From: Halobacterium sp. KA-4
GTDB lineage: Archaea > Halobacteriota > Halobacteria > Halobacteriales > Halobacteriaceae
NCBI RefSeq assembly: GCF_021028995.1
Contig: NZ_JAJJZG010000009.1
Span: 1 to 64,000 of the forward strand
Direction: 5' to 3'
Length of the DNA stretch: 64,000 bases
The notes under the pieces were generated by a model. The model was not told the origin of the DNA. It saw only the letters and a list, made by a program, of their open reading frames with translations, and did not search any database. Positions 1-64,000 of this stretch are shown piece by piece; the stretch's first letter is position 1; each line of letters opens with the position of its first letter. Both the position numbers and the translations under genes were made by a program.

Positions 1-656
1 AGTCCGACTAGTATATACGGGGGATACCCCGTCGGAAATCATTCTAGTCGGGCGAGCGATTGTGGTTGAGTTATTCGAATTCTGGTAATACTGTGCGCAA
101 AGGCGACCGTTGGTAAGTGAGGCGGGGATCATCGTCGTTCTGATTGCTGGGGCACTCCGGCAGCACAGTGTTGTGACCCCGGGATCGGTGTGATGCGAAG
201 CAGGGTAACTCGTCGACATCACGCCGACCACCCCGCCAGTGCCTTCGACCACACTAGCGTTCTACTGTAATGCCTCTCGCTGACCACAGAGTTACAGCAG
301 AACGCTAGTACGGTTGAAGCCGGCACTGCTCGTCGTTTTCATCCGTGCTGATTTTAGATGACTGGCCGGGATTTAGACCAATCGCAACGCATCCTGCGTC
401 ACACTGTTGTGATGCTGGGGCTGGAGTGAGTGTGACGCGAAGCCTGCTCTTCTCGACCGCGAAGAAGTCCTAGAAGAAGGGCTGTTGGTTCGGGCTGTAG
501 GTACACCATGCGGTAGGCAAACACAGTTTACAGGGTCGGAGTAGGTGGAACTCATATCGACGAATTCGTCGCCGATACTCACCGTCACACCCTTTCGGGG
601 AGCCGACGTCACAACACCGTGACGCCGGAGTCTTCTCCGGTCCTATTCGTTTGTGG
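1..656. other. Non-coding accessory DNA with repeats
   Basis: No convincing gene. The stretch is less GC-rich than the core genes. It holds a palindrome around positions 18-31 (CGGGG-GATA-CCCCG) next to a TATATA run, flanked by an inverted pair CCGACTAG (4-11) and CTAGTCGG (44-51). A large imperfect inverted repeat is listed separately. Two related blocks, about 170-201 and 407-443, share the order GTTGTGA then GTGTGAxGCGAAGC. A third copy of the TCACAACAC motif lies near 610. This repeat-rich, gene-free DNA resembles the edge of a mobile element or a plasmid-type control region, which is inference only. Confidence 0.6.
237..328. repeat. Imperfect inverted repeat, arms about 34-37 bases
   Basis: The left arm 237-270 and right arm 292-328 are complementary with a few mismatches and a small indel. 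The inner 17 bases (254-270 against 292-308) match at all but one position. The spacer is 21 bases. It could be the remnant of a miniature element, two facing transposon ends, or a cruciform regulatory site. No flanking gene explains it. Confidence 0.7.
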
Positions 657-1487
657 TCATGGTTGGGCGTCCTCGAGTTGGTCGTAGTACTGTTGGTAGT
701 CGTTGAGGTCTGCGACGAGTTCTAGTTCGCCGTTTCGGCCACTGCGGAGCGTGAGTAGGTTTTGGTCGTCGCGTGGCCACCAGTCTTCGGTGTTGTCGTG
801 GCGGGAGGTGAGTTTCGCGGTCCACTGCATCACTCGCTTGATCGTCTCATTTGGCCACTCTGCGCGGTCAGTCGTCTCCTGAAGGATGGTGCGGACGTCC
901 GAGGAGGCTAGGACAAGTTGTGAGCCGCCATGTGTCTGGGCGTGGGTGCCGAATTTTGGGAAGACGAGTGTGGCTCGGGCTTTGTTTGCTGTGAGGTCCC
1001 CACCAGCCGTTCGTTCGGCGATCTTGCGTTCGATCGGCAGTTCCTCGCCATCGAATTCGCCGCGGACGATGACGTCGACGTTGCCGTCTTCAAGGTCGCG
1101 AACGCGTTCCTCTAGGTGGTCGAACTGGTCGGCTTCCACGCGATCGCGGATCGCCTTGTAGGGTTTGACCGTATTCCCGGCTTCAGTTGCAGTGATCGCG
1201 AGGTCCTTCGGATCCGGTCCCTCCCACTCGATCTCCGGCTGGGCCTTGAGGTCGCGTTCGAGGTCGGTTACGCGCTCCTCAAGTTCCTCGTCATCGGGTT
1301 TCTGGTCTTGGGTGGTCTCTGGTACGTGTGATTGCTCGAGTTCCCTCACGCGTTCGTCAAGGCGTTGATTCTCGGCGTGGAGGCGTTGAACTTCCTCAGT
1401 GAGCGTTTCGAACGCGGCTGCTACCTCGTCGTTCTGGAACTGGCGTTGGGCTTCCGTGACAGTAGTCGGCGTCTCAGTAGTACTCAT
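657..1487 (-). CDS. Coiled-coil protein of unknown function
   Basis: 276 residues. The first ~80 residues form a charged heptad-rich helix (TLTEEVQRLHAENQRLDERV), and further coiled-coil follows around 85-150 (HLEERVRDLEDG). The C-terminal ~110 residues look globular, with tryptophan-rich segments. I do not recognise the family; the halophilic acidic composition argues for a real gene. It is the third gene of a reverse-strand operon: its start overlaps the stop of the 90-residue gene by four bases (ATGA), so translation is probably coupled. The accessory setting suggests a plasmid or provirus protein, but nothing shows its job. Confidence 0.7.
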   Translation of the reverse strand: MSTTETPTTVTEAQRQFQNDEVAAAFETLTEEVQRLHAENQRLDERVRELEQSHVPETTQDQKPDDEELEERVTDLERDLKAQPEIEWEGPDPKDLAITATEAGNTVKPYKAIRDRVEADQFDHLEERVRDLEDGNVDVIVRGEFDGEELPIERKIAERTAGGDLTANKARATLVFPKFGTHAQTHGGSQLVLASSDVRTILQETTDRAEWPNETIKRVMQWTAKLTSRHDNTEDWWPRDDQNLLTLRSGRNGELELVADLNDYQQYYDQLEDAQP

Positions 1488-1756
1488 CGGTGGCTTAGAA
1501 AGCAGGAATCGACTGAATCAGCGATACGAGGCTGAGGCGAGTGCGTGGTCGTCCAGTTGGGAGGTCGGAGGACTGTGTCTATGGCGGTGTCGGGAGTTGG
1601 CCTGTGGTCTGCTTGGTCACTAGTGTGCGCGACGAACGAAGGCTCGTGGTCAGCGTCGAACAACCACGCCTCAGTGCCATGGATAGCGAGTGTGGTTGTG
1701 GTCGTGAGCCTCGTGTGGCCGCCTGACTTGTCTTTGAGACTGGGGGAGGCCATCAC
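1484..1756 (-). CDS. Small hypothetical protein, middle gene of the operon
   Basis: 90 residues, rich in Thr, His and Asp, with a short central segment AIHGTEAWLFDADHEPSF that could form beta strands. No recognised domain, no membrane segment and no signal peptide. Support for coding comes mainly from its position: ATGA overlaps join it to both the upstream 138-residue gene and the downstream coiled-coil gene. Composition is less acidic than usual for a haloarchaeon, so confidence is moderate. Confidence 0.5.
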   Translation of the reverse strand: MMASPSLKDKSGGHTRLTTTTTLAIHGTEAWLFDADHEPSFVAHTSDQADHRPTPDTAIDTVLRPPNWTTTHSPQPRIADSVDSCFLSHR

Positions 1757-2169
1757 TCATCACCACCGTCGAGTGTGTGGAGTTCGGTGACGAGCTGGCG
1801 GAGTATCTCTCTGGTTTCGGGTGGTGTTGAGGCGGGTTCTGTCCGAGGATGGATGGTGACCGGGAAGCCACCCTTGAAGGCATGCCAATCAGCGCCATCT
1901 CGAACTTCGACTCCAGGATAGGAGCGGATTGCGTACCGGGTTGCATCCCCGGAAACGTACGCGACGTGAATCCGCGGCTGATGCTCCTCGGAGTTGGTCG
2001 TGTAGGCGTCGCCGCGCTGAACTGCATAATACCGCTCCTCCGCAGGTGAGGAGTTGTGGATACCGAGAGCGATTTCGTCTCGGGTGTAATTACGCGGCCC
2101 GTGAATGAATTCTTCCGTGAAGAGAAGACGTGTTCGTTCAGGAGATCGCGGAGTGAAATTAGACTGCAT
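1753..2169 (-). CDS. Hypothetical protein, first gene of the operon
   Basis: 138 residues, soluble and acidic. It contains EEFIHGPRNYTRDEIALGIH and a segment around residues 50-90 (RYYAVQRGDAYTTN, RIHVAYVSGD) that predicts a small alpha/beta or beta-barrel fold. I do not recognise the family. It opens a tightly overlapping three-gene unit with the 90- and 276-residue proteins, so the three probably act together. No transposase or integrase lies beside it. Confidence 0.65.
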   Translation of the reverse strand: MQSNFTPRSPERTRLLFTEEFIHGPRNYTRDEIALGIHNSSPAEERYYAVQRGDAYTTNSEEHQPRIHVAYVSGDATRYAIRSYPGVEVRDGADWHAFKGGFPVTIHPRTEPASTPPETREILRQLVTELHTLDGGDE

Positions 2170-2532
2170 TAGTTACCTCCACCATCTTGGCGACGATGGT
2201 CCCGACTGCCCCGATGTGGACATCGCTGCGTCTCATCGATGCAGTTTGGTTAGTCGAATTCTGTGCGTCGTCGGAACGCTCTTGTATATGTGAGATGGAA
2301 TTCGTCATGGGCTTCGTACCATCCTACGAGGCTCCATGCGGGCCCGCTGTGGCAGCAGCGGGGTCCGCGACTTCTCCAAAGGGACCCACCGTGTAGTGAC
2401 GGGTCCGCAGCTTGCCTCGTCATCAAAGTTAGTATTCAGCAGGAACTTAATTCTTTGCTAATTCCTAGTATCCATGTTCTGCTAAATTCCAGACACCTGA
2501 TAATTTAAGATGTAGTCGGCGAGAGAACTGGT
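2170..2532. other. Intergenic region with a leaderless-type promoter
   Basis: No gene seen. It separates the divergent reverse operon from the winged-helix gene. From about 2400 it is AT-rich for this genome. A TATA-like run TAATTTAAGA at 2501-2510 ends 22 bases before the ATG at 2533, as expected for a leaderless haloarchaeal transcript. AGCAGGAAC near 2439 and GTTCTGCT near 2476 form an imperfect inverted pair upstream of it, a possible regulator site. Confidence 0.5.
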
Positions 2533-2799
2533 ATGGGCGGACGGCCACCTGATACAACCGACAGAGAAATTCTCTCCATCTTCGCCGATACAGACGAGCC
2601 CGTTCTCTCTACTACAGAAGTTGCCAATACACTATCCTACAGTCAAGGTGGGACCTACAAACGGCTCCAGCAGCTCGGTGAAGAGGGACTTTTACGCTCT
2701 AAAATGATTGGCGACTCGAAAGCATGGTGGCTCACAGACGACGGACAGCACTTCCTCGAAGATACGGACGCCGACTTTGCTACCGACCTCAAGAATTAA
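2533..2799 (+). CDS. Winged helix-turn-helix DNA-binding protein
   Basis: 88 residues, essentially one winged-helix domain. Helix one is TTDREILSIFADTDEPVLST; then comes TEVANTLSYSQGGTYKRLQQL as the helix-turn-helix, and a wing SKMIGDSKAWWLTDDGQHFL. The length and pattern fit the small MarR/ArsR-like regulators frequent in haloarchaeal accessory DNA. The ATG lies just downstream of a TATA-like element, so the transcript is probably leaderless. It stands alone; the divergent three-gene operon is a plausible target, by position only. Confidence 0.8.
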   Translation: MGGRPPDTTDREILSIFADTDEPVLSTTEVANTLSYSQGGTYKRLQQLGEEGLLRSKMIGDSKAWWLTDDGQHFLEDTDADFATDLKN

Positions 2800-3261
2800 T
2801 ACGGGCAAGATGTTTCCCACCCTGTAATTCCTAGACGTCAGCTACAACTCCTCGAACTCGTAGTAATCGAACAAATCCAGAGCAAGGCGGTTACCAGAAT
2901 TGAGGCGAGAAAGGGCAGATATACCTCCCTGGTTCAGATGTAACAGCCGAGGACTTCTATAACTTCGCGGATGAAAGCGAGAGCTAACTAATAGTGAGGA
3001 ACCCACAGTTTGAATCGAGATCCACCACCCAGTTACGCGATTGGGTAGGTGGGGCGTCCGATGACGCCGTCGGTGGCTGAGGCATCGTCCATGTGTAACC
3101 CGACGAACGTAGCCGTCCACGGACGCCATACGTGGACTTGCCTTTCTGTTGGTCCCGGTCGGGCGTCTGCTCCCCGACACGGACCTCAACTGCGTGATTC
3201 GGTAACTGTTCGAACGGCCCGTCCGCAACCACTAAACGCGGTTCTCACCTAGTTCGATGAA
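2800..3261. other. Intergenic region, no gene supported
   Basis: Open frames on both strands here have no recognisable domain and a composition unlike haloarchaeal proteins (few acids, many Arg and Ser). The GC content rises towards rfcL, so the accessory segment probably ends here. An ACTAAACG element around 3232 is correctly placed to be the TATA box of rfcL (ATG 3262). Confidence 0.5.
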
Positions 3262-4692
3262 ATGGTAGATTGGACGGAGAAGTACCGCCCGTCGTCGCTG
3301 TCGGAGGTCCGCGGGAACAACAAGGCCCGCGACGCGCTCCGGGAGTGGGCGGACACGTGGGAGGACCACCGGGAGGCCGTCATCCTCTATGGGAGTCCGG
3401 GCGTCGGGAAGACGTCGGCAGCGCACGCGCTGGCGGCCGACGAGGGCTGGGACGTCGTGGAGTTAAACGCCTCGGACCAGCGCACCGCCTCGGTCGTCGA
3501 GCGGGTCGCCGGCGAGGCCGCGAAGTCCGGGACGCTGGCGGGCGGGACCGGGGGCCGCAAACTCGTCGTAATGGACGAGGCGGACAACCTCCACGGGAAC
3601 GTCGACCGCGGCGGCTCCGCGGCCATCACGGACCTCGTGAAGGAGTCCACGCAGCCCATCGTGCTCATCGTCAACGAGTACTACGACATGAGCAACAGCC
3701 TGCGAAACGCGTGTCAGGACATCGAATTCCGGGACGTCTCCAAGCGCTCCATCGTCCCCGTGCTCCGGGACATCTGCCGGCGCGAGGGCATCGACTACGA
3801 CGAGGAGGCCCTGGAAGCCATCGCCGAGCAGAACTCTGGGGATCTGCGGTCGGCGGTCAATGACTTGCAGGCGCTTGCGGAGACCGAGGAGACGCTCACC
3901 ACCGATGACGTGGTGATGGGTGAGCGCGACCGCACAGAGGGTATCTTCGATTTCCTCGATGACCTGATTAAGAACTTGGGCGCGCAGGAGGCGCTGGAAG
4001 CCGCCTACGATGTCGATGAGACGCCCGATGACCTCATCAACTGGGTAGAGGACAACGCGCCCAAGGACTACTATGGTGACGAGCTCGCGGACGCCTATGA
4101 GTTCCTCTCGAATGCGGACGTCTGGCTGGGGCGGGTGCGTGCGACGCAGAACTACTCGTACTGGCGGTACGCCACCGACAACATCGCGGCAGGTGTGGCG
4201 GCCGCCCGCCAGCACGACCATGGCGGCTGGACGCGCTATGGCCCGCCGTCGTATTGGCGGAAGCTCGGGTCCTCGCGGGCGACCCGTGAGAAACGTGATT
4301 ACGTCGCTCGTAACGTCGCGGAAGTCAGTGGCACCAGCATGTCGACGGCGCGCCGCAAAATCGTGCCGTTCCTCGCGACAATGACCCATCACTGCAAGAA
4401 TCGTGAGTTGACGGTGGCGATGACTGCGGCGTACGACCTTGACGCCGAACACGTCTCGTTCGTCACGGGGTCCGGGGAGACGACGAACAAGGTCCAGTCC
4501 ATCGTCGAGGACGCCGAACAGCTGCGCTCAGAGCGCGCCGTCGAGCACTCCGGCGGCGCCTTCGAGGGTGAAGCAAGCTTCGACGAAGCGGACGAATCTA
4601 GCGAGGAAGCCACCGAGGACGAAGAGTATGAAGACAAATCCGGCAGCGAGGAGAGCGACGACGATCAGGCGGGCTTGGATGACTTCTTCTGA
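3262..4692 (+). CDS. rfcL: Replication factor C, large subunit
   Basis: 476 residues, usual length for the family. RfcL joins RfcS in the clamp loader that opens the PCNA ring onto primed DNA, using ATP. Visible signatures are the N-terminal RFC box (WTEKYRPSSL), Walker A GSPGVGKTS around residues 44-52, and Walker B LVVMDEAD near 105; the AAA+ lid and collar helices follow. The last ~50 residues are an acidic Ser/Glu/Asp tail ending in QAGLDDFF, a PCNA-interacting (PIP) box QxxLxxFF. The next gene is convergent, so it is monocistronic. Identification is secure. Confidence 0.97.
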   Translation: MVDWTEKYRPSSLSEVRGNNKARDALREWADTWEDHREAVILYGSPGVGKTSAAHALAADEGWDVVELNASDQRTASVVERVAGEAAKSGTLAGGTGGRKLVVMDEADNLHGNVDRGGSAAITDLVKESTQPIVLIVNEYYDMSNSLRNACQDIEFRDVSKRSIVPVLRDICRREGIDYDEEALEAIAEQNSGDLRSAVNDLQALAETEETLTTDDVVMGERDRTEGIFDFLDDLIKNLGAQEALEAAYDVDETPDDLINWVEDNAPKDYYGDELADAYEFLSNADVWLGRVRATQNYSYWRYATDNIAAGVAAARQHDHGGWTRYGPPSYWRKLGSSRATREKRDYVARNVAEVSGTSMSTARRKIVPFLATMTHHCKNRELTVAMTAAYDLDAEHVSFVTGSGETTNKVQSIVEDAEQLRSERAVEHSGGAFEGEASFDEADESSEEATEDEEYEDKSGSEESDDDQAGLDDFF

Positions 4693-5637
4693 CTACTCCG
4701 TTGAGGTGCGCCCACCTGCGGAGCCGCCAACGCCGGGAATTGCGACGCGCTTGCGAACCCATTCCATTGTCGTGGTCGCCGACAGCACGAGCAGGACGTA
4801 GACGACGGCTGCCAGCAGGAACAAGTCGAGGAAGCGGTAGTTGTCGTAGGCGGCGCTCTCGGCGGCGTGGTAGAGTTCGGCCACCGTGATGAACGACGCC
4901 AGCGAGGAGTACTTCACGAGGTAGACAAGCTCGTTGGTCCACGACGGAATTGCGAACCGGAGCGCCTGGGGCAACACGACGTAGCGAATGCCCTGCAGTT
5001 GGGAGAGGCCGATTGCGCGTGCAGCCGTTAGCTGGCCAGGGTCGACGCCCTCGATAGACCCACGGATGTACTCGGCCTGGTAGGCGGCACTGTTAATGGT
5101 GAACCCGATGATGGCGACCCATACCGCTTGCGCGGGGACGATGCCGCTGCCGACGAAGGGGATGGCATTGATCCACCCGGAGAGTGGGAGTGCGTAGTAC
5201 AGCACGAACAGCTGCGCGAGCAGTGGCGTCCCGCGAATGAGTTCGATGAACCCAAGCGATATCCAGCGGGTAATGCGGCCGTACACGCGGGCGGCGGCCA
5301 GCGGCACCGCGAGCACAATCCCGAACACGATGCCCAGCGTCGTGAGCACAACGGTGAGCCACGCGCCAGCGGCGAGATCGGGGAGGTACGTCATCGCAAA
5401 CGAGATGGAATCGAGCGCGCTTGCAACCCAGCCGACCGGCACGCCGACGATTCCCAGACTAGCCGCGGTGTCGCCGATGACGGAGGCGGCGTCTGCGACC
5501 GGTTGCGGGTCGAAGAACGGCTGGCCGGCGGGGACGAACACGCCGCCGAACCAGTCGTTGAGCAAGCGCGCAGAGAACCACACCCAGAAGGCGGCGAGGA
5601 TTCCGTCCCGGACGAGCCGCTGCGTACTCCGGCTCAT
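4693..5637 (-). CDS. Polar amino-acid ABC transporter, permease (long form)
   Basis: 314 residues, HisM/GlnP family. About six membrane helices. The EAA-type cytoplasmic loop reads [22 protein letters not shown] around residues 200-221, the contact for the ATPase. The N-terminal ~70 residues add one extra membrane helix and an extracellular segment compared with the 228-residue partner. Fourth and last gene of the operon: its ATG overlaps the ATPase stop by four bases. The two permeases probably form a heterodimer. The substrate (polar or charged amino acid) is inferred from family. Confidence 0.92.
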
Positions 5638-6380
5638 TGGCCGCCGTGGAGTTGGGTGAGGCGGCTGAGGAACGCCGCAGTGCGGTCGTGTTCGGGGTTC
5701 TCAAAGATCTGTTCGGGCGGGCCTTGTTCGACGAGTTTGCCCTCATCGAGGAACAACACGTCAGTCGCAGCCTGCTTCGCGAACCCCATCTCGTGGGTGA
5801 CCACGAGCATCGTCATACCCTCCTCGGCGAGTTCACGCATCACGGACAACACCTCCCCGATAAGTTCGGGGTCAAGCGCAGATGTCGGCTCGTCGAACAG
5901 CATTAGCTTTGGGTCCATCGCGAGCGCGCGAGCAATGCCGACGCGTTGCTTCTGGCCGCCCGACAGTTCGGCAGGATAGGAGTTCGCTTGCTCGCGGAGG
6001 CCAACCTGTTCGAGTTGCCACGCGGCTTTCTCGACGGCCTTCCGCTCGCCCATATCAAGCACGCGCTTGAGACCGAGCGTGACGTTCTCGAGGGCGGTGA
6101 GGTGCGCGAACAGGTTGAAGTCCTGGAACACCATTCCGACCTGTCGGCGGAGATCGTTGGCGTCCATCTCGAAAATGGAGTTACCGTCGAGGCGGATGTC
6201 GCCGTCGTCGATGTCGGTGAGGCGGTTGATACAGCGGAGCATCGTGGACTTCCCGGAGCCGGAAGGGCCAACAAGCACCTTGACGTCCTGTCGCTCCATC
6301 TCGAAGGAAATCCCTTCGAGGACGCTTTCCTCACCGTAACTCTGGTAGACGTCGTCGACGTCGAGTAGTGGGTCTGTCAT
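5634..6380 (-). CDS. Polar amino-acid ABC transporter, ATP-binding protein
   Basis: 248 residues, GlnQ/HisP class. Walker [10 protein letters not shown] lies around residues 38-46, Q-loop [11 protein letters not shown] near 86, signature LSGGQKQR near 144, Walker [15 protein letters not shown] near 165, and the switch histidine in VVTHEMGFA near 200. It powers import through the two membrane subunits encoded on either side. It overlaps both neighbours (one base with the upstream permease stop, four with the downstream permease start), so the subunits are translationally coupled. Confidence 0.95.
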
Positions 6381-7066
6381 CAGTGGTTACCTCCGGGAAT
6401 CGCGACGTAGTCATGGAGCTGCTCGATACCGCGGTTGACGGTGAACGTCAACACAAAGTAGATTAGCGACGCCGCCAAGAACACTTCGAGGGCAGCAGTC
6501 GTCTGGATGGAGAAGAGGTCGTAACTGCGCTTCAACAGCTCTGCGACGCCGATGGCGTACGCGATGCTGGTGTCCTTGAGAACGATAGTGAACTCATTCT
6601 GGAACCCGGGCACAGAGCGACGTAGCGCCTGCGGCAACACGACGTGGCGGATGGCGCCCAGCTTCGAGAGGCCGACCGCACGTGCAGCCTCCATTTGCCC
6701 GCTCTCGACGCTCTCGATGGCGCCACGGAAGATTTGGCTCTGGTAGGCCGCCGACCGTACACCGAGCGCGATAGTCGCGGCGGTAAATGCTGGTGAAATA
6801 CCGCCCGCAAAGTACGTCAGCGAGATGATGACGAGGATAGGCGTACCGCGGACGACGACGCCAAGCGGCCGCACAACGCCCTTCGAGTACTTGCCGCCGT
6901 ACGCCTCAACGACGCCCGCGGGCAGCCCGAGCGCAAACCCCAGCACCATGCTGAAGAACGTCAGTTTGACAGCGAGTATCGTCCCATTGACGAAGAACTG
7001 CCGCTGGCGCCAGACGAATTCCCAGTCGCCGAGCCCGGTCTGCAGCACGAGGGACGTCGGGTCCAT
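6380..7066 (-). CDS. Polar amino-acid ABC transporter, permease (short form)
   Basis: 228 residues with about five membrane helices, typical of HisQ/GlnP permeases. The ATPase-binding loop reads [23 protein letters not shown] around residues 128-150. It follows the substrate-binding protein by five bases and precedes the ATPase. With the longer permease it should form the transmembrane channel. No missing motif or frameshift. Confidence 0.93.
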
Positions 7067-7071
7067 CGCAG

Positions 7072-7923
7072 TTATTCGCTAGCGAACCACTCTTCGGTGA
7101 GGTCCGCGTACGTGCCGTTGTCCCGCACGGCCTGCAGCCCCTCGTTGAGGGCGCTCTGCAGGTCGCTGGCATTCTCGCGAACACCGAATCCGTACTGTTC
7201 ACCGGTCTCGATGGTGAACGAGATGACGACGTTGCGGTTCGCGACGAACGTCTCTGCGACCGGCGTGTCGACGATCACGGCGTCGATGTTGCCGTTGGCG
7301 AGGTCCTGAACGGCGAGCACGTAATTCCCGTAGGTGTTTGCCTGCGAACTGCTGATGGTGCCGTTCTCGACGAGCGAGTCCATCTGGTCCTGGCCGGTCG
7401 TACCAGATTGCGCGCCAATGGGGCGGTCAGCGAGGTCGTCCTTGCTCCCGGGCCGGAAGCTACCGCCCTCACGAACGAGGACTGCCTGGTTGGCGTCGTA
7501 GTAGGGATTGCTGAAGTCGATGGTCTGGTCGCGTTCGTCGTTGATCGTCATCGCGGCGGCGGCGACGTCGATGTTGCCGTTGTCGAGCGCAACGATAAGC
7601 TGGTTGAACTCAAGGTCCTCCCAGCTTCCGAGTTCGTAGTTATCGGTCTGCTCGACGACCGCCGACAGCAGGTCGACGTCGAAGCCAACGAGGTCGCCGG
7701 AGTCGTTGACGAATTCGAACGGCGGGAAGCCGGAGGCGGTCCCAGGCGTGATGGTCGTGACTTCGTTGGCCGTCGTGGTGTCGGTGGTCGTGCCGTCACC
7801 GCTGGCGGTCGTCCCAGCGGTGGTCGAGCCGTCTCCGTCGCCGCCAGTGCAGCCAGCAACGGTCAGTGCAACGCCGGTACCGCCTACACTCTTCAGGAAC
7901 GTACGCCGGTTGAATTCAGACAT
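7072..7923 (-). CDS. Amino-acid ABC transporter substrate-binding lipoprotein
   Basis: 283 residues from the preferred start MSEFNRRTFLK; an in-frame ATG five codons upstream is less likely because it would lengthen the signal. The twin-arginine motif RRTFLK and lipobox TVAGC near residue 23 predict Tat export and lipid anchoring, standard for haloarchaeal binding proteins. A Thr/Ser/Gly linker follows, then a family 3 solute-binding domain (PFEFVNDSGDLVGFDVDLL, a hallmark of HisJ/GlnH). First gene of the four-gene uptake operon. The ligand cannot be fixed from sequence. Confidence 0.94.
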   Translation of the reverse strand: MSEFNRRTFLKSVGGTGVALTVAGCTGGDGDGSTTAGTTASGDGTTTDTTTANEVTTITPGTASGFPPFEFVNDSGDLVGFDVDLLSAVVEQTDNYELGSWEDLEFNQLIVALDNGNIDVAAAAMTINDERDQTIDFSNPYYDANQAVLVREGGSFRPGSKDDLADRPIGAQSGTTGQDQMDSLVENGTISSSQANTYGNYVLAVQDLANGNIDAVIVDTPVAETFVANRNVVISFTIETGEQYGFGVRENASDLQSALNEGLQAVRDNGTYADLTEEWFASE

Positions 7924-7980
7924 ACAAAATCGATGCACGGGGAGGGACTTAAATACAACCGAACCTGACCGACGTCCACG

Positions 7981-8808
7981 CTACAGGGGGGCAGTCGTGC
8001 TCGTCTCAGTGGAACGTGCAGCAAGAATGAACAGCGCGACGACAACGGCGGTGAGCGCGTAGTACGTAAGTTGAACCGCAGCAGAGAAATGCACGACGCC
8101 AGTCCCGATGAGAATCTGGACGGTGACAACGGCAATCGTAGCCACCATCGCTTGCACGGCACGGCGGTTGTCACGGCGGTGCGCCCACACGAGCGCGGCG
8201 AGCGCGGCAGTGAACACGAGCAGTTCAAGCGCGTGGTGAATTAGTTGGACGCGCGTCCCGTACACCGCAAAGACGGTGTTCCGGGAGAACACCAGCGCCA
8301 CCGGAATCACCGCAAGTCCAGCCAGCGAAGCAGTGCGAATGCTCCCGAGCCCGATACCAACGAGTTCACGCATTCTGAGTGTTGTGTAGACGAGCGTCCC
8401 GAAGATAGCGAGCGCGGCGAGGTGGTGGACGGCTTGTGTGATGGGCATGTACCCCCACGGAATGAGACCGCTGAACGTCACAGTTGTGCCGCCGAGAATC
8501 ACCTGAATCGGCAGCAGGACAACGGCAAGCACGCCGCCGATTTTGACGTCGCGCTGGTCGAAGTTACGCCACGCGACGGCGCCGGTACCGAGGATGAAGA
8601 AACCGACAACCATCGCGAATCCGCGGTGGAACTGCTCGATGAAGTCATGAATCCGGAGGCCCAGCGGGAGGAGTTGGCCGTTACAGGTGGGCCACTGCAG
8701 CCCACAGGTTGCACCTGACCCGGAGACGGCGGTATACTCGCCGACGAGGATGAGCGCGAACGTCAACACACTCGTCACGGCCGCGAGCTGGTAGGAGCGG
8801 CGGTCCAT
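7981..8808 (-). CDS. ctaA: Heme A synthase-like protein (CtaA/COX15 family)
   Basis: 275 residues, about eight membrane helices in two four-helix halves. Conserved histidines appear in IEQFHRGFAM, ITQAVHHLAAL, VQLIHHALELL and VVHFSAAVQLTYY, the expected heme ligands of CtaA. A CxxxxxxxC pair (CGLQWPTC near residues 35-42) lies in the first extracellular loop, as in Bacillus CtaA. It hydroxylates heme O methyl to make heme A for the terminal oxidase. It ends about 60 bases from the transporter operon, on the same strand, with no functional link evident. Confidence 0.9.
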   Translation of the reverse strand: MDRRSYQLAAVTSVLTFALILVGEYTAVSGSGATCGLQWPTCNGQLLPLGLRIHDFIEQFHRGFAMVVGFFILGTGAVAWRNFDQRDVKIGGVLAVVLLPIQVILGGTTVTFSGLIPWGYMPITQAVHHLAALAIFGTLVYTTLRMRELVGIGLGSIRTASLAGLAVIPVALVFSRNTVFAVYGTRVQLIHHALELLVFTAALAALVWAHRRDNRRAVQAMVATIAVVTVQILIGTGVVHFSAAVQLTYYALTAVVVALFILAARSTETSTTAPL

Positions 8809-9077
8809 ACCTCGGATTTTTGGACGAGCGTACGTAGGCGTGTCGTATTGGGCGTGGGCACGGCCGACCGCGAGGACTCCAGGTGAATGCGAACGGGGAG
8901 CGCAGCGATCGACAAGAGAGCCTAGTACGACAAGCGGCGACCAGCGAGAGTCGCGAGCACAGCGACCGTCGAGCAGGGCGCCAATCGTGATTCTTCACAC
9001 ACTTGCTTCGACGGATGACGTAACAACATTCGACGCATTGGGATAGGTTTTTGCCCGTCGGTGCGGCAGACAACGAC

Positions 9078-11327
<2,250 letters not shown>

Positions 11328-11342
11328 ACGCGCCGCGTTCCG

Positions 11343-12611
11343 TCACGCGACTCCTGTTTCAGCGCTTGCGCTGACGTTCGCCGCGACTGTTTCGATGGTC
11401 CCACTAGACGTGACGTACTTGATGTCGCCGTTTTCCACGAATAGCATCTGTAGTTCGCCGTTGTCACGCCAGTCGAAGCCGGCGACCGGTGCCTCTGGAT
11501 GGCCATCGTCGCTAGTCCACAGCGACTTACTCCCATCGTCGTCCCAGAGTGCGAGGTTCCCGCTCCCGTCCACGCCCGGGATTCGTGCCGGCGAGGTTCC
11601 ATCGAACTCACGTGGCGCACCGATACCAATTCCGTTGTCCTGCCCGACGCCCGAACCAGTGTCGTGCATCTGGTCACCATCGATGTAGCGGATTTCCTGA
11701 GACGGACCAGCGTACACGAGGTCGTCATCGCCGTCCCCATTCACGTCGTCAACGCCAGCGACTGCATCCGCCAGGACACCGCCGCTGTCGGTCGTCACCA
11801 AGGACGGTGATTCTCCCGGCCGAACTCGGTAGATGTAGTCATCGGACCTGTTCACGTAGTAGACGTAGGCGGTCGTCAACTCCTTCCACTCGCCAACAGC
11901 CAGTAGCGTCGATTGTATCTCGACGTCGCTGTCGACGAGCGTAGTGGTCCCGTCTACGTCGGCGAGTTTCAGTGCGTTACTCTCGTTCACGTACGGGATT
12001 TCCTGATGGCCGTCGCTATCGAAATCAATTTCCTTCGGACCGATAGCTGCTGCCGTTGCGTCGTACTGCGTGATGTCACCACTTGTATTGATGGAGCGGA
12101 GACCCCCGCTCTGGGTGGCAAACACAAGTTCGTTCTCGTCCCGGGTTGCGTTCCCGCGGGGCGTCCGAAACTTGAACACGTCGCGGGCGCCGGTTGGCGA
12201 GACGACGACTCGGGTGTCTGCGCGCGACTGCAGCGAGATGGCCGTGCGAACGCGCAGGAGATTTCCGGTGCCCCATGAATCGGCGTCGAGGACAGTCGTT
12301 TCGATGTCGGCCTGGTACTCACCATTCACGAGCACTGAGATGGTGTCTGGGTCGGTGGATAGTGTTGACCCGCCGACGTTCTTCACGTAGAGCGTGAGCG
12401 TCTCGGAGCTGTGATCGTAGATGGATTTGGGACTGCCGGCGTCGCTGACGATTTTGATTTCGGCGTCAATATCTTCGGCGTGTTGCTGGCTCTGGTCACC
12501 GAGTGCGCCGCCGAGTCGGGTTGCGCCTTCGGTAACGGTCCCCGCGACGGATGCGGCGACGAGGATGGCGGCGATGAACAACACGAGATGGGTGGACGAG
12601 ACGGACGCCAC
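11343..12611 (-). CDS. Archaellum protein G-like domain fused to a beta-propeller-like region
   Basis: 422 residues from a GTG start. The N-terminus MASVSSTHLVLFIAAILVA is a hydrophobic class-III/pilin-like helix, and residues ~20-100 (EIKIVSDAGSP, LTLYVKNVGGSTL, ISVLVNGEY) closely resemble haloarchaeal FlaG/ArlG. True FlaG ends near 150 residues; here a further ~270 follow with propeller-like repeats. Two carry calcium-loop-like motifs, DFDSDGHQEIPYV and DVNGDGDDDLVYA, typical of FG-GAP/integrin-type blades. The protein is probably anchored in the membrane and displayed outside. No archaellum operon is visible nearby, so it is unlikely to be the motor ArlG itself. Confidence 0.75.
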   Translation of the reverse strand: MASVSSTHLVLFIAAILVAASVAGTVTEGATRLGGALGDQSQQHAEDIDAEIKIVSDAGSPKSIYDHSSETLTLYVKNVGGSTLSTDPDTISVLVNGEYQADIETTVLDADSWGTGNLLRVRTAISLQSRADTRVVVSPTGARDVFKFRTPRGNATRDENELVFATQSGGLRSINTSGDITQYDATAAAIGPKEIDFDSDGHQEIPYVNESNALKLADVDGTTTLVDSDVEIQSTLLAVGEWKELTTAYVYYVNRSDDYIYRVRPGESPSLVTTDSGGVLADAVAGVDDVNGDGDDDLVYAGPSQEIRYIDGDQMHDTGSGVGQDNGIGIGAPREFDGTSPARIPGVDGSGNLALWDDDGSKSLWTSDDGHPEAPVAGFDWRDNGELQMLFVENGDIKYVTSSGTIETVAANVSASAETGVA

Positions 12612-12657
12612 TCACGCGTCCCCCCGGCGCCGTACGGACATACGGCGGTGTGGCCGA

Positions 12658-12673
12658 TACTTGGAATTGAGTA
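12658..12673. promoter_or_regulatory. TrmB-like site TACT-N7-GAGTA
   Basis: TACT at 12658-12661 and GAGTA at 12669-12673 are separated by seven bases, matching the TrmB consensus reported for Halobacterium salinarum (TACT N7-8 GAGTA). It lies 47-62 bases upstream of the GTG of the FlaG-like fusion gene, where a regulator could act. One match of nine fixed bases can arise by chance in a window this size. Confidence 0.35.
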
Positions 12674-12722
12674 TTGTGGCCGTCTACTAACAATTAGTAC
12701 GCCGACAAGAATCGAGAAGGGG

Positions 12723-13343
12723 TCAGTCGCTGGCGCGGCGGTCGCTACGCGAGGGCGGCGGCACCTGGGTGTCACCAGTGTTGCGTTCGGGGAGCAGACA
12801 GCGCGCGGGCTCGTCGTTGACGTGCCCGTACTGCTCGGGCTCGTTCGCGAGCACGTGTGCGGGATTGGAATTGCTATCTAACTGCGCCGCACGGACCTCC
12901 TCAAAGCCGACGACGCGAGCGCGGATACCGCGCCAGTGGTGGTCGGCGGTCGCGGGCGGCGAGAATTCCTTGATCGGGCGATAGTCGTGGGCGCGCGCGG
13001 CGAGGGCCGCGGTATTGACGTCACCCGCGAGATCGTTGTGGTCGACGAGCACGCCGATGCGCGCATCGCGTGGGGCGCGCGACGCGAGCACATCCAAGCC
13101 GAGATGGAGTGCGCGATACTCGGCGACGTTGTTATTCGGGGCTTCATCAGGCACCGCGAAGCGGGCAACCCGCTCGCCGTCCCGGGTTTCGACGATGACG
13201 CCGAGCCCGCTCCCGTCGCGCGAGTACGAGCCGTCGGTCGCGACATAGAAGTCCCGTCGGTGAGACTGGGGAGGGTGGGCGATGTGTGGCGTCGGCGAGT
13301 CGTCGAACAGGTCTCGGAGTTTCGACCGGCCCACGATGGCCAT
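12723..13343 (-). CDS. rnhA: Ribonuclease HI
   Basis: 206 residues. It cleaves RNA in RNA-DNA hybrids (primer and R-loop removal). The RNase H core begins near residue 32: YVATDGSYSRDGSG carries the first Asp, NNVAEYRALHLGL the Glu, and VLVDHNDLAG the next Asp. The motif that normally carries the fourth acidic residue reads NPAHVLAN, with His where E. coli has Asp134. About 30 N-terminal residues precede the core, and a disordered Pro/Ser/Arg tail of ~40 follows. Halobacterium RNase HI with an N-terminal extension is known. Confidence 0.9.
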   Translation of the reverse strand: MAIVGRSKLRDLFDDSPTPHIAHPPQSHRRDFYVATDGSYSRDGSGLGVIVETRDGERVARFAVPDEAPNNNVAEYRALHLGLDVLASRAPRDARIGVLVDHNDLAGDVNTAALAARAHDYRPIKEFSPPATADHHWRGIRARVVGFEEVRAAQLDSNSNPAHVLANEPEQYGHVNDEPARCLLPERNTGDTQVPPPSRSDRRASD

Positions 13344-13433
13344 ATGCTAGGTAGCGAGCGCTGGAACTTAAGCGGTCCGCCGGTCGCGGCCCGCATCCAA
13401 AGCGATACGTGGCGTGGCCGCGACGACTCCCAT

Positions 13434-13925
13434 ATGCAGGCACGCGACCTGATGACCGAAGACGTCGAAACCGTCCACGAGGACGACGAGGTCAGCGACG
13501 TCCTCCAGCAGCTCGCCCGGCGCGAATTCACGGGGTTCCCCGTCGTGGACGACGACGACCGACTCGTCGGCGTCATCACCCAGCGCGATTTCGTGGAGCT
13601 GTTCCAACCCAAAGACCACACCGTCTGGATCCCCATCGGGCTGCCGCCATTCCTCGAGACCCTCGATTACGGCATTGACCTCTCGTGGAACGAACTGGAG
13701 ACCGAACTGGACCTCGCGAAGAACGCCGGGAAGCCGGTGAAGAAAATCATGACGACAAATGTGCTCACGGTCGGCCCCGACGCGGACGTCGACGACGTGC
13801 TCGCCATCCTTGCGGCCGACGAGCGCGACGTCAACCGCGTCCCCGTCGTCAAGGACGACGTCGTAGTCGGCATCATCACCCGACAGGACATGCTGCGCGC
13901 ACTCCACGAGGAGCGCAACCTGTAG
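13434..13925 (+). CDS. CBS-domain pair protein
   Basis: 163 residues from ATG 13434 (MQARDLMTEDV). The open frame continues upstream, but that part is antisense to rnhA and has no domain. CBS1 spans ~1-60 (DLMTEDVETVHEDDEVSDVL, FPVVDDDDRLVGVITQRDF). A linker with FQPKDHTVWIPIGLPPF follows, then CBS2 at ~100-160 (KKIMTTNVLTVGPDADV, RVPVVKDDVVVGIITRQD). Such pairs bind adenine nucleotides and sense energy state, usually through a partner. No partner gene is evident. Confidence 0.85.
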   Translation: MQARDLMTEDVETVHEDDEVSDVLQQLARREFTGFPVVDDDDRLVGVITQRDFVELFQPKDHTVWIPIGLPPFLETLDYGIDLSWNELETELDLAKNAGKPVKKIMTTNVLTVGPDADVDDVLAILAADERDVNRVPVVKDDVVVGIITRQDMLRALHEERNL

Positions 13926-13988
13926 CCAGCGGCGGCAAAACGGGTACGTCTCCGAAAGCGTAAACGTCACCCCGCTCGGAGATTCGAC

Positions 13989-14906
13989 GTGACCAACTAC
14001 CGGAATGCCGTACTGTTTCTGGCGCTTGCAGCGGTCTGGGGGTCGGCGTTCGCCGCCATCAAGGCTGGCCTTGACGCCGGGTTCGAGCCCGTGCTGTTCG
14101 CGGCCATTCGCTACGACGTCGCGGGCGTACTGATGCTCGCGTACGCGGCGTACGCCGCCGATAACTGGCTGCCGCAGTCGCGCGCTGACTGGACCGTCGT
14201 TGGCATCGCTGCAGTCTTCCTTATCGCTGCCTATCATGCCTTCCTCTTCGTTGGCGAACAGCAGACCACGAGCGCCGTCGCCGCCGTCGTTGTCAGCCTC
14301 AGCCCCGTGCTCACAACGGGGTTTGCGCGGGCGTTCCTTCCCTCCGAGCGCCTCTCGCTTGGCGGTATCGCAGGCCTGCTGCTCGGCCTCGTCGGTGTCG
14401 TCGTGCTCTCGAACCCCGACCCGTCGAACCTCCTCGGCGGGAGCACCGTCGGGATCCTCCTGGTGCTCGCGGCGTCGACGTGTTTCGCGCTTGGGAGCGT
14501 GCTCACCCAGCGTGTCGACGATGACCTCGACATCGAAACGATGGAAGCGTGGGCGATGCTGCTCGGCGCACTCCTCATGCACGTCGCCAGTCTCGCCCGC
14601 GGCGAGACGCAGACAATTCCCCAAAATACGGACGCGCTGTTCGCCATCGCATACCTCTCGCTGGCCGCCAGCGCTGCCGGCTTCCTCGTCTACTTCGAAC
14701 TGCTTGAACGACTCGGTCCTATCGAAATCAACCTCGTGAGCTACGTCGCGCCCGTCTTCGCCGCGGTCGTCGGGCTGGTCGTGCTCGCCGAACCGATCAC
14801 CGTACACACAGTTGTCGGCTTCGCTATCATCTTCGCGGGATTCTGCCTGCTGAAGCGACGCGCGCTCGCCGCCGAACTGCGGAATGTCCGCGCCGCCTGG
14901 GGCTAA
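13989..14906 (+). CDS. EamA/DMT-superfamily membrane transporter
   Basis: 305 residues from a GTG start, ten predicted membrane helices in two EamA repeats. The first begins ALAAVWGSAFAAIKAGLDAGF and the second near residue 160 (LLVLAASTCFALGSVLTQRV). Members export metabolites such as amino acids or drugs; the substrate is not predictable. It lies 64 bases after the CBS gene and is convergent with the aldo/keto reductase. A second EamA protein is encoded at 50968-51897; the two share the same start pattern but are diverged. Confidence 0.88.
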   Translation: MTNYRNAVLFLALAAVWGSAFAAIKAGLDAGFEPVLFAAIRYDVAGVLMLAYAAYAADNWLPQSRADWTVVGIAAVFLIAAYHAFLFVGEQQTTSAVAAVVVSLSPVLTTGFARAFLPSERLSLGGIAGLLLGLVGVVVLSNPDPSNLLGGSTVGILLVLAASTCFALGSVLTQRVDDDLDIETMEAWAMLLGALLMHVASLARGETQTIPQNTDALFAIAYLSLAASAAGFLVYFELLERLGPIEINLVSYVAPVFAAVVGLVVLAEPITVHTVVGFAIIFAGFCLLKRRALAAELRNVRAAWG

Positions 14907-15875
14907 CTACTTCGCGCGGGCGATGCGGTCAAATTGGTCGGTACTCAGCGTGAGGTCTGCAGCGGCGAGGTTCTCGCGGAGCTGGTCGGGCGTGCGAGCA
15001 CCGGTAATCGGCGCGACGACCTGCTCGTGGTGAAGCAACCATGCCAACGACACCTGCGCAGGCGTCGCACCGACTTCCTCGGCGACAGCCTCGACTTCCT
15101 CAAGCGCGTCAAAGTTCTCCGGTGTGAGATACGAATCCACGAACTGCTGGTCGGTCGCGCCTCGCGTTCCCTCCGGTGGCGCCTCCCCGCGCGTGTACTT
15201 CCCCGTGAGGAACCCACCAGCCAGCGGCGACCACGGTACGACGCCGAGATCGTAGTCCCGGCACATGTCGAGGTACGTCGCCTCGATCTCGCGGTTGACA
15301 GCGTTATACCGCGGCTGAACGACCGTAAACGGCTCGTAGCCCTCGCGGCGCGCGATTTCGTTGGCCTTCGCGACCTTCCACGCGTTCGGCTCGAACGTCG
15401 ACGCACCGAGGTAGTGGACCTTGCCGTCGCGGACGAACTCATCGAGCGTACGCATAAACTCGCGGGCGGGCGTCCGATCATCCCACCGATGGATGTAGAG
15501 GACGTCGAGATAGTCGGTATTGAGGCGGTCAAGAATCGCGTCGACGTTGTTCCGGAGGTGTTTGCGATTGAGCCCGCGGCCGTTTGGGCCCTCGCGAGTC
15601 GGCCAGTAGATCTTGGAGGCGATGACATACTCGTCGCGGTCGCGGCTGTTGAGCCACTCGCCAATGTACTGTTCGGCGCGGCCGCTGCCGTACATATCTG
15701 CAGTGTCGATGAAACGGCCGCCAGCGTCGGCGTACGTGTCAAGAAGTTCAAGTGCGCGCTCGCGACCAACTTCAATCTCGCCAGCGTCGTTCTCGCGGCC
15801 GAACCGCCACGTCCCGAACGCGACTTCGGAGACGCGGAGGCCGGTGCGGCCGAGCGAAACAGCGTCGAGACCCAT
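14907..15875 (-). CDS. Aldo/keto reductase
   Basis: 322 residues, a TIM-barrel AKR. Catalytic residues are visible: Asp and Tyr in FIDTADMYGSGRAEQ, Lys in YVIASKIYWPT, His in YLDVLYIHRWDDRTP. NADPH phosphate contacts lie in the C-terminal loop (PITGARTPDQLRENLAAAD). The family reduces aldehydes and ketones with NADPH; the sequence resembles voltage-channel-beta-like/YajO-type AKRs. It ends directly against the EamA gene, convergent, so the two are not an operon. Exact substrate unknown. Confidence 0.92.
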   Translation of the reverse strand: MGLDAVSLGRTGLRVSEVAFGTWRFGRENDAGEIEVGRERALELLDTYADAGGRFIDTADMYGSGRAEQYIGEWLNSRDRDEYVIASKIYWPTREGPNGRGLNRKHLRNNVDAILDRLNTDYLDVLYIHRWDDRTPAREFMRTLDEFVRDGKVHYLGASTFEPNAWKVAKANEIARREGYEPFTVVQPRYNAVNREIEATYLDMCRDYDLGVVPWSPLAGGFLTGKYTRGEAPPEGTRGATDQQFVDSYLTPENFDALEEVEAVAEEVGATPAQVSLAWLLHHEQVVAPITGARTPDQLRENLAAADLTLSTDQFDRIARAK

Positions 15876-15923
15876 GTGGGGACCGAGATGGGCGGCGGTG
15901 TTAAGCGGCGCGTCTTCGAGCCG

Positions 15924-16169
15924 TTAGTTCGTGTTGTGGCGGTGACCGAGCACGAGCGCGACGACGTGGAGGGCGACCATCGCGGCGAGCGCGGTCTGTT
16001 GGGCCGTCGTGTCGGGACCAGCGAGCACGAGCGGCGTGTACAGGAACGGAAGGGCGACCGCCGCCCAGAAGCCAGCGACCTCGAAGGGCTTCAGGAGGGT
16101 GGCGGACGCGGGCGTGTTCACGGCGTCCGATGCGACCTCGGCCAGTGCGGAGCGGGAGGGGGTAGACAT
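15924..16169 (-). CDS. Small two-helix membrane protein
   Basis: 81 residues. An N-terminal polar part (STPSRSALAEVASDAV) is followed by two hydrophobic helices, ~29-50 (VAGFWAAVALPFLYTPLVLA) and ~58-75 (TALAAMVALHVVALVLG). Unknown function; the pattern fits haloarchaeal small membrane proteins. It is 48 bases upstream of the aldo/keto reductase on the same strand and could be co-transcribed. A palindrome around its probable TATA box is listed with the upstream region. Confidence 0.6.
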   Translation of the reverse strand: MSTPSRSALAEVASDAVNTPASATLLKPFEVAGFWAAVALPFLYTPLVLAGPDTTAQQTALAAMVALHVVALVLGHRHNTN

Positions 16170-16485
16170 TGGGTCTCACCTCGTCTACTCCACCCTACTG
16201 GCGCCGACCCCATATAGGGGGTCGACCGTTGCCCGGATTTCAGTACGTTTCACCGCGAGTCACCCCGATTTCGGGACGTTTTACGATGATCTTAGAATCG
16301 GTAAGACAGTTTATAGCCAATTCTAAGGGCGTTTCGGGAAATCAGTGATTCGGCCAGCCATAACCGTTATTGGCGGCGATTCGACGACTCGTGAGTCCTC
16401 CCGAGCGCTCCGGAGCCGTCATTCGGAATTCGGAGGCTTCGTTGGGCGTCCAATACCGCCACTTGACGGTCGAAGTTGTAGAAAG
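16170..16485. other. Intergenic region with a palindromic promoter element
   Basis: No gene seen. At 16205-16224 a perfect inverted repeat CGACCCC-atatag-GGGGTCG encloses an ATATA that could be the TATA box of the reverse gene starting at 16169, with a ~17-20 base leader. The rest is moderately AT-rich and borders the tRNA-Met 3' end. Confidence 0.45.
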
Positions 16486-16644
16486 TGCCCGGGGAGGGTT
16501 TTGAACCCTCGATCTCCGCATGTCCCAGGTTCGAGGCTCGGCGGGCCTCGCGGACATGCTGAGCATCCACGTGGCGAGTGGGATGCCGCACCGAAGCTCG
16601 GAACCCTATGAGTGCGGCGCTATGACCAGCTAAGCCACCCGGGC
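16486..16644 (-). tRNA. tRNA-Met (CAT), elongator, with 85-base intron
   Basis: The exons fold into a complete cloverleaf: acceptor GCCCGGG/CCCGGGC, discriminator A, D-loop with TTAGCTGGTCA, anticodon stem CCGCA/TGCGG with loop CTCATAA (anticodon CAT), T-arm GAGGG-TTCAAAA-CCCTC. Exon 1 is 16607-16644 and exon 2 is 16486-16521. The intron 16522-16606 sits after position 37, the canonical archaeal site, and must be removed by the splicing endonuclease. Haloarchaeal elongator tRNA-Met is known to carry such an intron. CCA is not encoded. Confidence 0.95.
16522..16606 (-). other. tRNA-Met intron
   Basis: 85 bases between the anticodon loop and the 3' half of the anticodon stem. The exon-intron borders can pair (GGGTTCC at the 5' side, GAACCTGGGAC at the 3' side) to give the bulge-helix-bulge recognised by archaeal tRNA endonuclease. 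The interior contains GGATGCTCAGCATGTCC, a strong internal hairpin. Confidence 0.85.
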
Positions 16645-16737
16645 TCGCTTCCGGCTAGGGGGAGGTTGCTCTTGAAGGTTCTCATCTCAATCGACGGACC
16701 CGCCGGGTTTAAGCCGAGGCGGTTGCTTCGAGCGTAT

Positions 16738-17820
16738 ATGAACGTACCTGCGCTTGTCCAGTCCTCACTTGGGGACGAGGACGTCGCCGCGCACGTGCCG
16801 CTGAAGGGGGAGGACGCGGTGTTCGTCACGCCGACGCGGACGCTTGTCTACACAGCCGACGGCCTGCTAAGCGACGAGACCGTTGATGAATTCCCACACG
16901 ACGCAGAAGGCATCAAAGTTAGCGAAGGACGACGAAAATCAAAGATCACGCTGGACTACGGGCTGGACGGCGAGGAATCGTTCTCGGTACCATCGGGGAA
17001 ACTCGACGACGTACTCCACCCGATTATCGCGGGCGTGCTGAACGCCGCTGACGTCACCCAGCCTGGGGAGACGGTCAAGCGTACGTACCAGTTCAGCGAA
17101 CTCACACTCGTTGTGACCAGCGATCGCGTCGTGAAACACGTCGGCGCGGCCATCTGGGGCCCCGACTACGAAGAAATCGACTACGACTCGGTGACTGGCA
17201 TCGACATCGAGGAAGGAAACGTCTCCAGCCAGCTCGTCCTCGAGACAACCGCTCGTACCCAGCGCATCAAAGCACCCAACGAGCAATTTCGGGACGTCCG
17301 CGAAACAGTCGAAAACGCGGTCTACGCATTCCATAACGCGGCTAACGCCGACGAATTCGAGCGCATGAACGTCGACGAGGACGCAGGCACAGCCACGAAG
17401 GAAGTGTCGTTCGAAAGTGGCGTCGAACCAATCGACACGAGCGGCGTCGGCGAAGACGACGAAGCGGCCACGAACAAGCCCGAGGCGAATACGGAAGTAA
17501 GGGCCGAGACAGGCAGGGGAGCAGGTAGCGCGGCAAGTGCAACCCAGGAACCAGCCGAGCGCCCCGACGTGGACGACGACGAGTTCGCGTCCAGTGGCTT
17601 CCAGACGGCTGCAACGCAGGTTGAACCGCCAGTCGACCCCGAAGAACTCAACGCGGAGCTCGCCGATCTCGAAGACACCATCGAGGAGTTAGCTGACGTG
17701 CTGGCCGAACAGCGCGAACTCGCCGAGCGCCAACGCGAAGCGCTCGATGCCCAACAGACGGTTATCGAAGCCCAACGCGACCGGCTCGTAGCGCTACGCG
17801 ACCTTGTTGACGAAGAGTAG
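16738..17820 (+). CDS. PH-like-domain protein with C-terminal coiled coil
   Basis: 360 residues. The frame is open further upstream, but ATG 16738 lies 26-31 bases after GTTTAAGC, a TATA-like element, so a leaderless start here is preferred. Residues ~1-200 look like two small beta-sandwich (PH/GRAM-like) units: FVTPTRTLVYTADGLLSDE and LTLVVTSDRVVKHVGAAIWG. A disordered acidic linker of ~110 residues follows. The last ~50 residues are a coiled coil (LADLEDTIEELADVLAEQRE). The layout suggests an oligomeric adaptor, with function unknown. Convergent with the next gene. Confidence 0.7.
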   Translation: MNVPALVQSSLGDEDVAAHVPLKGEDAVFVTPTRTLVYTADGLLSDETVDEFPHDAEGIKVSEGRRKSKITLDYGLDGEESFSVPSGKLDDVLHPIIAGVLNAADVTQPGETVKRTYQFSELTLVVTSDRVVKHVGAAIWGPDYEEIDYDSVTGIDIEEGNVSSQLVLETTARTQRIKAPNEQFRDVRETVENAVYAFHNAANADEFERMNVDEDAGTATKEVSFESGVEPIDTSGVGEDDEAATNKPEANTEVRAETGRGAGSAASATQEPAERPDVDDDEFASSGFQTAATQVEPPVDPEELNAELADLEDTIEELADVLAEQRELAERQREALDAQQTVIEAQRDRLVALRDLVDEE

Positions 17821-18198
17821 TTACTCGCGGCCGGTGACTTTCCGGATACACGACGACCCGAACGCGCCGAGTTCCCCGTGCTCGAAGTTGATGAAGTAGC
17901 CCGTCTCGATGGACGCACCACAGCGCCGACACGAGAATTCGCCTTCTTTCGTAATGACGTCGGATTGGAAGGAGACATAGCTGCCGCCCTGCGGCTGAAC
18001 TTCCCCGCCCTCGCGTTCAACGACACCGCGGCGCTCAGCCGCTTCAAGAATCTCGCGAGTGGTCCGCGGATGCGTCGTCACAGTTTCGAGGCGGTCGATG
18101 GCGGCCGCGACGGACAACGACTCGAATTCGAGGTTCGCGAGTAGCTCCACCCCGAGTTCAACCGGGTCCTCAACGTCCCCAGCGTCGCCGTCAGTCAT
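17821..18198 (-). CDS. Zinc-ribbon protein of a conserved haloarchaeal family
   Basis: 125 residues from MTDGDAGDVEDP. An upstream in-frame start would add a basic, atypical leader and is rejected. The N-terminal ~75 residues form a helical/winged-helix-like domain (AAIDRLETVTTHPRTTREILEAAERRGV). The C-terminal part holds FSCRRCGASIETGYFI and a second Cys in FGSSCIRKVTG, a probable CxxC-type metal site. Possibly a transcriptional or RNA-binding factor. No operon partner; convergent with the PH-like gene. Confidence 0.7.
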   Translation of the reverse strand: MTDGDAGDVEDPVELGVELLANLEFESLSVAAAIDRLETVTTHPRTTREILEAAERRGVVEREGGEVQPQGGSYVSFQSDVITKEGEFSCRRCGASIETGYFINFEHGELGAFGSSCIRKVTGRE

Positions 18199-18284
18199 GT
18201 GTCGTCGTGGGGCGAGCGCGCGCTTAACGCTTGCGCGACGCCGAAGGGACAACGCTAAACCCGCCGCTCGGGTAGCAGGCGGCG

Positions 18285-18911
18285 ATGAAACGGTACGCGG
18301 CCGGCGCCGCGCTCACGGCGGTGCTCGTGCTCGCCGTCGTGGCGCGACCGGCTGACGCGCTCGACGCGCTTCGAACCGCGCTCGCGAGCCCGTGGTTCCC
18401 CGTCTTGCTGGTCGGCCTGTACGTGGTCCGCCCGCTGCTCGGCTGGCCCATCAGCGTACTCTCCGCGCTCGTGGGCTTCCAGTACGGGCTCGTCGTGGGC
18501 ATGCCGGTCGCGCTCGCGGGCGCGGTCGTCACGAGCCTCCCGGCGTACACCGCGGGCCGCTATGCGCCCGCCGACGGCCGGCTATTCGGCCGGTTCTCGG
18601 ACGGCAGCCAGCGCTTCTTCGCCGCCACGGGCGACGTCCGCGGCCTCGTCGCCGCGCGGTTCGCCCCGACACCAGCAGAACCGATTTCGGCCGCGGCAGG
18701 TGCAGGCAACGTCAGCCTCCGGTCGTTCGCGGCCGGCACGCTCGTCGGTGAACTCCCGTGGGTCTTCGCGACCGTTGCACTCGGCAGCGGCCTCGACGCG
18801 TTCACGATGGCCGCGACTGACGTGAATCCGATTGTCGTCGCAGGCGGCGTGCTCGCGGCGGCTGTGCTGTTGAGCCCCGTCGCGTACCGTGCGTGGCAGC
18901 AGCGCGCGTAG
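18285..18911 (+). CDS. TVP38/TMEM64-type (VTT/DedA) membrane protein
   Basis: 208 residues, about five to six hydrophobic segments. The VTT-domain signatures are GWPISVLSALVGFQYGLVVG and the re-entrant FAPTPAEPISAAAGAGNVSLRSF, followed by GTLVGELPWVFATVALG. Related proteins act as lipid scramblases or transporters in membrane homeostasis. No specific substrate can be given. It is followed convergently, with no gap, by a 46-residue zinc protein. Confidence 0.85.
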   Translation: MKRYAAGAALTAVLVLAVVARPADALDALRTALASPWFPVLLVGLYVVRPLLGWPISVLSALVGFQYGLVVGMPVALAGAVVTSLPAYTAGRYAPADGRLFGRFSDGSQRFFAATGDVRGLVAARFAPTPAEPISAAAGAGNVSLRSFAAGTLVGELPWVFATVALGSGLDAFTMAATDVNPIVVAGGVLAAAVLLSPVAYRAWQQRA

Positions 18912-19052
18912 TCAGAATTTGAAGGGGTCGGCGCAGTCAGCGATGACGCCGTGCTGCGGGCAGACGTACTTGCAGTGGCGCTTGAACATCGCCGCGTCGC
19001 ACATCGGACAGCGGCTGCCGCCGCGTTCGGCGTCCATCGACTGCTCGCTCAT
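18912..19052 (-). CDS. 46-residue zinc-finger micro-protein
   Basis: Too short for most gene callers. Translated from ATG 19052 it reads MSEQSMDAERGGSRC, then PMCDAAMFKRHCKYVCPQHG, then VIADCADPFKF. A CPMC and a CKYVCPQH cluster provide at least four Cys plus His for one or two zinc sites. Haloarchaea are known to encode many such CPxC micro-proteins. Acidic start, no membrane segment. It converges on the VTT gene and lies 90 bases downstream of nrdJ on the same strand. Confidence 0.7.
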   Translation of the reverse strand: MSEQSMDAERGGSRCPMCDAAMFKRHCKYVCPQHGVIADCADPFKF

Positions 19053-19142
19053 ACTCACGGCTGCGTGCGCGACGAGCATAGGCGTATCCCTCGCGTGTCG
19101 AGAACGGGAGAAAACCGTAGAAGTGTGCGTTAGTCGCTCAGT

Positions 19143-22100
19143 TCAGCACTCGCTCCAGCCACAGGACTCGCAGGTTTTGCAGCCTTCGCTGTAGTACAGC
19201 GTCATCGAGCCACAGTCCGGGCATTCGGGGCTCTCGCCCGCGTCGATGAGCGACTGCGTGGCGTCCTCAGTCTGTTGGCCGTCGCCACCAGCGCCGGAGG
19301 GACCCTGCGGGCCGCCGACAGCCGGCTCGGAGGCAGCGCCGCCGTCAGTCTCGGGCGTCGCCGCGTCGTCGGTAACTTCGCCGAGACGCTGCTGCTGGGG
19401 GTAGGCGGCGCGGTCGACGTCACCGTCGAGGTAACGCCGCAGCGCGGTGCCGAACGCGTCCGGGATGGAGTTGACCTGTTCGCCCTTGTCCCAGGCGACC
19501 TTCGGCGAGCGGATGCCCTGCAGTTTGTCCGCGATTTCCACGGGGTCGACGCCCGATCGCAGCGCCACGGAGATGGTCTTCGCGAGCGCTTCCGTGAACG
19601 AGCCCGTGAAGCCGCCACTGTTCCCAGTGTTCGCGAACAGCTCGAACGGCCGCTCGCGCTCGGGGTCCTCGTTGATGGTGACGTAGAGCTTCCCGTAGCC
19701 CGTATCGATGCGCTGGGTGACGCCGTGGAGGAGGTCGGGGCGAGCCTGTTTCTCGGCGAACTCGCCGTCGAAGGCGTCCTCCTCGCCCGCGAAGATGTCG
19801 CGGAGGTCCTCGCCGAATGCGGCCTGGACGTCCTCGTTGTCGAGGAAGCCCTCGATGCCGCCGAATGTCTCCTGGATGGTCTCGACGATGGCCTCGGCGG
19901 CCTCGTCCTCGTCCATCTGGGAGAATTCGGTGTTGTCCGCGCGCGTCGTCAACACCTGCTTGCTGCGGGTGCCGTCGCGGTAGACGGTGACGCCCTTCCC
20001 GCCGTTGTCGTAGATGTAGCGGTAGACCTCGTCCATGTCCTCGACGGACGCGTCGTTCGGGAAGTTACACGTCTTCGAGATGGCGGAGTCGACGCCCTGC
20101 TGGCAGGCCGTCTGGACCGCCGCGTGGTCCTTCCCGGAGAGGTCGGAGGTTACGACGAACAGTTCGCCGATGGGGTCCGGAACCGTCTCCAGCCCTTCGA
20201 CGCCGTCGAACTCGTTGTTCGACATCTGCTCCTGGGCTTCCTCCTTGACGGCCTCGACGTCGATGCCGTTCTCCTCCAGCGTGCGGAGGAAGTAGTCGTC
20301 GAACTCCACGAGCATCTCGTCGCCCTGCACGTCGTCGCTGACGTTCTTGTAGTAGGCGACGTTGTAGATGGGCTCACAGCCGCCCGTGGTGTTCCCGACC
20401 ATCGACGTGGTGCCGGTCGGTGCGATGGTCGTCGTGTTGTGGTTGCGAATCGGGAAGCCGTCCTCCCAGTCCGTGGGGTCCTCGCCCGTGTGGTGCTCGA
20501 ACCACTCGGGGTAGTCGGTTGGGTTCGCGTACTTGGACTTGTCCCACTCGTCGAAGCTCCCGCGCTCCGTGGCGAGATCGTGGGACGCGGCCTTCGACCC
20601 GTGGTCGATGTGGCGCATGACCTGCCGGGCAATCTCGTTGCCCTCCTCGCTGCCGTACTTCACGCCGAGCTGGATATACAGCTGCGCGAGACCCATGACG
20701 CCGAGGCCGACCTTCCGCATCTCGGCGACCTTCTCTTCGATTTCTTCGACCGGGAAGTCCGACATGGTGACGACGTTCTCCAGGAAGCGCGTCCCCATCT
20801 CGATGCGGTGGTCGAACTCCTCGTTGTCGAGTGCGTCCTTGAGGAAGCGGTCGACGCCCTCTTCGAGGGTGTCGAAGTCGTGCTCCTCGCTCCAGACGCG
20901 CCAGTCGGGGGCGTCCTGGGCGGCGAGCGTCGAGAGATTGATGTGGCCGAGGTTACACGCCTCGTACTCTTCGAGGGGCTGTTCGCCGCAGGGGTTCGTC
21001 GCGAGAATGCGGTGGTCGGGGTGTTCTTCGACGTCGAAGGAGTGCTGCTTGTTGACGCGTTCGAGGTAGATGACTCCGGGTTCGCCGTTCTCGTGGGCAC
21101 CCTCAACGATGCGCTCCCAGACCAGTTCCGCGGGCAGCGTGAGCTCCTCGCCGGGCGTGACGTACTCGCCGAGCCCGTACCGGGAGTACATCTCCTTGGT
21201 CTCCTCGGTGGCGATGTGGGGTTCCTCGGTGCGTGGGTTCGTGAACGTGTACTCCTCGCCGTTCTCGAGGGCCTCCATGAAGCCGTCCGTGACGCCCACG
21301 GAGATGTTGAAGTTCGAGAGGTGGCCCTCCACGGCGTTGCGGAGGTGTTCAGGGACGCGGCCGTCCTCGTCGATGAGTTCGCGGGCCTCTTCGAGGGCTT
21401 CCGAGAACTCCGTGTACGTGTAGTCGTCGGGGTCGTTGAGTTTGAGCGTCTGCGCGAGGCTGACGTCCTTGTTCTTCGCGTGGATGAACTCGATGACGTC
21501 CGGGTGGCTGATACGCATCACGGCCATCTGTGCGCCGCGGCGTGCGCCGCCCTGCGCGATGGTCTCACACATCTGGTCGAACGTCTCCATGAACGTCAGC
21601 GGGCCGGACGCGATACCGCCGGTGGAGCCGACGGTGTCGCCGTACGGCCGAAGCTTCCAGAATGCATACCCCATACCGCCGCCAGACTGGAAGACTTCCG
21701 CCGCTTCCTTGGCGGTCTGATGGATGTCCGTGATGTCGTCGTCCGGAGAGTCAACGAAGCACGCCGAGAGCTGCTGGAGCTCATCGCCGGCGTTCATCAG
21801 CGTCGGCGAGTTCGGCATGAACGAGAGGTCCTCCATTAGCTGCTGGAACTCCTCGCGTTGCGCTTCGACGTGGCTACGCACGTCACCGTCGTCGAGTTCG
21901 GGGACAATCGTGTCGTACGCGAACTTGTTGACGTTGCTCTCGGTGAGTTCAAGCTCAACGTCGTCCTCGGGGGAGACACCCTCACCGAAGACTTCGGCGG
22001 TGAGCTCATCGCGGCGCGGGTGGTCGGGTTTGAGCTGGTCGGGCGTAACCGTAACCGGCTCGTCGCTCTCATAGACGACTTCCGCGAGCGCGATGTTCTT

Positions 22101-22289
22101 CGCGACGCGCTCGAAGAGGTCCTCCTGTTCTTCGACGTGTTCGCCGTCGGCGTTCTTGCGGAGGTAGCGCGCCGGCAGGATGTTGTGGTAGGCGTTCGCG
22201 GTGAGGCGCTCCTCGAGCGAGTCGCCGGTGGTCCGCTTGATGGGCAGATCGACTTCGTCCGCGGAGACGTTCGGCGTGCTCATTGACAC
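19143..22289 (-). CDS. nrdJ: Adenosylcobalamin-dependent ribonucleotide reductase (class II)
   Basis: 1048 residues. It reduces ribonucleotides to deoxyribonucleotides using a B12-generated thiyl radical. Signatures are the substrate-site LSACFVDSPDDDITDIHQT with a redox Cys, NPCGEQPLEEYEACNLGHIN with the thiyl-radical motif, and NTTTIAPTGTTSMVGNTTGG. The C-terminal segment CPDCGSMTLYYSEGCKTC plus ESCGWSEC is a Cys-rich tail that probably re-reduces the active site or binds zinc. Like other long NrdJ proteins it has ~200 residues between the barrel and the tail. No intein interrupts it. Monocistronic by position. Confidence 0.96.
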   Translation of the reverse strand: MSMSTPNVSADEVDLPIKRTTGDSLEERLTANAYHNILPARYLRKNADGEHVEEQEDLFERVAKNIALAEVVYESDEPVTVTPDQLKPDHPRRDELTAEVFGEGVSPEDDVELELTESNVNKFAYDTIVPELDDGDVRSHVEAQREEFQQLMEDLSFMPNSPTLMNAGDELQQLSACFVDSPDDDITDIHQTAKEAAEVFQSGGGMGYAFWKLRPYGDTVGSTGGIASGPLTFMETFDQMCETIAQGGARRGAQMAVMRISHPDVIEFIHAKNKDVSLAQTLKLNDPDDYTYTEFSEALEEARELIDEDGRVPEHLRNAVEGHLSNFNISVGVTDGFMEALENGEEYTFTNPRTEEPHIATEETKEMYSRYGLGEYVTPGEELTLPAELVWERIVEGAHENGEPGVIYLERVNKQHSFDVEEHPDHRILATNPCGEQPLEEYEACNLGHINLSTLAAQDAPDWRVWSEEHDFDTLEEGVDRFLKDALDNEEFDHRIEMGTRFLENVVTMSDFPVEEIEEKVAEMRKVGLGVMGLAQLYIQLGVKYGSEEGNEIARQVMRHIDHGSKAASHDLATERGSFDEWDKSKYANPTDYPEWFEHHTGEDPTDWEDGFPIRNHNTTTIAPTGTTSMVGNTTGGCEPIYNVAYYKNVSDDVQGDEMLVEFDDYFLRTLEENGIDVEAVKEEAQEQMSNNEFDGVEGLETVPDPIGELFVVTSDLSGKDHAAVQTACQQGVDSAISKTCNFPNDASVEDMDEVYRYIYDNGGKGVTVYRDGTRSKQVLTTRADNTEFSQMDEDEAAEAIVETIQETFGGIEGFLDNEDVQAAFGEDLRDIFAGEEDAFDGEFAEKQARPDLLHGVTQRIDTGYGKLYVTINEDPERERPFELFANTGNSGGFTGSFTEALAKTISVALRSGVDPVEIADKLQGIRSPKVAWDKGEQVNSIPDAFGTALRRYLDGDVDRAAYPQQQRLGEVTDDAATPETDGGAASEPAVGGPQGPSGAGGDGQQTEDATQSLIDAGESPECPDCGSMTLYYSEGCKTCESCGWSEC

Positions 22290-22634
22290 TCACTCCTCAG
22301 TACAGTCCGTGTGGTGGGTTGTTGGTGTATCATGTATGGTCTACTTCCGGGTGTCGATGGGGACGACAAGGTACCGGGCACGGGAGGTTAGTAGTTGCGT
22401 TTCCGGCCCCCCGTGCTGGCGGTCCCCAAAGCGGCCCGAATCTGCGTGGCTGAACCGTTGGGCTGGGACCGATATAATGGTACCCAAAGCGCGGTGAAAG
22501 TGGTCGACTGTGATCGGCCGAAACCCCCGACGTGGACCCGGTTTCAGTTTCGGCCGTCCAGTGGAACCGAAGGGGGCATGCGACCCGGCCCGACTGCCCC
22601 CTCGCTTAAGTCGGTGGTCTGCGTGGACTTGAGC
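22290..22634. other. Divergent promoter region of nrdJ
   Basis: No gene seen. Between nrdJ (reverse) and a small membrane-protein gene (forward). An inverted repeat CGGCCGAAAC (22515-22524) / GTTTCGGCCG (22547-22556) could form a hairpin or bind a regulator. A CTTAAG at 22605-22610, 25-30 bases before ATG 22635, is a likely TATA element for the forward gene. I looked for a cobalamin riboswitch and saw none. Confidence 0.5.
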
Positions 22635-22826
22635 ATGCTCGCTGCACTCGTGCTCGCGCTCGGCGGCCTGACGTCCTCCCCGCTGGGCACACTGTTGGTC
22701 GCGCTCGTCGCCATCACAGTCATCGTCCTCGTCGGTCGCTTCGTGCTCAGCGTCGCGTGGAAACTGCTCGTGGTCGCGACGATACTGGTCGGCGCGGCGT
22801 GGGTCGTGACGACGATGCTGGGCTAG
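22635..22826 (+). CDS. 63-residue membrane protein
   Basis: Starts MLAALVLALGGLTSSPLG and is almost entirely hydrophobic: two membrane helices (~1-33 and ~36-60), short polar turns and no charged soluble part. The ATG follows a TATA-like CTTAAG at the spacing expected for a leaderless transcript; the longer open frame upstream is discarded. Convergent with trpG, overlapping its stop by four bases. Function unknown. Confidence 0.65.
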   Translation: MLAALVLALGGLTSSPLGTLLVALVAITVIVLVGRFVLSVAWKLLVVATILVGAAWVVTTMLG

Positions 22827-23416
22827 ACGGACGCGAGGAAGTTCTCCACGAGGTCGTGCCCGGCAGCCGTGAGCACGCTCTCCGGGTGGAACTGCACGCA
22901 CGCAATCGGGTGTTCTTCGTGGCGCACCGCCATCGCGAGTTCGGTGCCGTCGTGGTCGGTGCGCGCCGAGACCTCGAAGCAGTCCGGAATCTCGCCGCAG
23001 GCCAGCGAGTGGTAGCGCGCCGCCGGGAATCCCTGCTCGATACCGTCGAAGACGCCGCGACCGTCGTGCTCGACGGGACTGGTCTTCCCGTGCATCGGCT
23101 CGGGCGCGCGGTCGACCGTCCCGCCGTACTCGTAGACCGCGGCCTCCATCCCGAGGCAGACGCCGAGCGTCGGCACCTCCGCACTGACCTCGCGGAGCAC
23201 GGGCGCGGTGACGCCGACGTCGCGCTCGTTCTTCGGATGGCCCGGCCCCGGACTGATGACAATTGCGCCTGGGTCCGCATCGCGCACCTCCTCCAGGCTC
23301 GCAGTGTTCTTCAGGACGGTCGTCTCGGGGCGCTCTCCGTCGACGTGCTGCTCGGAGACGTACTCCACGAGGTTGTACGTGAACGAGTCGAAGTTGTCCA
23401 CGAAGAGGACGTTCAT
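22823..23416 (-). CDS. trpG: Anthranilate synthase, glutamine amidotransferase component
   Basis: 197 residues, class I glutaminase that feeds ammonia to TrpE. VDNFDSFTYNLVEYV at the N-terminus and ISPGPGHP near residue 55 are typical. The nucleophile lies in GVCLGMEAA near residue 87, and the catalytic His-Glu pair in VQFHPESV near 178. The residues after the Cys read LGME instead of the usual LGHQ; these are not catalytic, but the change is notable. Last gene of trpDFEG, overlapping trpE by four bases. Confidence 0.94.
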   Translation of the reverse strand: MNVLFVDNFDSFTYNLVEYVSEQHVDGERPETTVLKNTASLEEVRDADPGAIVISPGPGHPKNERDVGVTAPVLREVSAEVPTLGVCLGMEAAVYEYGGTVDRAPEPMHGKTSPVEHDGRGVFDGIEQGFPAARYHSLACGEIPDCFEVSARTDHDGTELAMAVRHEEHPIACVQFHPESVLTAAGHDLVENFLASV

Positions 23417-25014
23417 CCCTCCACCTCCGGCGTCTCCGACTCCTCGTCCTCACGAATGCGCTCGACGGCCGCGAGCACGCCGTCCATCTTCGCCTCCGTC
23501 TCGTCGAACTCCGCGGCGGGGTCGCTGTCCGCGACGATACCCGCGCCAGCGCGCACGCGGAGGGTGTCCACGTCACCAGTATGCCCAATTGTCGCGGACC
23601 GAATCGTAATGGCGAACTCGGCGTCCCCGTTCCACGAGAAGTAGCCGACGCCGCCGCCGTAGATGCCCCGCGGCGACGCTTCGAGCGCGTGGATGTGCTC
23701 CATCGCGCGCACCTTCGGCGCGCCAGAGAGCGTACCGGCGGGGAACGACGCGCGGGTCGCATCGAAGGCGTCCCGGCCGTCCTGCAGTGTACCCGTCACC
23801 GTGGACTCGATGTGCTGGACGTGACTGTACTTGAGCACACGCATGAATTCGGGGACGCGCACGCTCCCGGGCTCGCTGACGCGGCGCACGTCGTTGCGCG
23901 CGAGGTCGACAAGCATCGTGTGCTCGGCGCGCTCCTTCTCGTCGGCGAGCATCTCGCCGGCGAGCCGCCGATCCTCAACGGGACTCGACCCCCGCGGACA
24001 GGTGCCCGCGATTGGGTTGTTGAGCACGGTGTCGTCGTGGACCGCGACCAGCGTCTCCGGACTGGCCCCGACGACCGTGCGGTCGTCGTGCGACAGCAAG
24101 AACATGTACGGCGATGGGTTGACGTCCCGGAGCGCAGCGTAGAGACCGCGGGGGTCAACGTCGCCGTCGAGTTCGCGCGTGCGAGAGACGACCGCCTGGT
24201 ACACTTCGCCGTCCAGCACTGCCTCCTTCGCTTTCGCGACGCTGTCCTCGTACTCGCCGCGGGCACCCGCTCGCTCATCGGTGACGCGGAAGCCACCGAA
24301 CTCGGGCTCGGCGGCTTCGGAGAGGTCGCGCTGCACGCGCTCGGCTTCGGCAACGAGGCCGTCGTAGACGGCGTCGGGGTCGTCCTCGTCACCCACGAGC
24401 GGCGTGAACACCAGCGAGACGGTGTCGGTCGCGCGGTCGAAGACGAGCGTGCGCGTCGTCAGCACGAACTCGGCGTCGGGCAGCGGCGTGTCGGGGCGCT
24501 CGACGCCGACCTCCTCCAACCAGAGGTCGTAGACGGCGTCGTACGCGAGGAAGCCGACGAGCCCGCCGTCGAGCAACTGGCGGTCCTCGTCCGGGAACCC
24601 GCGGCGTTCGACGTCCGGGAGCGCGCCCCGGAGCTGGTCGAGCACGTCACCGTCGTCAGCGTCCAGGAACTCCGTCACGCGGTCGTCACGGAGCGCCTGC
24701 ACTTCGGTCCCGTCGGGGTGAGCGGTGACGACGGCGGCGGGGTCGTAGCCGACGAACGAGTAGCGCGCGTGGCGGTCCTCGGTCGCGTCCGACGGCCGGA
24801 ACGCGCCGTCCGGGTCGCTCGCCGACGTCTTCTCGGCGCTCTCCAGCACGAAGCCATAGTCGCCGTCGGTCAGCGTGGCGTACGCCGACAGCGGCGAAAC
24901 GCCGACGTCGAGTTCGGCGGCGACGCGGACCACGGCGGGACCGTCGGCCGCGAGGTCGGCGAACTCGTCGCGGGTGGTGTCCAGTCCCGTGGAGGCCTCG
25001 TCGGCGTCGGTCAC
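23413..25014 (-). CDS. trpE: Anthranilate synthase component I
   Basis: 533 residues, chorismate-binding family. The N-terminal feedback domain contains PLSAYATLTDGDYGFVLESA, where the SxYxxL/LLES-like tryptophan-binding region is expected. The C-terminal catalytic part shows NNPIAGTCPRGSSPVED, MLVDLARNDVRRV, TFPAGTLSGAPKVRAMEHI and GIYGGGVGYFSWNGDAEFAI, all diagnostic. It converts chorismate to anthranilate with TrpG. ATGA-type overlaps with trpF and trpG on both sides show a coupled operon. Confidence 0.96.
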   Translation of the reverse strand: MTDADEASTGLDTTRDEFADLAADGPAVVRVAAELDVGVSPLSAYATLTDGDYGFVLESAEKTSASDPDGAFRPSDATEDRHARYSFVGYDPAAVVTAHPDGTEVQALRDDRVTEFLDADDGDVLDQLRGALPDVERRGFPDEDRQLLDGGLVGFLAYDAVYDLWLEEVGVERPDTPLPDAEFVLTTRTLVFDRATDTVSLVFTPLVGDEDDPDAVYDGLVAEAERVQRDLSEAAEPEFGGFRVTDERAGARGEYEDSVAKAKEAVLDGEVYQAVVSRTRELDGDVDPRGLYAALRDVNPSPYMFLLSHDDRTVVGASPETLVAVHDDTVLNNPIAGTCPRGSSPVEDRRLAGEMLADEKERAEHTMLVDLARNDVRRVSEPGSVRVPEFMRVLKYSHVQHIESTVTGTLQDGRDAFDATRASFPAGTLSGAPKVRAMEHIHALEASPRGIYGGGVGYFSWNGDAEFAITIRSATIGHTGDVDTLRVRAGAGIVADSDPAAEFDETEAKMDGVLAAVERIREDEESETPEVEG

Positions 25015-25655
25015 GCTTCCACCTCGCGCTGTCCGGTCGCGTTCGCGACGAACCGCCGGACTGCGTCGTGGTCCTTCTCGCCGCCCGTCCGCTCGACGCC
25101 GGAGGCGACGTCGACCGCGAACGGCTCGACGGTCGCGACGGCCTCGGCGACGTTCTCGGGCGTGAGTCCGCCCGCGAGCACGACCGGTGAGTCCACGCTG
25201 TCGGCGAACTCGCGGGTCGCGTCCCAGTCGTGCGTGCGGCCTGTGCCGCCCGCACCTTCCTCGTCCACGGAGTCCACGAGCAGCGCGTCGGCGACGTCGT
25301 CGTAGCGCGCGCCCTCGGGGTCGGCAGAGTCGACGGTCTTCAGCACGGCTGCCGAGGTGTTCGCCGCGACGTACGCGACGTCGCTCACGGGACCGTCGCC
25401 GTGGAGTTGGACGGCGTCCGGGTTCACGCGGTCGACGAGTTCGACCGCGCGCTCGGGGGATTCGGGCATCGTCACGAGCACGGTAGTGACGAACGGCGGC
25501 GCGGCGGCGACGAGGTCGGCTGCTCGCTCGACGCTCACCTCGCGGGGGGTGTCCACGGGCACGTCGACGATGAACCCGAGCGCGTCCGCGCCGGCGTCGA
25601 CGGCCGCGCGGCGGTCGCGCTCGTTCGTCAGCCCGCAGATTTTCGCGCGCGTCAT
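25011..25655 (-). CDS. trpF: Phosphoribosylanthranilate isomerase
   Basis: 214 residues, a small TIM barrel. KICGLTNERDRRAAVDAGAD carries the catalytic Cys (residue 7), and VVLAGGLTPENVAEAV with VDVASGVER forms the C-terminal phosphate-binding loop. The catalytic Asp is expected in the ALLVDSVDEEG strand. It catalyses the Amadori rearrangement in tryptophan synthesis. Second gene of the operon, overlapping trpD and trpE by four bases each. Confidence 0.94.
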   Translation of the reverse strand: MTRAKICGLTNERDRRAAVDAGADALGFIVDVPVDTPREVSVERAADLVAAAPPFVTTVLVTMPESPERAVELVDRVNPDAVQLHGDGPVSDVAYVAANTSAAVLKTVDSADPEGARYDDVADALLVDSVDEEGAGGTGRTHDWDATREFADSVDSPVVLAGGLTPENVAEAVATVEPFAVDVASGVERTGGEKDHDAVRRFVANATGQREVEA

Positions 25656-26662
25656 CGCGTCGCCGTCGCGGGGTTGCGGAGCGTCTCCAGCGTCTCCCCG
25701 GCGGCGCCGGAGTCGATGGCTTCGGCGGCGCGCTCCGCGCCTTCCTCCAGCGAGTCGGCTTCGCCGGCGACGTAGATGGCCGCGCCCGCGTTCGCGAGAA
25801 TGATGTCGCGCTTCGGCCCGGTCACGTCGCCGGTGACGATGCCGCGGAGGTCGCGTGCGTTCTCTTCGGGGGTCCCGCCGGAGACTTCCTCGATGGGCGC
25901 CTCCTCCAATCCGAAGTCCGCGGGCGTGACGGTGTACTCCTCGATGTCGCCGTCGTCGAGTTCGGCGACGACGGACTCGCCGTGGAGCGCGAACTCGTCG
26001 AGACCGTCGCCGTGGACGACGAGCGCGCGGTCGACGCCCATGTGCGAGAGCGCGCGAGCGAGCACGGGCACGAGGTCTGGGTCGTAGACGCCCACGACCT
26101 GTGCGTCCGCGCCCGCGGGGTTCGTGAGCGGGCCGAGCACGTTGAAGATAGTGCGGATGCCGAGTTCGCGGCGCGGCCCGATGACCGCCTTCATCGCGGG
26201 GTGGAACGCGGGTGCGTGCATGTAGCCGATGCCGTGCTCCTCGATGGTCTCCTCGACCGCCTCCGGGCTGGCGTCGAGGTCGACGCCCACCTCTTCGAGC
26301 ACGTCCGAACTCCCCGACGACGAGGAGACGGAGTAGTTGCCGTGTTTCGCGACGGGGACGCCGGCGCCAGCGACCACCATCGTCGACGTCGTGGAGACGT
26401 TGATGGTGTCGTAGTCGTCGCCGCCGGTCCCGCAGGTGTCGACGAGCGGTTCGCGGTCCGGGTCGATAGTGTGGGCGGCGTCGCGCATCCCCTGCGCGAA
26501 CCCCGCGATTTCGGTCTCGGTCTCGCCTTTCGCGCGGAGCGCGGCGAGCAGCGCGCCGATTTCCGCGTCTGTCGCGTCCTCGAACAGTCGGGTGACGGCG
26601 TCACGCGCTTTGTCGAGGGTGAGGTCCTCGCCGGCGGTGACGCTCTCGATGTATTCCTCCAT
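25652..26662 (-). CDS. trpD: Anthranilate phosphoribosyltransferase
   Basis: 336 residues from ATG 26662. A start 27 codons upstream would place the TATA box and TGTACA boxes inside the gene, so it is rejected. The PRPP-binding loop reads VDTCGTGGDDYDTINVST near residue 77, and anthranilate contacts are in VAKHGNYSVSSSSGSSDVLE. GPLTNPAGADAQVVGVY is also diagnostic. It joins anthranilate to PRPP. First gene of trpDFEG; its promoter carries the operator features listed separately. Confidence 0.95.
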   Translation of the reverse strand: MEEYIESVTAGEDLTLDKARDAVTRLFEDATDAEIGALLAALRAKGETETEIAGFAQGMRDAAHTIDPDREPLVDTCGTGGDDYDTINVSTTSTMVVAGAGVPVAKHGNYSVSSSSGSSDVLEEVGVDLDASPEAVEETIEEHGIGYMHAPAFHPAMKAVIGPRRELGIRTIFNVLGPLTNPAGADAQVVGVYDPDLVPVLARALSHMGVDRALVVHGDGLDEFALHGESVVAELDDGDIEEYTVTPADFGLEEAPIEEVSGGTPEENARDLRGIVTGDVTGPKRDIILANAGAAIYVAGEADSLEEGAERAAEAIDSGAAGETLETLRNPATATR

Positions 26663-26687
26663 TATGGACACCAGTGTACTTCTTCGC

Positions 26688-26710
26688 GTTATAGTGTACA
26701 ACTTTGTACA
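26688..26710 (-). promoter_or_regulatory. trpD promoter: TATA box with two TGTACA boxes
   Basis: On the reverse strand CTATAAC (around 26688-26694) lies 26-31 bases before ATG 26662, so the message is probably leaderless. Directly upstream are two TGTACA hexamers, 26695-26700 and 26705-26710, ten bases apart, and a related GTGTAC at 26674-26679 lies downstream. TGTACA is the TRP-box consensus bound by TrpY in Methanothermobacter; boxes at the BRE position would block TFB/TBP. TrpY-like control here is inference. Confidence 0.65.
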
Positions 26711-26811
26711 GCGACTTAACTCTGCCGGGGCACGCACCCCCACGCAGGTACCGATTCGAAACCTTCAACTATACCCCCGGACTACGCTGGAATGCGTTCG
26801 AAGACCGCTGC

Positions 26812-26886
26812 GGGTTGGTGGTCTAGTCAGGCTATGACACCTCCTTGACATGGAGGAGGTCGGCGGTTCAAATCCGCCCCAACCCA
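26812..26886 (+). tRNA. tRNA-Val (GAC)
   Basis: 75 bases, complete cloverleaf: acceptor GGGTTGG pairs with CCAACCC, discriminator A, anticodon stem CCTCC/GGAGG with loop TTGACAT (anticodon GAC), T-arm GGCGG-TTCAAAT-CCGCC. No intron and no encoded CCA. Its 3' end is duplicated imperfectly about 135 bases downstream. Confidence 0.96.
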
Positions 26887-26897
26887 TACTCTGAAAC

Positions 26898-26936
26898 CTT
26901 CACCGCGAAGCGACTGCTCTGTCGCTTCGCGTGAAG
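26898..26936. repeat. Strong hairpin after tRNA-Val
   Basis: GCGAAGCGAC (26905-26914) pairs perfectly with GTCGCTTCGC (26921-26930) around a six-base loop. CTTCAC/GTGAAG extend the stem past a single bulge. It could stop or process the tRNA transcript, or be a small element tied to integration at the tRNA. Confidence 0.65.
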
Positions 26937-26955
26937 TGCTCGTGTGAATGGCGTT

Positions 26956-27042
26956 GGCGGATTTGAACTTCTGCAAGACGCAGCGCGAGCGATGTCGAGT
27001 GACCGTCTTGCTCCAATTCACAATCCGCCCGAACCCATCCTC
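26956..27042. repeat. tRNA-Val 3'-end duplication and inverted copy
   Basis: Bases 27018-27042 repeat the tRNA-Val 3' part from the T-loop through ATCCGCCC-AACCCAT-CTC with a few changes. A second, inverted piece, GGCGGATTTGAA, lies at 26956-26967 and is the left arm of an imperfect inverted repeat (26956-26980 against 27004-27029). Duplicated tRNA 3' ends are the usual footprint of site-specific integrases; the 135-base interval leaves no room for an element, so this is probably a relic att site. Confidence 0.55.
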
Positions 27043-27143
27043 CGACGCGCACGCCGACGAGCACCGCGTAGCGTGTGCGAGTCTCGTCGTATAACAAATC
27101 CCGGGGAAGCCTCTTGTTCCCGTAGGCGATTGCAGAGGTATCG

Positions 27144-27464
27144 ATGTACCTCGTCACCTTCCGCCTCGACCCCGGGGAGTACGACGACGAGTTCCACGAG
27201 CTCAACGACCGGATACAGGCAGCCGCCGAAGACACGGACGGGTATCGCGGCAAGCGCACGTGGAACAACCCGGAGAGCGACGAGATGCTCGTCGTCTACT
27301 ACTGGGAGTCGCTGGACGGGCTTGACGAGTTCGGCGCCGTCGACTACCACGAACGAGCGAAAGGACGGTGGACGGAGTGGTACGACGCCTACGAAGTCAC
27401 CGTCACGGAAGTGCTGGATAGCTACGGGAGCGGATTCGGGGACGACGCAGACCCGCCCGAGTAG
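27144..27464 (+). CDS. Antibiotic-biosynthesis-monooxygenase-like (ABM-fold) protein
   Basis: 106 residues. MYLVTFRLDPGEYDDEFHEL opens a ferredoxin-like alpha/beta unit; WNNPESDEMLVVYYWESLDGLDEF matches the ABM/dimeric-barrel pattern of a strand carrying YYWES followed by a helix. Related small proteins oxidise quinols or degrade heme, but no catalytic set can be named. It precedes the TetR regulator by 57 bases on the same strand; a separate TATA-like GATATGAG between them suggests the regulator also has its own promoter. Confidence 0.65.
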   Translation: MYLVTFRLDPGEYDDEFHELNDRIQAAAEDTDGYRGKRTWNNPESDEMLVVYYWESLDGLDEFGAVDYHERAKGRWTEWYDAYEVTVTEVLDSYGSGFGDDADPPE

Positions 27465-27498
27465 TCAAGCTGTCGGGCGACGAGGAAACGGATATGAG

Positions 27499-27507
27499 TC
27501 TACCGTC
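27499..27507 (+). promoter_or_regulatory. Half-site TCTACCGTC before the TetR gene
   Basis: Nine bases identical to the left half of the operator in front of the aldehyde dehydrogenase gene (29789-29797). It lies between a TATA-like GATATGAG and ATG 27522. The right half is not recognisable. It suggests weak autoregulation by the TetR protein. Confidence 0.4.
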
Positions 27508-27521
27508 CCAAGAGAACAGTA

Positions 27522-28136
27522 ATGAGCGACGCAGACGGAATCGTCGAGCCAAACGACACCCGCGAGGAGATTATGGAAGCGACCTTCCGGGCACTCAGCG
27601 AGCACGGGTACAAGGACCTCCGGGTCCGGGACATCGGCGAGGAGATGGAGCTGTCGCGGCAGGTCATCCACTACCACTTCGACGGGAAGTACGACCTGCT
27701 GTCGTCGTTCCTGGAGTACATCATCGACCAGTACGAGGGCAGCGTCGAGGTCGCCGACGACATGGACCCGCGGTCGGAGTTGGACGCGCGCATCGACCAG
27801 TGTCTGTTCGGGCCGGAGTTCGACGAATTCACGCACTGGGACCGCATGAAGGTGTACCACGAACTGTACGCACACGCGCAGAACGACGACGAGCACCGCG
27901 AACTCTTTGAGGAGCACTACGCGCGGCTCCGCGGCAGCATCGTCGACGTCATTGAGGACGGCATCGAGCAGGGGGTCTTCCGCGACGTGAACGCCGAACG
28001 GATGGGGCAACTAATTACGGACGTCATTCACGCGGCCCGCGAGCGCCGCATCTCACTCGGGCACGACGACGCGCCCGAGGAAGCCCGCGCGGCCATCGAC
28101 GAGTTCGTGCTGGACTCGCTCGAACGCGACAACTAA
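27522..28136 (+). CDS. TetR/AcrR-family transcriptional regulator
   Basis: 204 residues. The N-terminal TetR helix-turn-helix spans ~12-60: TREEIMEATFRALSEHGYKD, LRVRDIGEEMELSRQVIHYH, FDGKYDLLSSFLEYII. The remaining ~140 residues are helical and acidic, forming the ligand-binding and dimer part. Downstream three promoters share the palindrome TTTACC-N4-GGTAAA, the kind of site a TetR dimer binds, and its own promoter has a matching half-site. I infer it represses the FAD protein, pirin and aldehyde dehydrogenase genes. The ligand is unknown; an aldehyde or quinone would fit the targets. Confidence 0.88.
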   Translation: MSDADGIVEPNDTREEIMEATFRALSEHGYKDLRVRDIGEEMELSRQVIHYHFDGKYDLLSSFLEYIIDQYEGSVEVADDMDPRSELDARIDQCLFGPEFDEFTHWDRMKVYHELYAHAQNDDEHRELFEEHYARLRGSIVDVIEDGIEQGVFRDVNAERMGQLITDVIHAARERRISLGHDDAPEEARAAIDEFVLDSLERDN

Positions 28137-28243
28137 GCAGCCGAGCGCCGCTACTTCTCTACTGAGCGCCGTGTCCGAGAGCGAGATACCAGTCGCTGAG
28201 CGCTACGTACTCGCTCGAAAATATCGGTGAGAATCGACCCGCG

Positions 28244-28807
28244 TTACAGTTCGGGGACGTCCGACGGCATGTCGAAGTCGTGGTAGTACTCGCCCTTCTC
28301 CTTCGAGAGAATGTCGAGCACGGCGGCCGCGCCGTCGCCGACGGCGATGGCGGCCTGCCACTTCGTGTCGCGGCCCATCGCGCCGGTCGCGTAGACGCCG
28401 TCGACGGACGTCTGCATGTCAACGTTCACGTCGACGACCTCCTCGTCGGTGAAGTCGCAGCCGAGATCCTCGGCGAGGTCGCGGTTGCCGCCGGTCGCGA
28501 GGACGACGTAGTCGGCCTCGTACTCGCCGTCCGCGGTCGTGAGGGCGAAGCCGTCACCGGACTGCTCGACGGCGGTAACTTCCTCGTCCTCGTGGAGGTC
28601 GGCGCCGCGGGCCTTCGCCTGCTTCTGCGCGATTTCGACGAACGTCATCCCGTCGATGGAGCGGACGCCCGGGTAGTTGAAGAGGTGGGCCTTGTGCATC
28701 CACGTCTCGTCGGTGTCGAAGACGACGGTGTCGAGGTCGTTCTTCGCGGCGAACTGTGCTGCGGACAGGCCGGCGGGACCGCCGCCGACGACTGCTACGT
28801 CTACCAT
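28244..28807 (-). CDS. FAD-dependent oxidoreductase, single-domain thioredoxin-reductase-like
   Basis: 187 residues from ATG 28807; an upstream start would cover the operator. The dinucleotide fold VVGGGPAGLSAAQFAAKND binds FAD, LATGGNRDL is the second FAD motif, and TSVDGVYATGAMGR the C-terminal FAD signature of the TrxB family. Full TrxB is ~310 residues; here the NADPH domain and redox CxxC are absent, leaving only the FAD half. Electrons must come from elsewhere or the protein is a sensor. The palindromic operator overlaps its TATA region. Confidence 0.82.
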   Translation of the reverse strand: MVDVAVVGGGPAGLSAAQFAAKNDLDTVVFDTDETWMHKAHLFNYPGVRSIDGMTFVEIAQKQAKARGADLHEDEEVTAVEQSGDGFALTTADGEYEADYVVLATGGNRDLAEDLGCDFTDEEVVDVNVDMQTSVDGVYATGAMGRDTKWQAAIAVGDGAAAVLDILSKEKGEYYHDFDMPSDVPEL

Positions 28808-28838
28808 GGGCGTGTGTCGGTGCTGCCGGAGGAAGTAG

Positions 28839-28854
28839 TTTACCATCTGGTAAA
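28839..28854. promoter_or_regulatory. Palindromic operator upstream of the FAD protein gene
   Basis: TTTACC-ATCT-GGTAAA, a perfect inverted repeat. On the reverse strand its GGTAAACTA overlaps the probable TATA box, 28-34 bases before ATG 28807, so a bound repressor would block initiation. Its match with the sites at 29675 and 29789 defines a shared motif. Confidence 0.75.
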
Positions 28855-28912
28855 ACCCGGCGAGGGTTGCCGAGTAACGGTCAGCGAGGCCGCAAAACCG
28901 ACGCTCCCGCCT

Positions 28913-29662
28913 TCAGAGTACGAACGGGCCGCGCTGCTGAATCGGCTCGTCGTGGGGTTGGCCGGCGACGGCGACCACGCGGAGGTCGGACTCGTTACGG
29001 AGTTCGACCGTGGTTTCGTCGGTGACCGTGAAGACGTTGCCCTCCTCAAACTCGCTGCCGGCGACCGTCCCCGTGCCGGAGACGCCGTAGACGAAGCCCG
29101 TCCAGTCCTCGGGAATCGTCCACTCCCACGCGTCCGACACGCGGACGTCCAAATATTCCATCGGCGTGTGGAGTGAGAGCGGCGACCCGTCGCCGACGAC
29201 GGTCGTCACCGTCGCGCCCTCGTACTCCTCGGTGGGCAGGTCGGCCTGCGTGGCGTCGACGTAGTCCGGGTCAGCCTCCTTCTTCGCGCGCGGGAGGTTC
29301 ACCCAGAGTTGGAGACCGTTGCAGCCGCGATTCCCGGCCGGGAACTCGGAGTGGCGGATGCCGCTCCCGGTCGTGATACGCATCGCGTCGCCCTCCTCGG
29401 CGACGTTGCTGACGCCTAGCGAGTCCTCGTGGTCCATCCCGCCGTCGACCATGTAGGAGACGATTTCGAAGCCGCGGTGGGGATGCATCGGGAACCCCTG
29501 GTCGGGGTCGATGTAGAACCGCTCGAAGAGCACGAACGGGTCGAGGTTCGCGGGGTGGTTGTTCGTCGGGAACGCGCGATTCGAATTCACGCCCGTGCCG
29601 TGTCGGACTCGTTCGCCGGGAACGGGGCCGTCGGGCAGCTGCTGGCCGTCGTTGGCGTTCAT
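28913..29662 (-). CDS. Pirin-family cupin protein
   Basis: 249 residues. The metal-binding cupin motif HPHRGFEIVSYMVDGGMDHEDS, with two His and a further His/Glu set (GIRHSEFPAGNRG), is in the N-terminal half. The second cupin domain lies C-terminal (PEDWTGFVYGVSGTGTVAGS). Pirins are iron proteins; several degrade quercetin or act as redox-sensing cofactors. The operator at 29675-29690 covers its promoter, placing it with the FAD protein and aldehyde dehydrogenase. Separated from the FAD gene by ~105 bases, with its own promoter. Confidence 0.92.
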   Translation of the reverse strand: MNANDGQQLPDGPVPGERVRHGTGVNSNRAFPTNNHPANLDPFVLFERFYIDPDQGFPMHPHRGFEIVSYMVDGGMDHEDSLGVSNVAEEGDAMRITTGSGIRHSEFPAGNRGCNGLQLWVNLPRAKKEADPDYVDATQADLPTEEYEGATVTTVVGDGSPLSLHTPMEYLDVRVSDAWEWTIPEDWTGFVYGVSGTGTVAGSEFEEGNVFTVTDETTVELRNESDLRVVAVAGQPHDEPIQQRGPFVL

Positions 29663-29674
29663 GGCTCTCCTTTG

Positions 29675-29690
29675 TTTACCAAGCAGTAAA
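29675..29690. promoter_or_regulatory. Palindromic operator upstream of the pirin gene
   Basis: TTTACC-AAGC-AGTAAA, one mismatch from a perfect inverted repeat. On the reverse strand it covers the likely TATA (TTTTACT, ~23-30 bases before ATG 29662) down to the start region, where GGAGAG could serve as a ribosome site. Confidence 0.7.
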
Positions 29691-29788
29691 ACAGGTCCGG
29701 TGGGGGCGTCGTTCTCCCACTCCGCGCGGACCTGTTCGCTGGCTGTGAATCGGCGGACGTCACTCCATCCCGCCCGCTTTTACGCTAT

Positions 29789-29804
29789 TCTACCGTCTGG
29801 TAAA
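29789..29804. promoter_or_regulatory. Palindromic operator upstream of the aldehyde dehydrogenase gene
   Basis: TCTACC-GTCT-GGTAAA, one mismatch from the consensus. It sits between the TATA-like CTTTTACG (29777-29784) and ATG 29811, over the expected transcription start, the position of a classic repressor site. Confidence 0.72.
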
Positions 29805-29810
29805 ACGTAG

Positions 29811-31301
29811 ATGACTACCGACCTGTCCATCGACGCCGACTGGACCGAGCAGTACATCGACGGCGAGTGGGTCGCCGCCGAGAGCGAAGAGACCATCGCC
29901 GTCGAGGACCCCTCGACGCGCGAGACGGTCGCACACGTCCCCGCTGCGACCGAGGGCGACGTGAACGCCGCCTACGAGGCCGCTGCCGAAGCGCAGACAG
30001 AGTGGGCAGAAGCGCCGCCCGCGCAGCGTGCGGCCGTCGTCCAGCAGTTCCTGCAAGCGCTACAGGAGCACTCCGAGGCAGTCGTCGACCTGCTCGCCCA
30101 CGAGGTCGGCGGCTCCCAGATTATGGGCGAGACGTCTATCCAGATTGCCTCCGACCACGCCGGCGAAGCCGCGACCCTGCCGCGGCGGATGAAGGGCGAG
30201 CACGCCGACTCGAACATTCCCGGGAAGGAGAACATCGTCGAGCGCGGGCCGAAGGGCGTCGTCACGGTCATCTCGCCGTGGAACTTCCCTCTGAACCTGA
30301 GCGCGCGGGCGGTCCTGCCCGCCATCGCCGCCGGGAACAGCGTCGTCCTCAAGCCCTCGACGAACTCCCCGATTACGGGCGGGCTGCTGTTCGCCAAACT
30401 CTTCGAGCAGACCGACCTGCCCGAGGGCGTGCTGAACGTCGTTACCGGGCGCGGCTCCGAAATCGGTGACCGCGTCGCCAGTCACCCCGAGAGCGACGTC
30501 GTCTCCTTCACCGGCTCCACCGAGGTCGGCCAGCACGTCGCGGGACTCGCTGGCGAGAACCTCGCCGTTCCCGCGATGGAACTCGGCGGCAACAACGCGT
30601 TCGTCGTCACCAGCGACGCCGACGTCGACCGCGCCATCGACGGCGCGACGTTCGGCTCGTTCGTCCACCAGGGCCAGGTCTGCATCTCCATCAACCGCCA
30701 CATCGTCCACGAAGACGTCTACGACGAGTACGTCCGGAAGCTCACGGAGCGCGCCGAAGAACTCGCGGTCGGCAGCGCCCACGAGCCCGACACCGTGGTC
30801 GGCCCCATCATCGACGAGTCCCAGCGCGACGAGATGCTCGAATACGTCGAGCAGACCGTCGACGCCGGCGCGACCCTCGAAACCGGCGGTGAGACCGCCG
30901 ACATCGACGGCGTCGAGGACTCGCTAGTTGTGAAGCCGACTGTGCTCTCCGACGTGACCAACGACATGGCGGCCGCAAGTAACGAGCACTTCGGCCCCAT
31001 CGCGCCGGTCATCCCGTTCTCGGACGTCGACGAGGCGGTCGAACTCGCCAACGACACGAAGTACGGCCTCTCCGGTGCCGTGCACGCCGGCGACCTCTCG
31101 GTCGCGAAGGACATCGCCGGCCGCATGGAGACCGGGAACGTCCACATCAACGACCAGCCCATCAACGACGAAGCCCACGTGCCGTTCAGCGGCATCGGCG
31201 CGTCCGGCATGGGAACGTACAACAGCGACGCGTTCCTCCACGAAATCACGGAGACGAAGTGGATTTCCGTCCAGCACGAACCGCGCGACTACCCGCTGTA
31301 A
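29811..31301 (+). CDS. NAD(P)-dependent aldehyde dehydrogenase
   Basis: 496 residues, full length. Catalytic Cys in HQGQVCISINRHIV near residue 288, general-base Glu in VPAMELGGNNAFVV near 258, cofactor loop FTGSTEVGQHV near 236, and the oxyanion Asn in ISPWNFPLNLS near 165. It oxidises an aldehyde to the acid. Closest in style to benzaldehyde/succinate-semialdehyde type ALDHs; substrate unknown. A promoter with the shared operator precedes it, and it is convergent with glpC. Confidence 0.94.
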   Translation: MTTDLSIDADWTEQYIDGEWVAAESEETIAVEDPSTRETVAHVPAATEGDVNAAYEAAAEAQTEWAEAPPAQRAAVVQQFLQALQEHSEAVVDLLAHEVGGSQIMGETSIQIASDHAGEAATLPRRMKGEHADSNIPGKENIVERGPKGVVTVISPWNFPLNLSARAVLPAIAAGNSVVLKPSTNSPITGGLLFAKLFEQTDLPEGVLNVVTGRGSEIGDRVASHPESDVVSFTGSTEVGQHVAGLAGENLAVPAMELGGNNAFVVTSDADVDRAIDGATFGSFVHQGQVCISINRHIVHEDVYDEYVRKLTERAEELAVGSAHEPDTVVGPIIDESQRDEMLEYVEQTVDAGATLETGGETADIDGVEDSLVVKPTVLSDVTNDMAAASNEHFGPIAPVIPFSDVDEAVELANDTKYGLSGAVHAGDLSVAKDIAGRMETGNVHINDQPINDEAHVPFSGIGASGMGTYNSDAFLHEITETKWISVQHEPRDYPL

Positions 31302-31334
31302 GCGCGGGCGTCGAACCGTCGCAGCAGCGAATCG

Positions 31335-32702
31335 TCACTCGACCACCGCGGCTTCAAGCAGTTCCAGTGGGTGGCGGACGTCGTAGCCTGTGCCGTGCTC
31401 CATCTGCATCGCGCAGGTCGGACACTCCGTCATCCCGGTCTCGCCGTCGGCGGTCTCCATGTGGTCGAACATCTCGTCGCCGATTTTCATGGAGGTCTCG
31501 TACTTCTCGGCCTTCCAGCCGTACGTCCCGGAGATGCCCGAGCAGGAGTCCCCGACGTCTTCGACGCCCACGCCCTCCAGGTCGCCGAACAGTTCGACGG
31601 CCTGCCGGTCTAGGCCCTGATTGCGAGCGTGGCAGGGTGCGTGGTACGCGAACTCCGCGGCGAGGTCGTCGCCGACGTCGGCGTCGGTGAGTTCGTCCTC
31701 GAGGTCCTCGTGGATGCGGAGGTACTCCACGGACTCGAAGGTGTTCGCGGCGACGTCGTCGATGCCGTCGATGTCGAACAGTTCGGGGTACTCCTGGCGA
31801 ATCGCCATCGAGCACGACGTACAGGAGGCGATAGCGTCGTATCCCTCGTCGACGAGGTCCGCGAACGAGGAGACGTTGACTTCGGCGTCGCGGCGCGCGT
31901 CGTCGAGCATGCCGTTGGCGAACATTGGCGTGCCCGAGCAGCCCTGCTCCGGGACGACGATTTCGTAGCCGAAGTGCTCGTAGACGCGCACGAGCGCCTT
32001 CGCCACCTCGGGGGTGTTGTACTCGGCGTAGCAGCCATGGAAGTACGCGACCTGCTTGTCGGCGTCCACGGGTTCGCCGCGGCGCTCGCGGGCCTCGCGG
32101 GCGCGCTCCTTCGACCCGGCGGCCCCGCCCTGCGCGGCCCACCACTCCGTGAACGTCTCCGTCGCGAAGTCGGGGAACTCGCGCTCGTCGGTGACGCCGA
32201 GCAGTTTCTCGCCGAGCCAGCGCGCCGGCCCGAAGTTCGCCGCGGCGTTCGCGAGCCGCGGCACCTTGCTCGCGAGCCACGCCGACGTCCGGTAGTTCGC
32301 GAGCAGCCGATTCCGGACGTACTCTACGGAGAAGACACTCATCTCCTCGCTGACGTACTCGCCGCGCGCGGTGTTGTGCATCTGGGAGAGCTCCACGCCC
32401 GACGGACACGCGTTGTCGCAACGCATGCAGTTCGAACAGTCCATCACCGAATCGTCCACGCTGTGGTCGTCGTCGCGGCGTTTGAGTCGCCACTGCTCGG
32501 GGCCCTGGAACTTCGGGCCGGGGAAGTCGTCGTCAACCTCCGCGACCGGACAGTTGGTGTCGCACGTCGAGCACTTGTAGCAGGAGTCCGCGCCCGGGCG
32601 CAGGTCGAAGTCGTCGCTATCGTCGAAGACGTCGACGGGCTCGAAGTCCTCGCCGGTGTTCGGTGCTGCTGGGTCGAACTGGTGGTTCTGACTGTCACTC
32701 AT
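31335..32702 (-). CDS. glpC: Anaerobic-type glycerol-3-phosphate dehydrogenase subunit C
   Basis: 455 residues, the membrane-associated electron-transfer subunit. Two ferredoxin-type motifs lie in the first 100 residues: CYKCSTCDTNCPV and CSNCMRCDNACPSG. Two Cys-rich domains follow (YFHGCYAEYNTPEVAKAL, EQGCSGTPMFANG; later HAPCHARNQG and SCSGISGTYGWK), the heterodisulfide-reductase-like quinone-side clusters. It passes electrons from GlpAB to the respiratory chain. Third gene of glpABC; ATG overlaps the glpB stop by four bases. Confidence 0.94.
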   Translation of the reverse strand: MSDSQNHQFDPAAPNTGEDFEPVDVFDDSDDFDLRPGADSCYKCSTCDTNCPVAEVDDDFPGPKFQGPEQWRLKRRDDDHSVDDSVMDCSNCMRCDNACPSGVELSQMHNTARGEYVSEEMSVFSVEYVRNRLLANYRTSAWLASKVPRLANAAANFGPARWLGEKLLGVTDEREFPDFATETFTEWWAAQGGAAGSKERAREARERRGEPVDADKQVAYFHGCYAEYNTPEVAKALVRVYEHFGYEIVVPEQGCSGTPMFANGMLDDARRDAEVNVSSFADLVDEGYDAIASCTSCSMAIRQEYPELFDIDGIDDVAANTFESVEYLRIHEDLEDELTDADVGDDLAAEFAYHAPCHARNQGLDRQAVELFGDLEGVGVEDVGDSCSGISGTYGWKAEKYETSMKIGDEMFDHMETADGETGMTECPTCAMQMEHGTGYDVRHPLELLEAAVVE

Positions 32703-33973
32703 TGTGTCTCCTCCGCGGCGCGCCGGCCGGCCGCGTAGCCCGTCGCAATCGAGACGCCGCCGCCGGACTTTTCGGCGGCGAAGTCGTAGCCGCCGAGCAC
32801 GCTCCCGGCGGCCCGCAGGTTCTCGAATTCGGTGCTCCCGTCGGCTGCCTCAGGTCGCAGACTGTCGTCAGTCGCGACACCGAACCGCGCGAACTGGTGG
32901 TCGCCGAACACGTCGTCCGCGAACCAGTCGTAGCGGTCGTCGGCGTGTGCGACGTGGCAGTCGAAAATCGGTTCGTAGACGCCCTCGCGGTCGGACTCGA
33001 CGCCCTTCCCGACGAGGCCGCCGGTCGCGAGCACGTACTGTTCGGCGGCGTTCGGGATGCGCGCGCCGTTCTTCTCGACGTACACCTGTTCGACGCGGTC
33101 GTCGCCGTCGTAATCGACGACCGGGTTCCCGGTCTCGATGCTGACGCCCGCGTCGTCGAGGGCGTCGAACAGCGCGTCCTCCAATCGGAGCCCCGGCAGC
33201 GAGGGCGGGCCCATCGGCACCTCGAAGACGGCCGCACCGAGGTCGTTCGCGAGCGCGTCACGGACGCCGGCCGCGTCGTCGTCGCCGAGAATCGCCGGGA
33301 AGCCCACGCGCTCCTCGCCGTCGAGTTCGGCCTTCACGCGCTCCGCGAGCGCTTCTCGAACTGGCCGGTCGCGGCCGTCGACGGTCACCGTGCCGTCCGT
33401 GTCGAGGAGTTTGGCGTACCGGGTGATTTTCGCGTCCGCACGGAGGTCGCCTGGGAACCGAATCGTCGCGCCGCGTACGCCGAACGGGACGCCGGCGGCG
33501 TCGAGGTGCGCGGTCGCCTGCGGCGCGTCGAAGTCCGGCATCGCCTCGAACCCCACTAGGAGCGTGTCGCGGTCGTCGCTGGCGACACCGGCGCTCGCGC
33601 CTGCCGGGTAGCGCGCGGTCGGCTTGACGGTCCCGCCGTGGGTCGGCAGCAGTGCGTTAGCGTCCGTGTGCGACCCCCGGTAGTGGGGCGCGGCGTCGTC
33701 GAACAGTTCCAGCGCCTCACGGACCGTCTCCACGCCGACGGTCCGGTAGGGGTGTGATTCCGGGAGGTCGGGAATCGCGTCGAAGGGGTCGACGAGCGGA
33801 CCGTCCCCGTCGGGCGTGTAGCCGAGCACGTCCACGAGCCCGGAGGCGTGCCGGAGCGTGCTCTGCTTGTAGGAGACCAGCCGGGTGTCAGCGCCGGCGC
33901 GTGCCGCGGCGAGCGCGCTCGTGAGGCCCGCGAGCCCGCCGCCGACGACGAGCACGTCGGACTCAATTGCCAC
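32699..33973 (-). CDS. glpB: Glycerol-3-phosphate dehydrogenase subunit B
   Basis: 424 residues, flavoprotein. The N-terminal dinucleotide motif [20 protein letters not shown] and the C-terminal [17 protein letters not shown] bind FAD/FMN. In between are motifs of GlpB such as [19 protein letters not shown] and [18 protein letters not shown]. It works with GlpA in oxidising glycerol 3-phosphate to dihydroxyacetone phosphate. Overlaps glpA by eleven bases and glpC by four, so the three subunits are made together. Confidence 0.93.
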
Positions 33974-35672
33974 GGTTGTCCCCGTCCGTTCGCACTGCTT
34001 CGGGACCGCCGTCGAAGGCGGCGAAGTCCACGTCGTCGCCGTCCACGGGGTCGTTGTCGCGGTTCTGCGTGGTCGCGTGCAGCGCGTAGTTCAGCATCGC
34101 CTGCGAGAGCTGTTCGCCCCAGAGTGCGTGGCGCTGGCCCTTCCAGCGCTCCTGTAGGAGATCGTCCCACGCGCGGCGGGCGGTCGCTTCGTCGTAGCCG
34201 CCGTCGCCGTGGAGTTCGCTCGCCATGCGGTGCGCGCAGAAGCCGCCCTGACAGTTCCCCATTGACGCTCGTGTGCGGATGCGGACGGCGTTGAGGTCAG
34301 AGCCGGACTGCCCGATGGCGTCCTGGAGTTCGGCGCGCGTGACGCCCTCGCACTCGCAGACGACTGGATTCGGCTCCTCGGTGGCGAGCACGTCGTCGGC
34401 GCGCGAGCCGAGGCGTTCGACGCTACGCCGGCCGATTGGCGAGCGCAAGCCGAACTCGTCCATGTAGTCGCGGAGCACGGAGAACTCCTCGCTGCCCGGG
34501 AGGGGGACGTCCGCAGTCCGGCACTCGGCGTCGACGCCGAACCGCTCGCAGACGTGGTCGACGACCGACTCCGCCATCATGCGGTAGGTCGTGAATTTTC
34601 CGCCGACGACCGTCGTCATCCCGGGGAGGTCGTCGCGGTCGACGTGGTCCAGCAGGAAGAAGTCCCGCGTGATGTCCGTCGGGTCGTCGCTGGCCACGTC
34701 CGGGGGCTCGTACAGCGGCCGAACGCCCCAGAACGAGCGAATCGTCCGAGCCTCCGCGAGCATCGGCACGAGCTCGGCGAGCGTGTCGACGAGTTCGTCG
34801 ACCTCCCACTGCTCCTCGGGGTAGTCCTCGGGGTCGTCGACCTCCACGTCGGTCGTGCCGAGGATGGCCGTCGTCTCGTGCGGGACGACGATGTCGGCGT
34901 CGCCCTTCGGCCGGCAGCGGTTGACGACGGTGTCGACCTGCCGGACGTTCGTCACGGTCATCACGCCCTTCGAGGGGCGGACGGCGACGTCCACGCCCGC
35001 CATGTCGCCGATGCGGCCCGCCCACGCGCCCGTCGCGTTGACCACATGGTCCGCGCGAATCTCCTCGATACCGCCTTCCGTCCCGTGGACGTGCTTGCCG
35101 GGGCCGGAGTCGTGTTCGACTTCGAGGCCGACGACCTCGCCGCCCTCGACTAGCACGTCCGTGACCGTGGAGTGCGTCTCGATGCGCGCGCCGTGTTCCT
35201 GCGCGCTGGCGGCGTTCGCTACCACTAGCCGGAACGGGTCGACTGCGCCGTCCGGCACGACAATCGCCTTCTCGACGTCCTTCGCGAGGTGGGGCTCCAT
35301 CTCGCGGGCTTGTTCGCCGGAGATGACGTCCGCGGGGATGTCGCAGGCTTCGCAGCCGCGAAGTTTCTCCTGAAAGTACTGCTCGGAGTCCTCAGGGCGC
35401 TTGACGAAGAGGCCGCCGGTCTCCTCGACGCAGTGGCTCGCGATGTCCCGGAGCACGCGGTTCTCCGCGATGCACTCCCGCGCGCTCGCCTGGTCAGCGA
35501 CGGCGTACCGGCCGCCGCTGTGGAGGAGGCCGTGCATCCGGCCGGTCGTGCCGTGCGTGAGGTTGCCCTGTTCGACGAGCGTCACGTCGAAGCCCCGCAT
35601 CGCGAGGTCGCGAGCGACGCCGGTGCCCGTCGACCCGCCGCCGACGACGGCGATGTGTGGTACCGATGCCAT
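33963..35672 (-). CDS. glpA: Glycerol-3-phosphate dehydrogenase subunit A
   Basis: 569 residues from [20 protein letters not shown]; a start nine codons earlier is possible but would shorten the promoter. FAD-binding [13 protein letters not shown], substrate region [20 protein letters not shown], and [18 protein letters not shown] are the GlpA/GlpD signatures. The C-terminal ~120 residues hold [15 protein letters not shown] and NCQGGFC, a BFD-like [2Fe-2S] domain specific to GlpA. It is the catalytic dehydrogenase subunit and first gene of the operon, divergent from glpK. Confidence 0.95.
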
Positions 35673-35970
35673 CTGTGCTCGGGTTCGACACCCACACACT
35701 TTATTTTATCGTAGAATCCGACTTCACAGTAAATTTAGGCGCGTTCGGGTCGGTTCTCGGCGTGTGAGCACGCAGTCGCGAGCGTAAATCCCCAAATCCC
35801 ACCGGACAAGGAACCAGGGTCAAGCCGGAGGAGACGCCGCTCGCGGCCGCGCGAACTATCTTTACCTCGAATTCCAGATCCACAGTAACATTTATTATAA
35901 TCCATTCTTATTTACTGTCAGAGCGGCGGTGTCGGTAAACTAATCGGCCGCCACACGGAGCAACCAACCC
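35673..35970. promoter_or_regulatory. Divergent glpA-glpK control region with ACAGTAA boxes
   Basis: AT-rich for the genome. TTCACAGTAAAT lies at 35723-35734, CACAGTAACA at 35881-35890 and its inverse TTTACTGTCA at 35911-35920. The first is just upstream of a GATAAAATAAA TATA element serving glpA (about 35697-35707). The other two are upstream of TAAACTA serving glpK (around 35935-35941, ATG 35971). The same motif facing both promoters suggests one regulator controls both units. No regulator gene is adjacent. Confidence 0.6.
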
Positions 35971-37503
35971 ATGCCAGACACCTACGTCGGCTCGATAGAC
36001 CAGGGGACGACCGGAACCCGCTTCATGGTCTTCGACCACAGCGGGCAGGTCGTCGCGAACGCCTACGAACAGCACGAACAGATCTACCCCGAACCCGGCT
36101 GGGTCGAACACGACCCCGTCGAAATCTGGGAGAACACGAAGGCGGCCGTGACCGAGGGCCTCGACGCCGCCGGCCTCGATGCCTCGCAGTTGGAAGCGCT
36201 GGGCATCACGAACCAGCGCGAGACGACCGTCGTGTGGGACGCCGCCAGCGGCAAACCCGTCCACAACGCGCTCGTCTGGCAGGACCGCCGCACCACCGAC
36301 CGCGTCGAGGAGCTCGAAGCGAACGGCACCGTCGAGGAGATTCGCGAGAAGACCGGCCTTGAAGCCGACGCGTACTTCTCCGCGACGAAGACCGAGTGGA
36401 TTCTGGACAACGCCGAACCGCTAAAACTCCAGACCTCTCGCACCCAGAACCTCCGCGACCGCGCTCGCGAAGGCGAACTCTTGATGGGCACCATCGACGC
36501 GTGGCTCATTTACAACCTGACCGGGAACCACATCACGGACGTCTCGAACGCCTCCCGGACGATGCTGTACAACATCCGAGACCTGGAGTGGGACGACGAC
36601 CTGCTCGCGGAGTTCGACGTCCCCGCCGAGATGCTGCCCGAGGTCCGGCCGTCCTCAGACGAGGGCCTCTACGGCCACACCGACCCGCACGGTTTCCTCG
36701 GGGCCGAGGTCCCCGTCGCGGGCGCGCTCGGCGACCAGCAGGCCGCGCTGTTCGGGCAGACGTGCTTCGACGAGGGCGACGCCAAGAACACCTACGGCAC
36801 CGGCTCGTTCTACCTCATGAACACCGGCAACGAGGCCGTCGAGTCCGACCACGGCCTCCTCACCACCATCGGCTTCCAGCGCTCGGGCGAACCCGTCCAG
36901 TACGCGCTGGAGGGGTCCATCTTCGTAACGGGGGCCGCCATCGAGTGGCTCGAGGACGTCGACCTCATCAACAACGCCGCCCAGACCGCGGAGCTCGCGC
37001 GCTCGGCGGAATCGACTGACGGCGTCTACATGGTCCCGGCGTTCACGGGGCTCGGCGCACCCCACTGGGACGGGCGTGCTCGCGGGACTATCGTCGGGAT
37101 GACCCGCGGCACCGAGAAGAAGCACATCGTCCGCGCGACCCTCGAATCCATCGCCTACCAGACCCGCGACATCGCGGAAGCGATGGAGGCCGACTCGGGC
37201 GTCGAGACCACGTCGCTGCGCGTGGACGGCGGCGCGGTGAAGAACAACTTCCTCTGCCAGCTCCAGTCGGACATCATCCAGACCAACATCGTGCGGCCGG
37301 AGGTCGACGAGACCACTGCGCTCGGGTCGGCGTACGCCGCCGGCCTCGCGGTCGGCTACTGGGACGATGTCGACGAACTGCGCTCGAACTGGCAAGTCAA
37401 CCGGCAGTTCGAGCCCGAGATGGACGAACCGAAGGCCGACAAGATGTACGGCCGGTGGGACGACGCCGTCGACCGCTCGCTGGACTGGGCGCAGGAGGAC
37501 TAA
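35971..37503 (+). CDS. glpK: Glycerol kinase
   Basis: 510 residues, FGGY family. GSIDQGTTGTRFMVFDHSGQ is the phosphate-1 motif; GITNQRETTVVWDAASGKP, GTIDAWLIYNLTG and GLGAPHWDGRARGTIVGMTRG are diagnostic; DGGAVKNNFLCQLQSDI is the C-terminal FGGY segment. It phosphorylates glycerol with ATP, the entry step for the abundant glycerol released by Dunaliella in brines. Followed after three bases by a membrane protein gene, divergent from glpABC. Confidence 0.97.
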   Translation: MPDTYVGSIDQGTTGTRFMVFDHSGQVVANAYEQHEQIYPEPGWVEHDPVEIWENTKAAVTEGLDAAGLDASQLEALGITNQRETTVVWDAASGKPVHNALVWQDRRTTDRVEELEANGTVEEIREKTGLEADAYFSATKTEWILDNAEPLKLQTSRTQNLRDRAREGELLMGTIDAWLIYNLTGNHITDVSNASRTMLYNIRDLEWDDDLLAEFDVPAEMLPEVRPSSDEGLYGHTDPHGFLGAEVPVAGALGDQQAALFGQTCFDEGDAKNTYGTGSFYLMNTGNEAVESDHGLLTTIGFQRSGEPVQYALEGSIFVTGAAIEWLEDVDLINNAAQTAELARSAESTDGVYMVPAFTGLGAPHWDGRARGTIVGMTRGTEKKHIVRATLESIAYQTRDIAEAMEADSGVETTSLRVDGGAVKNNFLCQLQSDIIQTNIVRPEVDETTALGSAYAAGLAVGYWDDVDELRSNWQVNRQFEPEMDEPKADKMYGRWDDAVDRSLDWAQED

Positions 37504-37506
37504 CCC

Positions 37507-38577
37507 ATGTACGGGATTCTCCAGATTCCGGTCGTCGGGATGGCAGTCGAGCCGTTCGTCGTCCTCCTGATTACGGCGCTGGCGGGTGGCGCGTTCGGTG
37601 CGGCGCTGGGCGCGCTCCCGTCGTTCATCTTCACGGGTTTCGTCGTCTTCCTCGGGGAAGGTATCGCGATTCTCGAACGGCAAATCGGCACCATCGAGGC
37701 GGTCCCGCAGGGCGAGATTGCGACCGGGCTCACGGGCGTCATCGGGTTCGGTGCCATCACGGGCCCGCACATCGCGTTCGCGGGCGGCGTCGCGGCGTCG
37801 GCGTACGCGGGCAAGAAGTATCCCGAGATGGCGCCCGACGGCTGGGACTACCACTTCGGGAAGAACATCTCGTACGCGTTCGGCACGAAACCCGACATCC
37901 TCGCGGTCGGCGCGGTGTTCGGCGCGCTCGGGATGCTCGTCGCGCGCGTCCTCGGCGGCCTCGGCGCGCCGACCGACGGCATCGCGGTGTCGGTCGTGCT
38001 GACCGCGCTGGTCGCGCGCGTCGTCTTCGGCTACCCGCTCCTCGGCCGCCCCGCGGGGTCGGGCTTCCTCGACATGACGCCGTTCGAGCGCGAGGAGAAG
38101 CGCGCCGCGACCGACGGCGGGACCGCGAGCGCGCGGCTGGCGACCGAGCCGTGGCTCCCCCACCAGTACCGCTGGTCGGGCGTCACCGCGATCGGGCTCG
38201 TCGGCGGCGTGCTCGCGGGCTACATCTGGCTGCAGACCGGGAGCATCTTCATGGGGTACGGCATCTCCGCGATGAGTCTCCTCTTCCTCCAGTTGGGCGT
38301 CGAGAAGATTCCGGTCACCCACCACATCACGCTGATGGGAGCGGTCGGCGCGGTCGTCGCGCTGCCCGTGTTCGGCAGCGAGGCCGCCGCGATACTCGCC
38401 GCCGGCGCACTCGGCGCGGGCAGTGGGCTCGTTGGAGAGGTCGCCCAGCGCGTGTTCTACTCGCACTCGGGCACCCACGTTGACCCGCCCGCGATAGCCA
38501 TCGCTGTCGTGATGTTGGTCGTCGGCGTCCTCTACCTGCTGGGCGTCGTCCCGAACGCGGGGTACCTCGGCCTCTGA
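37507..38577 (+). CDS. Multi-spanning membrane protein linked to glycerol kinase
   Basis: 356 residues, about nine hydrophobic helices. No NPA boxes, so it is not an aquaporin-type GlpF. The N-terminal half includes LGALPSFIFTGFVVFLGEGI and TGLTGVIGFGAITGPHIAFA; a polar loop (SGFLDMTPFEREEKRAATDG) separates it from a helical C-terminal half ending GVLYLLGVVPNAGYLGL. It begins three bases after glpK and is surely co-transcribed. A role in glycerol uptake or retention is inferred from context and from annotation of haloarchaeal glpK neighbours as I recall it; not proven. Confidence 0.8.
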   Translation: MYGILQIPVVGMAVEPFVVLLITALAGGAFGAALGALPSFIFTGFVVFLGEGIAILERQIGTIEAVPQGEIATGLTGVIGFGAITGPHIAFAGGVAASAYAGKKYPEMAPDGWDYHFGKNISYAFGTKPDILAVGAVFGALGMLVARVLGGLGAPTDGIAVSVVLTALVARVVFGYPLLGRPAGSGFLDMTPFEREEKRAATDGGTASARLATEPWLPHQYRWSGVTAIGLVGGVLAGYIWLQTGSIFMGYGISAMSLLFLQLGVEKIPVTHHITLMGAVGAVVALPVFGSEAAAILAAGALGAGSGLVGEVAQRVFYSHSGTHVDPPAIAIAVVMLVVGVLYLLGVVPNAGYLGL

Positions 38578-38644
38578 ACCACACCAACCCCGGTCCTTTT
38601 TACTACGTGGTTGGTACCGTGGATAACGAACACTCCCCTACGCC

Positions 38645-39814
38645 ATGGACATCGACGCGCGAATAAAACGGCGACAACGCCGGAACGACGGCCCCCGCCT
38701 CGTGCAGGACTACGAGGCGCTGGCGCCGGTCACGCACCTCGACGAGCCGTCGGACCGTGGTCCCGTGCTCGAACGGCTGCTGGACCACCTCGACCCGGTG
38801 TTCGACAGCCGCCTGCCGCCGAACGCGTACGTCCACGGGCCGTGCGGCTCCGGGAAGACCGCAATCGTCACTGCGCTGTTCGGCCACCTCGAACGGCTGT
38901 CCACGCAGACCCAGTCGGTCATCTACACGAGCACTCGCGCGGGCTCGCCTACCGCGCCGGGATTCGTCTACGTCGACGCCCGCGAGACGAGCAGCGAGTT
39001 CGCGTTCTACCACCACGTGCTCGACGCGCTCGTCGACGAGCGCGTCCCCGAGCACGGCATCGGCACCGAGGAGATTCGCGACCGCCTCCACGACCGCGTC
39101 GGGCAGTCGCGGGGCGGCGTCGTCGTTGGCGTCGACCACGTGGGCGCGCCGGATAGCACCGACACCGACCGCCTCGTCCAGTTGTTTGCGGGGCTGCCGA
39201 GCAACGCGAGTTGGCTCGTAATCGGTCGACAACCGCCCGAGGAGACGGAGCTCGCGGAGTACACGGCGACGACGATTCGAGTGGAACCCTATCGACGCCA
39301 AGTGCTCGTGGACGTGTTGATGACGCGCGCGTCGGAGGGGCTCGCCCAGCAGGCGCTCACGCACGACCTCGCGCGCCGCATCGCGGACTGGGCCGACGGG
39401 AACGCCCACGACGCGCTCGCTGCGCTGTTCGTCGCCACCGACCGTGCGAACCGCGCCGACCACGACCGGGTCATGCCCGAAGACATCGACGCGGCGATAG
39501 CCGAAGTGCCCGAGCCGTCGGTCTCGCTGGGGCGCGTGCTCGCGCTCCCCGAGAACAAGCAACTCGTGCTCCGGGAGCTGGTCGACCTCGACGCCGACGA
39601 CCGAGACTCCGTAACCACGACGACGGACGCAATCAGCGCCGCCGTCGACCTCTCGGCGGGGACAGTCAAGCGCTACCTCTACGAGTTGGCCGAGAGCGGC
39701 ATCGTCGAGCGCGTGCAGGCCGAGCAGCGCGCGGGGAAAGGACGACCGCCGAGCCGCGTGGAACTGCGGTTCCCGCCGACCGCGTTCCGCCGGCTGTACG
39801 ACCTCCGGCAGTAG
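38645..39814 (+). CDS. Orc1/Cdc6-family replication initiator-like AAA+ protein
   Basis: 389 residues, usual length. Walker A GPCGSGKTAIVTALFGHL lies around residues 65-82. The expected Walker B reads GGVVVGVDHVG: the Asp is present but the adjacent catalytic Glu is His. Sensor and lid helices follow (LVIGRQPPEE, RIADWADGNAHDALAAL), and the C-terminal winged helix includes DLSAGTVKRYLYELAESGIV. It may bind origin DNA but hydrolyse ATP poorly. I see no origin-recognition boxes around it. It opens a forward pair with the FKBP gene. Confidence 0.88.
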   Translation: MDIDARIKRRQRRNDGPRLVQDYEALAPVTHLDEPSDRGPVLERLLDHLDPVFDSRLPPNAYVHGPCGSGKTAIVTALFGHLERLSTQTQSVIYTSTRAGSPTAPGFVYVDARETSSEFAFYHHVLDALVDERVPEHGIGTEEIRDRLHDRVGQSRGGVVVGVDHVGAPDSTDTDRLVQLFAGLPSNASWLVIGRQPPEETELAEYTATTIRVEPYRRQVLVDVLMTRASEGLAQQALTHDLARRIADWADGNAHDALAALFVATDRANRADHDRVMPEDIDAAIAEVPEPSVSLGRVLALPENKQLVLRELVDLDADDRDSVTTTTDAISAAVDLSAGTVKRYLYELAESGIVERVQAEQRAGKGRPPSRVELRFPPTAFRRLYDLRQ

Positions 39815-39820
39815 TACACG

Positions 39821-40300
39821 ATGACAGGACCCATCGAACCAGGCGACCGCGTGCGCCTCGCGTACGTCGGCTGCTACGAGAACGGGAGCGTGTTCGCGAC
39901 CTCGGACCCCGAGGTCGCCGCCGAACACGGACTACTGGAGGCACAGGGCAAGGAACGCGAGGAGTTCGAGCCGCTGTCGTTCACCGTCGGCCGCGGGGAC
40001 GTCATCGAGGGGCTCGACGACGCCGTCGTCGGGATGGGCGCCGACGAGGAAGCCGAAGTGACGGTTCCCCCGGAGGCGGCGTACGGCGAACACGACCCCG
40101 AACGCGTGCGCGAGTACGACCCCGAGACGTTCGAGGGGATGGTCGGGCAGTTGCCGGAAGTCGGGCTCCACGTCGAAGCCGAGAACGGCCTCCACGGGGA
40201 CGTGACCGCCGTCACCGGCGAGCACGTCGCGGTCGACTTCAACCACGAACTCGCGGGGAAGACGCTGATTTTCGACGTGCGCGTGCTCGCCGTCGACTGA
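39821..40300 (+). CDS. FKBP-type peptidyl-prolyl isomerase (SlyD-like)
   Basis: 159 residues. An FKBP core (RVRLAYVGCYENGSVF, FTVGRGDVIEGLDDAVVGMG, VPPEAAYGEHDPERV) is interrupted after residue ~85 by an insert-in-flap chaperone domain (FEGMVGQLPEVGLHVEAENG), then returns with VAVDFNHELAGKTLIFDVRV. This arrangement is typical of archaeal short-type FKBP/SlyD. It helps protein folding. It follows the Orc gene by six bases, so co-transcription is likely but functional linkage is not implied. Confidence 0.92.
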   Translation: MTGPIEPGDRVRLAYVGCYENGSVFATSDPEVAAEHGLLEAQGKEREEFEPLSFTVGRGDVIEGLDDAVVGMGADEEAEVTVPPEAAYGEHDPERVREYDPETFEGMVGQLPEVGLHVEAENGLHGDVTAVTGEHVAVDFNHELAGKTLIFDVRVLAVD

Positions 40301-41443
40301 TTACTCGACGGCGCGGCGCTCGATTTCCGCGTCAAGCGCGCGCATGAACGGGTGGACGGTGTTCCCCATCAGGTAGACGGGGTGGCCGTGGTCGAGGCAC
40401 GCGTCGAGCACCGACTCGGGAGCGGCGGTCTCGTGGTCGTGATAGATGACGTCGGCGGTCGTTCGCCGCGCGAACATCTTGGCGTGCGTGCCCGCGACGT
40501 GGACGCGGTCGACGAAGTCGTTGTCCGCGAGCCAATTTACGTAGTGGACGAACGCCGCGGTGCGGCCAGCGCGGTCGCGGCGCAGGAAGACGAACGGGGT
40601 AATTGTGGGGTTGGCGAGGCGCTCGACGAGGTGCTGGCGGAGCAGTTCCGTGGACTCGATGTCGTTCATCATCGCGCCGTTGCAGACGAGGCCGCCGCCT
40701 TCGAGGCGCGTCCACGACCAGCCGCCGCGGAGGTCGGTGATGTACGACTCCAGTTGGCCGGCGTCGAGCGGGTCAAGGCCGAGCACGCGCAGCGTCTCGT
40801 CGACGACGAACGCCGAGCGCGCGCCGAAGACGTCCCCGAAGGGGTGCTCGGTCCGGGGTTCTGCGACGGTGAAGTCGACGTTCTGCTCGCTGAACTCGTG
40901 GCGGAGGTAGTCGTTGATGGCGTCGTTGCGGTCGCCGCTGACGACGTGCGCGCCCTCCGGGACGGTGCGGGTGAACGCGCGGGCGATGTCGGGGAGCGTC
41001 GCGCCGAGCGTGGACTGGTGGTCGCGGCGGACGTTCACCAGCACGACGACGTGCGGGTCGAACAGCTCGTTGGCGAGCCGCGTGGTGTACTCGCGGATGC
41101 CCTGGTTCTCCGCGACGACGGCGTCGACGGGCCAGAACTCGCGGAGTTCGCGCTCGTTCTCGTAGAGGCGGACAACGCCGTCGCGCTCGAACTCGCTGGG
41201 TTCGAGGTTGTGATAGGAGATGTGCTCGTTACCCGTGACCTTCGCGTACGTCTCGAGGCCGCGGGCGACCAGCGCCTCGTTGAGCCACCGGACGACCGTC
41301 GACTTCCCGCGGACGCCCGAGACGGTCACCCGGCACGGGACGTCCTCGACGCGCTCGAAGTGCGAGCGGCCGCGGGTCACGAGGTCGACGGCTCGTCGCG
41401 CGGTGCCGGCGACGCGACCAGCGAGTCCCTCTCGGTCGCTCAT
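40301..41443 (-). CDS. PgsB/CapB-like Mur-ligase (poly-gamma-glutamate synthase type)
   Basis: 380 residues. The ATP-binding loop TVSGVRGKSTVVRWLNEAL lies around residues 40-58; VVAENQGIREYTTRL and VVLVNVRRDHQSTLGATLPD are the PgsB equivalents of Mur-ligase motifs. The C-terminal part contains FLRRDRAGRTAAFVHYVNWL and HVAGTHAKMFARRTT. PgsB amidates glutamate chains with ATP. It overlaps its upstream partner, a PgsC-like membrane protein, by four bases. A PgsA/CapA gene is not visible. Product (poly-glutamate or another amide polymer) is inferred. Confidence 0.82.
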   Translation of the reverse strand: MSDREGLAGRVAGTARRAVDLVTRGRSHFERVEDVPCRVTVSGVRGKSTVVRWLNEALVARGLETYAKVTGNEHISYHNLEPSEFERDGVVRLYENERELREFWPVDAVVAENQGIREYTTRLANELFDPHVVVLVNVRRDHQSTLGATLPDIARAFTRTVPEGAHVVSGDRNDAINDYLRHEFSEQNVDFTVAEPRTEHPFGDVFGARSAFVVDETLRVLGLDPLDAGQLESYITDLRGGWSWTRLEGGGLVCNGAMMNDIESTELLRQHLVERLANPTITPFVFLRRDRAGRTAAFVHYVNWLADNDFVDRVHVAGTHAKMFARRTTADVIYHDHETAAPESVLDACLDHGHPVYLMGNTVHPFMRALDAEIERRAVE

Positions 41444-42657
41444 CGGTCTTCGTCCTCCGTGGCGACCAACGGGGAGTCACTGACGTCCGCGTCCACCTGC
41501 GCGTCGGCGAACACGGACTCGCGGGCGAACGTCGCCGAGTCGGGTGTCGAGCGTTCGAGTCCGAGGACGTCCCGGACGGCGAGCACGATCAGGATAACGG
41601 CGATGGCAGCGTAGCCGACACCGAGCGGGTCGAGCCCGCTCGCGGGTACCTCCACGAACACCAGGAGGACGGCGTAGAAGACGACGAACAGCGCCGCGGA
41701 AAGGCGGATGCTGGCGGCGCGGTTCTTCGGCGCGACGCGGTGGAGGTTGTACGCGCCGATACCAGTGAACAGGCCGACGAAGAACAGCGTGATGCCCGGC
41801 GCGGGAACGGGCTGCGCCACGCCGATTGCCGCCACGTACACCAGCCCTGTGACGAGGCCGACCGCGAGGAGGTTCCGGCCGTACAGAAGCGACGACCAGT
41901 GGACGAGCGAGACGACGAAGAAGACGGCCGTCGCGCCGAGGGCGTACACGATTACGGCGTCGGCGTACCGGACGGTGAACACCGCCAGCAGCGGCACGAG
42001 GATGACGCCCGCGAGCCGGAGGTCGTAGCGCGCCCGGAGTACCTCGTAGACGACGACATCCGTAATCAGGACTGAGATGGCCAGCCAGCGGGGAACGACG
42101 TGCGGCGTGGGCTCGCCGACGGGCGTCAGGCCGAGCCACGAGGCGGCTTCGCTGGTCGGCAACAACAGGACGGGCGGGACACGCGGGTGGAAGATGCCGA
42201 GCGCGTAGACGACGGCGAGCCCGAACGCGACGAGGCCCACGTACACGGCGAGCATGCCAAGCAGGTCCGCGCGGCGGTCGCGGGGGTCGAGGCGCATCAG
42301 GTTGTACGCGGCGATGCCGGGGAAGATGCTCCCGACGATTTCCGCGTCGTAGTAGGTGACGTCGGAGACGAGAAACGTGAGGACGGCGGTAGTTACGATG
42401 GAGACGAGCGCCCCGACGACGACGCCGACGAGGAACACGCGCCGACCGTGATTGAGCGTGTACTCGCGCAGCAGCCAGAGCGAGCCCCACGCGGCAGCGG
42501 TCGCGACGACGAACACGACCGGCGAAATCGGTTCGCGGAACGTGTAGACGACCAGCAGCGGCAACACCATGACGCCGCCGAGTCGGTAGCCGCTGGACTG
42601 GGAGACGGCAGCGGTCACGCAGATACCGAGGACCATGATGGCGATTGCAGCGAGCAT
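41440..42657 (-). CDS. Double PgsC/CapC-like membrane protein
   Basis: 405 residues, ~10-12 membrane helices. Two related halves are visible: SGYRLGGVMVLPLLVVYTFR with IFPGIAAYNLMRLDPRDRRA (first), and YDLRLAGVILVPLLAVFTVR with LFTGIGAYNLHRVAPKNRAA (second). PgsC of Bacillus is ~150 residues with one such unit, so this protein is a tandem duplication. The C-terminal ~45 residues are an acidic cytoplasmic tail. It precedes pgsB in an overlapping pair and should form the membrane part of the synthase/exporter. Confidence 0.75.
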   Translation of the reverse strand: MLAAIAIMVLGICVTAAVSQSSGYRLGGVMVLPLLVVYTFREPISPVVFVVATAAAWGSLWLLREYTLNHGRRVFLVGVVVGALVSIVTTAVLTFLVSDVTYYDAEIVGSIFPGIAAYNLMRLDPRDRRADLLGMLAVYVGLVAFGLAVVYALGIFHPRVPPVLLLPTSEAASWLGLTPVGEPTPHVVPRWLAISVLITDVVVYEVLRARYDLRLAGVILVPLLAVFTVRYADAVIVYALGATAVFFVVSLVHWSSLLYGRNLLAVGLVTGLVYVAAIGVAQPVPAPGITLFFVGLFTGIGAYNLHRVAPKNRAASIRLSAALFVVFYAVLLVFVEVPASGLDPLGVGYAAIAVILIVLAVRDVLGLERSTPDSATFARESVFADAQVDADVSDSPLVATEDEDR

Positions 42658-42792
42658 CGGCGACCCGTGTGACGGCTCTCACTACGCGGATTGCGAGTTC
42701 CACACGTCAATCTACCGGCCACCGGCCGAGTCGTCGGCTGATAGCGCGACACACGGCGCATCGCTTATCGTGCTCGCGGGCGACCTCGCGAT

Positions 42793-43137
42793 ATGGGCAT
42801 CGAGGCGGCCGGGACCGTCCTGAAAGTCAGCCACCAGCACGGCACGGACACGACGAGTTCGTTCGACGTCGAGCGGCTGCTCTCAGTGGATGCGGCGGCG
42901 TACGGCGCAGTCTACGAATCCCGGAGCGTCGACCTAGACGGGCCGCCCGCGGACGCGGACGTGACAGTTACAGTGCAGAGCGCGGCGGGCTCGTACTCGG
43001 TGCCGGGTCGCATCGTCCGCGAACTGCGCCGCGTCAACCCCTGGGACCGCGAAGTCTGCGTCCGCATCCCGCGGGACAGTAATACGCCGTTCGACGACGC
43101 GCGGTTCCGCACAATTCTCGACGCCGGCGCCGACTGA
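42793..43137 (+). CDS. Conserved hypothetical protein
   Basis: 114 residues from MGIEAAGTVLKVSHQHGTDT. A beta-rich protein: alternating strands such as VTVTVQSAAGSYSVPGRIV and CVRIPRDSNTPFDDARFRTI. Acidic, no membrane segment, no zinc motif. I do not recognise the family. It is divergent from the PgsC-like gene and convergent with a short zinc-ribbon gene. Confidence 0.6.
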   Translation: MGIEAAGTVLKVSHQHGTDTTSSFDVERLLSVDAAAYGAVYESRSVDLDGPPADADVTVTVQSAAGSYSVPGRIVRELRRVNPWDREVCVRIPRDSNTPFDDARFRTILDAGAD

Positions 43138-43146
43138 CGAGCCCAA

Positions 43147-43248
43147 TCAGTCCAGCACCGCCCCGCAGTCCGGACACTCCTCGTCGACGACGGTCACCTG
43201 CGCGTCGCAGTGCGGACAGAACTCCAGCCAGCACGCGCGGTCTCCCAT
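43147..43248 (-). CDS. 33-residue double CxxC zinc-ribbon, possibly truncated by the IS
   Basis: From ATG 43248: MGDRACWLEFCPHCDAQVTV then VDEECPDCGAVLD. CPHC and CPDC form one zinc ribbon. The frame remains open upstream (GSASELLKAVAVVREP looks natural), then runs into the left-end hairpin of the IS at 43315. The gene may therefore have lost its 5' part to the insertion, or start at the ATG given. Function unknown. Confidence 0.5.
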   Translation of the reverse strand: MGDRACWLEFCPHCDAQVTVVDEECPDCGAVLD

Positions 43249-43443
43249 GGGCTCGCGTACCACGGCCACGGCCTTCAGCAGTTCGGAGGCGGAGCCCCCG
43301 GTCTCAAAGAGCGAGCGCTTCCGACTGGTCGGAAGCGCGAGGCGAGTAGGCCGGGGAGGAAGCCGACACTCACGACACAACCCACGAGCCAATAGCATCC
43401 CGACTCCCGAATTATTAAGTACCGTCGAACCAGAATCTGAAGT

Positions 43444-44700
43444 ATGGAGGTCAGGCGTACCGCGCCGGTCAAACTCGTCGTGCCCGACGAGTACCGTGAT
43501 GACCTCCACGAAACTGCCGAACAATTCCTCTACTGTGCGAACGAGGCCAGTGACTACTGCTGGGACAACACCAGCTACGAGAATTGCGTCACCTCGAACG
43601 TGAAAGGCCGGGATGCGCTGTACGATCGGCTCCGCGAGGAGACTGAGCTGACGGCAAATCTCGTCCAAGAAGCGATCCGGCGTGCTGTCCACGCCGTCGA
43701 TAGCGGTGTTGACCGCTGGAAAAACGGCAAGCGGACGAACAAGCCGGAATTCACCTCCTGGAGTATGGTCTACGACAAGCGCAGTGCGACGTTCTACCGG
43801 AACAAAATCTCACTCTCCACGGTGGACGGGCGTATTGAGTGTGATTTCGAGCTGCCAGCAGACAGTCCAACCCCGTACGAGGAATATGTTCTTTCGGAAG
43901 AGTACGAATTTCGAACGAGTACACTCCAGTACGACCAAGCTAGCGACGAGTTCTACTTTCACGTTAAAACGCGGAAGGTAGACGAAGATGGGGAAGCTGT
44001 TGAGATTGAGGGGTCGGCCGATACCGGGCACCAGACAGTCCTCGGGATCGACCTTGGTGTCAACAGTCTCGCCGTCGCCAGCACGGGGACGTTCTGGAGT
44101 GGTGATGAGTACGACCACTGGATCCAGGAGTTCGAGAACCGTCGATCAGAAATGCAACAGCGTGGCACACAAGCCGCGCACAACGCTTTGCTTCGGCTTG
44201 GAAAGCGAGAGCGAGCATGGCGGAGACAGTACATCCACACGGTCGCCAACGAGCTTGTTGCCGAAGCGATCGAACATGATTGCGATGTGATCGTGTTTGA
44301 GGAGTTGACGGATATTCGAGAGCGACTCCCTCACGCGGACTGGCATCACATCTGGGCATTCCGCCGCCTCGTCGAGTACGTCAAATACAAAGCACCACAA
44401 CGAGGGGTGGCGGTTGAACAGGTCGAGCCTGCCCACACGAGCCAGCGGTGTTCTCGGACTGATTGTGGGTTCACCCACGAAGACAACCGCGACGGCGAGC
44501 AGTTCCAGTGTCTGAAGTGCGGGTACGAAATCAACGCGGATTACAACGGCGCGAAAAACGTCGCGTTACGGTATCTGCGGAAGCGACACCACAGCCTGCG
44601 TTCCTCGCCCACGTCGGGGGGCGCAGACGCACCAGTAGACGTGCGTATACATGGTGGGACGTTGAACGGCAAGGGTCACCAGCCGATTGCTGGCGACTGA
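43444..44700 (+). CDS. tnpB: RNA-guided endonuclease TnpB
   Basis: 418 residues. The RuvC triad is intact: D203 in VLGIDLGVNSLAVAS, E286 in VIVFEELTDIRERL, D366 in INADYNGAKNVAL. The zinc ribbon has C336, C341, C356 and C359 (RCSRTDCGFTHEDN, FQCLKCGYEI). The N-terminal ~190 residues are the nucleic-acid-binding REC/wedge part. It should cleave DNA next to a transposon-associated motif, guided by an omega RNA made from the element's right end. The start is preceded by an AATTATTAAG TATA-like element near 43420, a promoter of its own. Confidence 0.93.
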   Translation: MEVRRTAPVKLVVPDEYRDDLHETAEQFLYCANEASDYCWDNTSYENCVTSNVKGRDALYDRLREETELTANLVQEAIRRAVHAVDSGVDRWKNGKRTNKPEFTSWSMVYDKRSATFYRNKISLSTVDGRIECDFELPADSPTPYEEYVLSEEYEFRTSTLQYDQASDEFYFHVKTRKVDEDGEAVEIEGSADTGHQTVLGIDLGVNSLAVASTGTFWSGDEYDHWIQEFENRRSEMQQRGTQAAHNALLRLGKRERAWRRQYIHTVANELVAEAIEHDCDVIVFEELTDIRERLPHADWHHIWAFRRLVEYVKYKAPQRGVAVEQVEPAHTSQRCSRTDCGFTHEDNRDGEQFQCLKCGYEINADYNGAKNVALRYLRKRHHSLRSSPTSGGADAPVDVRIHGGTLNGKGHQPIAGD

Positions 44701-44770
44701 TTGCCGGGAGTCCACATCAAAGCCCCACCCTCAACGAACTGAGGCGCGTAGCGCCGAGGGAGTAGGGTAG
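44600..44770 (+). ncRNA. Predicted omega (right-end) RNA of the tnpB element
   Basis: In this family a sense RNA overlapping the 3' end of tnpB and its right end forms the TnpB guide; such sense overlapping transcripts are described in Halobacterium. Here the tail of tnpB plus ~70 bases contain successive small hairpins (GGCGC-GTA-GCGCC and others). Borders are inferred, not seen. Confidence 0.4.
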
Positions 44771-44776
44771 GGTAGT

Positions 44777-45121
44777 TTACTCCTGCCCGTGGATGGTCTC
44801 GTGGAACGCGACGACGAGCGCGGGCACGACGACCATGAAGATGTGTTCCTCGACGGGGATGCCGAGGACGTCGACGCCGGTGCGGAGTTGGATGGCGAAC
44901 ACGCCGATGGTGAGGGTGTACCAGTCCCAGAGATAGGCGATTGGATAGAGCGCCGCGACGGTGACGCCGGCACGCCGGAGCGCGCCCGCTCGATAGAGGA
45001 GGGCGAACGCGAGCGCGCCAAACGCGACCTCCGACGCGAGGTACGTGTACGGCCCGAAGACGGCACCGACGTCGGGGACGCCAGCAGGTAACACGGGGCA
45101 CAGTACGCGTGCCAACACCAA
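44777..45121 (-). CDS. Single lycopene-cyclase-domain membrane protein
   Basis: 114 residues, three to four helices. PYTYLASEVAFGALAFALLY opens the domain, PIAYLWDWYTLTIGVFAI follows, and PVEEHIFMVVVPALVVAF is the family signature (PxEE in a membrane helix). Heterodimeric cyclases of Gram-positives use two such ~100-residue units, and haloarchaeal CrtY is normally a fused pair. The start is uncertain: the given frame begins with TTG and nearby GTG codons are possible. Its stop lies only a few bases from the IS right end. Confidence 0.72.
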   Translation of the reverse strand: MVLARVLCPVLPAGVPDVGAVFGPYTYLASEVAFGALAFALLYRAGALRRAGVTVAALYPIAYLWDWYTLTIGVFAIQLRTGVDVLGIPVEEHIFMVVVPALVVAFHETIHGQE

Positions 45122-45201
45122 AACTCTGGGATGGAGTCCGGGGTTCTGGAAGCCGCAACAAAGTTGAAGGCGTTGGTCCGTGACGTTCCACTCGAACGCC
45201 C

Positions 45202-46344
45202 ATGGATATCTCTGACATCGCTACGAACGACTACATCGAGGTCGAAGCCGAACAACGGTTGGGGAAGGCTCGCTCTATCTTCGAGGAGGAGAACCCGAAA
45301 GGCATCATCGTCACCGAAGCCGGCCAGTACGAAGGCGTCCTCACGGAGCGCAAACTACTCGGCTCGCACATCGAGGACGACACGCGCATCTCCGGGCTCA
45401 CGATGCCCGCGCCGAAAATCGACCGAACCGAGGACATCCGCGACACCGCGCGCATGCTCGTCGAGGGTGGCACGAAAATCGCGCCCGTCTTTGAGGCCGG
45501 CGAACTCTGGGGTATCATCACGGAGGACGCCATCCTCGAAGCCGTCCTCGACAGCCTCGACGCGCTCACGGTCGGCCAAATATTCAGCGAGAACGTCATC
45601 ACCATCGAGGAAGACGACAACATGGGCACCGCCATCAACCGCCTCCGCGAGCACGGCATCTCGCGACTGCCGGTCGTCGACGAGGACGGCTTTCTCACGG
45701 GCGTCGTCACCGTCCACGACGTCGTCGACTTCGTGGTTCGGGACATCTCCAAGACCACGCGCGGCGACCGCAGCGGGGAAGTCGAACGCATGCTCGACCT
45801 CCCGGTCTACGACGTGATGTCCAGTCCCGTCGAGACGGTCTCCGTCGAGGACTCCGTCCAGGACGCCGTCGAGACGATGCTCGACAACGACTACTCCGGA
45901 CTCGTCGTCACGCCCGCTGACGACGACCGCGTCGTCGGCGGCGTGCTCACCAAGACGGACGTGCTGCGCGCGCTCTCCTACACCGAGGAGGACCGCATGG
46001 ACGTCCAGATTACGAACATCGAACTGCTGGACGCGCTCTCCCGCCAGGAGATTCAGGAGCGCATTCAGGAGGTCGCGAACAAGTACAGCGACATGAACGT
46101 CCACCACGCGCACGTTCGCCTCCACAAGCACAAGGAGAAACTCCGCGGCACCCCGCTCATCATGTGCCAGCTCCGCCTCCGGACCAACAAGGGCCAGATG
46201 GCGGGCACCGGCGAGGGCTACGGCGCGGACAACGCCTTCTACATGGCGCTGGACCTCCTCGAGCGCAACGTCCTCGAACACAAGGGCGTCGAGCGTGACG
46301 AGGAGTACAAGGGCCAGCTCCTCCGGAAGCTCAATCAGCTCTGA
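45202..46344 (+). CDS. Four-CBS-domain protein with ribosome-hibernation-factor-like C-terminus
   Basis: 380 residues. Four CBS motifs begin at ~1 (DISDIATNDYIEVEAEQRLG), ~65 (ISGLTMPAPKIDRTED), ~122 (VGQIFSENVITIEEDDNMG) and ~200 (VYDVMSSPVETVSVEDSV). The last ~110 residues (DVQITNIELLDALSRQEIQE, HVRLHKHKEKLRG) resemble the S30AE/HPF fold, a beta-alpha-beta unit that binds the 30S decoding site. This suggests an adenine-nucleotide-sensing ribosome regulator. Alone on its strand, with a T-rich stretch after the stop. Confidence 0.8.
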   Translation: MDISDIATNDYIEVEAEQRLGKARSIFEEENPKGIIVTEAGQYEGVLTERKLLGSHIEDDTRISGLTMPAPKIDRTEDIRDTARMLVEGGTKIAPVFEAGELWGIITEDAILEAVLDSLDALTVGQIFSENVITIEEDDNMGTAINRLREHGISRLPVVDEDGFLTGVVTVHDVVDFVVRDISKTTRGDRSGEVERMLDLPVYDVMSSPVETVSVEDSVQDAVETMLDNDYSGLVVTPADDDRVVGGVLTKTDVLRALSYTEEDRMDVQITNIELLDALSRQEIQERIQEVANKYSDMNVHHAHVRLHKHKEKLRGTPLIMCQLRLRTNKGQMAGTGEGYGADNAFYMALDLLERNVLEHKGVERDEEYKGQLLRKLNQL

Positions 46345-46555
46345 GACGCACTTTTTGCTGCGCTCGGCGCGCGTAGCGTGCCGTCGCTTGCAGAAAATTG
46401 CGGAAAAAGCACTCCTCCTTCGCGTCATTTCGTTCCGCTCAGTCGTCGGCCCGAGCGCTCACTGCGTTCACGCTCGTGAACGGCGTCGCTTGGGTCTTTC
46501 AGACCGCTCGCTCGCCGATGCTTGTACGGGACGTTTGAACGGGGAAGTCGAACGG

Positions 46556-47260
46556 TCAGTACTGGTCGCTTTCGACGCCCTCGATGCCCGTGTCCGTGAT
46601 TTTGAAGCGCGTGTGCTCGCCCTCGGGCTTCGAGCGGTGTTTCTCGAGGGTGGCGCGGCGGTTGCCGCCGCGGAAGCGGTCGACGCGCATCACGACGCCC
46701 GTCCAGTGGTTGAGCGTGTGGCCGCCGAGCGGGCGGACGCGGTCGCTGTCGCTGTCGACGTCCGTGAACACCTGGTTCGTGACGACGACGGCGAGGTCGT
46801 GTTTGCGCGCCAGCGAGAGCAGGTGCGTAATCTGGTCGGCGACCCGGCGGAGCGCGTCGCCGCCGTCGTCGGCGTCGCGTTCGAGGCGGTAGAAGCCCGT
46901 CGCGGAGTCGAGAATGATGAGGTCCGCGCGTTCGGCGAAGTCCGCGGCGTCCCGGACGGCTTCGGCCTGCTCTTCGAAGTCGTGGGCGTCGGAGAGGATG
47001 ATGCGACTGGAGGCGTCCTCGGGGTCGTCGGCGCGCGCGGTCAGCAGTTGGTCGAAGCGCTCGACGGAGAGTCCCTCGGTGTCGATGTAGACGGCTGTGC
47101 CGCCGTCGGCGGCGACTTCGACGGCGGTCGAGAGCGCGACGTTCGTCTTGCCCGCACCCGGGGGCCCGTAGACCTGCGTGACGGTGCCGCGTTCGACGCC
47201 GCCGCCGAGCAGGTCGTCAAGGCCGGCACAGCCCGTTGAGATGTGGGTGTCGTCGCTCAC
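46556..47260 (-). CDS. radB: DNA repair and recombination protein RadB
   Basis: 234 residues from GTG 47258-47260 (SDDTHISTGCAGLDDLLGGG). RecA-fold core: Walker A VYGPPGAGKTNVAL near residue 36, Walker B RADLIILDSATGFYR near 122, and DNA-loop region VTNQVFTDVDSDSDRVRPLG. The N-terminal helix-hairpin-helix of RadA is absent, as in all RadB. It acts as a mediator for RadA in homologous recombination. It is divergent from a gene for an RNase-H-fold protein, ~100 bases away. Confidence 0.92.
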   Translation of the reverse strand: MSDDTHISTGCAGLDDLLGGGVERGTVTQVYGPPGAGKTNVALSTAVEVAADGGTAVYIDTEGLSVERFDQLLTARADDPEDASSRIILSDAHDFEEQAEAVRDAADFAERADLIILDSATGFYRLERDADDGGDALRRVADQITHLLSLARKHDLAVVVTNQVFTDVDSDSDRVRPLGGHTLNHWTGVVMRVDRFRGGNRRATLEKHRSKPEGEHTRFKITDTGIEGVESDQY

Positions 47261-47364
47261 TATCCCTCGATTGGTTGTTCCCGGGCAAAAGACCCCCGGT
47301 GTGTCGGCTGCGCGGGGACACGTTGCGGGCAAGCGTTTTGCTGTCGGCGGCCGCACGTGCGGTC

Positions 47365-48087
47365 GTGATAGTCGTCGCGACGACGGACTTCGAAGTGTAC
47401 CACGAGGTCGTCGAGGAGCTGCGGGACCGCGACGTGGCGTTCACGACGGTCGAACCGGGCGAGCCGCTGCCGGAGACGACGGACGTCGTCATCACCGCAG
47501 GGGAAGACATCGAGGCGGCGGTTCCGGTCGTGGTCGCGGACGCCGAGCGCGCCCGACAGACCGTCGAGGAGGCGCTCGTCTACCTGCGGGGCGGCGAGGG
47601 CCGGACCGTCGTCGGCGTCGACCCGGGGACGCGTCCCGGTATCGCGGTGTTGCGCGGCGGGATGGTCGTCTCGGCGTTCCAGGTGCCAATCGAGCGGGCG
47701 GCCGAAGTGGCGAGCGAGGAGGTTGCCGGGGAGGACGACGCCGTGGTGCGCGTGGGGGACGGCGCGCGACTGGAGGGCGCACGCATTATCGACGGCCTCG
47801 ACGAGGTGCGCGTGGAACTCGTCGACGAGACGGGGACGACGCCGTTCCTCGGGTCGGGCGCGCGGGGCATGGGCGACGTGCTCGCGGCGGCGAACATCGC
47901 GCTGATGGCGGGCGAGGAAATCGAGGGACGGACCATCGAGCCCACGGAGGGCGAGATTCAGGTCATCAAGAGCCGGTCGCGCGAGGAGAGCGAGCAGAAC
48001 CGGACCATCACGGAGGAACTCGCACGGAAGGTCGCACGGGGCAAACTCACGCTCGAGGAAGCGCTGGAGGCGCACCGCGAGGAGTGA
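47365..48087 (+). CDS. Predicted RNase-H/RuvC-fold protein divergent from radB
   Basis: 240 residues from GTG 47365 (IVVATTDFEVYHEVVEELRD); the open frame upstream is discarded because it runs antisense into radB. The first ~85 residues are an alpha/beta domain ending VVVADAERARQTVEEALVYL. The central part starts GRTVVGVDPGTRPGIAVLRG, a first strand of the RuvC/RNase-H fold with its acidic residue. Further acidic strands are VRVELVDETGT and a helical C-terminus KVARGKLTLEEALEAHREE. Nuclease function is suggested, not shown; the remaining catalytic acids are not obvious. Confidence 0.7.
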   Translation: MIVVATTDFEVYHEVVEELRDRDVAFTTVEPGEPLPETTDVVITAGEDIEAAVPVVVADAERARQTVEEALVYLRGGEGRTVVGVDPGTRPGIAVLRGGMVVSAFQVPIERAAEVASEEVAGEDDAVVRVGDGARLEGARIIDGLDEVRVELVDETGTTPFLGSGARGMGDVLAAANIALMAGEEIEGRTIEPTEGEIQVIKSRSREESEQNRTITEELARKVARGKLTLEEALEAHREE

Positions 48088-48262
48088 GCAGCCGGTGGGA
48101 CGCGGGCTCTGCTTTTCGAGTGTCGGGGTCGCGGCAGAACGGGCGGGAGACAGCACGCCTTTCTGCCCTCGTATGTTAGTAGTTGACAGCCACGGTGGGG
48201 TGTGGCGGAAAGTACTTCCGTTCCGACGCCAGATTCGCACACATCCGCCGTAGCCTCCAATC

Positions 48263-50488
48263 ATGAACGAAGTCCAACTTGAGGTGGCGAAAGCCTACCC
48301 GAACGACTCGGGCAGGGGTATCGCTCGCCTCGACCCCGACACGCTCCTGCACCTGAAGCTCAGTCCGGGAGACATCATCGAGATCGAGGGTGCCGAGACG
48401 ACCGCCGCGAAGGTCTGGCGCGCCGACCGGCAGGACTGGAACACCGACACCATCCGCATCGACGGGTTCACTCGGCAGAACGCCGACGTCGGCATCGGCG
48501 AACGCGTGAAGATCCGCAAGGCCGACGCCCAGAAGGCCGACCGGCTCGTGCTCGCGCCGCCAGAGGACGCCAGCGTCCAGTTCGGCAGCGACGCCGCCGG
48601 CATGGTCAAACGCCAGATTCTCAAGCGCCCCGTCGTCTCCCGCGACATCGTGCCGGTGATGTCGAGCACAAACCACCCGTTCATGCGCTCGCCGGGGCAG
48701 GCCATCCCGCTCATCGCCGTCGAGACCGAGCCGGAGGGCGTCTGCCTCATCACAGAGGACACGGACGTCGAACTCCGCGAGGAGCCCATCAGCGGCTTCG
48801 AGCGCACGGGCGGCGGCATCACCTACGAAGACATCGGCGGCCTCGAGAGTGAGATTCAGCGCGTCCGGGAGATGGTCGAACTCCCGATGAAACATCCCCA
48901 GATTTTCCAGAAGCTCGGCATCGAGCCACCACAGGGGGTGTTGCTTCACGGGCCGCCGGGCACCGGGAAGACGCTGCTCGCGAAGGCCGTCGCCAACGAG
49001 ACGTCGGCGAGTTTCTTCTCCATCGCCGGCCCCGAGATTATCTCCAAGTACTACGGCGAGTCCGAACAGCAACTCCGGGAGATATTCGAGGACGCCAAAG
49101 ACGACTCGCCGTCGATTATCTTCATCGACGAACTGGACTCTATCGCGCCCAAGCGCGAGGACGTCACGGGCGAAGTCGAGCGCCGCGTCGTCGCCCAACT
49201 GCTGACGATGATGGACGGCCTCGAAGGCCGCGGCCAAGTCATCGTCATCGCGGCGACCAACCGCGTCGACGCCGTCGACCCCGCGCTCCGCCGCCCCGGC
49301 CGCTTCGACCGCGAAATCGAAATCGGCGTCCCCGACGAGGTCGGCCGCGAGGAGATTCTGAAGATTCACACCCGCGGCATGCCCCTCAGCGACGACGTGA
49401 ACCTCTCGTCGCTGGCCGACGACACTCACGGCTTCGTCGGCGCGGACATCGAGAGCCTCACCAAGGAGGCCGCGATGCGCGCGCTCCGGCGCTACCTCCC
49501 CGAAATCGACCTCGACGAGGAGGACATCCCGCCGAGCCTCATCGACCGCATGATCGTCAAGCGCAACGACTTCAAGGGCGCGCTCAACGAGGTCGAACCC
49601 TCCGCGATGCGGGAGGTCCTCGTCGAACTCCCGAAGCTCTCGTGGGACGACGTCGGCGGCCTCGACGAAGCGAAAAACGACATCAAGGAGGCCGTCGAGT
49701 GGCCGCTCAACCAGCCCGAGAAGTTCACCCGCATGGGCATCGACCCGCCCGCCGGCGTGCTCCTCTACGGGCCGCCGGGCACCGGGAAGACGCTGATGGC
49801 GAAAGCCGTCGCCAACGAGACCAACGCCAACTTCATCAGCGTCCGCGGCCCCCAGCTGCTCTCGAAGTGGGTCGGCGAGTCCGAGAAGGCAATCCGACAG
49901 ACGTTCCGGAAGGCCCGCCAGGTCTCCCCGACGGTCATCTTCTTCGACGAGCTCGACAGCCTCGCGCCCGGCCGCGGCCAGGAAGTCGGAAACAACGTCT
50001 CCGAGCGTGTCGTCAACCAACTGCTCACGGAACTGGACGGCCTCGAAGAGATGGAGGAGGTGATGGTCATCGCTGCGACCAACCGCCCCGACATCATCGA
50101 CCCCGCGCTCATCCGCTCGGGGCGCTTCGACCGCCTCGTCCAAGTCGGACAGCCCGACGTCGAGGGCCGCGAGCAGATTCTGAAAATCCACACCCAGGAC
50201 ATCCCGCTCGCACCCGACGTCAGCCTCCGCGAACTCGCCGAGGTCACTGACGGCTACGTCGGCAGCGACCTCGCGAACATCACCCGCGAAGCCGCCATCG
50301 AAGCGCTCCGCGAGGACGAAGACGCCGAAGAAGTCGAGATGCGTCACTTCCGCCGCGGCATGGAGGACGTCCGCCCCACCGTCACGGAAGACCTCATGGA
50401 CTACTACGACCGCGTCGAAGAACAATTCAAAGGCAGTCAGAACCCCGAAACCCGCCGCGAGAGCGGTGGTCACATCGGGTTCCAGTGA
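48263..50488 (+). CDS. cdcH: CDC48/VCP-type AAA+ ATPase
   Basis: 741 residues. The N-domain (~1-185) has the double-psi barrel and four-helix halves ([20 protein letters not shown]). D1 carries [20 protein letters not shown] near 230 and [18 protein letters not shown]2 carries [20 protein letters not shown] near 503 and [15 protein letters not shown]. Arginine fingers follow. It unfolds substrates, partly for the proteasome. The TGA stop (50486-50488) coincides with the end of an IS right end: the following bases CATCCTC are IS sequence. The C-terminus (GGHIGFQ) looks normal. Confidence 0.96.
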
Positions 50489-50940
50489 CATCCTCGCCCG
50501 CCCTTTAGGGCGGGGCTTCCACCACGGGTGGAATACCCAGATTGGCTGGGATTGAGGTTTCAAGACGTGTTCACGTCACCGGTCTCCGGGTTCGCCCCCG
50601 CCCCCTCCGTTGGCGGGCTAGATGAACCCTTGTCATCGGAAGCCCGCTTCTCAGACGGGAGTTCCTCACTCGATAACGTGTCTTCGTGGGCCTGCCACTG
50701 GCGCCCGCTCCACGGCGAGTCATCGCCCACCAATTTCACGGGCAGGCTCTCTCCCCACGGATTTAGCCGATTGGTTATGTTCGCTGCTGCGTTCAAATCC
50801 GCCTGATACTCCGACAGATTCTCCCTCTGCTTAAAAAGCGAAGCTCTCCCGAGCCCTTCCAAGCGGAGCGAGGAAGGACGATAAAAACTCCCTGCGCTCA
50901 CTTCGTTCGCTCGCGAAGGAAACGTGCGGCGAAGCCGCAC
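50486..50940 (-). mobile_element. Remnant of an IS1341-type element (right end plus tnpB tail)
   Basis: On the reverse strand the stretch ends GGCGGGCGAGGATGTCA, a typical haloarchaeal right end, with the hairpin GCCCGCCC-TTTA-GGGCGGGG (50496-50515). A tnpB C-terminal remnant precedes it. The left end may be the GTGCGGC-GAA-GCCGCAC hairpin near 50922-50938. No active-site region remains. What persists is mainly the part that encodes the omega RNA scaffold. Confidence 0.65.
50560..50823 (-). pseudogene. tnpB C-terminal fragment
   Basis: The reverse frame reads NLSEYQADLNAAANITNRLN then PWGESLPVKLVGDDSPWSG, the end of the RuvC-III/tail region of haloarchaeal TnpB (the ADLNAAANI Asp is RuvC-III). 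The zinc ribbon and everything before it are missing; residues further upstream in the frame do not resemble TnpB. The frame continues to a TAG at 50560 as a Ser/Glu-rich tail. Confidence 0.7.
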
Positions 50941-50967
50941 GTATGCTTCACACCAGCTGCGGCACAG

Positions 50968-51897
50968 CTACGCTGCGTGGCTGACCCGCTGGTAGACGCG
51001 GCCGAGTTCCTCCCTGACGACCTGTCGTTCGAGCACCGCGACGCCAGTGACGACGACGAGGAAGCCGACGGCAGTCGAGGGGGTGACGCCTTCTCCGAAC
51101 AGAATCCACGCCGTGATGGCGGCGAAGATGGGGACGGCGTACGCGACAAGATTCGTGCGGACCGGGCCGATTCTCCGGATGAGGATGAAGAAGATGGGGT
51201 AGGCGACGGCCGTTGAGAGGACGCCCAAGACGAGCACCGCGTAGAGGATTGGCGTCGTGATGACGGCGGCGGCCGCCGACTCGCCGATGCCGACGCTCAC
51301 CACGTGGAGGAGGAACGCGCCGAGCGCCATCGCCCACGCGGTCAGCGGAATGCTGTCGAGAGTGGCGTCCACGCGCCGCAGAAGCACGCTGCCGAGCGCG
51401 ACCGAGGCCGCCGCGGCGAGCACGAGCAGCTGGCCGATTGTCGACCCGGATGTGAGTGTCTCCGGGGACGGCTGGACGATGATGGCGACGCCGACCAGTC
51501 CGACGGCGATGCCGAGGAGGCTGACCGCGTCGAGGCGCTGGTCGAGGAGGAAGAACGCGAACGCGGGTGCGAGCAGCGGGTTCAGGCCGTACATCACCGA
51601 GGCGGCGGCCGGCGTTATCGCCTGCTGGCCGAGGAAGAGGAAGCCGTTGTTCCCGGCGATGAGCGCGACCGCGCCGACGGTAATGCCGGCGTAGTCGGCG
51701 CGGCTCTGCGGGACCCACGTGTCGTAGCGCCACGCGATGAACACCAACAGGAGGGGGACGGCGACGTCGAACCGGAGCGCGGCGAAGAACACCGGCGGGA
51801 GCGCGTCCAGCCCGGTCTTGATGGCGACGAACGAGAACCCCCACAGGATAGCGAGCAGGACGAACAGCCCCGCGTGCAGGTAGCGAGCGGCGTTCAT
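50968..51897 (-). CDS. EamA/DMT-superfamily membrane transporter
   Basis: 309 residues, ten membrane helices in two EamA repeats. The first starts LAILWGFSFVAIKTGLDALP; the second is near residue 155 (LLVLAAAASVALGSVLLRRV). It shares with the protein at 13989-14906 the motifs FVAIKTGLDA / FAAIKAGLDA and the DTWVPQSRADY / DNWLPQSRADW loop, so they are paralogues. Substrate unknown, probably a small organic metabolite. Monocistronic, with the IS remnant directly downstream. Confidence 0.88.
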   Translation of the reverse strand: MNAARYLHAGLFVLLAILWGFSFVAIKTGLDALPPVFFAALRFDVAVPLLLVFIAWRYDTWVPQSRADYAGITVGAVALIAGNNGFLFLGQQAITPAAASVMYGLNPLLAPAFAFFLLDQRLDAVSLLGIAVGLVGVAIIVQPSPETLTSGSTIGQLLVLAAAASVALGSVLLRRVDATLDSIPLTAWAMALGAFLLHVVSVGIGESAAAAVITTPILYAVLVLGVLSTAVAYPIFFILIRRIGPVRTNLVAYAVPIFAAITAWILFGEGVTPSTAVGFLVVVTGVAVLERQVVREELGRVYQRVSHAA

Positions 51898-52056
51898 GGC
51901 GACGGAGTGCGTGCGGCAGACATTCGAGTGTGGTCGTGATACGACGCGGCCAAGGATAAGTGCGGCTGAACCGGAACGACGGCACGCGGGGCCGCCGGCC
52001 CGGTCACGTTCAGCAGCCGCTGCTCGGTGCGAGAAGACGGAGAGAGAAGTCGGGCG

Positions 52057-52428
52057 TTATTCGACGAGGACCGCGTTGACCTGACCGTCCTGGCCGGGAC
52101 GGGAGGTGACGCGGGCGCGGCCGGCGTCCGTCTCGATGATGGCGCCCTTCGTGATGATGTTCCGGCGGGCGTAGTTCGGGTTCGCGCCGTTCTCGACGAC
52201 GTCCTTGATGGTGGCGCGGACGGCACCGTCGTCGGTGGCGACGTTGGCGACGTTCGTGGAGAGTGCGCGGACCTTCTCGTTGTCGCCGCGCGCGTCGACG
52301 GTGCGGAAGCGCTGTTCGCCGACGGTCGTCTCCGTGGGCGAGCGGCCGGTCTTGGACTTCTTCTTCTTGCTCTGGGGACGGAGTCGCGCGCCGGTCTTCG
52401 AGCGCTTGGAGCGGCCTTGGTATTGCAT
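52057..52428 (-). CDS. rps8e: 30S ribosomal protein S8e
   Basis: 123 residues from ATG 52428. MQYQGRSKRSKTGARLRPQS, then KKKKSKTGRSPTETTVGEQR, matches the archaeal/eukaryotic S8e N-terminus; NYARRNIITKGAIIETDAGR is the conserved C-terminal beta part. Other frames through the region come from tnpB debris reading into it. An IS remnant ends about 50 bases upstream (52478), leaving only a TTTCAAG TATA-like element at 52452-52458 for its promoter. Confidence 0.95.
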   Translation of the reverse strand: MQYQGRSKRSKTGARLRPQSKKKKSKTGRSPTETTVGEQRFRTVDARGDNEKVRALSTNVANVATDDGAVRATIKDVVENGANPNYARRNIITKGAIIETDAGRARVTSRPGQDGQVNAVLVE

Positions 52429-52506
52429 ACCCGGGAAGTGGCGCAGGACGTACTTGAAAGGCTCGGTTGGACGGGAATGACATCCTCCGCGCCGTGAACG
52501 GCGCGG

Positions 52507-52801
52507 TTTCCCCGGTGGGGTCTCGGCTATGCCGATTGAAGAATTCGCGCCAGGCTTCGGTGTTTGTTCGCCGGACAGTTTGGGCGGTCGAAGCGCCGAG
52601 AACACCTTTGTACTTGCCTTCGAGGCGGCCTGTATCGGCGTCCCAGACGTCGCCGTCGAAGCCGTCTTCGTTGTTGTAGCGCATGAGGCGCTGGTAATTG
52701 ATCTCGTTCCAGAGCGCGGCAGAAGCGTCCAACAGGTCCCGTAGCACTTGCTCCCCGTCGTCAGAGAGCGGTCGAACGGCAAACGTGTTGGTACGCTTCA
52801 T
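52507..52801 (-). pseudogene. tnpB N-terminal fragment
   Basis: From ATG 52801 the frame reads MKRTNTFAVRPLSDDGEQVL, LWNEINYQRLMRYNNEDGFD, then TNTEAWREFFNR, closely following the start of the full TnpB at 60 kb (LWNQLTYRRRHAYF, KNSEAWRSFFG). After about 95 residues it runs directly into the right-end hairpin, so roughly three quarters of the protein including all RuvC motifs is deleted. Its promoter region is intact. Confidence 0.75.
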
Positions 52802-52810
52802 GCCACAGCT

Positions 52811-52847
52811 CTTTTTACGTCTGTAAGTCAAATAAGTCTTATTAGAC
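52811..52847. promoter_or_regulatory. Bidirectional promoter with palindrome AATAAG-T-CTTATT
   Basis: The perfect palindrome is at 52831-52843; an outer GTCT...AGAC pair (52820-52847) extends it. CTTTTTACG at 52811-52819 is a TATA-like element for the forward gene (ATG 52848), and CTTATTTG on the reverse strand would serve the tnpB fragment. A ribbon-helix-helix protein encoded downstream is a natural binder. Confidence 0.5.
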
Positions 52848-53075
52848 ATGACGACTGAAACGCCATTGACTTGCTACATCTGTGGTCGGACCAGCGACGA
52901 CTGGATGACAGTTGATATGATTGGATTATTCGAGGACCAAGAGGCGGCCCGTGAACGTTTCAAAGAAAAGCATGACACAGAACCGGAAAGCTACCTGTTC
53001 GTCTGTCCAGGGTGTGAGGACGAAAACCCACACCACGCCGAGAATTGTTATGAGAAATACGGGGAGCACCAATGA
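52848..53075 (+). CDS. 75-residue zinc-finger protein
   Basis: TCYICGRTSDDWMTVDMIGL supplies one CxxC, FVCPGCEDENPHHAENCYEK another CxxC plus His and Cys; together a plausible zinc site. A helical middle (EDQEAARERFKEKHDTEPES) joins them. Lower GC than the core genes, suggesting it arrived with the IS. It shares a four-base ATGA overlap with the following ribbon-helix-helix gene, so the two are translated together. Its function is unknown; the pairing resembles a toxin-antitoxin or regulator pair. Confidence 0.7.
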   Translation: MTTETPLTCYICGRTSDDWMTVDMIGLFEDQEAARERFKEKHDTEPESYLFVCPGCEDENPHHAENCYEKYGEHQ

Positions 53076-53215
53076 GGCCAGCTATAGACATTTCGCACGG
53101 CTTGCACGGTCGTCTGAAAGATTACGCAGAAGTGAACGACCTGGAACTTTCAGAAGCCTATACAGAGGTGTTAGAAACCGGTCTAGAAGCGTTGGAGACT
53201 CAAGACCAGCAGTAA
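53072..53215 (+). CDS. 47-residue ribbon-helix-helix (RHH) DNA-binding protein
   Basis: Short gene found by reading. MRPAIDISHGLHGRLKDYAE gives the beta ribbon (AIDISHGL) and start of helix A; VNDLELSEAYTEVLETGLEA completes helix A and B, the classic CopG/Arc/MetJ layout. It ends ALETQDQQ. Start ATG overlaps the stop of the zinc-finger gene (ATGA). Such proteins dimerise and bind palindromes; AATAAG-T-CTTATT in the upstream promoter fits autoregulation. Could be an antitoxin whose partner is the zinc-finger protein. Confidence 0.72.
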   Translation: MRPAIDISHGLHGRLKDYAEVNDLELSEAYTEVLETGLEALETQDQQ

Positions 53216-53251
53216 CGTGGTAGTTTCTCACCTGAGCTTACGCGATTCACG

Positions 53252-53269
53252 CCCGCCGTAAACGGCGGG
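53252..53269 (+). repeat. Orphan IS right-end hairpin
   Basis: CCCGCCG-TAAA-CGGCGGG followed by GGATTCTCTCG, the form of a haloarchaeal IS200/IS605 right end (compare GCCCGCCC-TTTA-GGGCGGG at 50.5 kb and CCCACCGC-TTTA-GCGGTGGG at 61.5 kb). No tnpB precedes it on this strand; the RHH gene does. It may also act as a terminator. Confidence 0.55.
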
Positions 53270-53328
53270 GATTCTCTCGTTGTACCAAGATAGCGGGTTT
53301 TACCCGCGTCGCCGCCGTCTCAGTTCCC

Positions 53329-53775
53329 ATGAGCCTCCGGGTTGCGGTCGCCGCGCCGTTCAAACAGAAGGGCAAGCGCAGGATACCTGAACAGGCGTTC
53401 GTGGTGGCGTTGTCGCTGGACCGCGACTGGATGAGTCCCGATCAGGCCAAGCTCCTGCTGGATGTCGCGACCGGCGAGGGCCTCGTCAAACACGCGGACG
53501 GCGAGCTCGTCGCCCAGTTTGACCCCGAGGACGTCGAGATTCCCGACAACTTCGCACCGGATGCATCGCTGTTCCAGGAGCGGTCGGCGTTTGAGCGCGC
53601 GCTCGACGCTGTGGTCGATGCGGGTCACGATCGACAGGAGACGGTCGCCGCGGTGAACCAACTCCAGCAGGAACTCGGGGTGACGGCGGACGCGGCGGCG
53701 GTCGTGTACGCGCGTCGGCAGGGCGTCGACGTGGACGACGTGGCGGCGAAAGCACGCAGCGAATTGGAGGGCTAA
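53329..53775 (+). CDS. DUF2240-type conserved archaeal protein
   Basis: 148 residues. RVAVAAPFKQKGKRRIPEQA at the N-terminus and VALSLDRDWMSPDQAKLLLD, then GEGLVKHADGELVAQFDP, give a winged-helix-like N-terminal domain. A helical C-terminal part (AVNQLQQELGVTADAAAVVY) follows. The family is conserved in Euryarchaea without known function. Two bases separate it from the next gene, so the two form an operon. Confidence 0.75.
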   Translation: MSLRVAVAAPFKQKGKRRIPEQAFVVALSLDRDWMSPDQAKLLLDVATGEGLVKHADGELVAQFDPEDVEIPDNFAPDASLFQERSAFERALDAVVDAGHDRQETVAAVNQLQQELGVTADAAAVVYARRQGVDVDDVAAKARSELEG

Positions 53776-53776
53776 G

Positions 53777-54154
53777 ATGGTCGAGAACACCGAGACTGAC
53801 GGTAAACGATTGGCGGAACTGTTGTCGAGTGAAGTGACCGGTCACGAGAACGCGCCGTACGACGCGCTCGCGGTGACGAACGCGGACCCGGACGTGGAGC
53901 CGACGACGGACGGCGTGCGCGCCTACGACGTCGAACGCGACGGCGAGCGGCTGGCGAGCGTCTACGTGCAGCCCGACCGGGCGCGAGTGGAGTTGTACGA
54001 TGGGCTCGAAGCCGCCGAGCGGAAGGCCGAGGACGGCGACCTGCGGGCGCGGCCGGTCGGCGGGCAGCCGCCGCGGCTGCTCGTGTTCGTGACCACGGGT
54101 GCGGAAGTCAAGCGCGCGCTGGACGTGCTTGGCGCGGCGGCGGGAGCGACTTAG
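53777..54154 (+). CDS. Conserved hypothetical haloarchaeal protein
   Basis: 125 residues, acidic alpha/beta protein. KRLAELLSSEVTGHENAPYD, then GVRAYDVERDGERLASVYVQ and RARVELYDGLEAAERKAEDG, ending in RLLVFVTTGAEVKRALDVLG. No motif I can assign. It follows the DUF2240 gene by one base and overlaps the stop of the convergent membrane-protein gene by four bases. Confidence 0.7.
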   Translation: MVENTETDGKRLAELLSSEVTGHENAPYDALAVTNADPDVEPTTDGVRAYDVERDGERLASVYVQPDRARVELYDGLEAAERKAEDGDLRARPVGGQPPRLLVFVTTGAEVKRALDVLGAAAGAT

Positions 54155-54588
54155 TCGGTCACCGCGGCGTACGCGAGTTCGGCGGCGCGCCAGAGCGCCA
54201 CGAGCACCGCGACGGCGAGCGCGCCCAGCGAGAGGTACAGCCAGCCCATCACTGCGGCTGCGGGGGCGGCGACACCAAACTGGTCGTAGAGGAGTTCGGG
54301 GACGACGAACATCCCGGTCGCGGGCAGGACGAACGCGAGCACGGCGAGCACGCCCGCGAGTTTGAGGCCGGCGCGCTGTGCGGTCCGGAGGCCGCGCCCG
54401 GAGAGTAGCGCTGCGGCACCGAGCGCGGCGCCACCGATGGCGAACAGGAGGACTGCGAGCCCGATGGCGAGGCCGACCGGGAACCCCTCTTGGCCGAGCG
54501 CCGGCACGCCGATGGCGACGCCGAGCGCGACGAGCGCGACGCCGAGCACCGCGAGGAGGACGCGGACGACGGAGCGAGCGGAGGGCAC
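54151..54588 (-). CDS. Four-helix membrane protein
   Basis: 145 residues from a GTG start (PSARSVVRVLLAVLGVALVA); the longer frame upstream is antisense to pyrF and rejected. Four hydrophobic helices at about 8-30, 38-62, 72-95 and 110-132, with charged ends RGLRTAQRAG and WRAAELAYAAVTD. Function unknown. Divergent from pyrF, ~90 bases apart. Confidence 0.65.
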   Translation of the reverse strand: MPSARSVVRVLLAVLGVALVALGVAIGVPALGQEGFPVGLAIGLAVLLFAIGGAALGAAALLSGRGLRTAQRAGLKLAGVLAVLAFVLPATGMFVVPELLYDQFGVAAPAAAVMGWLYLSLGALAVAVLVALWRAAELAYAAVTD

Positions 54589-54676
54589 GCGTAGACCCTG
54601 TGAGGGGTCCGACAAGTGTCTTGTTACGATTCCCGGAAAGCGAATCGCTTTTGCCGGTCTGCCGGGACGGCGACGT

Positions 54677-55480
54677 ATGAACTTCTTCGACGACCTCGCG
54701 GCGCGTATCGAGGACGCCGACACCGTGGTCAGCGTCGGCCTCGACCCGGACCTCGACCGGCTCCCTGAAGAGGTGCGCGACCATGACCTGCCGCGGTGGG
54801 CGTTCAACCGCCGCATCATCGACGCGACTCACGAGCACGCGGCCGTGTTCAAGCCGAACGCGGCGTTCTACGAGGACGCGGACGGCTGGCGCGCGCTCCG
54901 CGAGACGGTCGCGTACGCCCACGGGAAGGACGTCCCCGTGCTGCTGGACGCCAAGCGCGCTGACATCGGGAATACGGCCCGCCAGTACGCCGACGTGCTG
55001 GAGTACGCGGACGCCATCACGGTCAACCCCTACCTCGGCGAGGACGCGCTTCAGCCGTTCCTCTCCCAGGAGGAGGCGGGCGTGTTCGTGCTCTGCCGGA
55101 CGTCGAACCCGGGCGGGATGGACTTCCAACACCTCGAACTCGCGGCGTACGACCGCCGGCTCTACGAGCACGTCGCCGAGCGCGCCGCGGGCTGGAACGA
55201 CGAGTACGACAACATCGGCCTCGTCGTCGGCGCGACCGCGCCCGAAGAGTTGGAGGAACTACGCGACCGCGTGCCCGAACTCCCGTTCCTCGTGCCGGGC
55301 GTGGGCGCGCAGGGCGGCGACGCGGAGGCCGCGGTCCAGTACGGGCTGAACGACGAGGGCGTCGGGCTCGTGAACTCCACGCGCGGCATCATCTTCGCCG
55401 GCGAAGACTCGCCCGAGTGGGCGCGTGCTGCGGGCGAGGCGGCGCGCCGGCTGAAGAAACGCCTGAACGAGCACCGATAG
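54677..55480 (+). CDS. pyrF: Orotidine 5'-phosphate decarboxylase
   Basis: 267 residues from ATG 54677, the longer PyrF class. VSVGLDPDLDRLPEEV binds the phosphate side, FKPNAAFYEDADGWRAL follows, and the catalytic cluster is VLLDAKRADIGNTARQYAD (Lys-Asp-Asp set). FLVPGVGAQGGDAEAAVQYG and INSTRG-like VNSTRGIIFAG close the phosphate site. It makes UMP, the last step of pyrimidine synthesis. Convergent, without a gap, with a zinc-finger gene. Confidence 0.95.
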   Translation: MNFFDDLAARIEDADTVVSVGLDPDLDRLPEEVRDHDLPRWAFNRRIIDATHEHAAVFKPNAAFYEDADGWRALRETVAYAHGKDVPVLLDAKRADIGNTARQYADVLEYADAITVNPYLGEDALQPFLSQEEAGVFVLCRTSNPGGMDFQHLELAAYDRRLYEHVAERAAGWNDEYDNIGLVVGATAPEELEELRDRVPELPFLVPGVGAQGGDAEAAVQYGLNDEGVGLVNSTRGIIFAGEDSPEWARAAGEAARRLKKRLNEHR

Positions 55481-55651
55481 TCAGCGCGGTCCCGGGCCGG
55501 AGCCGGGGCCGCCACGAACCTCGGCGGCGCACTCTGTGCAGTAGCCTGTCGGGGGGTCGTAGTGGGCCTGGCAGACGAGCGCGCCACACCGGTCGCAGGT
55601 GAACTGTGCTTGCTCGCTCTCGCAAATCTGGCAGAGGCCGGTAACGCTCAT
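55481..55651 (-). CDS. 56-residue zinc-finger protein
   Basis: From ATG 55651 ([20 protein letters not shown]); a start nine codons earlier is possible. [18 protein letters not shown] and CTEC give eight Cys/His ligands, as in B-box or double-zinc HVO-type micro-proteins. A Gly/Pro tail ends it. Probable protein- or RNA-binding adaptor; function unknown. Divergent from the DnaJ-domain gene, whose promoter lies in the 77 bases between. Confidence 0.7.
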
Positions 55652-55728
55652 GTCGTCGCGTTCGGCGCCGAACCCCAAGAGTGTGGGCCAACAGCCTTTA
55701 CGTCCGCGCGACGAACTGGCGCGTAACC

Positions 55729-56241
55729 GTGAGGACCGACACGAGCATCGTCTGGGGGCTGGCGGGCACGTTCGGCATGCTCGGCGTCGTGTTCGGGATT
55801 CTGGGCGTCGTGTACAGCCCGGTCGCGCTCGGCGTCGCAGTGCCGTTCGCGCTCGCCGGCGGCGTGTTCTACCTGCACGCGTCGGGCCGACTCGCGGAGT
55901 TGGCGTTCCGCAAGCGCCGCGTCTCCCGCGAGCAGTACGAACGCGAGCAACGCCAACAAGCCCGCCAACACCAGGGCCGGGCGAGTGGGCGGAGCCGCGA
56001 ACGTAACCGAGGACGTGCGGGGGCCGGGCGGACGAGCCAGCGACAGACCGCGGGCGGAGCAGCGGCGAGCGGGCCGCGCCGCGAGGACTACCGCGTGCTC
56101 GGCGTCGAACCCGGCGCGAGCGCCGAGGCGGTGCGGGCGGCGTACCGCGAGAAGGCGCGGGAACTCCACCCCGACCGGGGCGGCGACGAGGCCGAGTTCG
56201 CGCGCGTCAACGAGGCCTACGAGCGACTGAAAGACGACTAA
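55729..56241 (+). CDS. Membrane-anchored J-domain protein
   Basis: 170 residues from GTG 55729, which lies 27-32 bases after CTTTACG, a TATA-like element; a GTG 16 codons upstream is less likely. Two membrane helices ([38 protein letters not shown]) are followed by a basic Gln/Arg/Gly linker. A C-terminal J domain from ~115 ([20 protein letters not shown]) has the HPD motif in [15 protein letters not shown]. It should recruit DnaK to the membrane. A J domain at the C-terminus is the reverse of classic DnaJ. Confidence 0.88.
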
Positions 56242-56312
56242 TCGGCGTCTCCGTACGTCTCCGGACCGATACCCGGGGAAGGCTTTTATTCGCTTCCCCC
56301 TAACCCGCTGGC

Positions 56313-57938
56313 ATGGGCCGTGACCGTGCCCGCCTCGTTCGCGCGCTCGACCGCGGCGAAGAGGAGGGCGGCAGCGTCGAATTCAAGGAACGGTTCAGCC
56401 GCGACGTGCACCTCGCCGACGGCCGCATGGAGAGTCTCGCCGCGCAGCTGCGGCACCGCGTGCTCTCCGGCGACGGCGAGGCGGAGTACGTCCTCGGCGT
56501 CACCGACGACGGCGGCCTCGCGGGGGTGCCCCCGGAGACGTTCTCCGAGACGATGGACGTGCTGAGCCTGCTCGCCGAGGAGGCCGGCGCGCACATCGCG
56601 GACGTCCAGACGTGGAGTGTCGACAGCGTCCGCGACGGGGACGGCGACGCCGAAGAGGGTATCGTCGGCGTCGCGGTCGTCCGGGACGGCGCGTCGCTGG
56701 CACCCGACGACGACCACATCATCGTTGGGACGGCGGGCCACGTCGACCACGGGAAGTCGACGCTCGTCGGCAGCCTCGTCACGGGGGACTCCGACGACGG
56801 CGACGGTGACACTCGCGGCTTCCTCGACGTGCAGCCACACGAGGTCGAGCGCGGACTCTCGGCGGACCTCTCTTACGGTGTCTACGGCTTCGACGAGGAC
56901 GGGCCGATGCGCGTGCGCAACCCCCACCGGAAGGACGAGCGCGCGGCCGTCGTGGAGAACGCCGACCGCGTGGTGTCGTTCGTGGACACCGTCGGCCACG
57001 AGCCGTGGCTCTCGACGACGATTCGGGGCTTGGTCGGGCAGAAACTCGACTACGGGCTGTTGACAGTCGCCGCCGACGACGGGCCGACGAAGACGACCCG
57101 CGAGCACATCGGCGTACTGCTGGCGACGGACCTGCCGACCATCGTCGCCGTCACGAAGACCGACCTCGTGGACGACGACCGCGTCGCCGAGGTCGAGCGC
57201 GAGGTCGAGCGCCTGCTCCGGAACGCGGGCCGCACCCCGCTCCCGGTGGACCGCCACGGGGTTGACGCCGCCATCGACGAAATCGGGGACAACGTCGTCC
57301 CCATCGTGCGCACGAGCGCGGTGACGATGGAGGGCCTGGACGTCCTCGACGAGTGCTTCGGGCGGCTCCCGAAGACGACCGCCGCGAGCGGGCCGTTCCG
57401 GATGTACATCGACCGTTCGTACGAGGTTACGGGCGTCGGTGCAGTCGCCTCTGGCACCGTGAAGTCCGGCACCGTGGAGGCGGGCGACGAACTCCTACTG
57501 GGGCCGTTCCCGAACGGCGACTTCCGCGAGGTGGAGGTGCGGTCCATCGAGATGCACTACCACCGCGTGGACCAGGCGCAGGCCGGTCGCATCGTTGGCA
57601 TTGCCCTGAAGGGCGTTAGCGAGGCGGCCGTCGAGCGTGGGATGGTGCTGCTGCCGGCGGACGCCAAGCCCAGTCCCGTCAAGGAGTTCGAGGCCGAGGT
57701 GATGGTGTTGAACCACCCCACGCGAATCGACGCGGGCTACGAGCCCGTCGTCCACCTCGAGACTATCGGGGAGGCTGCGCGCTTCGAGCCGACGAACGGC
57801 CAGTTGCTTCCGGGCGACACGGGGGAGACGAGTGTCCGGTTCAAGTTCCGGCCGTACCTCGTCGAGGAGGGGCAGCGGTTCGTCTTCCGCGAGGGCGCGA
57901 GCAAGGGCGTCGGCACGGTGACCAGCGTCTCCGACTAA
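56313..57938 (+). CDS. GTPBP1-like translational GTPase
   Basis: 541 residues. A ~130-residue N-terminal domain (GGSVEFKERFSRDVHLADGR, LRHRVLSGDGEAEYVLGV) precedes the G domain: G1 GTAGHVDHGKSTLVGSLV near 138, G3 DTVGHEPW near 227, G4 TKTD near 286. Domains II/III follow (VTGVGAVASGTVKSGTVEAG, RFKFRPYLVEEGQRFVFREG). This is the layout of GTPBP1/2 and Hbs1-type factors implicated in ribosome rescue or mRNA decay, distinct from EF-1alpha. Followed by a membrane-protein gene after 36 bases. Confidence 0.9.
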   Translation: MGRDRARLVRALDRGEEEGGSVEFKERFSRDVHLADGRMESLAAQLRHRVLSGDGEAEYVLGVTDDGGLAGVPPETFSETMDVLSLLAEEAGAHIADVQTWSVDSVRDGDGDAEEGIVGVAVVRDGASLAPDDDHIIVGTAGHVDHGKSTLVGSLVTGDSDDGDGDTRGFLDVQPHEVERGLSADLSYGVYGFDEDGPMRVRNPHRKDERAAVVENADRVVSFVDTVGHEPWLSTTIRGLVGQKLDYGLLTVAADDGPTKTTREHIGVLLATDLPTIVAVTKTDLVDDDRVAEVEREVERLLRNAGRTPLPVDRHGVDAAIDEIGDNVVPIVRTSAVTMEGLDVLDECFGRLPKTTAASGPFRMYIDRSYEVTGVGAVASGTVKSGTVEAGDELLLGPFPNGDFREVEVRSIEMHYHRVDQAQAGRIVGIALKGVSEAAVERGMVLLPADAKPSPVKEFEAEVMVLNHPTRIDAGYEPVVHLETIGEAARFEPTNGQLLPGDTGETSVRFKFRPYLVEEGQRFVFREGASKGVGTVTSVSD

Positions 57939-57974
57939 CGGAACGTTCTCGGTGCCGGATTTCGAAGTCCGTTC

Positions 57975-58343
57975 ATGGTCAGTCGCCGTACCCTCGAATT
58001 TCTCGTCGGCGTCGTCGCAGCCGCCACCGTCACTGGTGGCCTCTCGTTGTACGTGGCGACGCCGTACGCGCTCGCGGTCGGGCTGGCGGCGGGGACGCCG
58101 TCGCTGGTCCGGACGAGCGCGCGCCTCGACCGCGACGCCTACGACGCCGCGAAGTCCAGCACCGAGCAGGTCGTGGATGGCACAATCGCCGCCGGGTCGA
58201 CGCTCGTCGTCGGCCTCGTCGCGGCGTACCTCGCGCTCTCGAACGGCTACGACGGCCCGATAGCGGCCGCGGCCGTCGCGGCGCTAGGTGTGCTCGCCGG
58301 ACAGGTCGCGTTCTACGCGCGCAGCCGCGACTTCACCGAGTAA
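57975..58343 (+). CDS. Membrane protein of unknown function
   Basis: 122 residues with four hydrophobic stretches: ~8-24 and 26-42 (FLVGVVAAATVTGGLSLYVA), ~70-92 (AAGSTLVVGLVAAYLALSNG) and ~95-114 (PIAAAAVAALGVLAGQVAFY). A polar loop RTSARLDRDAYDAAKSSTEQ lies between. Probably co-transcribed with the GTPBP1-like gene. Unrecognised; convergent with the next gene. Confidence 0.65.
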   Translation: MVSRRTLEFLVGVVAAATVTGGLSLYVATPYALAVGLAAGTPSLVRTSARLDRDAYDAAKSSTEQVVDGTIAAGSTLVVGLVAAYLALSNGYDGPIAAAAVAALGVLAGQVAFYARSRDFTE

Positions 58344-58823
58344 TCAGTCCGCGCGGTATTCTCCGTCAGTACGCTCGGCGAGACCAAGCAGGACGGCCCA
58401 GTCGAGGCGGCGCTCGACGCGCTCGGTCCAGAACCCCTCCCAGTCCTGTCGTTTCGTGCGCTCCCAGCGTGGCACGCGCTCGCGGACGGCTTCGAAGATT
58501 GCGGCCGCGGACTGGAAGTCGTCGCCGAGCGCGTCCAGCACTTCGGGCGCGAGGAAGACGTTCTCGCGGAAGTTGCCGGCGAGCGCGTCGCGGTCGAGGT
58601 CGTCACGCACCCGCGCATACCCGAGGTCGGCCTCCTCGACGGCACCGAGCGCGCTCAGGAAGACGAGCCACGCCGACGCCTCCCCGCGGTCGTGGACGTC
58701 CGCGCGCTCGACGAGCCGCCGACAGCAGTCGTCCTCGGGCTCGGGGACCAGCGGCACCGCGTCGCGAACCTCGCGGACGCGGGTCAGCGACGCCGGCGCG
58801 GGCGGGACGGGTTTGCGCTGCAT
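58344..58823 (-). CDS. Conserved hypothetical helical protein
   Basis: 159 residues, mostly helical. ASAWLVFLSALGAVEEADLG, then RVRDDLDRDALAGNFRENVF, LAPEVLDALGDDFQSAAAIF and a C-terminal RQDWEGFWTERVERRLDWAV. Acidic and soluble, and ending in a winged-helix-like LLGLAERTDGEYRAD. Seems a haloarchaeal-specific family; no function can be named. It starts upstream near 58823, divergent from crtB. Confidence 0.65.
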   Translation of the reverse strand: MQRKPVPPAPASLTRVREVRDAVPLVPEPEDDCCRRLVERADVHDRGEASAWLVFLSALGAVEEADLGYARVRDDLDRDALAGNFRENVFLAPEVLDALGDDFQSAAAIFEAVRERVPRWERTKRQDWEGFWTERVERRLDWAVLLGLAERTDGEYRAD

Positions 58824-58984
58824 ACCGGTGGCTCGGGCGCGGACGGCCTTGAGTTCGGCGACGTCGCGTCAAGAGGCGGCGGAGGTCGCTCCTGCCACCG
58901 TGTTTTTTGATTGTTCACACCTAACATAGGGATAGCACAGCCGGGAGCTGCACGCGCCGGAGTGCCGCATCTGGCCCCCAACAA

Positions 58985-59953
58985 ATGGTCGACAGCACCC
59001 AGATATCGACGAGCAAGGCGATACAGCAGCGGACGGGCAAGACGTTCCACCTGGCGACGCGGCTCCTCCCCGAGCGCGTGCGCCACGCGACGTACGTCCT
59101 GTACGCGTTCTTCCGCGTCGCCGACGACGTCGTGGACACGACCGCGGACCGCGACCCAGCCGCCCAGCGCGCGGAACTGGAGGCGATTCGCGCGGCGGCA
59201 CTCGGCGAGGACGTAGACGGGTCGCGCCTCGACGAAGAGACGGCGGAGGTGCTAGCGGCGTTCGCCGAACTCGCCGAGCGCTACGACGTCCCCGACGAGG
59301 ACGTGGACACGTTCGTGGACGCGATGCTGACCGACCTCGAACAGACGCGATATGACACTCATGAGGACCTAGAGGCGTACATGCGAGGCTCGGCGGTCGC
59401 GGTCGGGAACATGATGGTCGCCATCATGGAGGTCGAGGACCCGGAGGTGGCGGCTCCGCACGCGGCGGCGCTCGCGGAGGCGTTCCAGTTGAGCAACTTC
59501 CTGCGGGACGTCAAGGAGGACGTCGACGACTACGACCGCGTCTACCTCCCCGGAGAGACGCGGCGCGAGCACGGCGTCACCGTCGAACAGTTGCGCCGCG
59601 CCGAAGTGACGACGGGGTTCCGGGACGCGATGCGCGCGGAGTTGGCGCGCACGGAGACGAAGTACCGGGAGGGAGTCGCGGGCATCAAGTACCTACCCGA
59701 GGACTGCCAATTCGCGGTGTTGCTGTCGGCGGTGCTGTACGCCGACCACCACCGCGAGATTCGGCGCCGGAACTACGACGTGCTCACGGAGACGCCGAGC
59801 CTCTCGACGACGCGGAAGCTCTGGCTGCTGGCGAAGACGCGGACGCTGTGGGCGTTCTACGAGGACCCCGAGTACGTGTTCTACCGCGTGAGCTGCATCG
59901 CGTCGTCGAGCGACCACCGGCGCGGCCACGGCGACCCCCACCCCGCGCCGTAG
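58985..59953 (+). CDS. crtB: Phytoene synthase
   Basis: 322 residues. The two Asp-rich motifs for metal and diphosphate are AFFRVADDVVDTTADRD near residue 42 and LSNFLRDVKEDVDDYDRVYL near 170; TFHLATRLLPERVRHATYVL opens the protein. It condenses two geranylgeranyl diphosphates to phytoene, the committed step to bacterioruberin and retinal. An IS carrying tnpB starts ~25 bases after its stop, separating it from the cruF-lyeJ-crtD operon it converges on. Confidence 0.95.
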   Translation: MVDSTQISTSKAIQQRTGKTFHLATRLLPERVRHATYVLYAFFRVADDVVDTTADRDPAAQRAELEAIRAAALGEDVDGSRLDEETAEVLAAFAELAERYDVPDEDVDTFVDAMLTDLEQTRYDTHEDLEAYMRGSAVAVGNMMVAIMEVEDPEVAAPHAAALAEAFQLSNFLRDVKEDVDDYDRVYLPGETRREHGVTVEQLRRAEVTTGFRDAMRAELARTETKYREGVAGIKYLPEDCQFAVLLSAVLYADHHREIRRRNYDVLTETPSLSTTRKLWLLAKTRTLWAFYEDPEYVFYRVSCIASSSDHRRGHGDPHPAP

Positions 59954-59975
59954 TTACAGGATTTCGAGGCGAAAG

Positions 59976-61562
59976 CCCATGGCTTCAGCCGTGGGAGGAA
60001 GCCGACACAACACTACGCAAACCACCAGACAACGCCATCCCGTAATCCAAACGCTTACACAATTCACCCATCACTAGTGTCGATGTGAGCGGGCGACCAC
60101 AACGCACCAACGAGTACACCGCAGAGCCGGTCAGCGACCGGTATCGGCAGTGCTTGTTCGATTGGTTGTCTGCGCACGCGCCGTTGTGGAATCAACTCAC
60201 GTATCGACGCCGCCACGCCTACTTCACCGAAAACGAAGACGTCTGGAATGTCGACTACGACGACCTCTACGATGAGTACGCACCCATCCTCGGCAAAGCC
60301 GCCTGCCAGCAACTCACCCGGAAAAACTCCGAAGCGTGGCGGTCGTTTTTCGGACTGCTCGACACCTACCACAGCGACGACCCGGCCGTCACCGAGAAAC
60401 CCAGTCCGCCCGGATACTGGGGGAATCGCGACGATGGCTACGAACTGCACGGCCTCGTTCGCAACGACCTCTACACCCTCGACTGGGACGAGGATCGGAG
60501 TACGCTGGAGTTCGGCGTCGGCGACGTCCTTGAGGACCGCTACGACTTCGACTATCAGGAACGCCTCACGCTCGAAGTCCACGGGAATCCACAGTGGGAT
60601 GGTGACGATTCGCGGTTGGAACTCGTCTACGACGAGGCTGCCGATACGCTTCGTGTCACGCATCCAGTTCGCATACAGCCAGACCGAGTACGAGACCAGC
60701 GACTGGACGCATATACTCATACACTCCAAGCGGAGAACACGACGCACTCAGCAGCCATCGACGTCGGCGCAAACAACACTCTCACCATCGTTACCTCCCA
60801 AGGTGACACCGCCGTCTATCACGCTCGTCCGCTATTCGAAAAGTTCCACCGGCACTCCAAGCAGATCGCCAAATTGCAGTCCAATCTCCCGGACGGTCAG
60901 TATACGAGCTGGCGGATTCAACGCCGATACGACGAACGTGGGCGGAAACGCGACCACGCTCGGGATGCTGCCGTCAAGCACGCCGCCGAATGGCTGCTGG
61001 AACGGAACATCACCACGGTGTACGTCGGGGATCTCACCGACGTGCTTGACGTGCACTGGAGTGCGTCAGTCAACGAGAAGACACACGCGTTCTGGAGTCA
61101 CGGGCAACTCCTCGACCGCATCGAGCTCACGTTCGGGGATGTCGGCATTACAGTTGAATCGGTGAGCGAGGAGGATTCAAGCAGTCTCTGTCCCGAATGC
61201 GGCTCGAAGGATGTGAGTCGAAGCGGTGACGACTTCAGGTGCCACGAGTGCGGGTTGGACGCGCATGCGGACGTGGCTGGGGCGTGGAATCTGTTGCAGT
61301 CTGTGGTTGGGTCGATGGCTCGGCCTGCTGCCCTCGCGGCTGAACGCCCGAGGGACACACCCAACAACTCCCCCGCTGGGGAGCTTGACGGGGCGTACTG
61401 GGAGTGGAACGGACACAACTGGACACCCGCCAGTTTCCGGGAACAGTCGCGTCCACGTAACCAAACCAGCGTCAGCGAACCCGTAAGTTCACAGCCGGGG
61501 TAATCAACTGGTTGGATTACCCACGGAGGAATCCCACCGCTTTAGCGGTGGGAGGAAGTCAA
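59976..61562 (+). mobile_element. IS200/IS605-family (IS1341-type) element carrying tnpB only
   Basis: Left-end hairpin CCCATGGC-TTCA-GCCGTGGG at 59976-59995, followed by AGGAAGCCGACAC, the same as at the 43-kb element. Right-end hairpin CCCACCGC-TTTA-GCGGTGGG at 61533-61552, then AGGAAGTCAAC; TCAA resembles the right-end cleavage tetranucleotide of the family. No tnpA. The right end overlaps the stop codon of cruF (61559-61561). It lies between crtB and cruF. Confidence 0.8.
60085..61503 (+). CDS. tnpB: TnpB-family protein with altered RuvC-II
   Basis: 472 residues from GTG 60085. RuvC-I Asp D226 (AAIDVGANNTLTI) and RuvC-III Asp D395 (DAHADVAGAWNLL) are present, and the zinc ribbon has C369, C372, C386 and C389. 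At RuvC-II the sequence is TVYVGDLTDVLDVHW: aligned with VIVFEELTDIR of the other TnpB, the catalytic Glu is Gly315 and the next acid is Asp316. It may therefore be nuclease-dead or use another acid. A ~60-residue tail follows, as expected where the omega RNA overlaps the gene. Same subfamily as the fragment at 52.5 kb. Confidence 0.88.
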   Translation: MSGRPQRTNEYTAEPVSDRYRQCLFDWLSAHAPLWNQLTYRRRHAYFTENEDVWNVDYDDLYDEYAPILGKAACQQLTRKNSEAWRSFFGLLDTYHSDDPAVTEKPSPPGYWGNRDDGYELHGLVRNDLYTLDWDEDRSTLEFGVGDVLEDRYDFDYQERLTLEVHGNPQWDGDDSRLELVYDEAADTLRVTHPVRIQPDRVRDQRLDAYTHTLQAENTTHSAAIDVGANNTLTIVTSQGDTAVYHARPLFEKFHRHSKQIAKLQSNLPDGQYTSWRIQRRYDERGRKRDHARDAAVKHAAEWLLERNITTVYVGDLTDVLDVHWSASVNEKTHAFWSHGQLLDRIELTFGDVGITVESVSEEDSSSLCPECGSKDVSRSGDDFRCHECGLDAHADVAGAWNLLQSVVGSMARPAALAAERPRDTPNNSPAGELDGAYWEWNGHNWTPASFREQSRPRNQTSVSEPVSSQPG

Positions 61563-62398
61563 CGCGCGGGATTCCGCCGGAGCACGCTGAAGTCGAAGCG
61601 GTCGGTCTCGACGAGCGCGACGCCGAGCAGCCCCGCCGCCAGCGCGGGGACGAGTTGGCCGAACGCGAGGTTCACCGCACCCCACAGCAGCACGAAGCTC
61701 ACGAGGTCGTCGAGGAAAAAGGGACACTGCGTGAGGCGGTCGCGGAGCGCGGCGCGGTCGAACCCCCAGTCGAGGACGGCGACGGAGACGGTCGCGGAGA
61801 GCACCCAGCCGAGGTAGTTCGACAGCGGGACGCCGTAGTACGCGCCGGCGGCGTCGTACGCCCAGAAGCCGAGCGCGACCGCGCCGGGGTCGAGGACGAC
61901 GTCCATCCAGACGACGACCGCCGCGACCGCGGGCAGGCGGACGACCGCGCGGCGGGTGTGGCGGCCGAACAGCAGCAGGACGAGGAGGTAGCTGTTGACG
62001 ACCAGCGGCAGGAAGAACACCGGGAGGCCGAGCGGGACGCTGCCGGCGAGCATCGGCCCGAGTTCGACGAGGTACTCGAAGTGGCCGTACGGCCAGCCGG
62101 TGGCGACGCCGACGAATTCGATGGCGAAGGCGTACGCGACGAGCGCGAGCACCGCTACCGCGGCCTTGCGGTCCGTCAGCGGGAGCAGGCCCGCAATCAG
62201 GGGGAGGCGCATCACGGCGACGCCCGCGAGCACGAGGTAGGGGTTGAACGCCAGCGGCTCGGGGAGCCACCCCCACGCGGAGGCGAGCAGGAGGACGGCC
62301 CCGACGATGGGGAACACGACGGCGATTTCGAAGCGGTGGCCGGCGACGAGTTCGTCGAGGCGGCGTTCGACGCGAGCGCGCGCTGAGGCTTCAGACAT
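61559..62398 (-). CDS. cruF: Bisanhydrobacterioruberin hydratase (CruF family)
   Basis: 279 residues, eight or so membrane helices. GVATGWPYGHFEYLVELGPM and VVWMDVVLDPGAVALGFWAY, with YYGVPLSNYLGWVLSATVSV, are the CruF/carotenoid-hydratase signatures. It adds water to the terminal double bonds to give the hydroxyls of bacterioruberin. Last gene of the crtD-lyeJ-cruF unit; its start overlaps the lyeJ stop by eight bases. Its TGA lies inside the right end of the IS (reverse of GTCAAC). Confidence 0.9.
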   Translation of the reverse strand: MSEASARARVERRLDELVAGHRFEIAVVFPIVGAVLLLASAWGWLPEPLAFNPYLVLAGVAVMRLPLIAGLLPLTDRKAAVAVLALVAYAFAIEFVGVATGWPYGHFEYLVELGPMLAGSVPLGLPVFFLPLVVNSYLLVLLLFGRHTRRAVVRLPAVAAVVVWMDVVLDPGAVALGFWAYDAAGAYYGVPLSNYLGWVLSATVSVAVLDWGFDRAALRDRLTQCPFFLDDLVSFVLLWGAVNLAFGQLVPALAAGLLGVALVETDRFDFSVLRRNPAR

Positions 62399-63218
62399 TT
62401 GTGAGCCTCCAGAGCGCGCCGATGGTGAGCGCGGCGCCGACGACCGTGTTCACGATTGGGAACCACCAGTACGCGCGGTCGACCGCGACGTCGCCGGCGA
62501 CGATGCCGGCGACGAGGACGGGGTACGTGAGCAGGATTGTGCCGAGGCGCCAGTCCACGACGGCGAAGACGGCGGCAGACGCGAGCCAGCACGCCGCGCA
62601 GTAGGCGTACGTGCGGCGCTCGCCGAGTGCCGTAGCGGTAGTCGTGATGTTGGCTTCGCGGTCGGGCTCGATGTCCGGAATCGCGGAGAACGTGTGCATC
62701 CCCATCGCCCACAGCCAGCCGCCAGCGACTGCCAGTAGTGGGGGCTGCTGGCCCGCGACGGCGGCGTACGCGGCAGCGCCCGGGAGCACGTAGAGGCCGT
62801 TCGAGAGAGAGTCCAGCAGCGGCGTCGTCTTGAAGCGGAACGGCGGCGCGCTGTACTCCACGGAGAGGAGCGCCCACGCGACGAGCCACGGGTACGCAAC
62901 CGCCGGCAGAAAGGCTGCAATCGGAACGAGTAGCAGCCCGGAGGCGACGACGACCGCCGAGACGGCGCGGCCGCCCCTGAACCGCGCTTCCTTGTCCGCC
63001 TTCTTCGGGTTCACTTCGTCGACGTCGCGGTCGAAGGCGTCGTTGACGCCGTAGAGGAAGACGTTCGCGGGCACGAGGAAGTACGCGAACAGCGCGACCG
63101 CGGGCAGCGAGAACAGGTCGGGGACGGTGTCGGCGGCGTACGCGACGCCGACGACGACGGGGCCGGCGAGGTAGAACCAGAACCGCGGCCGGGAGAGGAC
63201 GAGGAGGTAGCGCAGCAT
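62391..63218 (-). CDS. lyeJ: Lycopene elongase (UbiA-family prenyltransferase)
   Basis: 275 residues from ATG 63218, about eight helices. The first Asp motif is NDAFDRDVDEVNPKKADK near residue 62, where NDxxDxxxD binds metal-diphosphate; the second is FSAIPDIEPDREANITTTAT near 181. It adds C5 units to both ends of lycopene and hydrates, giving the C50 skeleton. It shares one base with the crtD stop (TAATG) and overlaps cruF, so all three are made together. Confidence 0.93.
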   Translation of the reverse strand: MLRYLLVLSRPRFWFYLAGPVVVGVAYAADTVPDLFSLPAVALFAYFLVPANVFLYGVNDAFDRDVDEVNPKKADKEARFRGGRAVSAVVVASGLLLVPIAAFLPAVAYPWLVAWALLSVEYSAPPFRFKTTPLLDSLSNGLYVLPGAAAYAAVAGQQPPLLAVAGGWLWAMGMHTFSAIPDIEPDREANITTTATALGERRTYAYCAACWLASAAVFAVVDWRLGTILLTYPVLVAGIVAGDVAVDRAYWWFPIVNTVVGAALTIGALWRLTNV

Positions 63219-64000
63219 TACGCGTCTTCGAGGACGTAGTCGGCGGTGATTTCGCCGCTGATGAGACACATCGGCACGCCGATGCCTGGAGTCGTGAACG
63301 CGCCCGTGAAGTAGAGGCCGTCGAGGGCCGTCGAGCGGTGGGGAGGCCGGAACAGCGACGTCTGCCGGAGCGTGTGCGCGAGGCCGAGCGCAGTACCCTG
63401 ATAACTGTTGTAGCGCTCCGCGAACTCGGAGACGGAGAAGCGCTCCTCGACGACGATGCGGTCCCGGAGGTCGACGCCCGTGTTCTGTGCGATGTCGTCG
63501 AGCACGAGGTCGCGGTACTCGTCGCGGACCTCGGGGGTGTCGTCGAGGCCTGGCGCGACGGGGACGAGCGCGAACAGGTTGCTGTGGCCGTCGGGCGCGA
63601 CCGCGTCGTCTGTCTTCGAGGGGACGCAGAGGTAGTACGCGGGGTCGTCGGGCCACGTGGGGTCGTCGAAAATCTGGCCGAAGTGCTCCTCCCAGTCCGA
63701 GGGGAGCACGAGCGTGTGGTGCGCGAGCGGGTCGACGTCGCCCTCCACGCCGAGATAGAGCAGGAACGCCGACGGTGCGTACGTCCGGGACTTCCAGTAG
63801 TCGGCGTCGTATTGGCGCTTCTCGGCCGGGAGGAGTTCCTGCTCGGTGTGGGCGTAGTCGGCGTCCGAGACCACGACGTCCGCGAGCACGTCCGTCTCGC
63901 CGCTCGTCTCGACCTTGAAGCCGCCGCGGTAGCCGTGAATCTTCGTGACCGGGTGGTCCGTGCGGAACTCCACGCCGAGTTCTTCGGCGAGTTCGGCGAT
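63218..64000 (-). CDS. crtD: Carotenoid 3,4-desaturase (CrtD/CrtI family), partial
   Basis: The C-terminal 260 residues only; the N-terminal FAD motif lies beyond the window. IAELAEELGVEFRTDHPVTK continues to the window edge. LFALVPVAPGLDDTPEVRDE, HTLRQTSLFRPPHRSTALDG and GLYFTGAFTTPGIGVPMCLI are the conserved C-terminal FAD/substrate segments of CrtI-type desaturases. In the haloarchaeal crtD-lyeJ-cruF cluster the desaturase acts on the C50 intermediates; phytoene desaturase (CrtI) is an alternative on this fragment alone. Confidence 0.9.
   Translation of the reverse strand: MAELAEELGVEFRTDHPVTKIHGYRGGFKVETSGETDVLADVVVSDADYAHTEQELLPAEKRQYDADYWKSRTYAPSAFLLYLGVEGDVDPLAHHTLVLPSDWEEHFGQIFDDPTWPDDPAYYLCVPSKTDDAVAPDGHSNLFALVPVAPGLDDTPEVRDEYRDLVLDDIAQNTGVDLRDRIVVEERFSVSEFAERYNSYQGTALGLAHTLRQTSLFRPPHRSTALDGLYFTGAFTTPGIGVPMCLISGEITADYVLEDA

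Follow-up and report, generated by a model that had tools for sequence, protein, structure and literature searches.

Next to a TetR-family gene of Halobacterium sp. KA-4 lie genes for an FAD oxidoreductase, a pirin and an aldehyde dehydrogenase (ALDH) whose promoters share one palindrome, which raises the question of whether the regulator reads this palindrome and what it controls through it. The window, the whole stretch of DNA that was analysed, comprises 64,000 nt (GCF_021028995.1, contig NZ_JAJJZG010000009.1, positions 1–64,000) of a 3.34 Mb genome in 55 contigs, and the genome-wide scans were pattern searches. The sequence-only reading had placed TTTACC-N4-GGTAAA in the three promoters, and all copies are found exactly there, one of them perfect (TTTACCATCTGGTAAA, FAD gene) and two with one mismatch (TTTACCAAGCAGTAAA, pirin gene; TCTACCGTCTGGTAAA, ALDH gene; Table 1). 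Under an order-1 Markov model of the window, 0.010 sites with ≤1 mismatch are expected per 64 kb and the probability of at least three sites in one given kb is ~7e-13. Genome-wide, five sites occur at ≤1 mismatch, three of which are in the window, compared with two for the reversed control pattern. At ≤2 mismatches the count is at background (25 versus 22 for the reversed control), and therefore only the sites with ≤1 mismatch are meaningful.

Table 1. Coordinates of the genes and of the predicted regulatory elements of the TetR cluster (window positions).
Feature	Position	Strand	Remarks
BRE/TATA-like promoter of tetR, GAGGAAACGGATATG	27482..27496	+	conserved as GAGAAACC-GATATG in many relatives with target set A (see text)
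TetR/AcrR-family regulator, 204 aa	27522..28136	+	predicted to bind palindromes; Pfam TetR_N 4e-10, TetR_C_6 1.5e-8
Single-domain FAD oxidoreductase, subfamily A, 187 aa	28244..28807	-	resembles the FAD half of thioredoxin reductase
FAD gene operator (predicted)	28839..28854	-	reads TTTACCAGATGGTAAA in the direction of the gene; 31-nt gap to ATG
Pirin family protein, 249 aa	28913..29662	-	Pfam Pirin 1.3e-22, Pirin_C 3.2e-14
Pirin gene operator (predicted)	29675..29690	-	ends 12 nt before ATG; overlaps TATA-like TTTTA
TATA-like element CTTTTAC of ALDH promoter	29777..29783	+	conserved in ALDH upstream sequences
ALDH gene operator (predicted)	29789..29804	+	flanked by the TATA-like element and the ATG, with a 6-nt gap to the latter
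Aldehyde dehydrogenase, 496 aa	29811..31301	+	Pfam Aldedh 1.8e-159

The TetR_N domain (PF00440) of the regulator scores 39.8 bits against a curated cut-off of 24, and its AlphaFold2 model, built without alignment rows from plasmid records, contains nine helices with a pLDDT of 86.5 and matches TetR regulators in the PDB. It is not identified as BetI, the choline-responsive TetR regulator, since TIGR03384 reaches 45.0 bits against a cut-off of 201.3. Nor is the FAD protein a canonical thioredoxin reductase: it matches TIGR01292 (1.6e-28) with 99.4 bits, below the cut-off of 343.45, and neither a CxxC motif nor the NADPH domain was found in its sequence. Both cupin domains of the pirin are recognised (PF02678, 80.3 bits; PF05726, 53.6 bits), and no other pirin is found in this genome at E ≤ 1e-20. 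For the ALDH substrate, no NCBIfam equivalog cut-off is reached among the matches listed. On the other side of the regulator gene, tRNA-Val(GAC) (26812–26886) is followed by a 13-nt inverted copy (26956–26968) and by a 24-nt stretch that repeats the 3´ end region of the tRNA (27022–27045, 88%), possibly a tRNA remnant or an old integration scar.

Orthologues of this TetR (57–100% identity; next matches ≤44%) occur in 121 of the 392 genomes of the order, and the nearest named relative of the locus is that of Halobacterium sp. CBA1126. The motif was refined from 191 target-gene sites to TTTACC-R-NN-Y-GGTAAA, in which the central R is a purine and the central Y a pyrimidine in 99% of the sites, although neither position was used for site selection. 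The refined site at ≤1 mismatch is present in 120 of the 121 genomes with an orthologue and in 68 of the 271 without (Fisher p~5e-50), and the perfect TTTACC-N4-GGTAAA in 80 of 121 versus 14 of 271 (p~1e-37), both p-values overstating independence because the genomes are related by descent; the TetR tree itself mixes haloarchaeal families. The mean number of refined sites per genome is 2.7 with the orthologue and 0.29 without (329 versus 79 in total). The 41 TetR genomes that lack a perfect site have sites with one mismatch only, apart from one genome with none. At most TetR orthologue loci read, the palindrome lies within a few kb, and no site was found within 1.5 kb of TetR paralogues (≤42% identity). 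Conservation upstream of orthologues had been set beforehand as the test that could refute the idea; it was run, and the idea survived. Comparative genomics thus firmly ties the palindromes, as predicted operators, to the neighbouring TetR. One further match, C4:43695 (locus L002, TTTACCTTCTGGTGAA), which adjoins an ammonium-transporter-like gene, was rejected as an operator: it falls within the coding sequence of a PII-like protein and does not follow the R-NN-Y pattern.

Two sets of genes accompany this regulator, and no gene other than tetR is shared by the two kinds of motif-bearing locus. Set A comprises FAD-A (the subfamily in the window), pirin, ALDH, doxX, an HTH protein (DUF7347/DUF7351) and a Rieske protein, often near sod, while set B comprises an amidohydrolase before an FAH-type hydrolase, a TatD-like protein, a BNR-repeat protein, a CoA-transferase III and sometimes a VOC protein. 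By parsimony, three changes between A and B are needed on the TetR tree. Both sets carry sites near tetR in two genomes (G371 and G279) and in trans in three Halorubrum-like genomes (G029, G271 and G066). Sites are also found far from the regulator when the target genes are: tetR is located at 1.56 Mb and the FAD/pirin/ALDH genes with three sites at 2.58 Mb in G009, the two are on different replicons in G246, and lone pirins with sites occur away from tetR. In the sister species G011, the ALDH gene and the ALDH site are both missing. Other trans sites in haloarchaea (L285 1683, L286 1678 and L294 1647) precede a second pirin, doxX and an Fe-S assembly gene, the last being called ErpA-like by resemblance only.

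The fourth site of the genome under study (TTGACCAGATGGTAAA, C10:33557–33572, L003 1501–1516) is outside the window, between doxX and a zinc alcohol dehydrogenase gene, 100 nt before doxX. It is kept in two sister species, G011 (with two doxX copies) and G008, and is likely a fourth operator; more distant doxX genes have no site. The compact regulon proposed for this cluster is supported for the FAD, pirin and ALDH genes and was incomplete, as it left out doxX on another contig and the catabolic set of other haloarchaea.

The distance between site and start codon is nearly constant within each gene family. Among genes with a site at ≤1 mismatch, it is 31 nt for 40 of 42 FAD-A genes, 34 nt for 38 of 41 amidohydrolase genes, 31–34 nt for all 26 BNR genes, 11–12 nt for 19 of 22 pirin genes and 4–6 nt for all nine ALDH genes (11 read); the site ends 12–13 nt before the ATG in each of the seven HTH genes, of eight cases in all, that carry one. 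The sequences upstream of the FAD and pirin genes are little conserved beyond the site and a TATA-like element. FAD-A (≥75% identity) was found in 44 genomes, all with TetR, and a site with ≤1 mismatch precedes 42 of about 45 FAD-A genes. The single-domain FAD proteins include a second subfamily, B (G000:C52:20723–21274, compared with 28244–28807 for A), which is nearly universal in haloarchaea. None of 20 sampled upstream regions of these FAD-B paralogues contains a site with ≤1 mismatch; one FAD-B gene has a palindrome with two mismatches (TTGACCGCCTGGTCAA) 32 nt before its ATG, in a TetR-orthologue genome (G206). Some pirins next to sod in TetR-bearing genomes also have no site. In many set-B loci (e.g. 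L103 ~4908–4942), the main operator is accompanied by another palindrome, TTAACC-N4-GGTCAA, at a spacing of 19 bp; in many amidohydrolase promoters this second, weaker box, with the sequence TTAACCTCTTGGTCAA or a variant of it, follows 19 bp downstream.

Each full site had been said to overlap a TATA box or a start site, which is correct for the pirin site only. Inspection shows that the ALDH site overlaps neither CTTTTAC nor the ATG and that the FAD site is located just upstream of its own TATA-like element, over the BRE position. The in-frame ATG at 28846, inside the palindrome, was rejected as the FAD start in favour of 28807 because a stop codon separates the two in several orthologues. 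Before tetR, the half-site TCTACCGTC (27499–27507, +) is present, with its right half missing. It is conserved only within the closest Halobacterium, drifts in relatives and never has a second half, and its reading as an autoregulatory operator has to be given up; the conserved element is the BRE/TATA-like one, GAGGAAAC-GGATATG in this genome. Many TetR repressors are autoregulated, but no full operator precedes tetR in this genome, and at set-B loci the upstream region of tetR is shared with the amidohydrolase operator. What stands of the TetR-palindrome regulon is the co-occurrence, the fixed FAD/pirin/ALDH spacing and the sites in trans, without the half-site operator.

The regulator is distinguished from its paralogues in both domains. 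In the DNA-binding domain, R46, I49 and G55 are fixed in the orthologues and mostly different in the paralogues. Cys94, in the motif CLFGP, is invariant in 93 of 93 orthologues and replaced by Leu or Ala in most paralogues, and several His, Asp and aromatic residues are likewise invariant in the orthologues and absent from most paralogues. The invariant Cys, His and Asp of the ligand domain, at residues 94, 105, 113, 132, 167 and 170, could form a metal or ligand pocket, and Cys94 together with other invariant residues would fit a thiol-based or ligand-pocket sensor.

We propose that TetR is a dimeric repressor that would recognise TTTACC-R-NN-Y-GGTAAA and act in trans on a few promoters, which in this genome are predicted to be those of FAD-A, pirin, ALDH and doxX. 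It would occlude the BRE at the FAD gene, the TATA element at the pirin and HTH genes and the TATA-to-start stretch at the ALDH gene, and a small molecule would release it, so that genes for detoxification and breakdown are switched on. Binding of the TetR protein to the predicted sites is very probable. Given binding, repression is the mode that we would expect with good confidence because the operators occupy blocking positions, and the joint claim, that TetR binds and represses at these sites, appears likely. The leading candidate for the ligand would be an electrophile of the aromatic, quinone or aldehyde type, or a product of its breakdown, for which the case is evenly balanced; the gene content is consistent with an aldehyde- or quinone-responsive regulon. 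On a haloarchaea-wide scale, a single-Cys TetR and one strictly conserved operator may join an electrophile/quinone detoxification set to an aromatic-type breakdown set, a proposal that could fall either way. About equally open to success or failure is its evolutionary part, in which the target set has been switched repeatedly around a fixed protein-DNA pair, within a previously undescribed regulon.

TetR might instead bind and activate some genes, perhaps in a dual function, at the FAD, amidohydrolase and BNR-type promoters. The site has a fixed place there over the BRE, directly before the TATA-like element, and archaeal activators also use positions upstream of TATA, such as those of the sites at the FAD and amidohydrolase genes; the tandem second box in many amidohydrolase promoters would also accord with activation. 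However, the same operator covers TATA or the TATA-to-start stretch at the pirin, HTH and ALDH genes, where binding could hardly avoid blocking, occupation of the BRE would keep TFB off as well, and the second amidohydrolase box is located over or downstream of TATA, so that activation is unlikely. The palindrome could also be read by another factor, such as the HTH protein with DUF7347/DUF7351, whose own gene carries the site in seven of eight cases and is near tetR in several genomes, leaving TetR as a linked passenger. This is very improbable, as most loci with the motif and TetR have no HTH gene, TetR is shared by both cluster types and has the site in all but one of its genomes, and a 16-bp inverted repeat with N4 suits a TetR dimer. 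There is hardly any probability left for the palindromes being chance or promoter architecture, a TATA/BRE composite: TTTTA and GTAAAA do look like TATA and BRE elements, but sites are nearly absent above background in genomes without TetR and their placement relative to TATA differs from gene to gene, which already refutes this explanation as far as sequence can.

A further alternative shares the repressor-operator mechanism and differs in the ligand, which, instead of being an electrophile as such, would be one particular metabolite from the amidohydrolase/FAH/CoA-transferase pathway; pirin, ALDH, FAD and DoxX would then be further steps of the same catabolism or protection during it. The catabolic cluster shares the TetR/operator pair, the site precedes both sets in Halorubrum genomes, and FAH-type hydrolases and CoA-transferases take part in the breakdown of ring-cleavage products. 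The genus of the window, however, mostly has the redox set only, and this set, with the nearby SOD, Rieske protein, nitroreductase and DoxX, resembles electrophile-stress regulons. We regard a pathway metabolite as possible but rather doubtful, for the ligand and for the accompanying view of the redox genes alike.

Operator and regulon are known for only a few transcription factors of archaea. In the present case, sequence allows the regulator, its operator and its targets to be named with high confidence throughout the haloarchaea, Haloarcula and Halorubrum species among them, and a role is predicted both for the pirins of archaea and for an FAD protein that is widespread but uncharacterised. 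If the ligand is confirmed, the system would show in what way aromatic electrophiles are dealt with by haloarchaea; it would also provide a clean natural example of a protein-DNA pair that stays fixed while the target set is exchanged. No published description of this regulator, operator or regulon was found in the open literature, nor did anything relevant turn up there that links a TetR of haloarchaea to pirin or to this motif.

Regulons of TetR proteins are already known in kind. The closest solved structure, PDB 3CRJ of a Haloarcula marismortui TetR protein (TM 0.85, 32–33% identity), was considered as that of an orthologue; at about one third identity it is a paralogue, without the conserved Cys and without the conserved DNA-binding residues. 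OxsR of Haloferax volcanii comes from the haloarchaea as well. This thiol-based regulator controls the oxidative stress response (PMC9426492); it belongs to the TrmB family and is unrelated to the TetR described here. The well-studied archaeal case is FadR_Sa of Sulfolobus acidocaldarius, a repressor of the TetR family that has semi-palindromic operators and binds at just four sites in the genome (PMC6449355); in contrast to the haloarchaeal TetR, it controls fatty acid metabolism in a crenarchaeon. NemR of Escherichia coli (nemRA-gloA) is a TetR-family repressor for the detoxification of quinones, glyoxals and reactive chlorine that senses through cysteines, including the conserved Cys106 (PMC5297802). 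The haloarchaeal TetR is of the same family and has one invariant Cys94 with a putative sensing role, but this is a single cysteine compared with six in NemR, the target genes are different, and no NemR model is among its NCBIfam matches. The small quinone regulons of MhqR, YodB/CatR and QsrR in Bacillus and Staphylococcus contain reductases, nitroreductases and ring-cleavage dioxygenases (PMC6798810), to which the FAD oxidoreductase, nitroreductase, VOC protein and DoxX are comparable, whereas their regulators belong to the MarR and DUF24 families and use other operators in bacteria. The resemblance to the bacterial quinone and electrophile regulons is one of working and not of membership.
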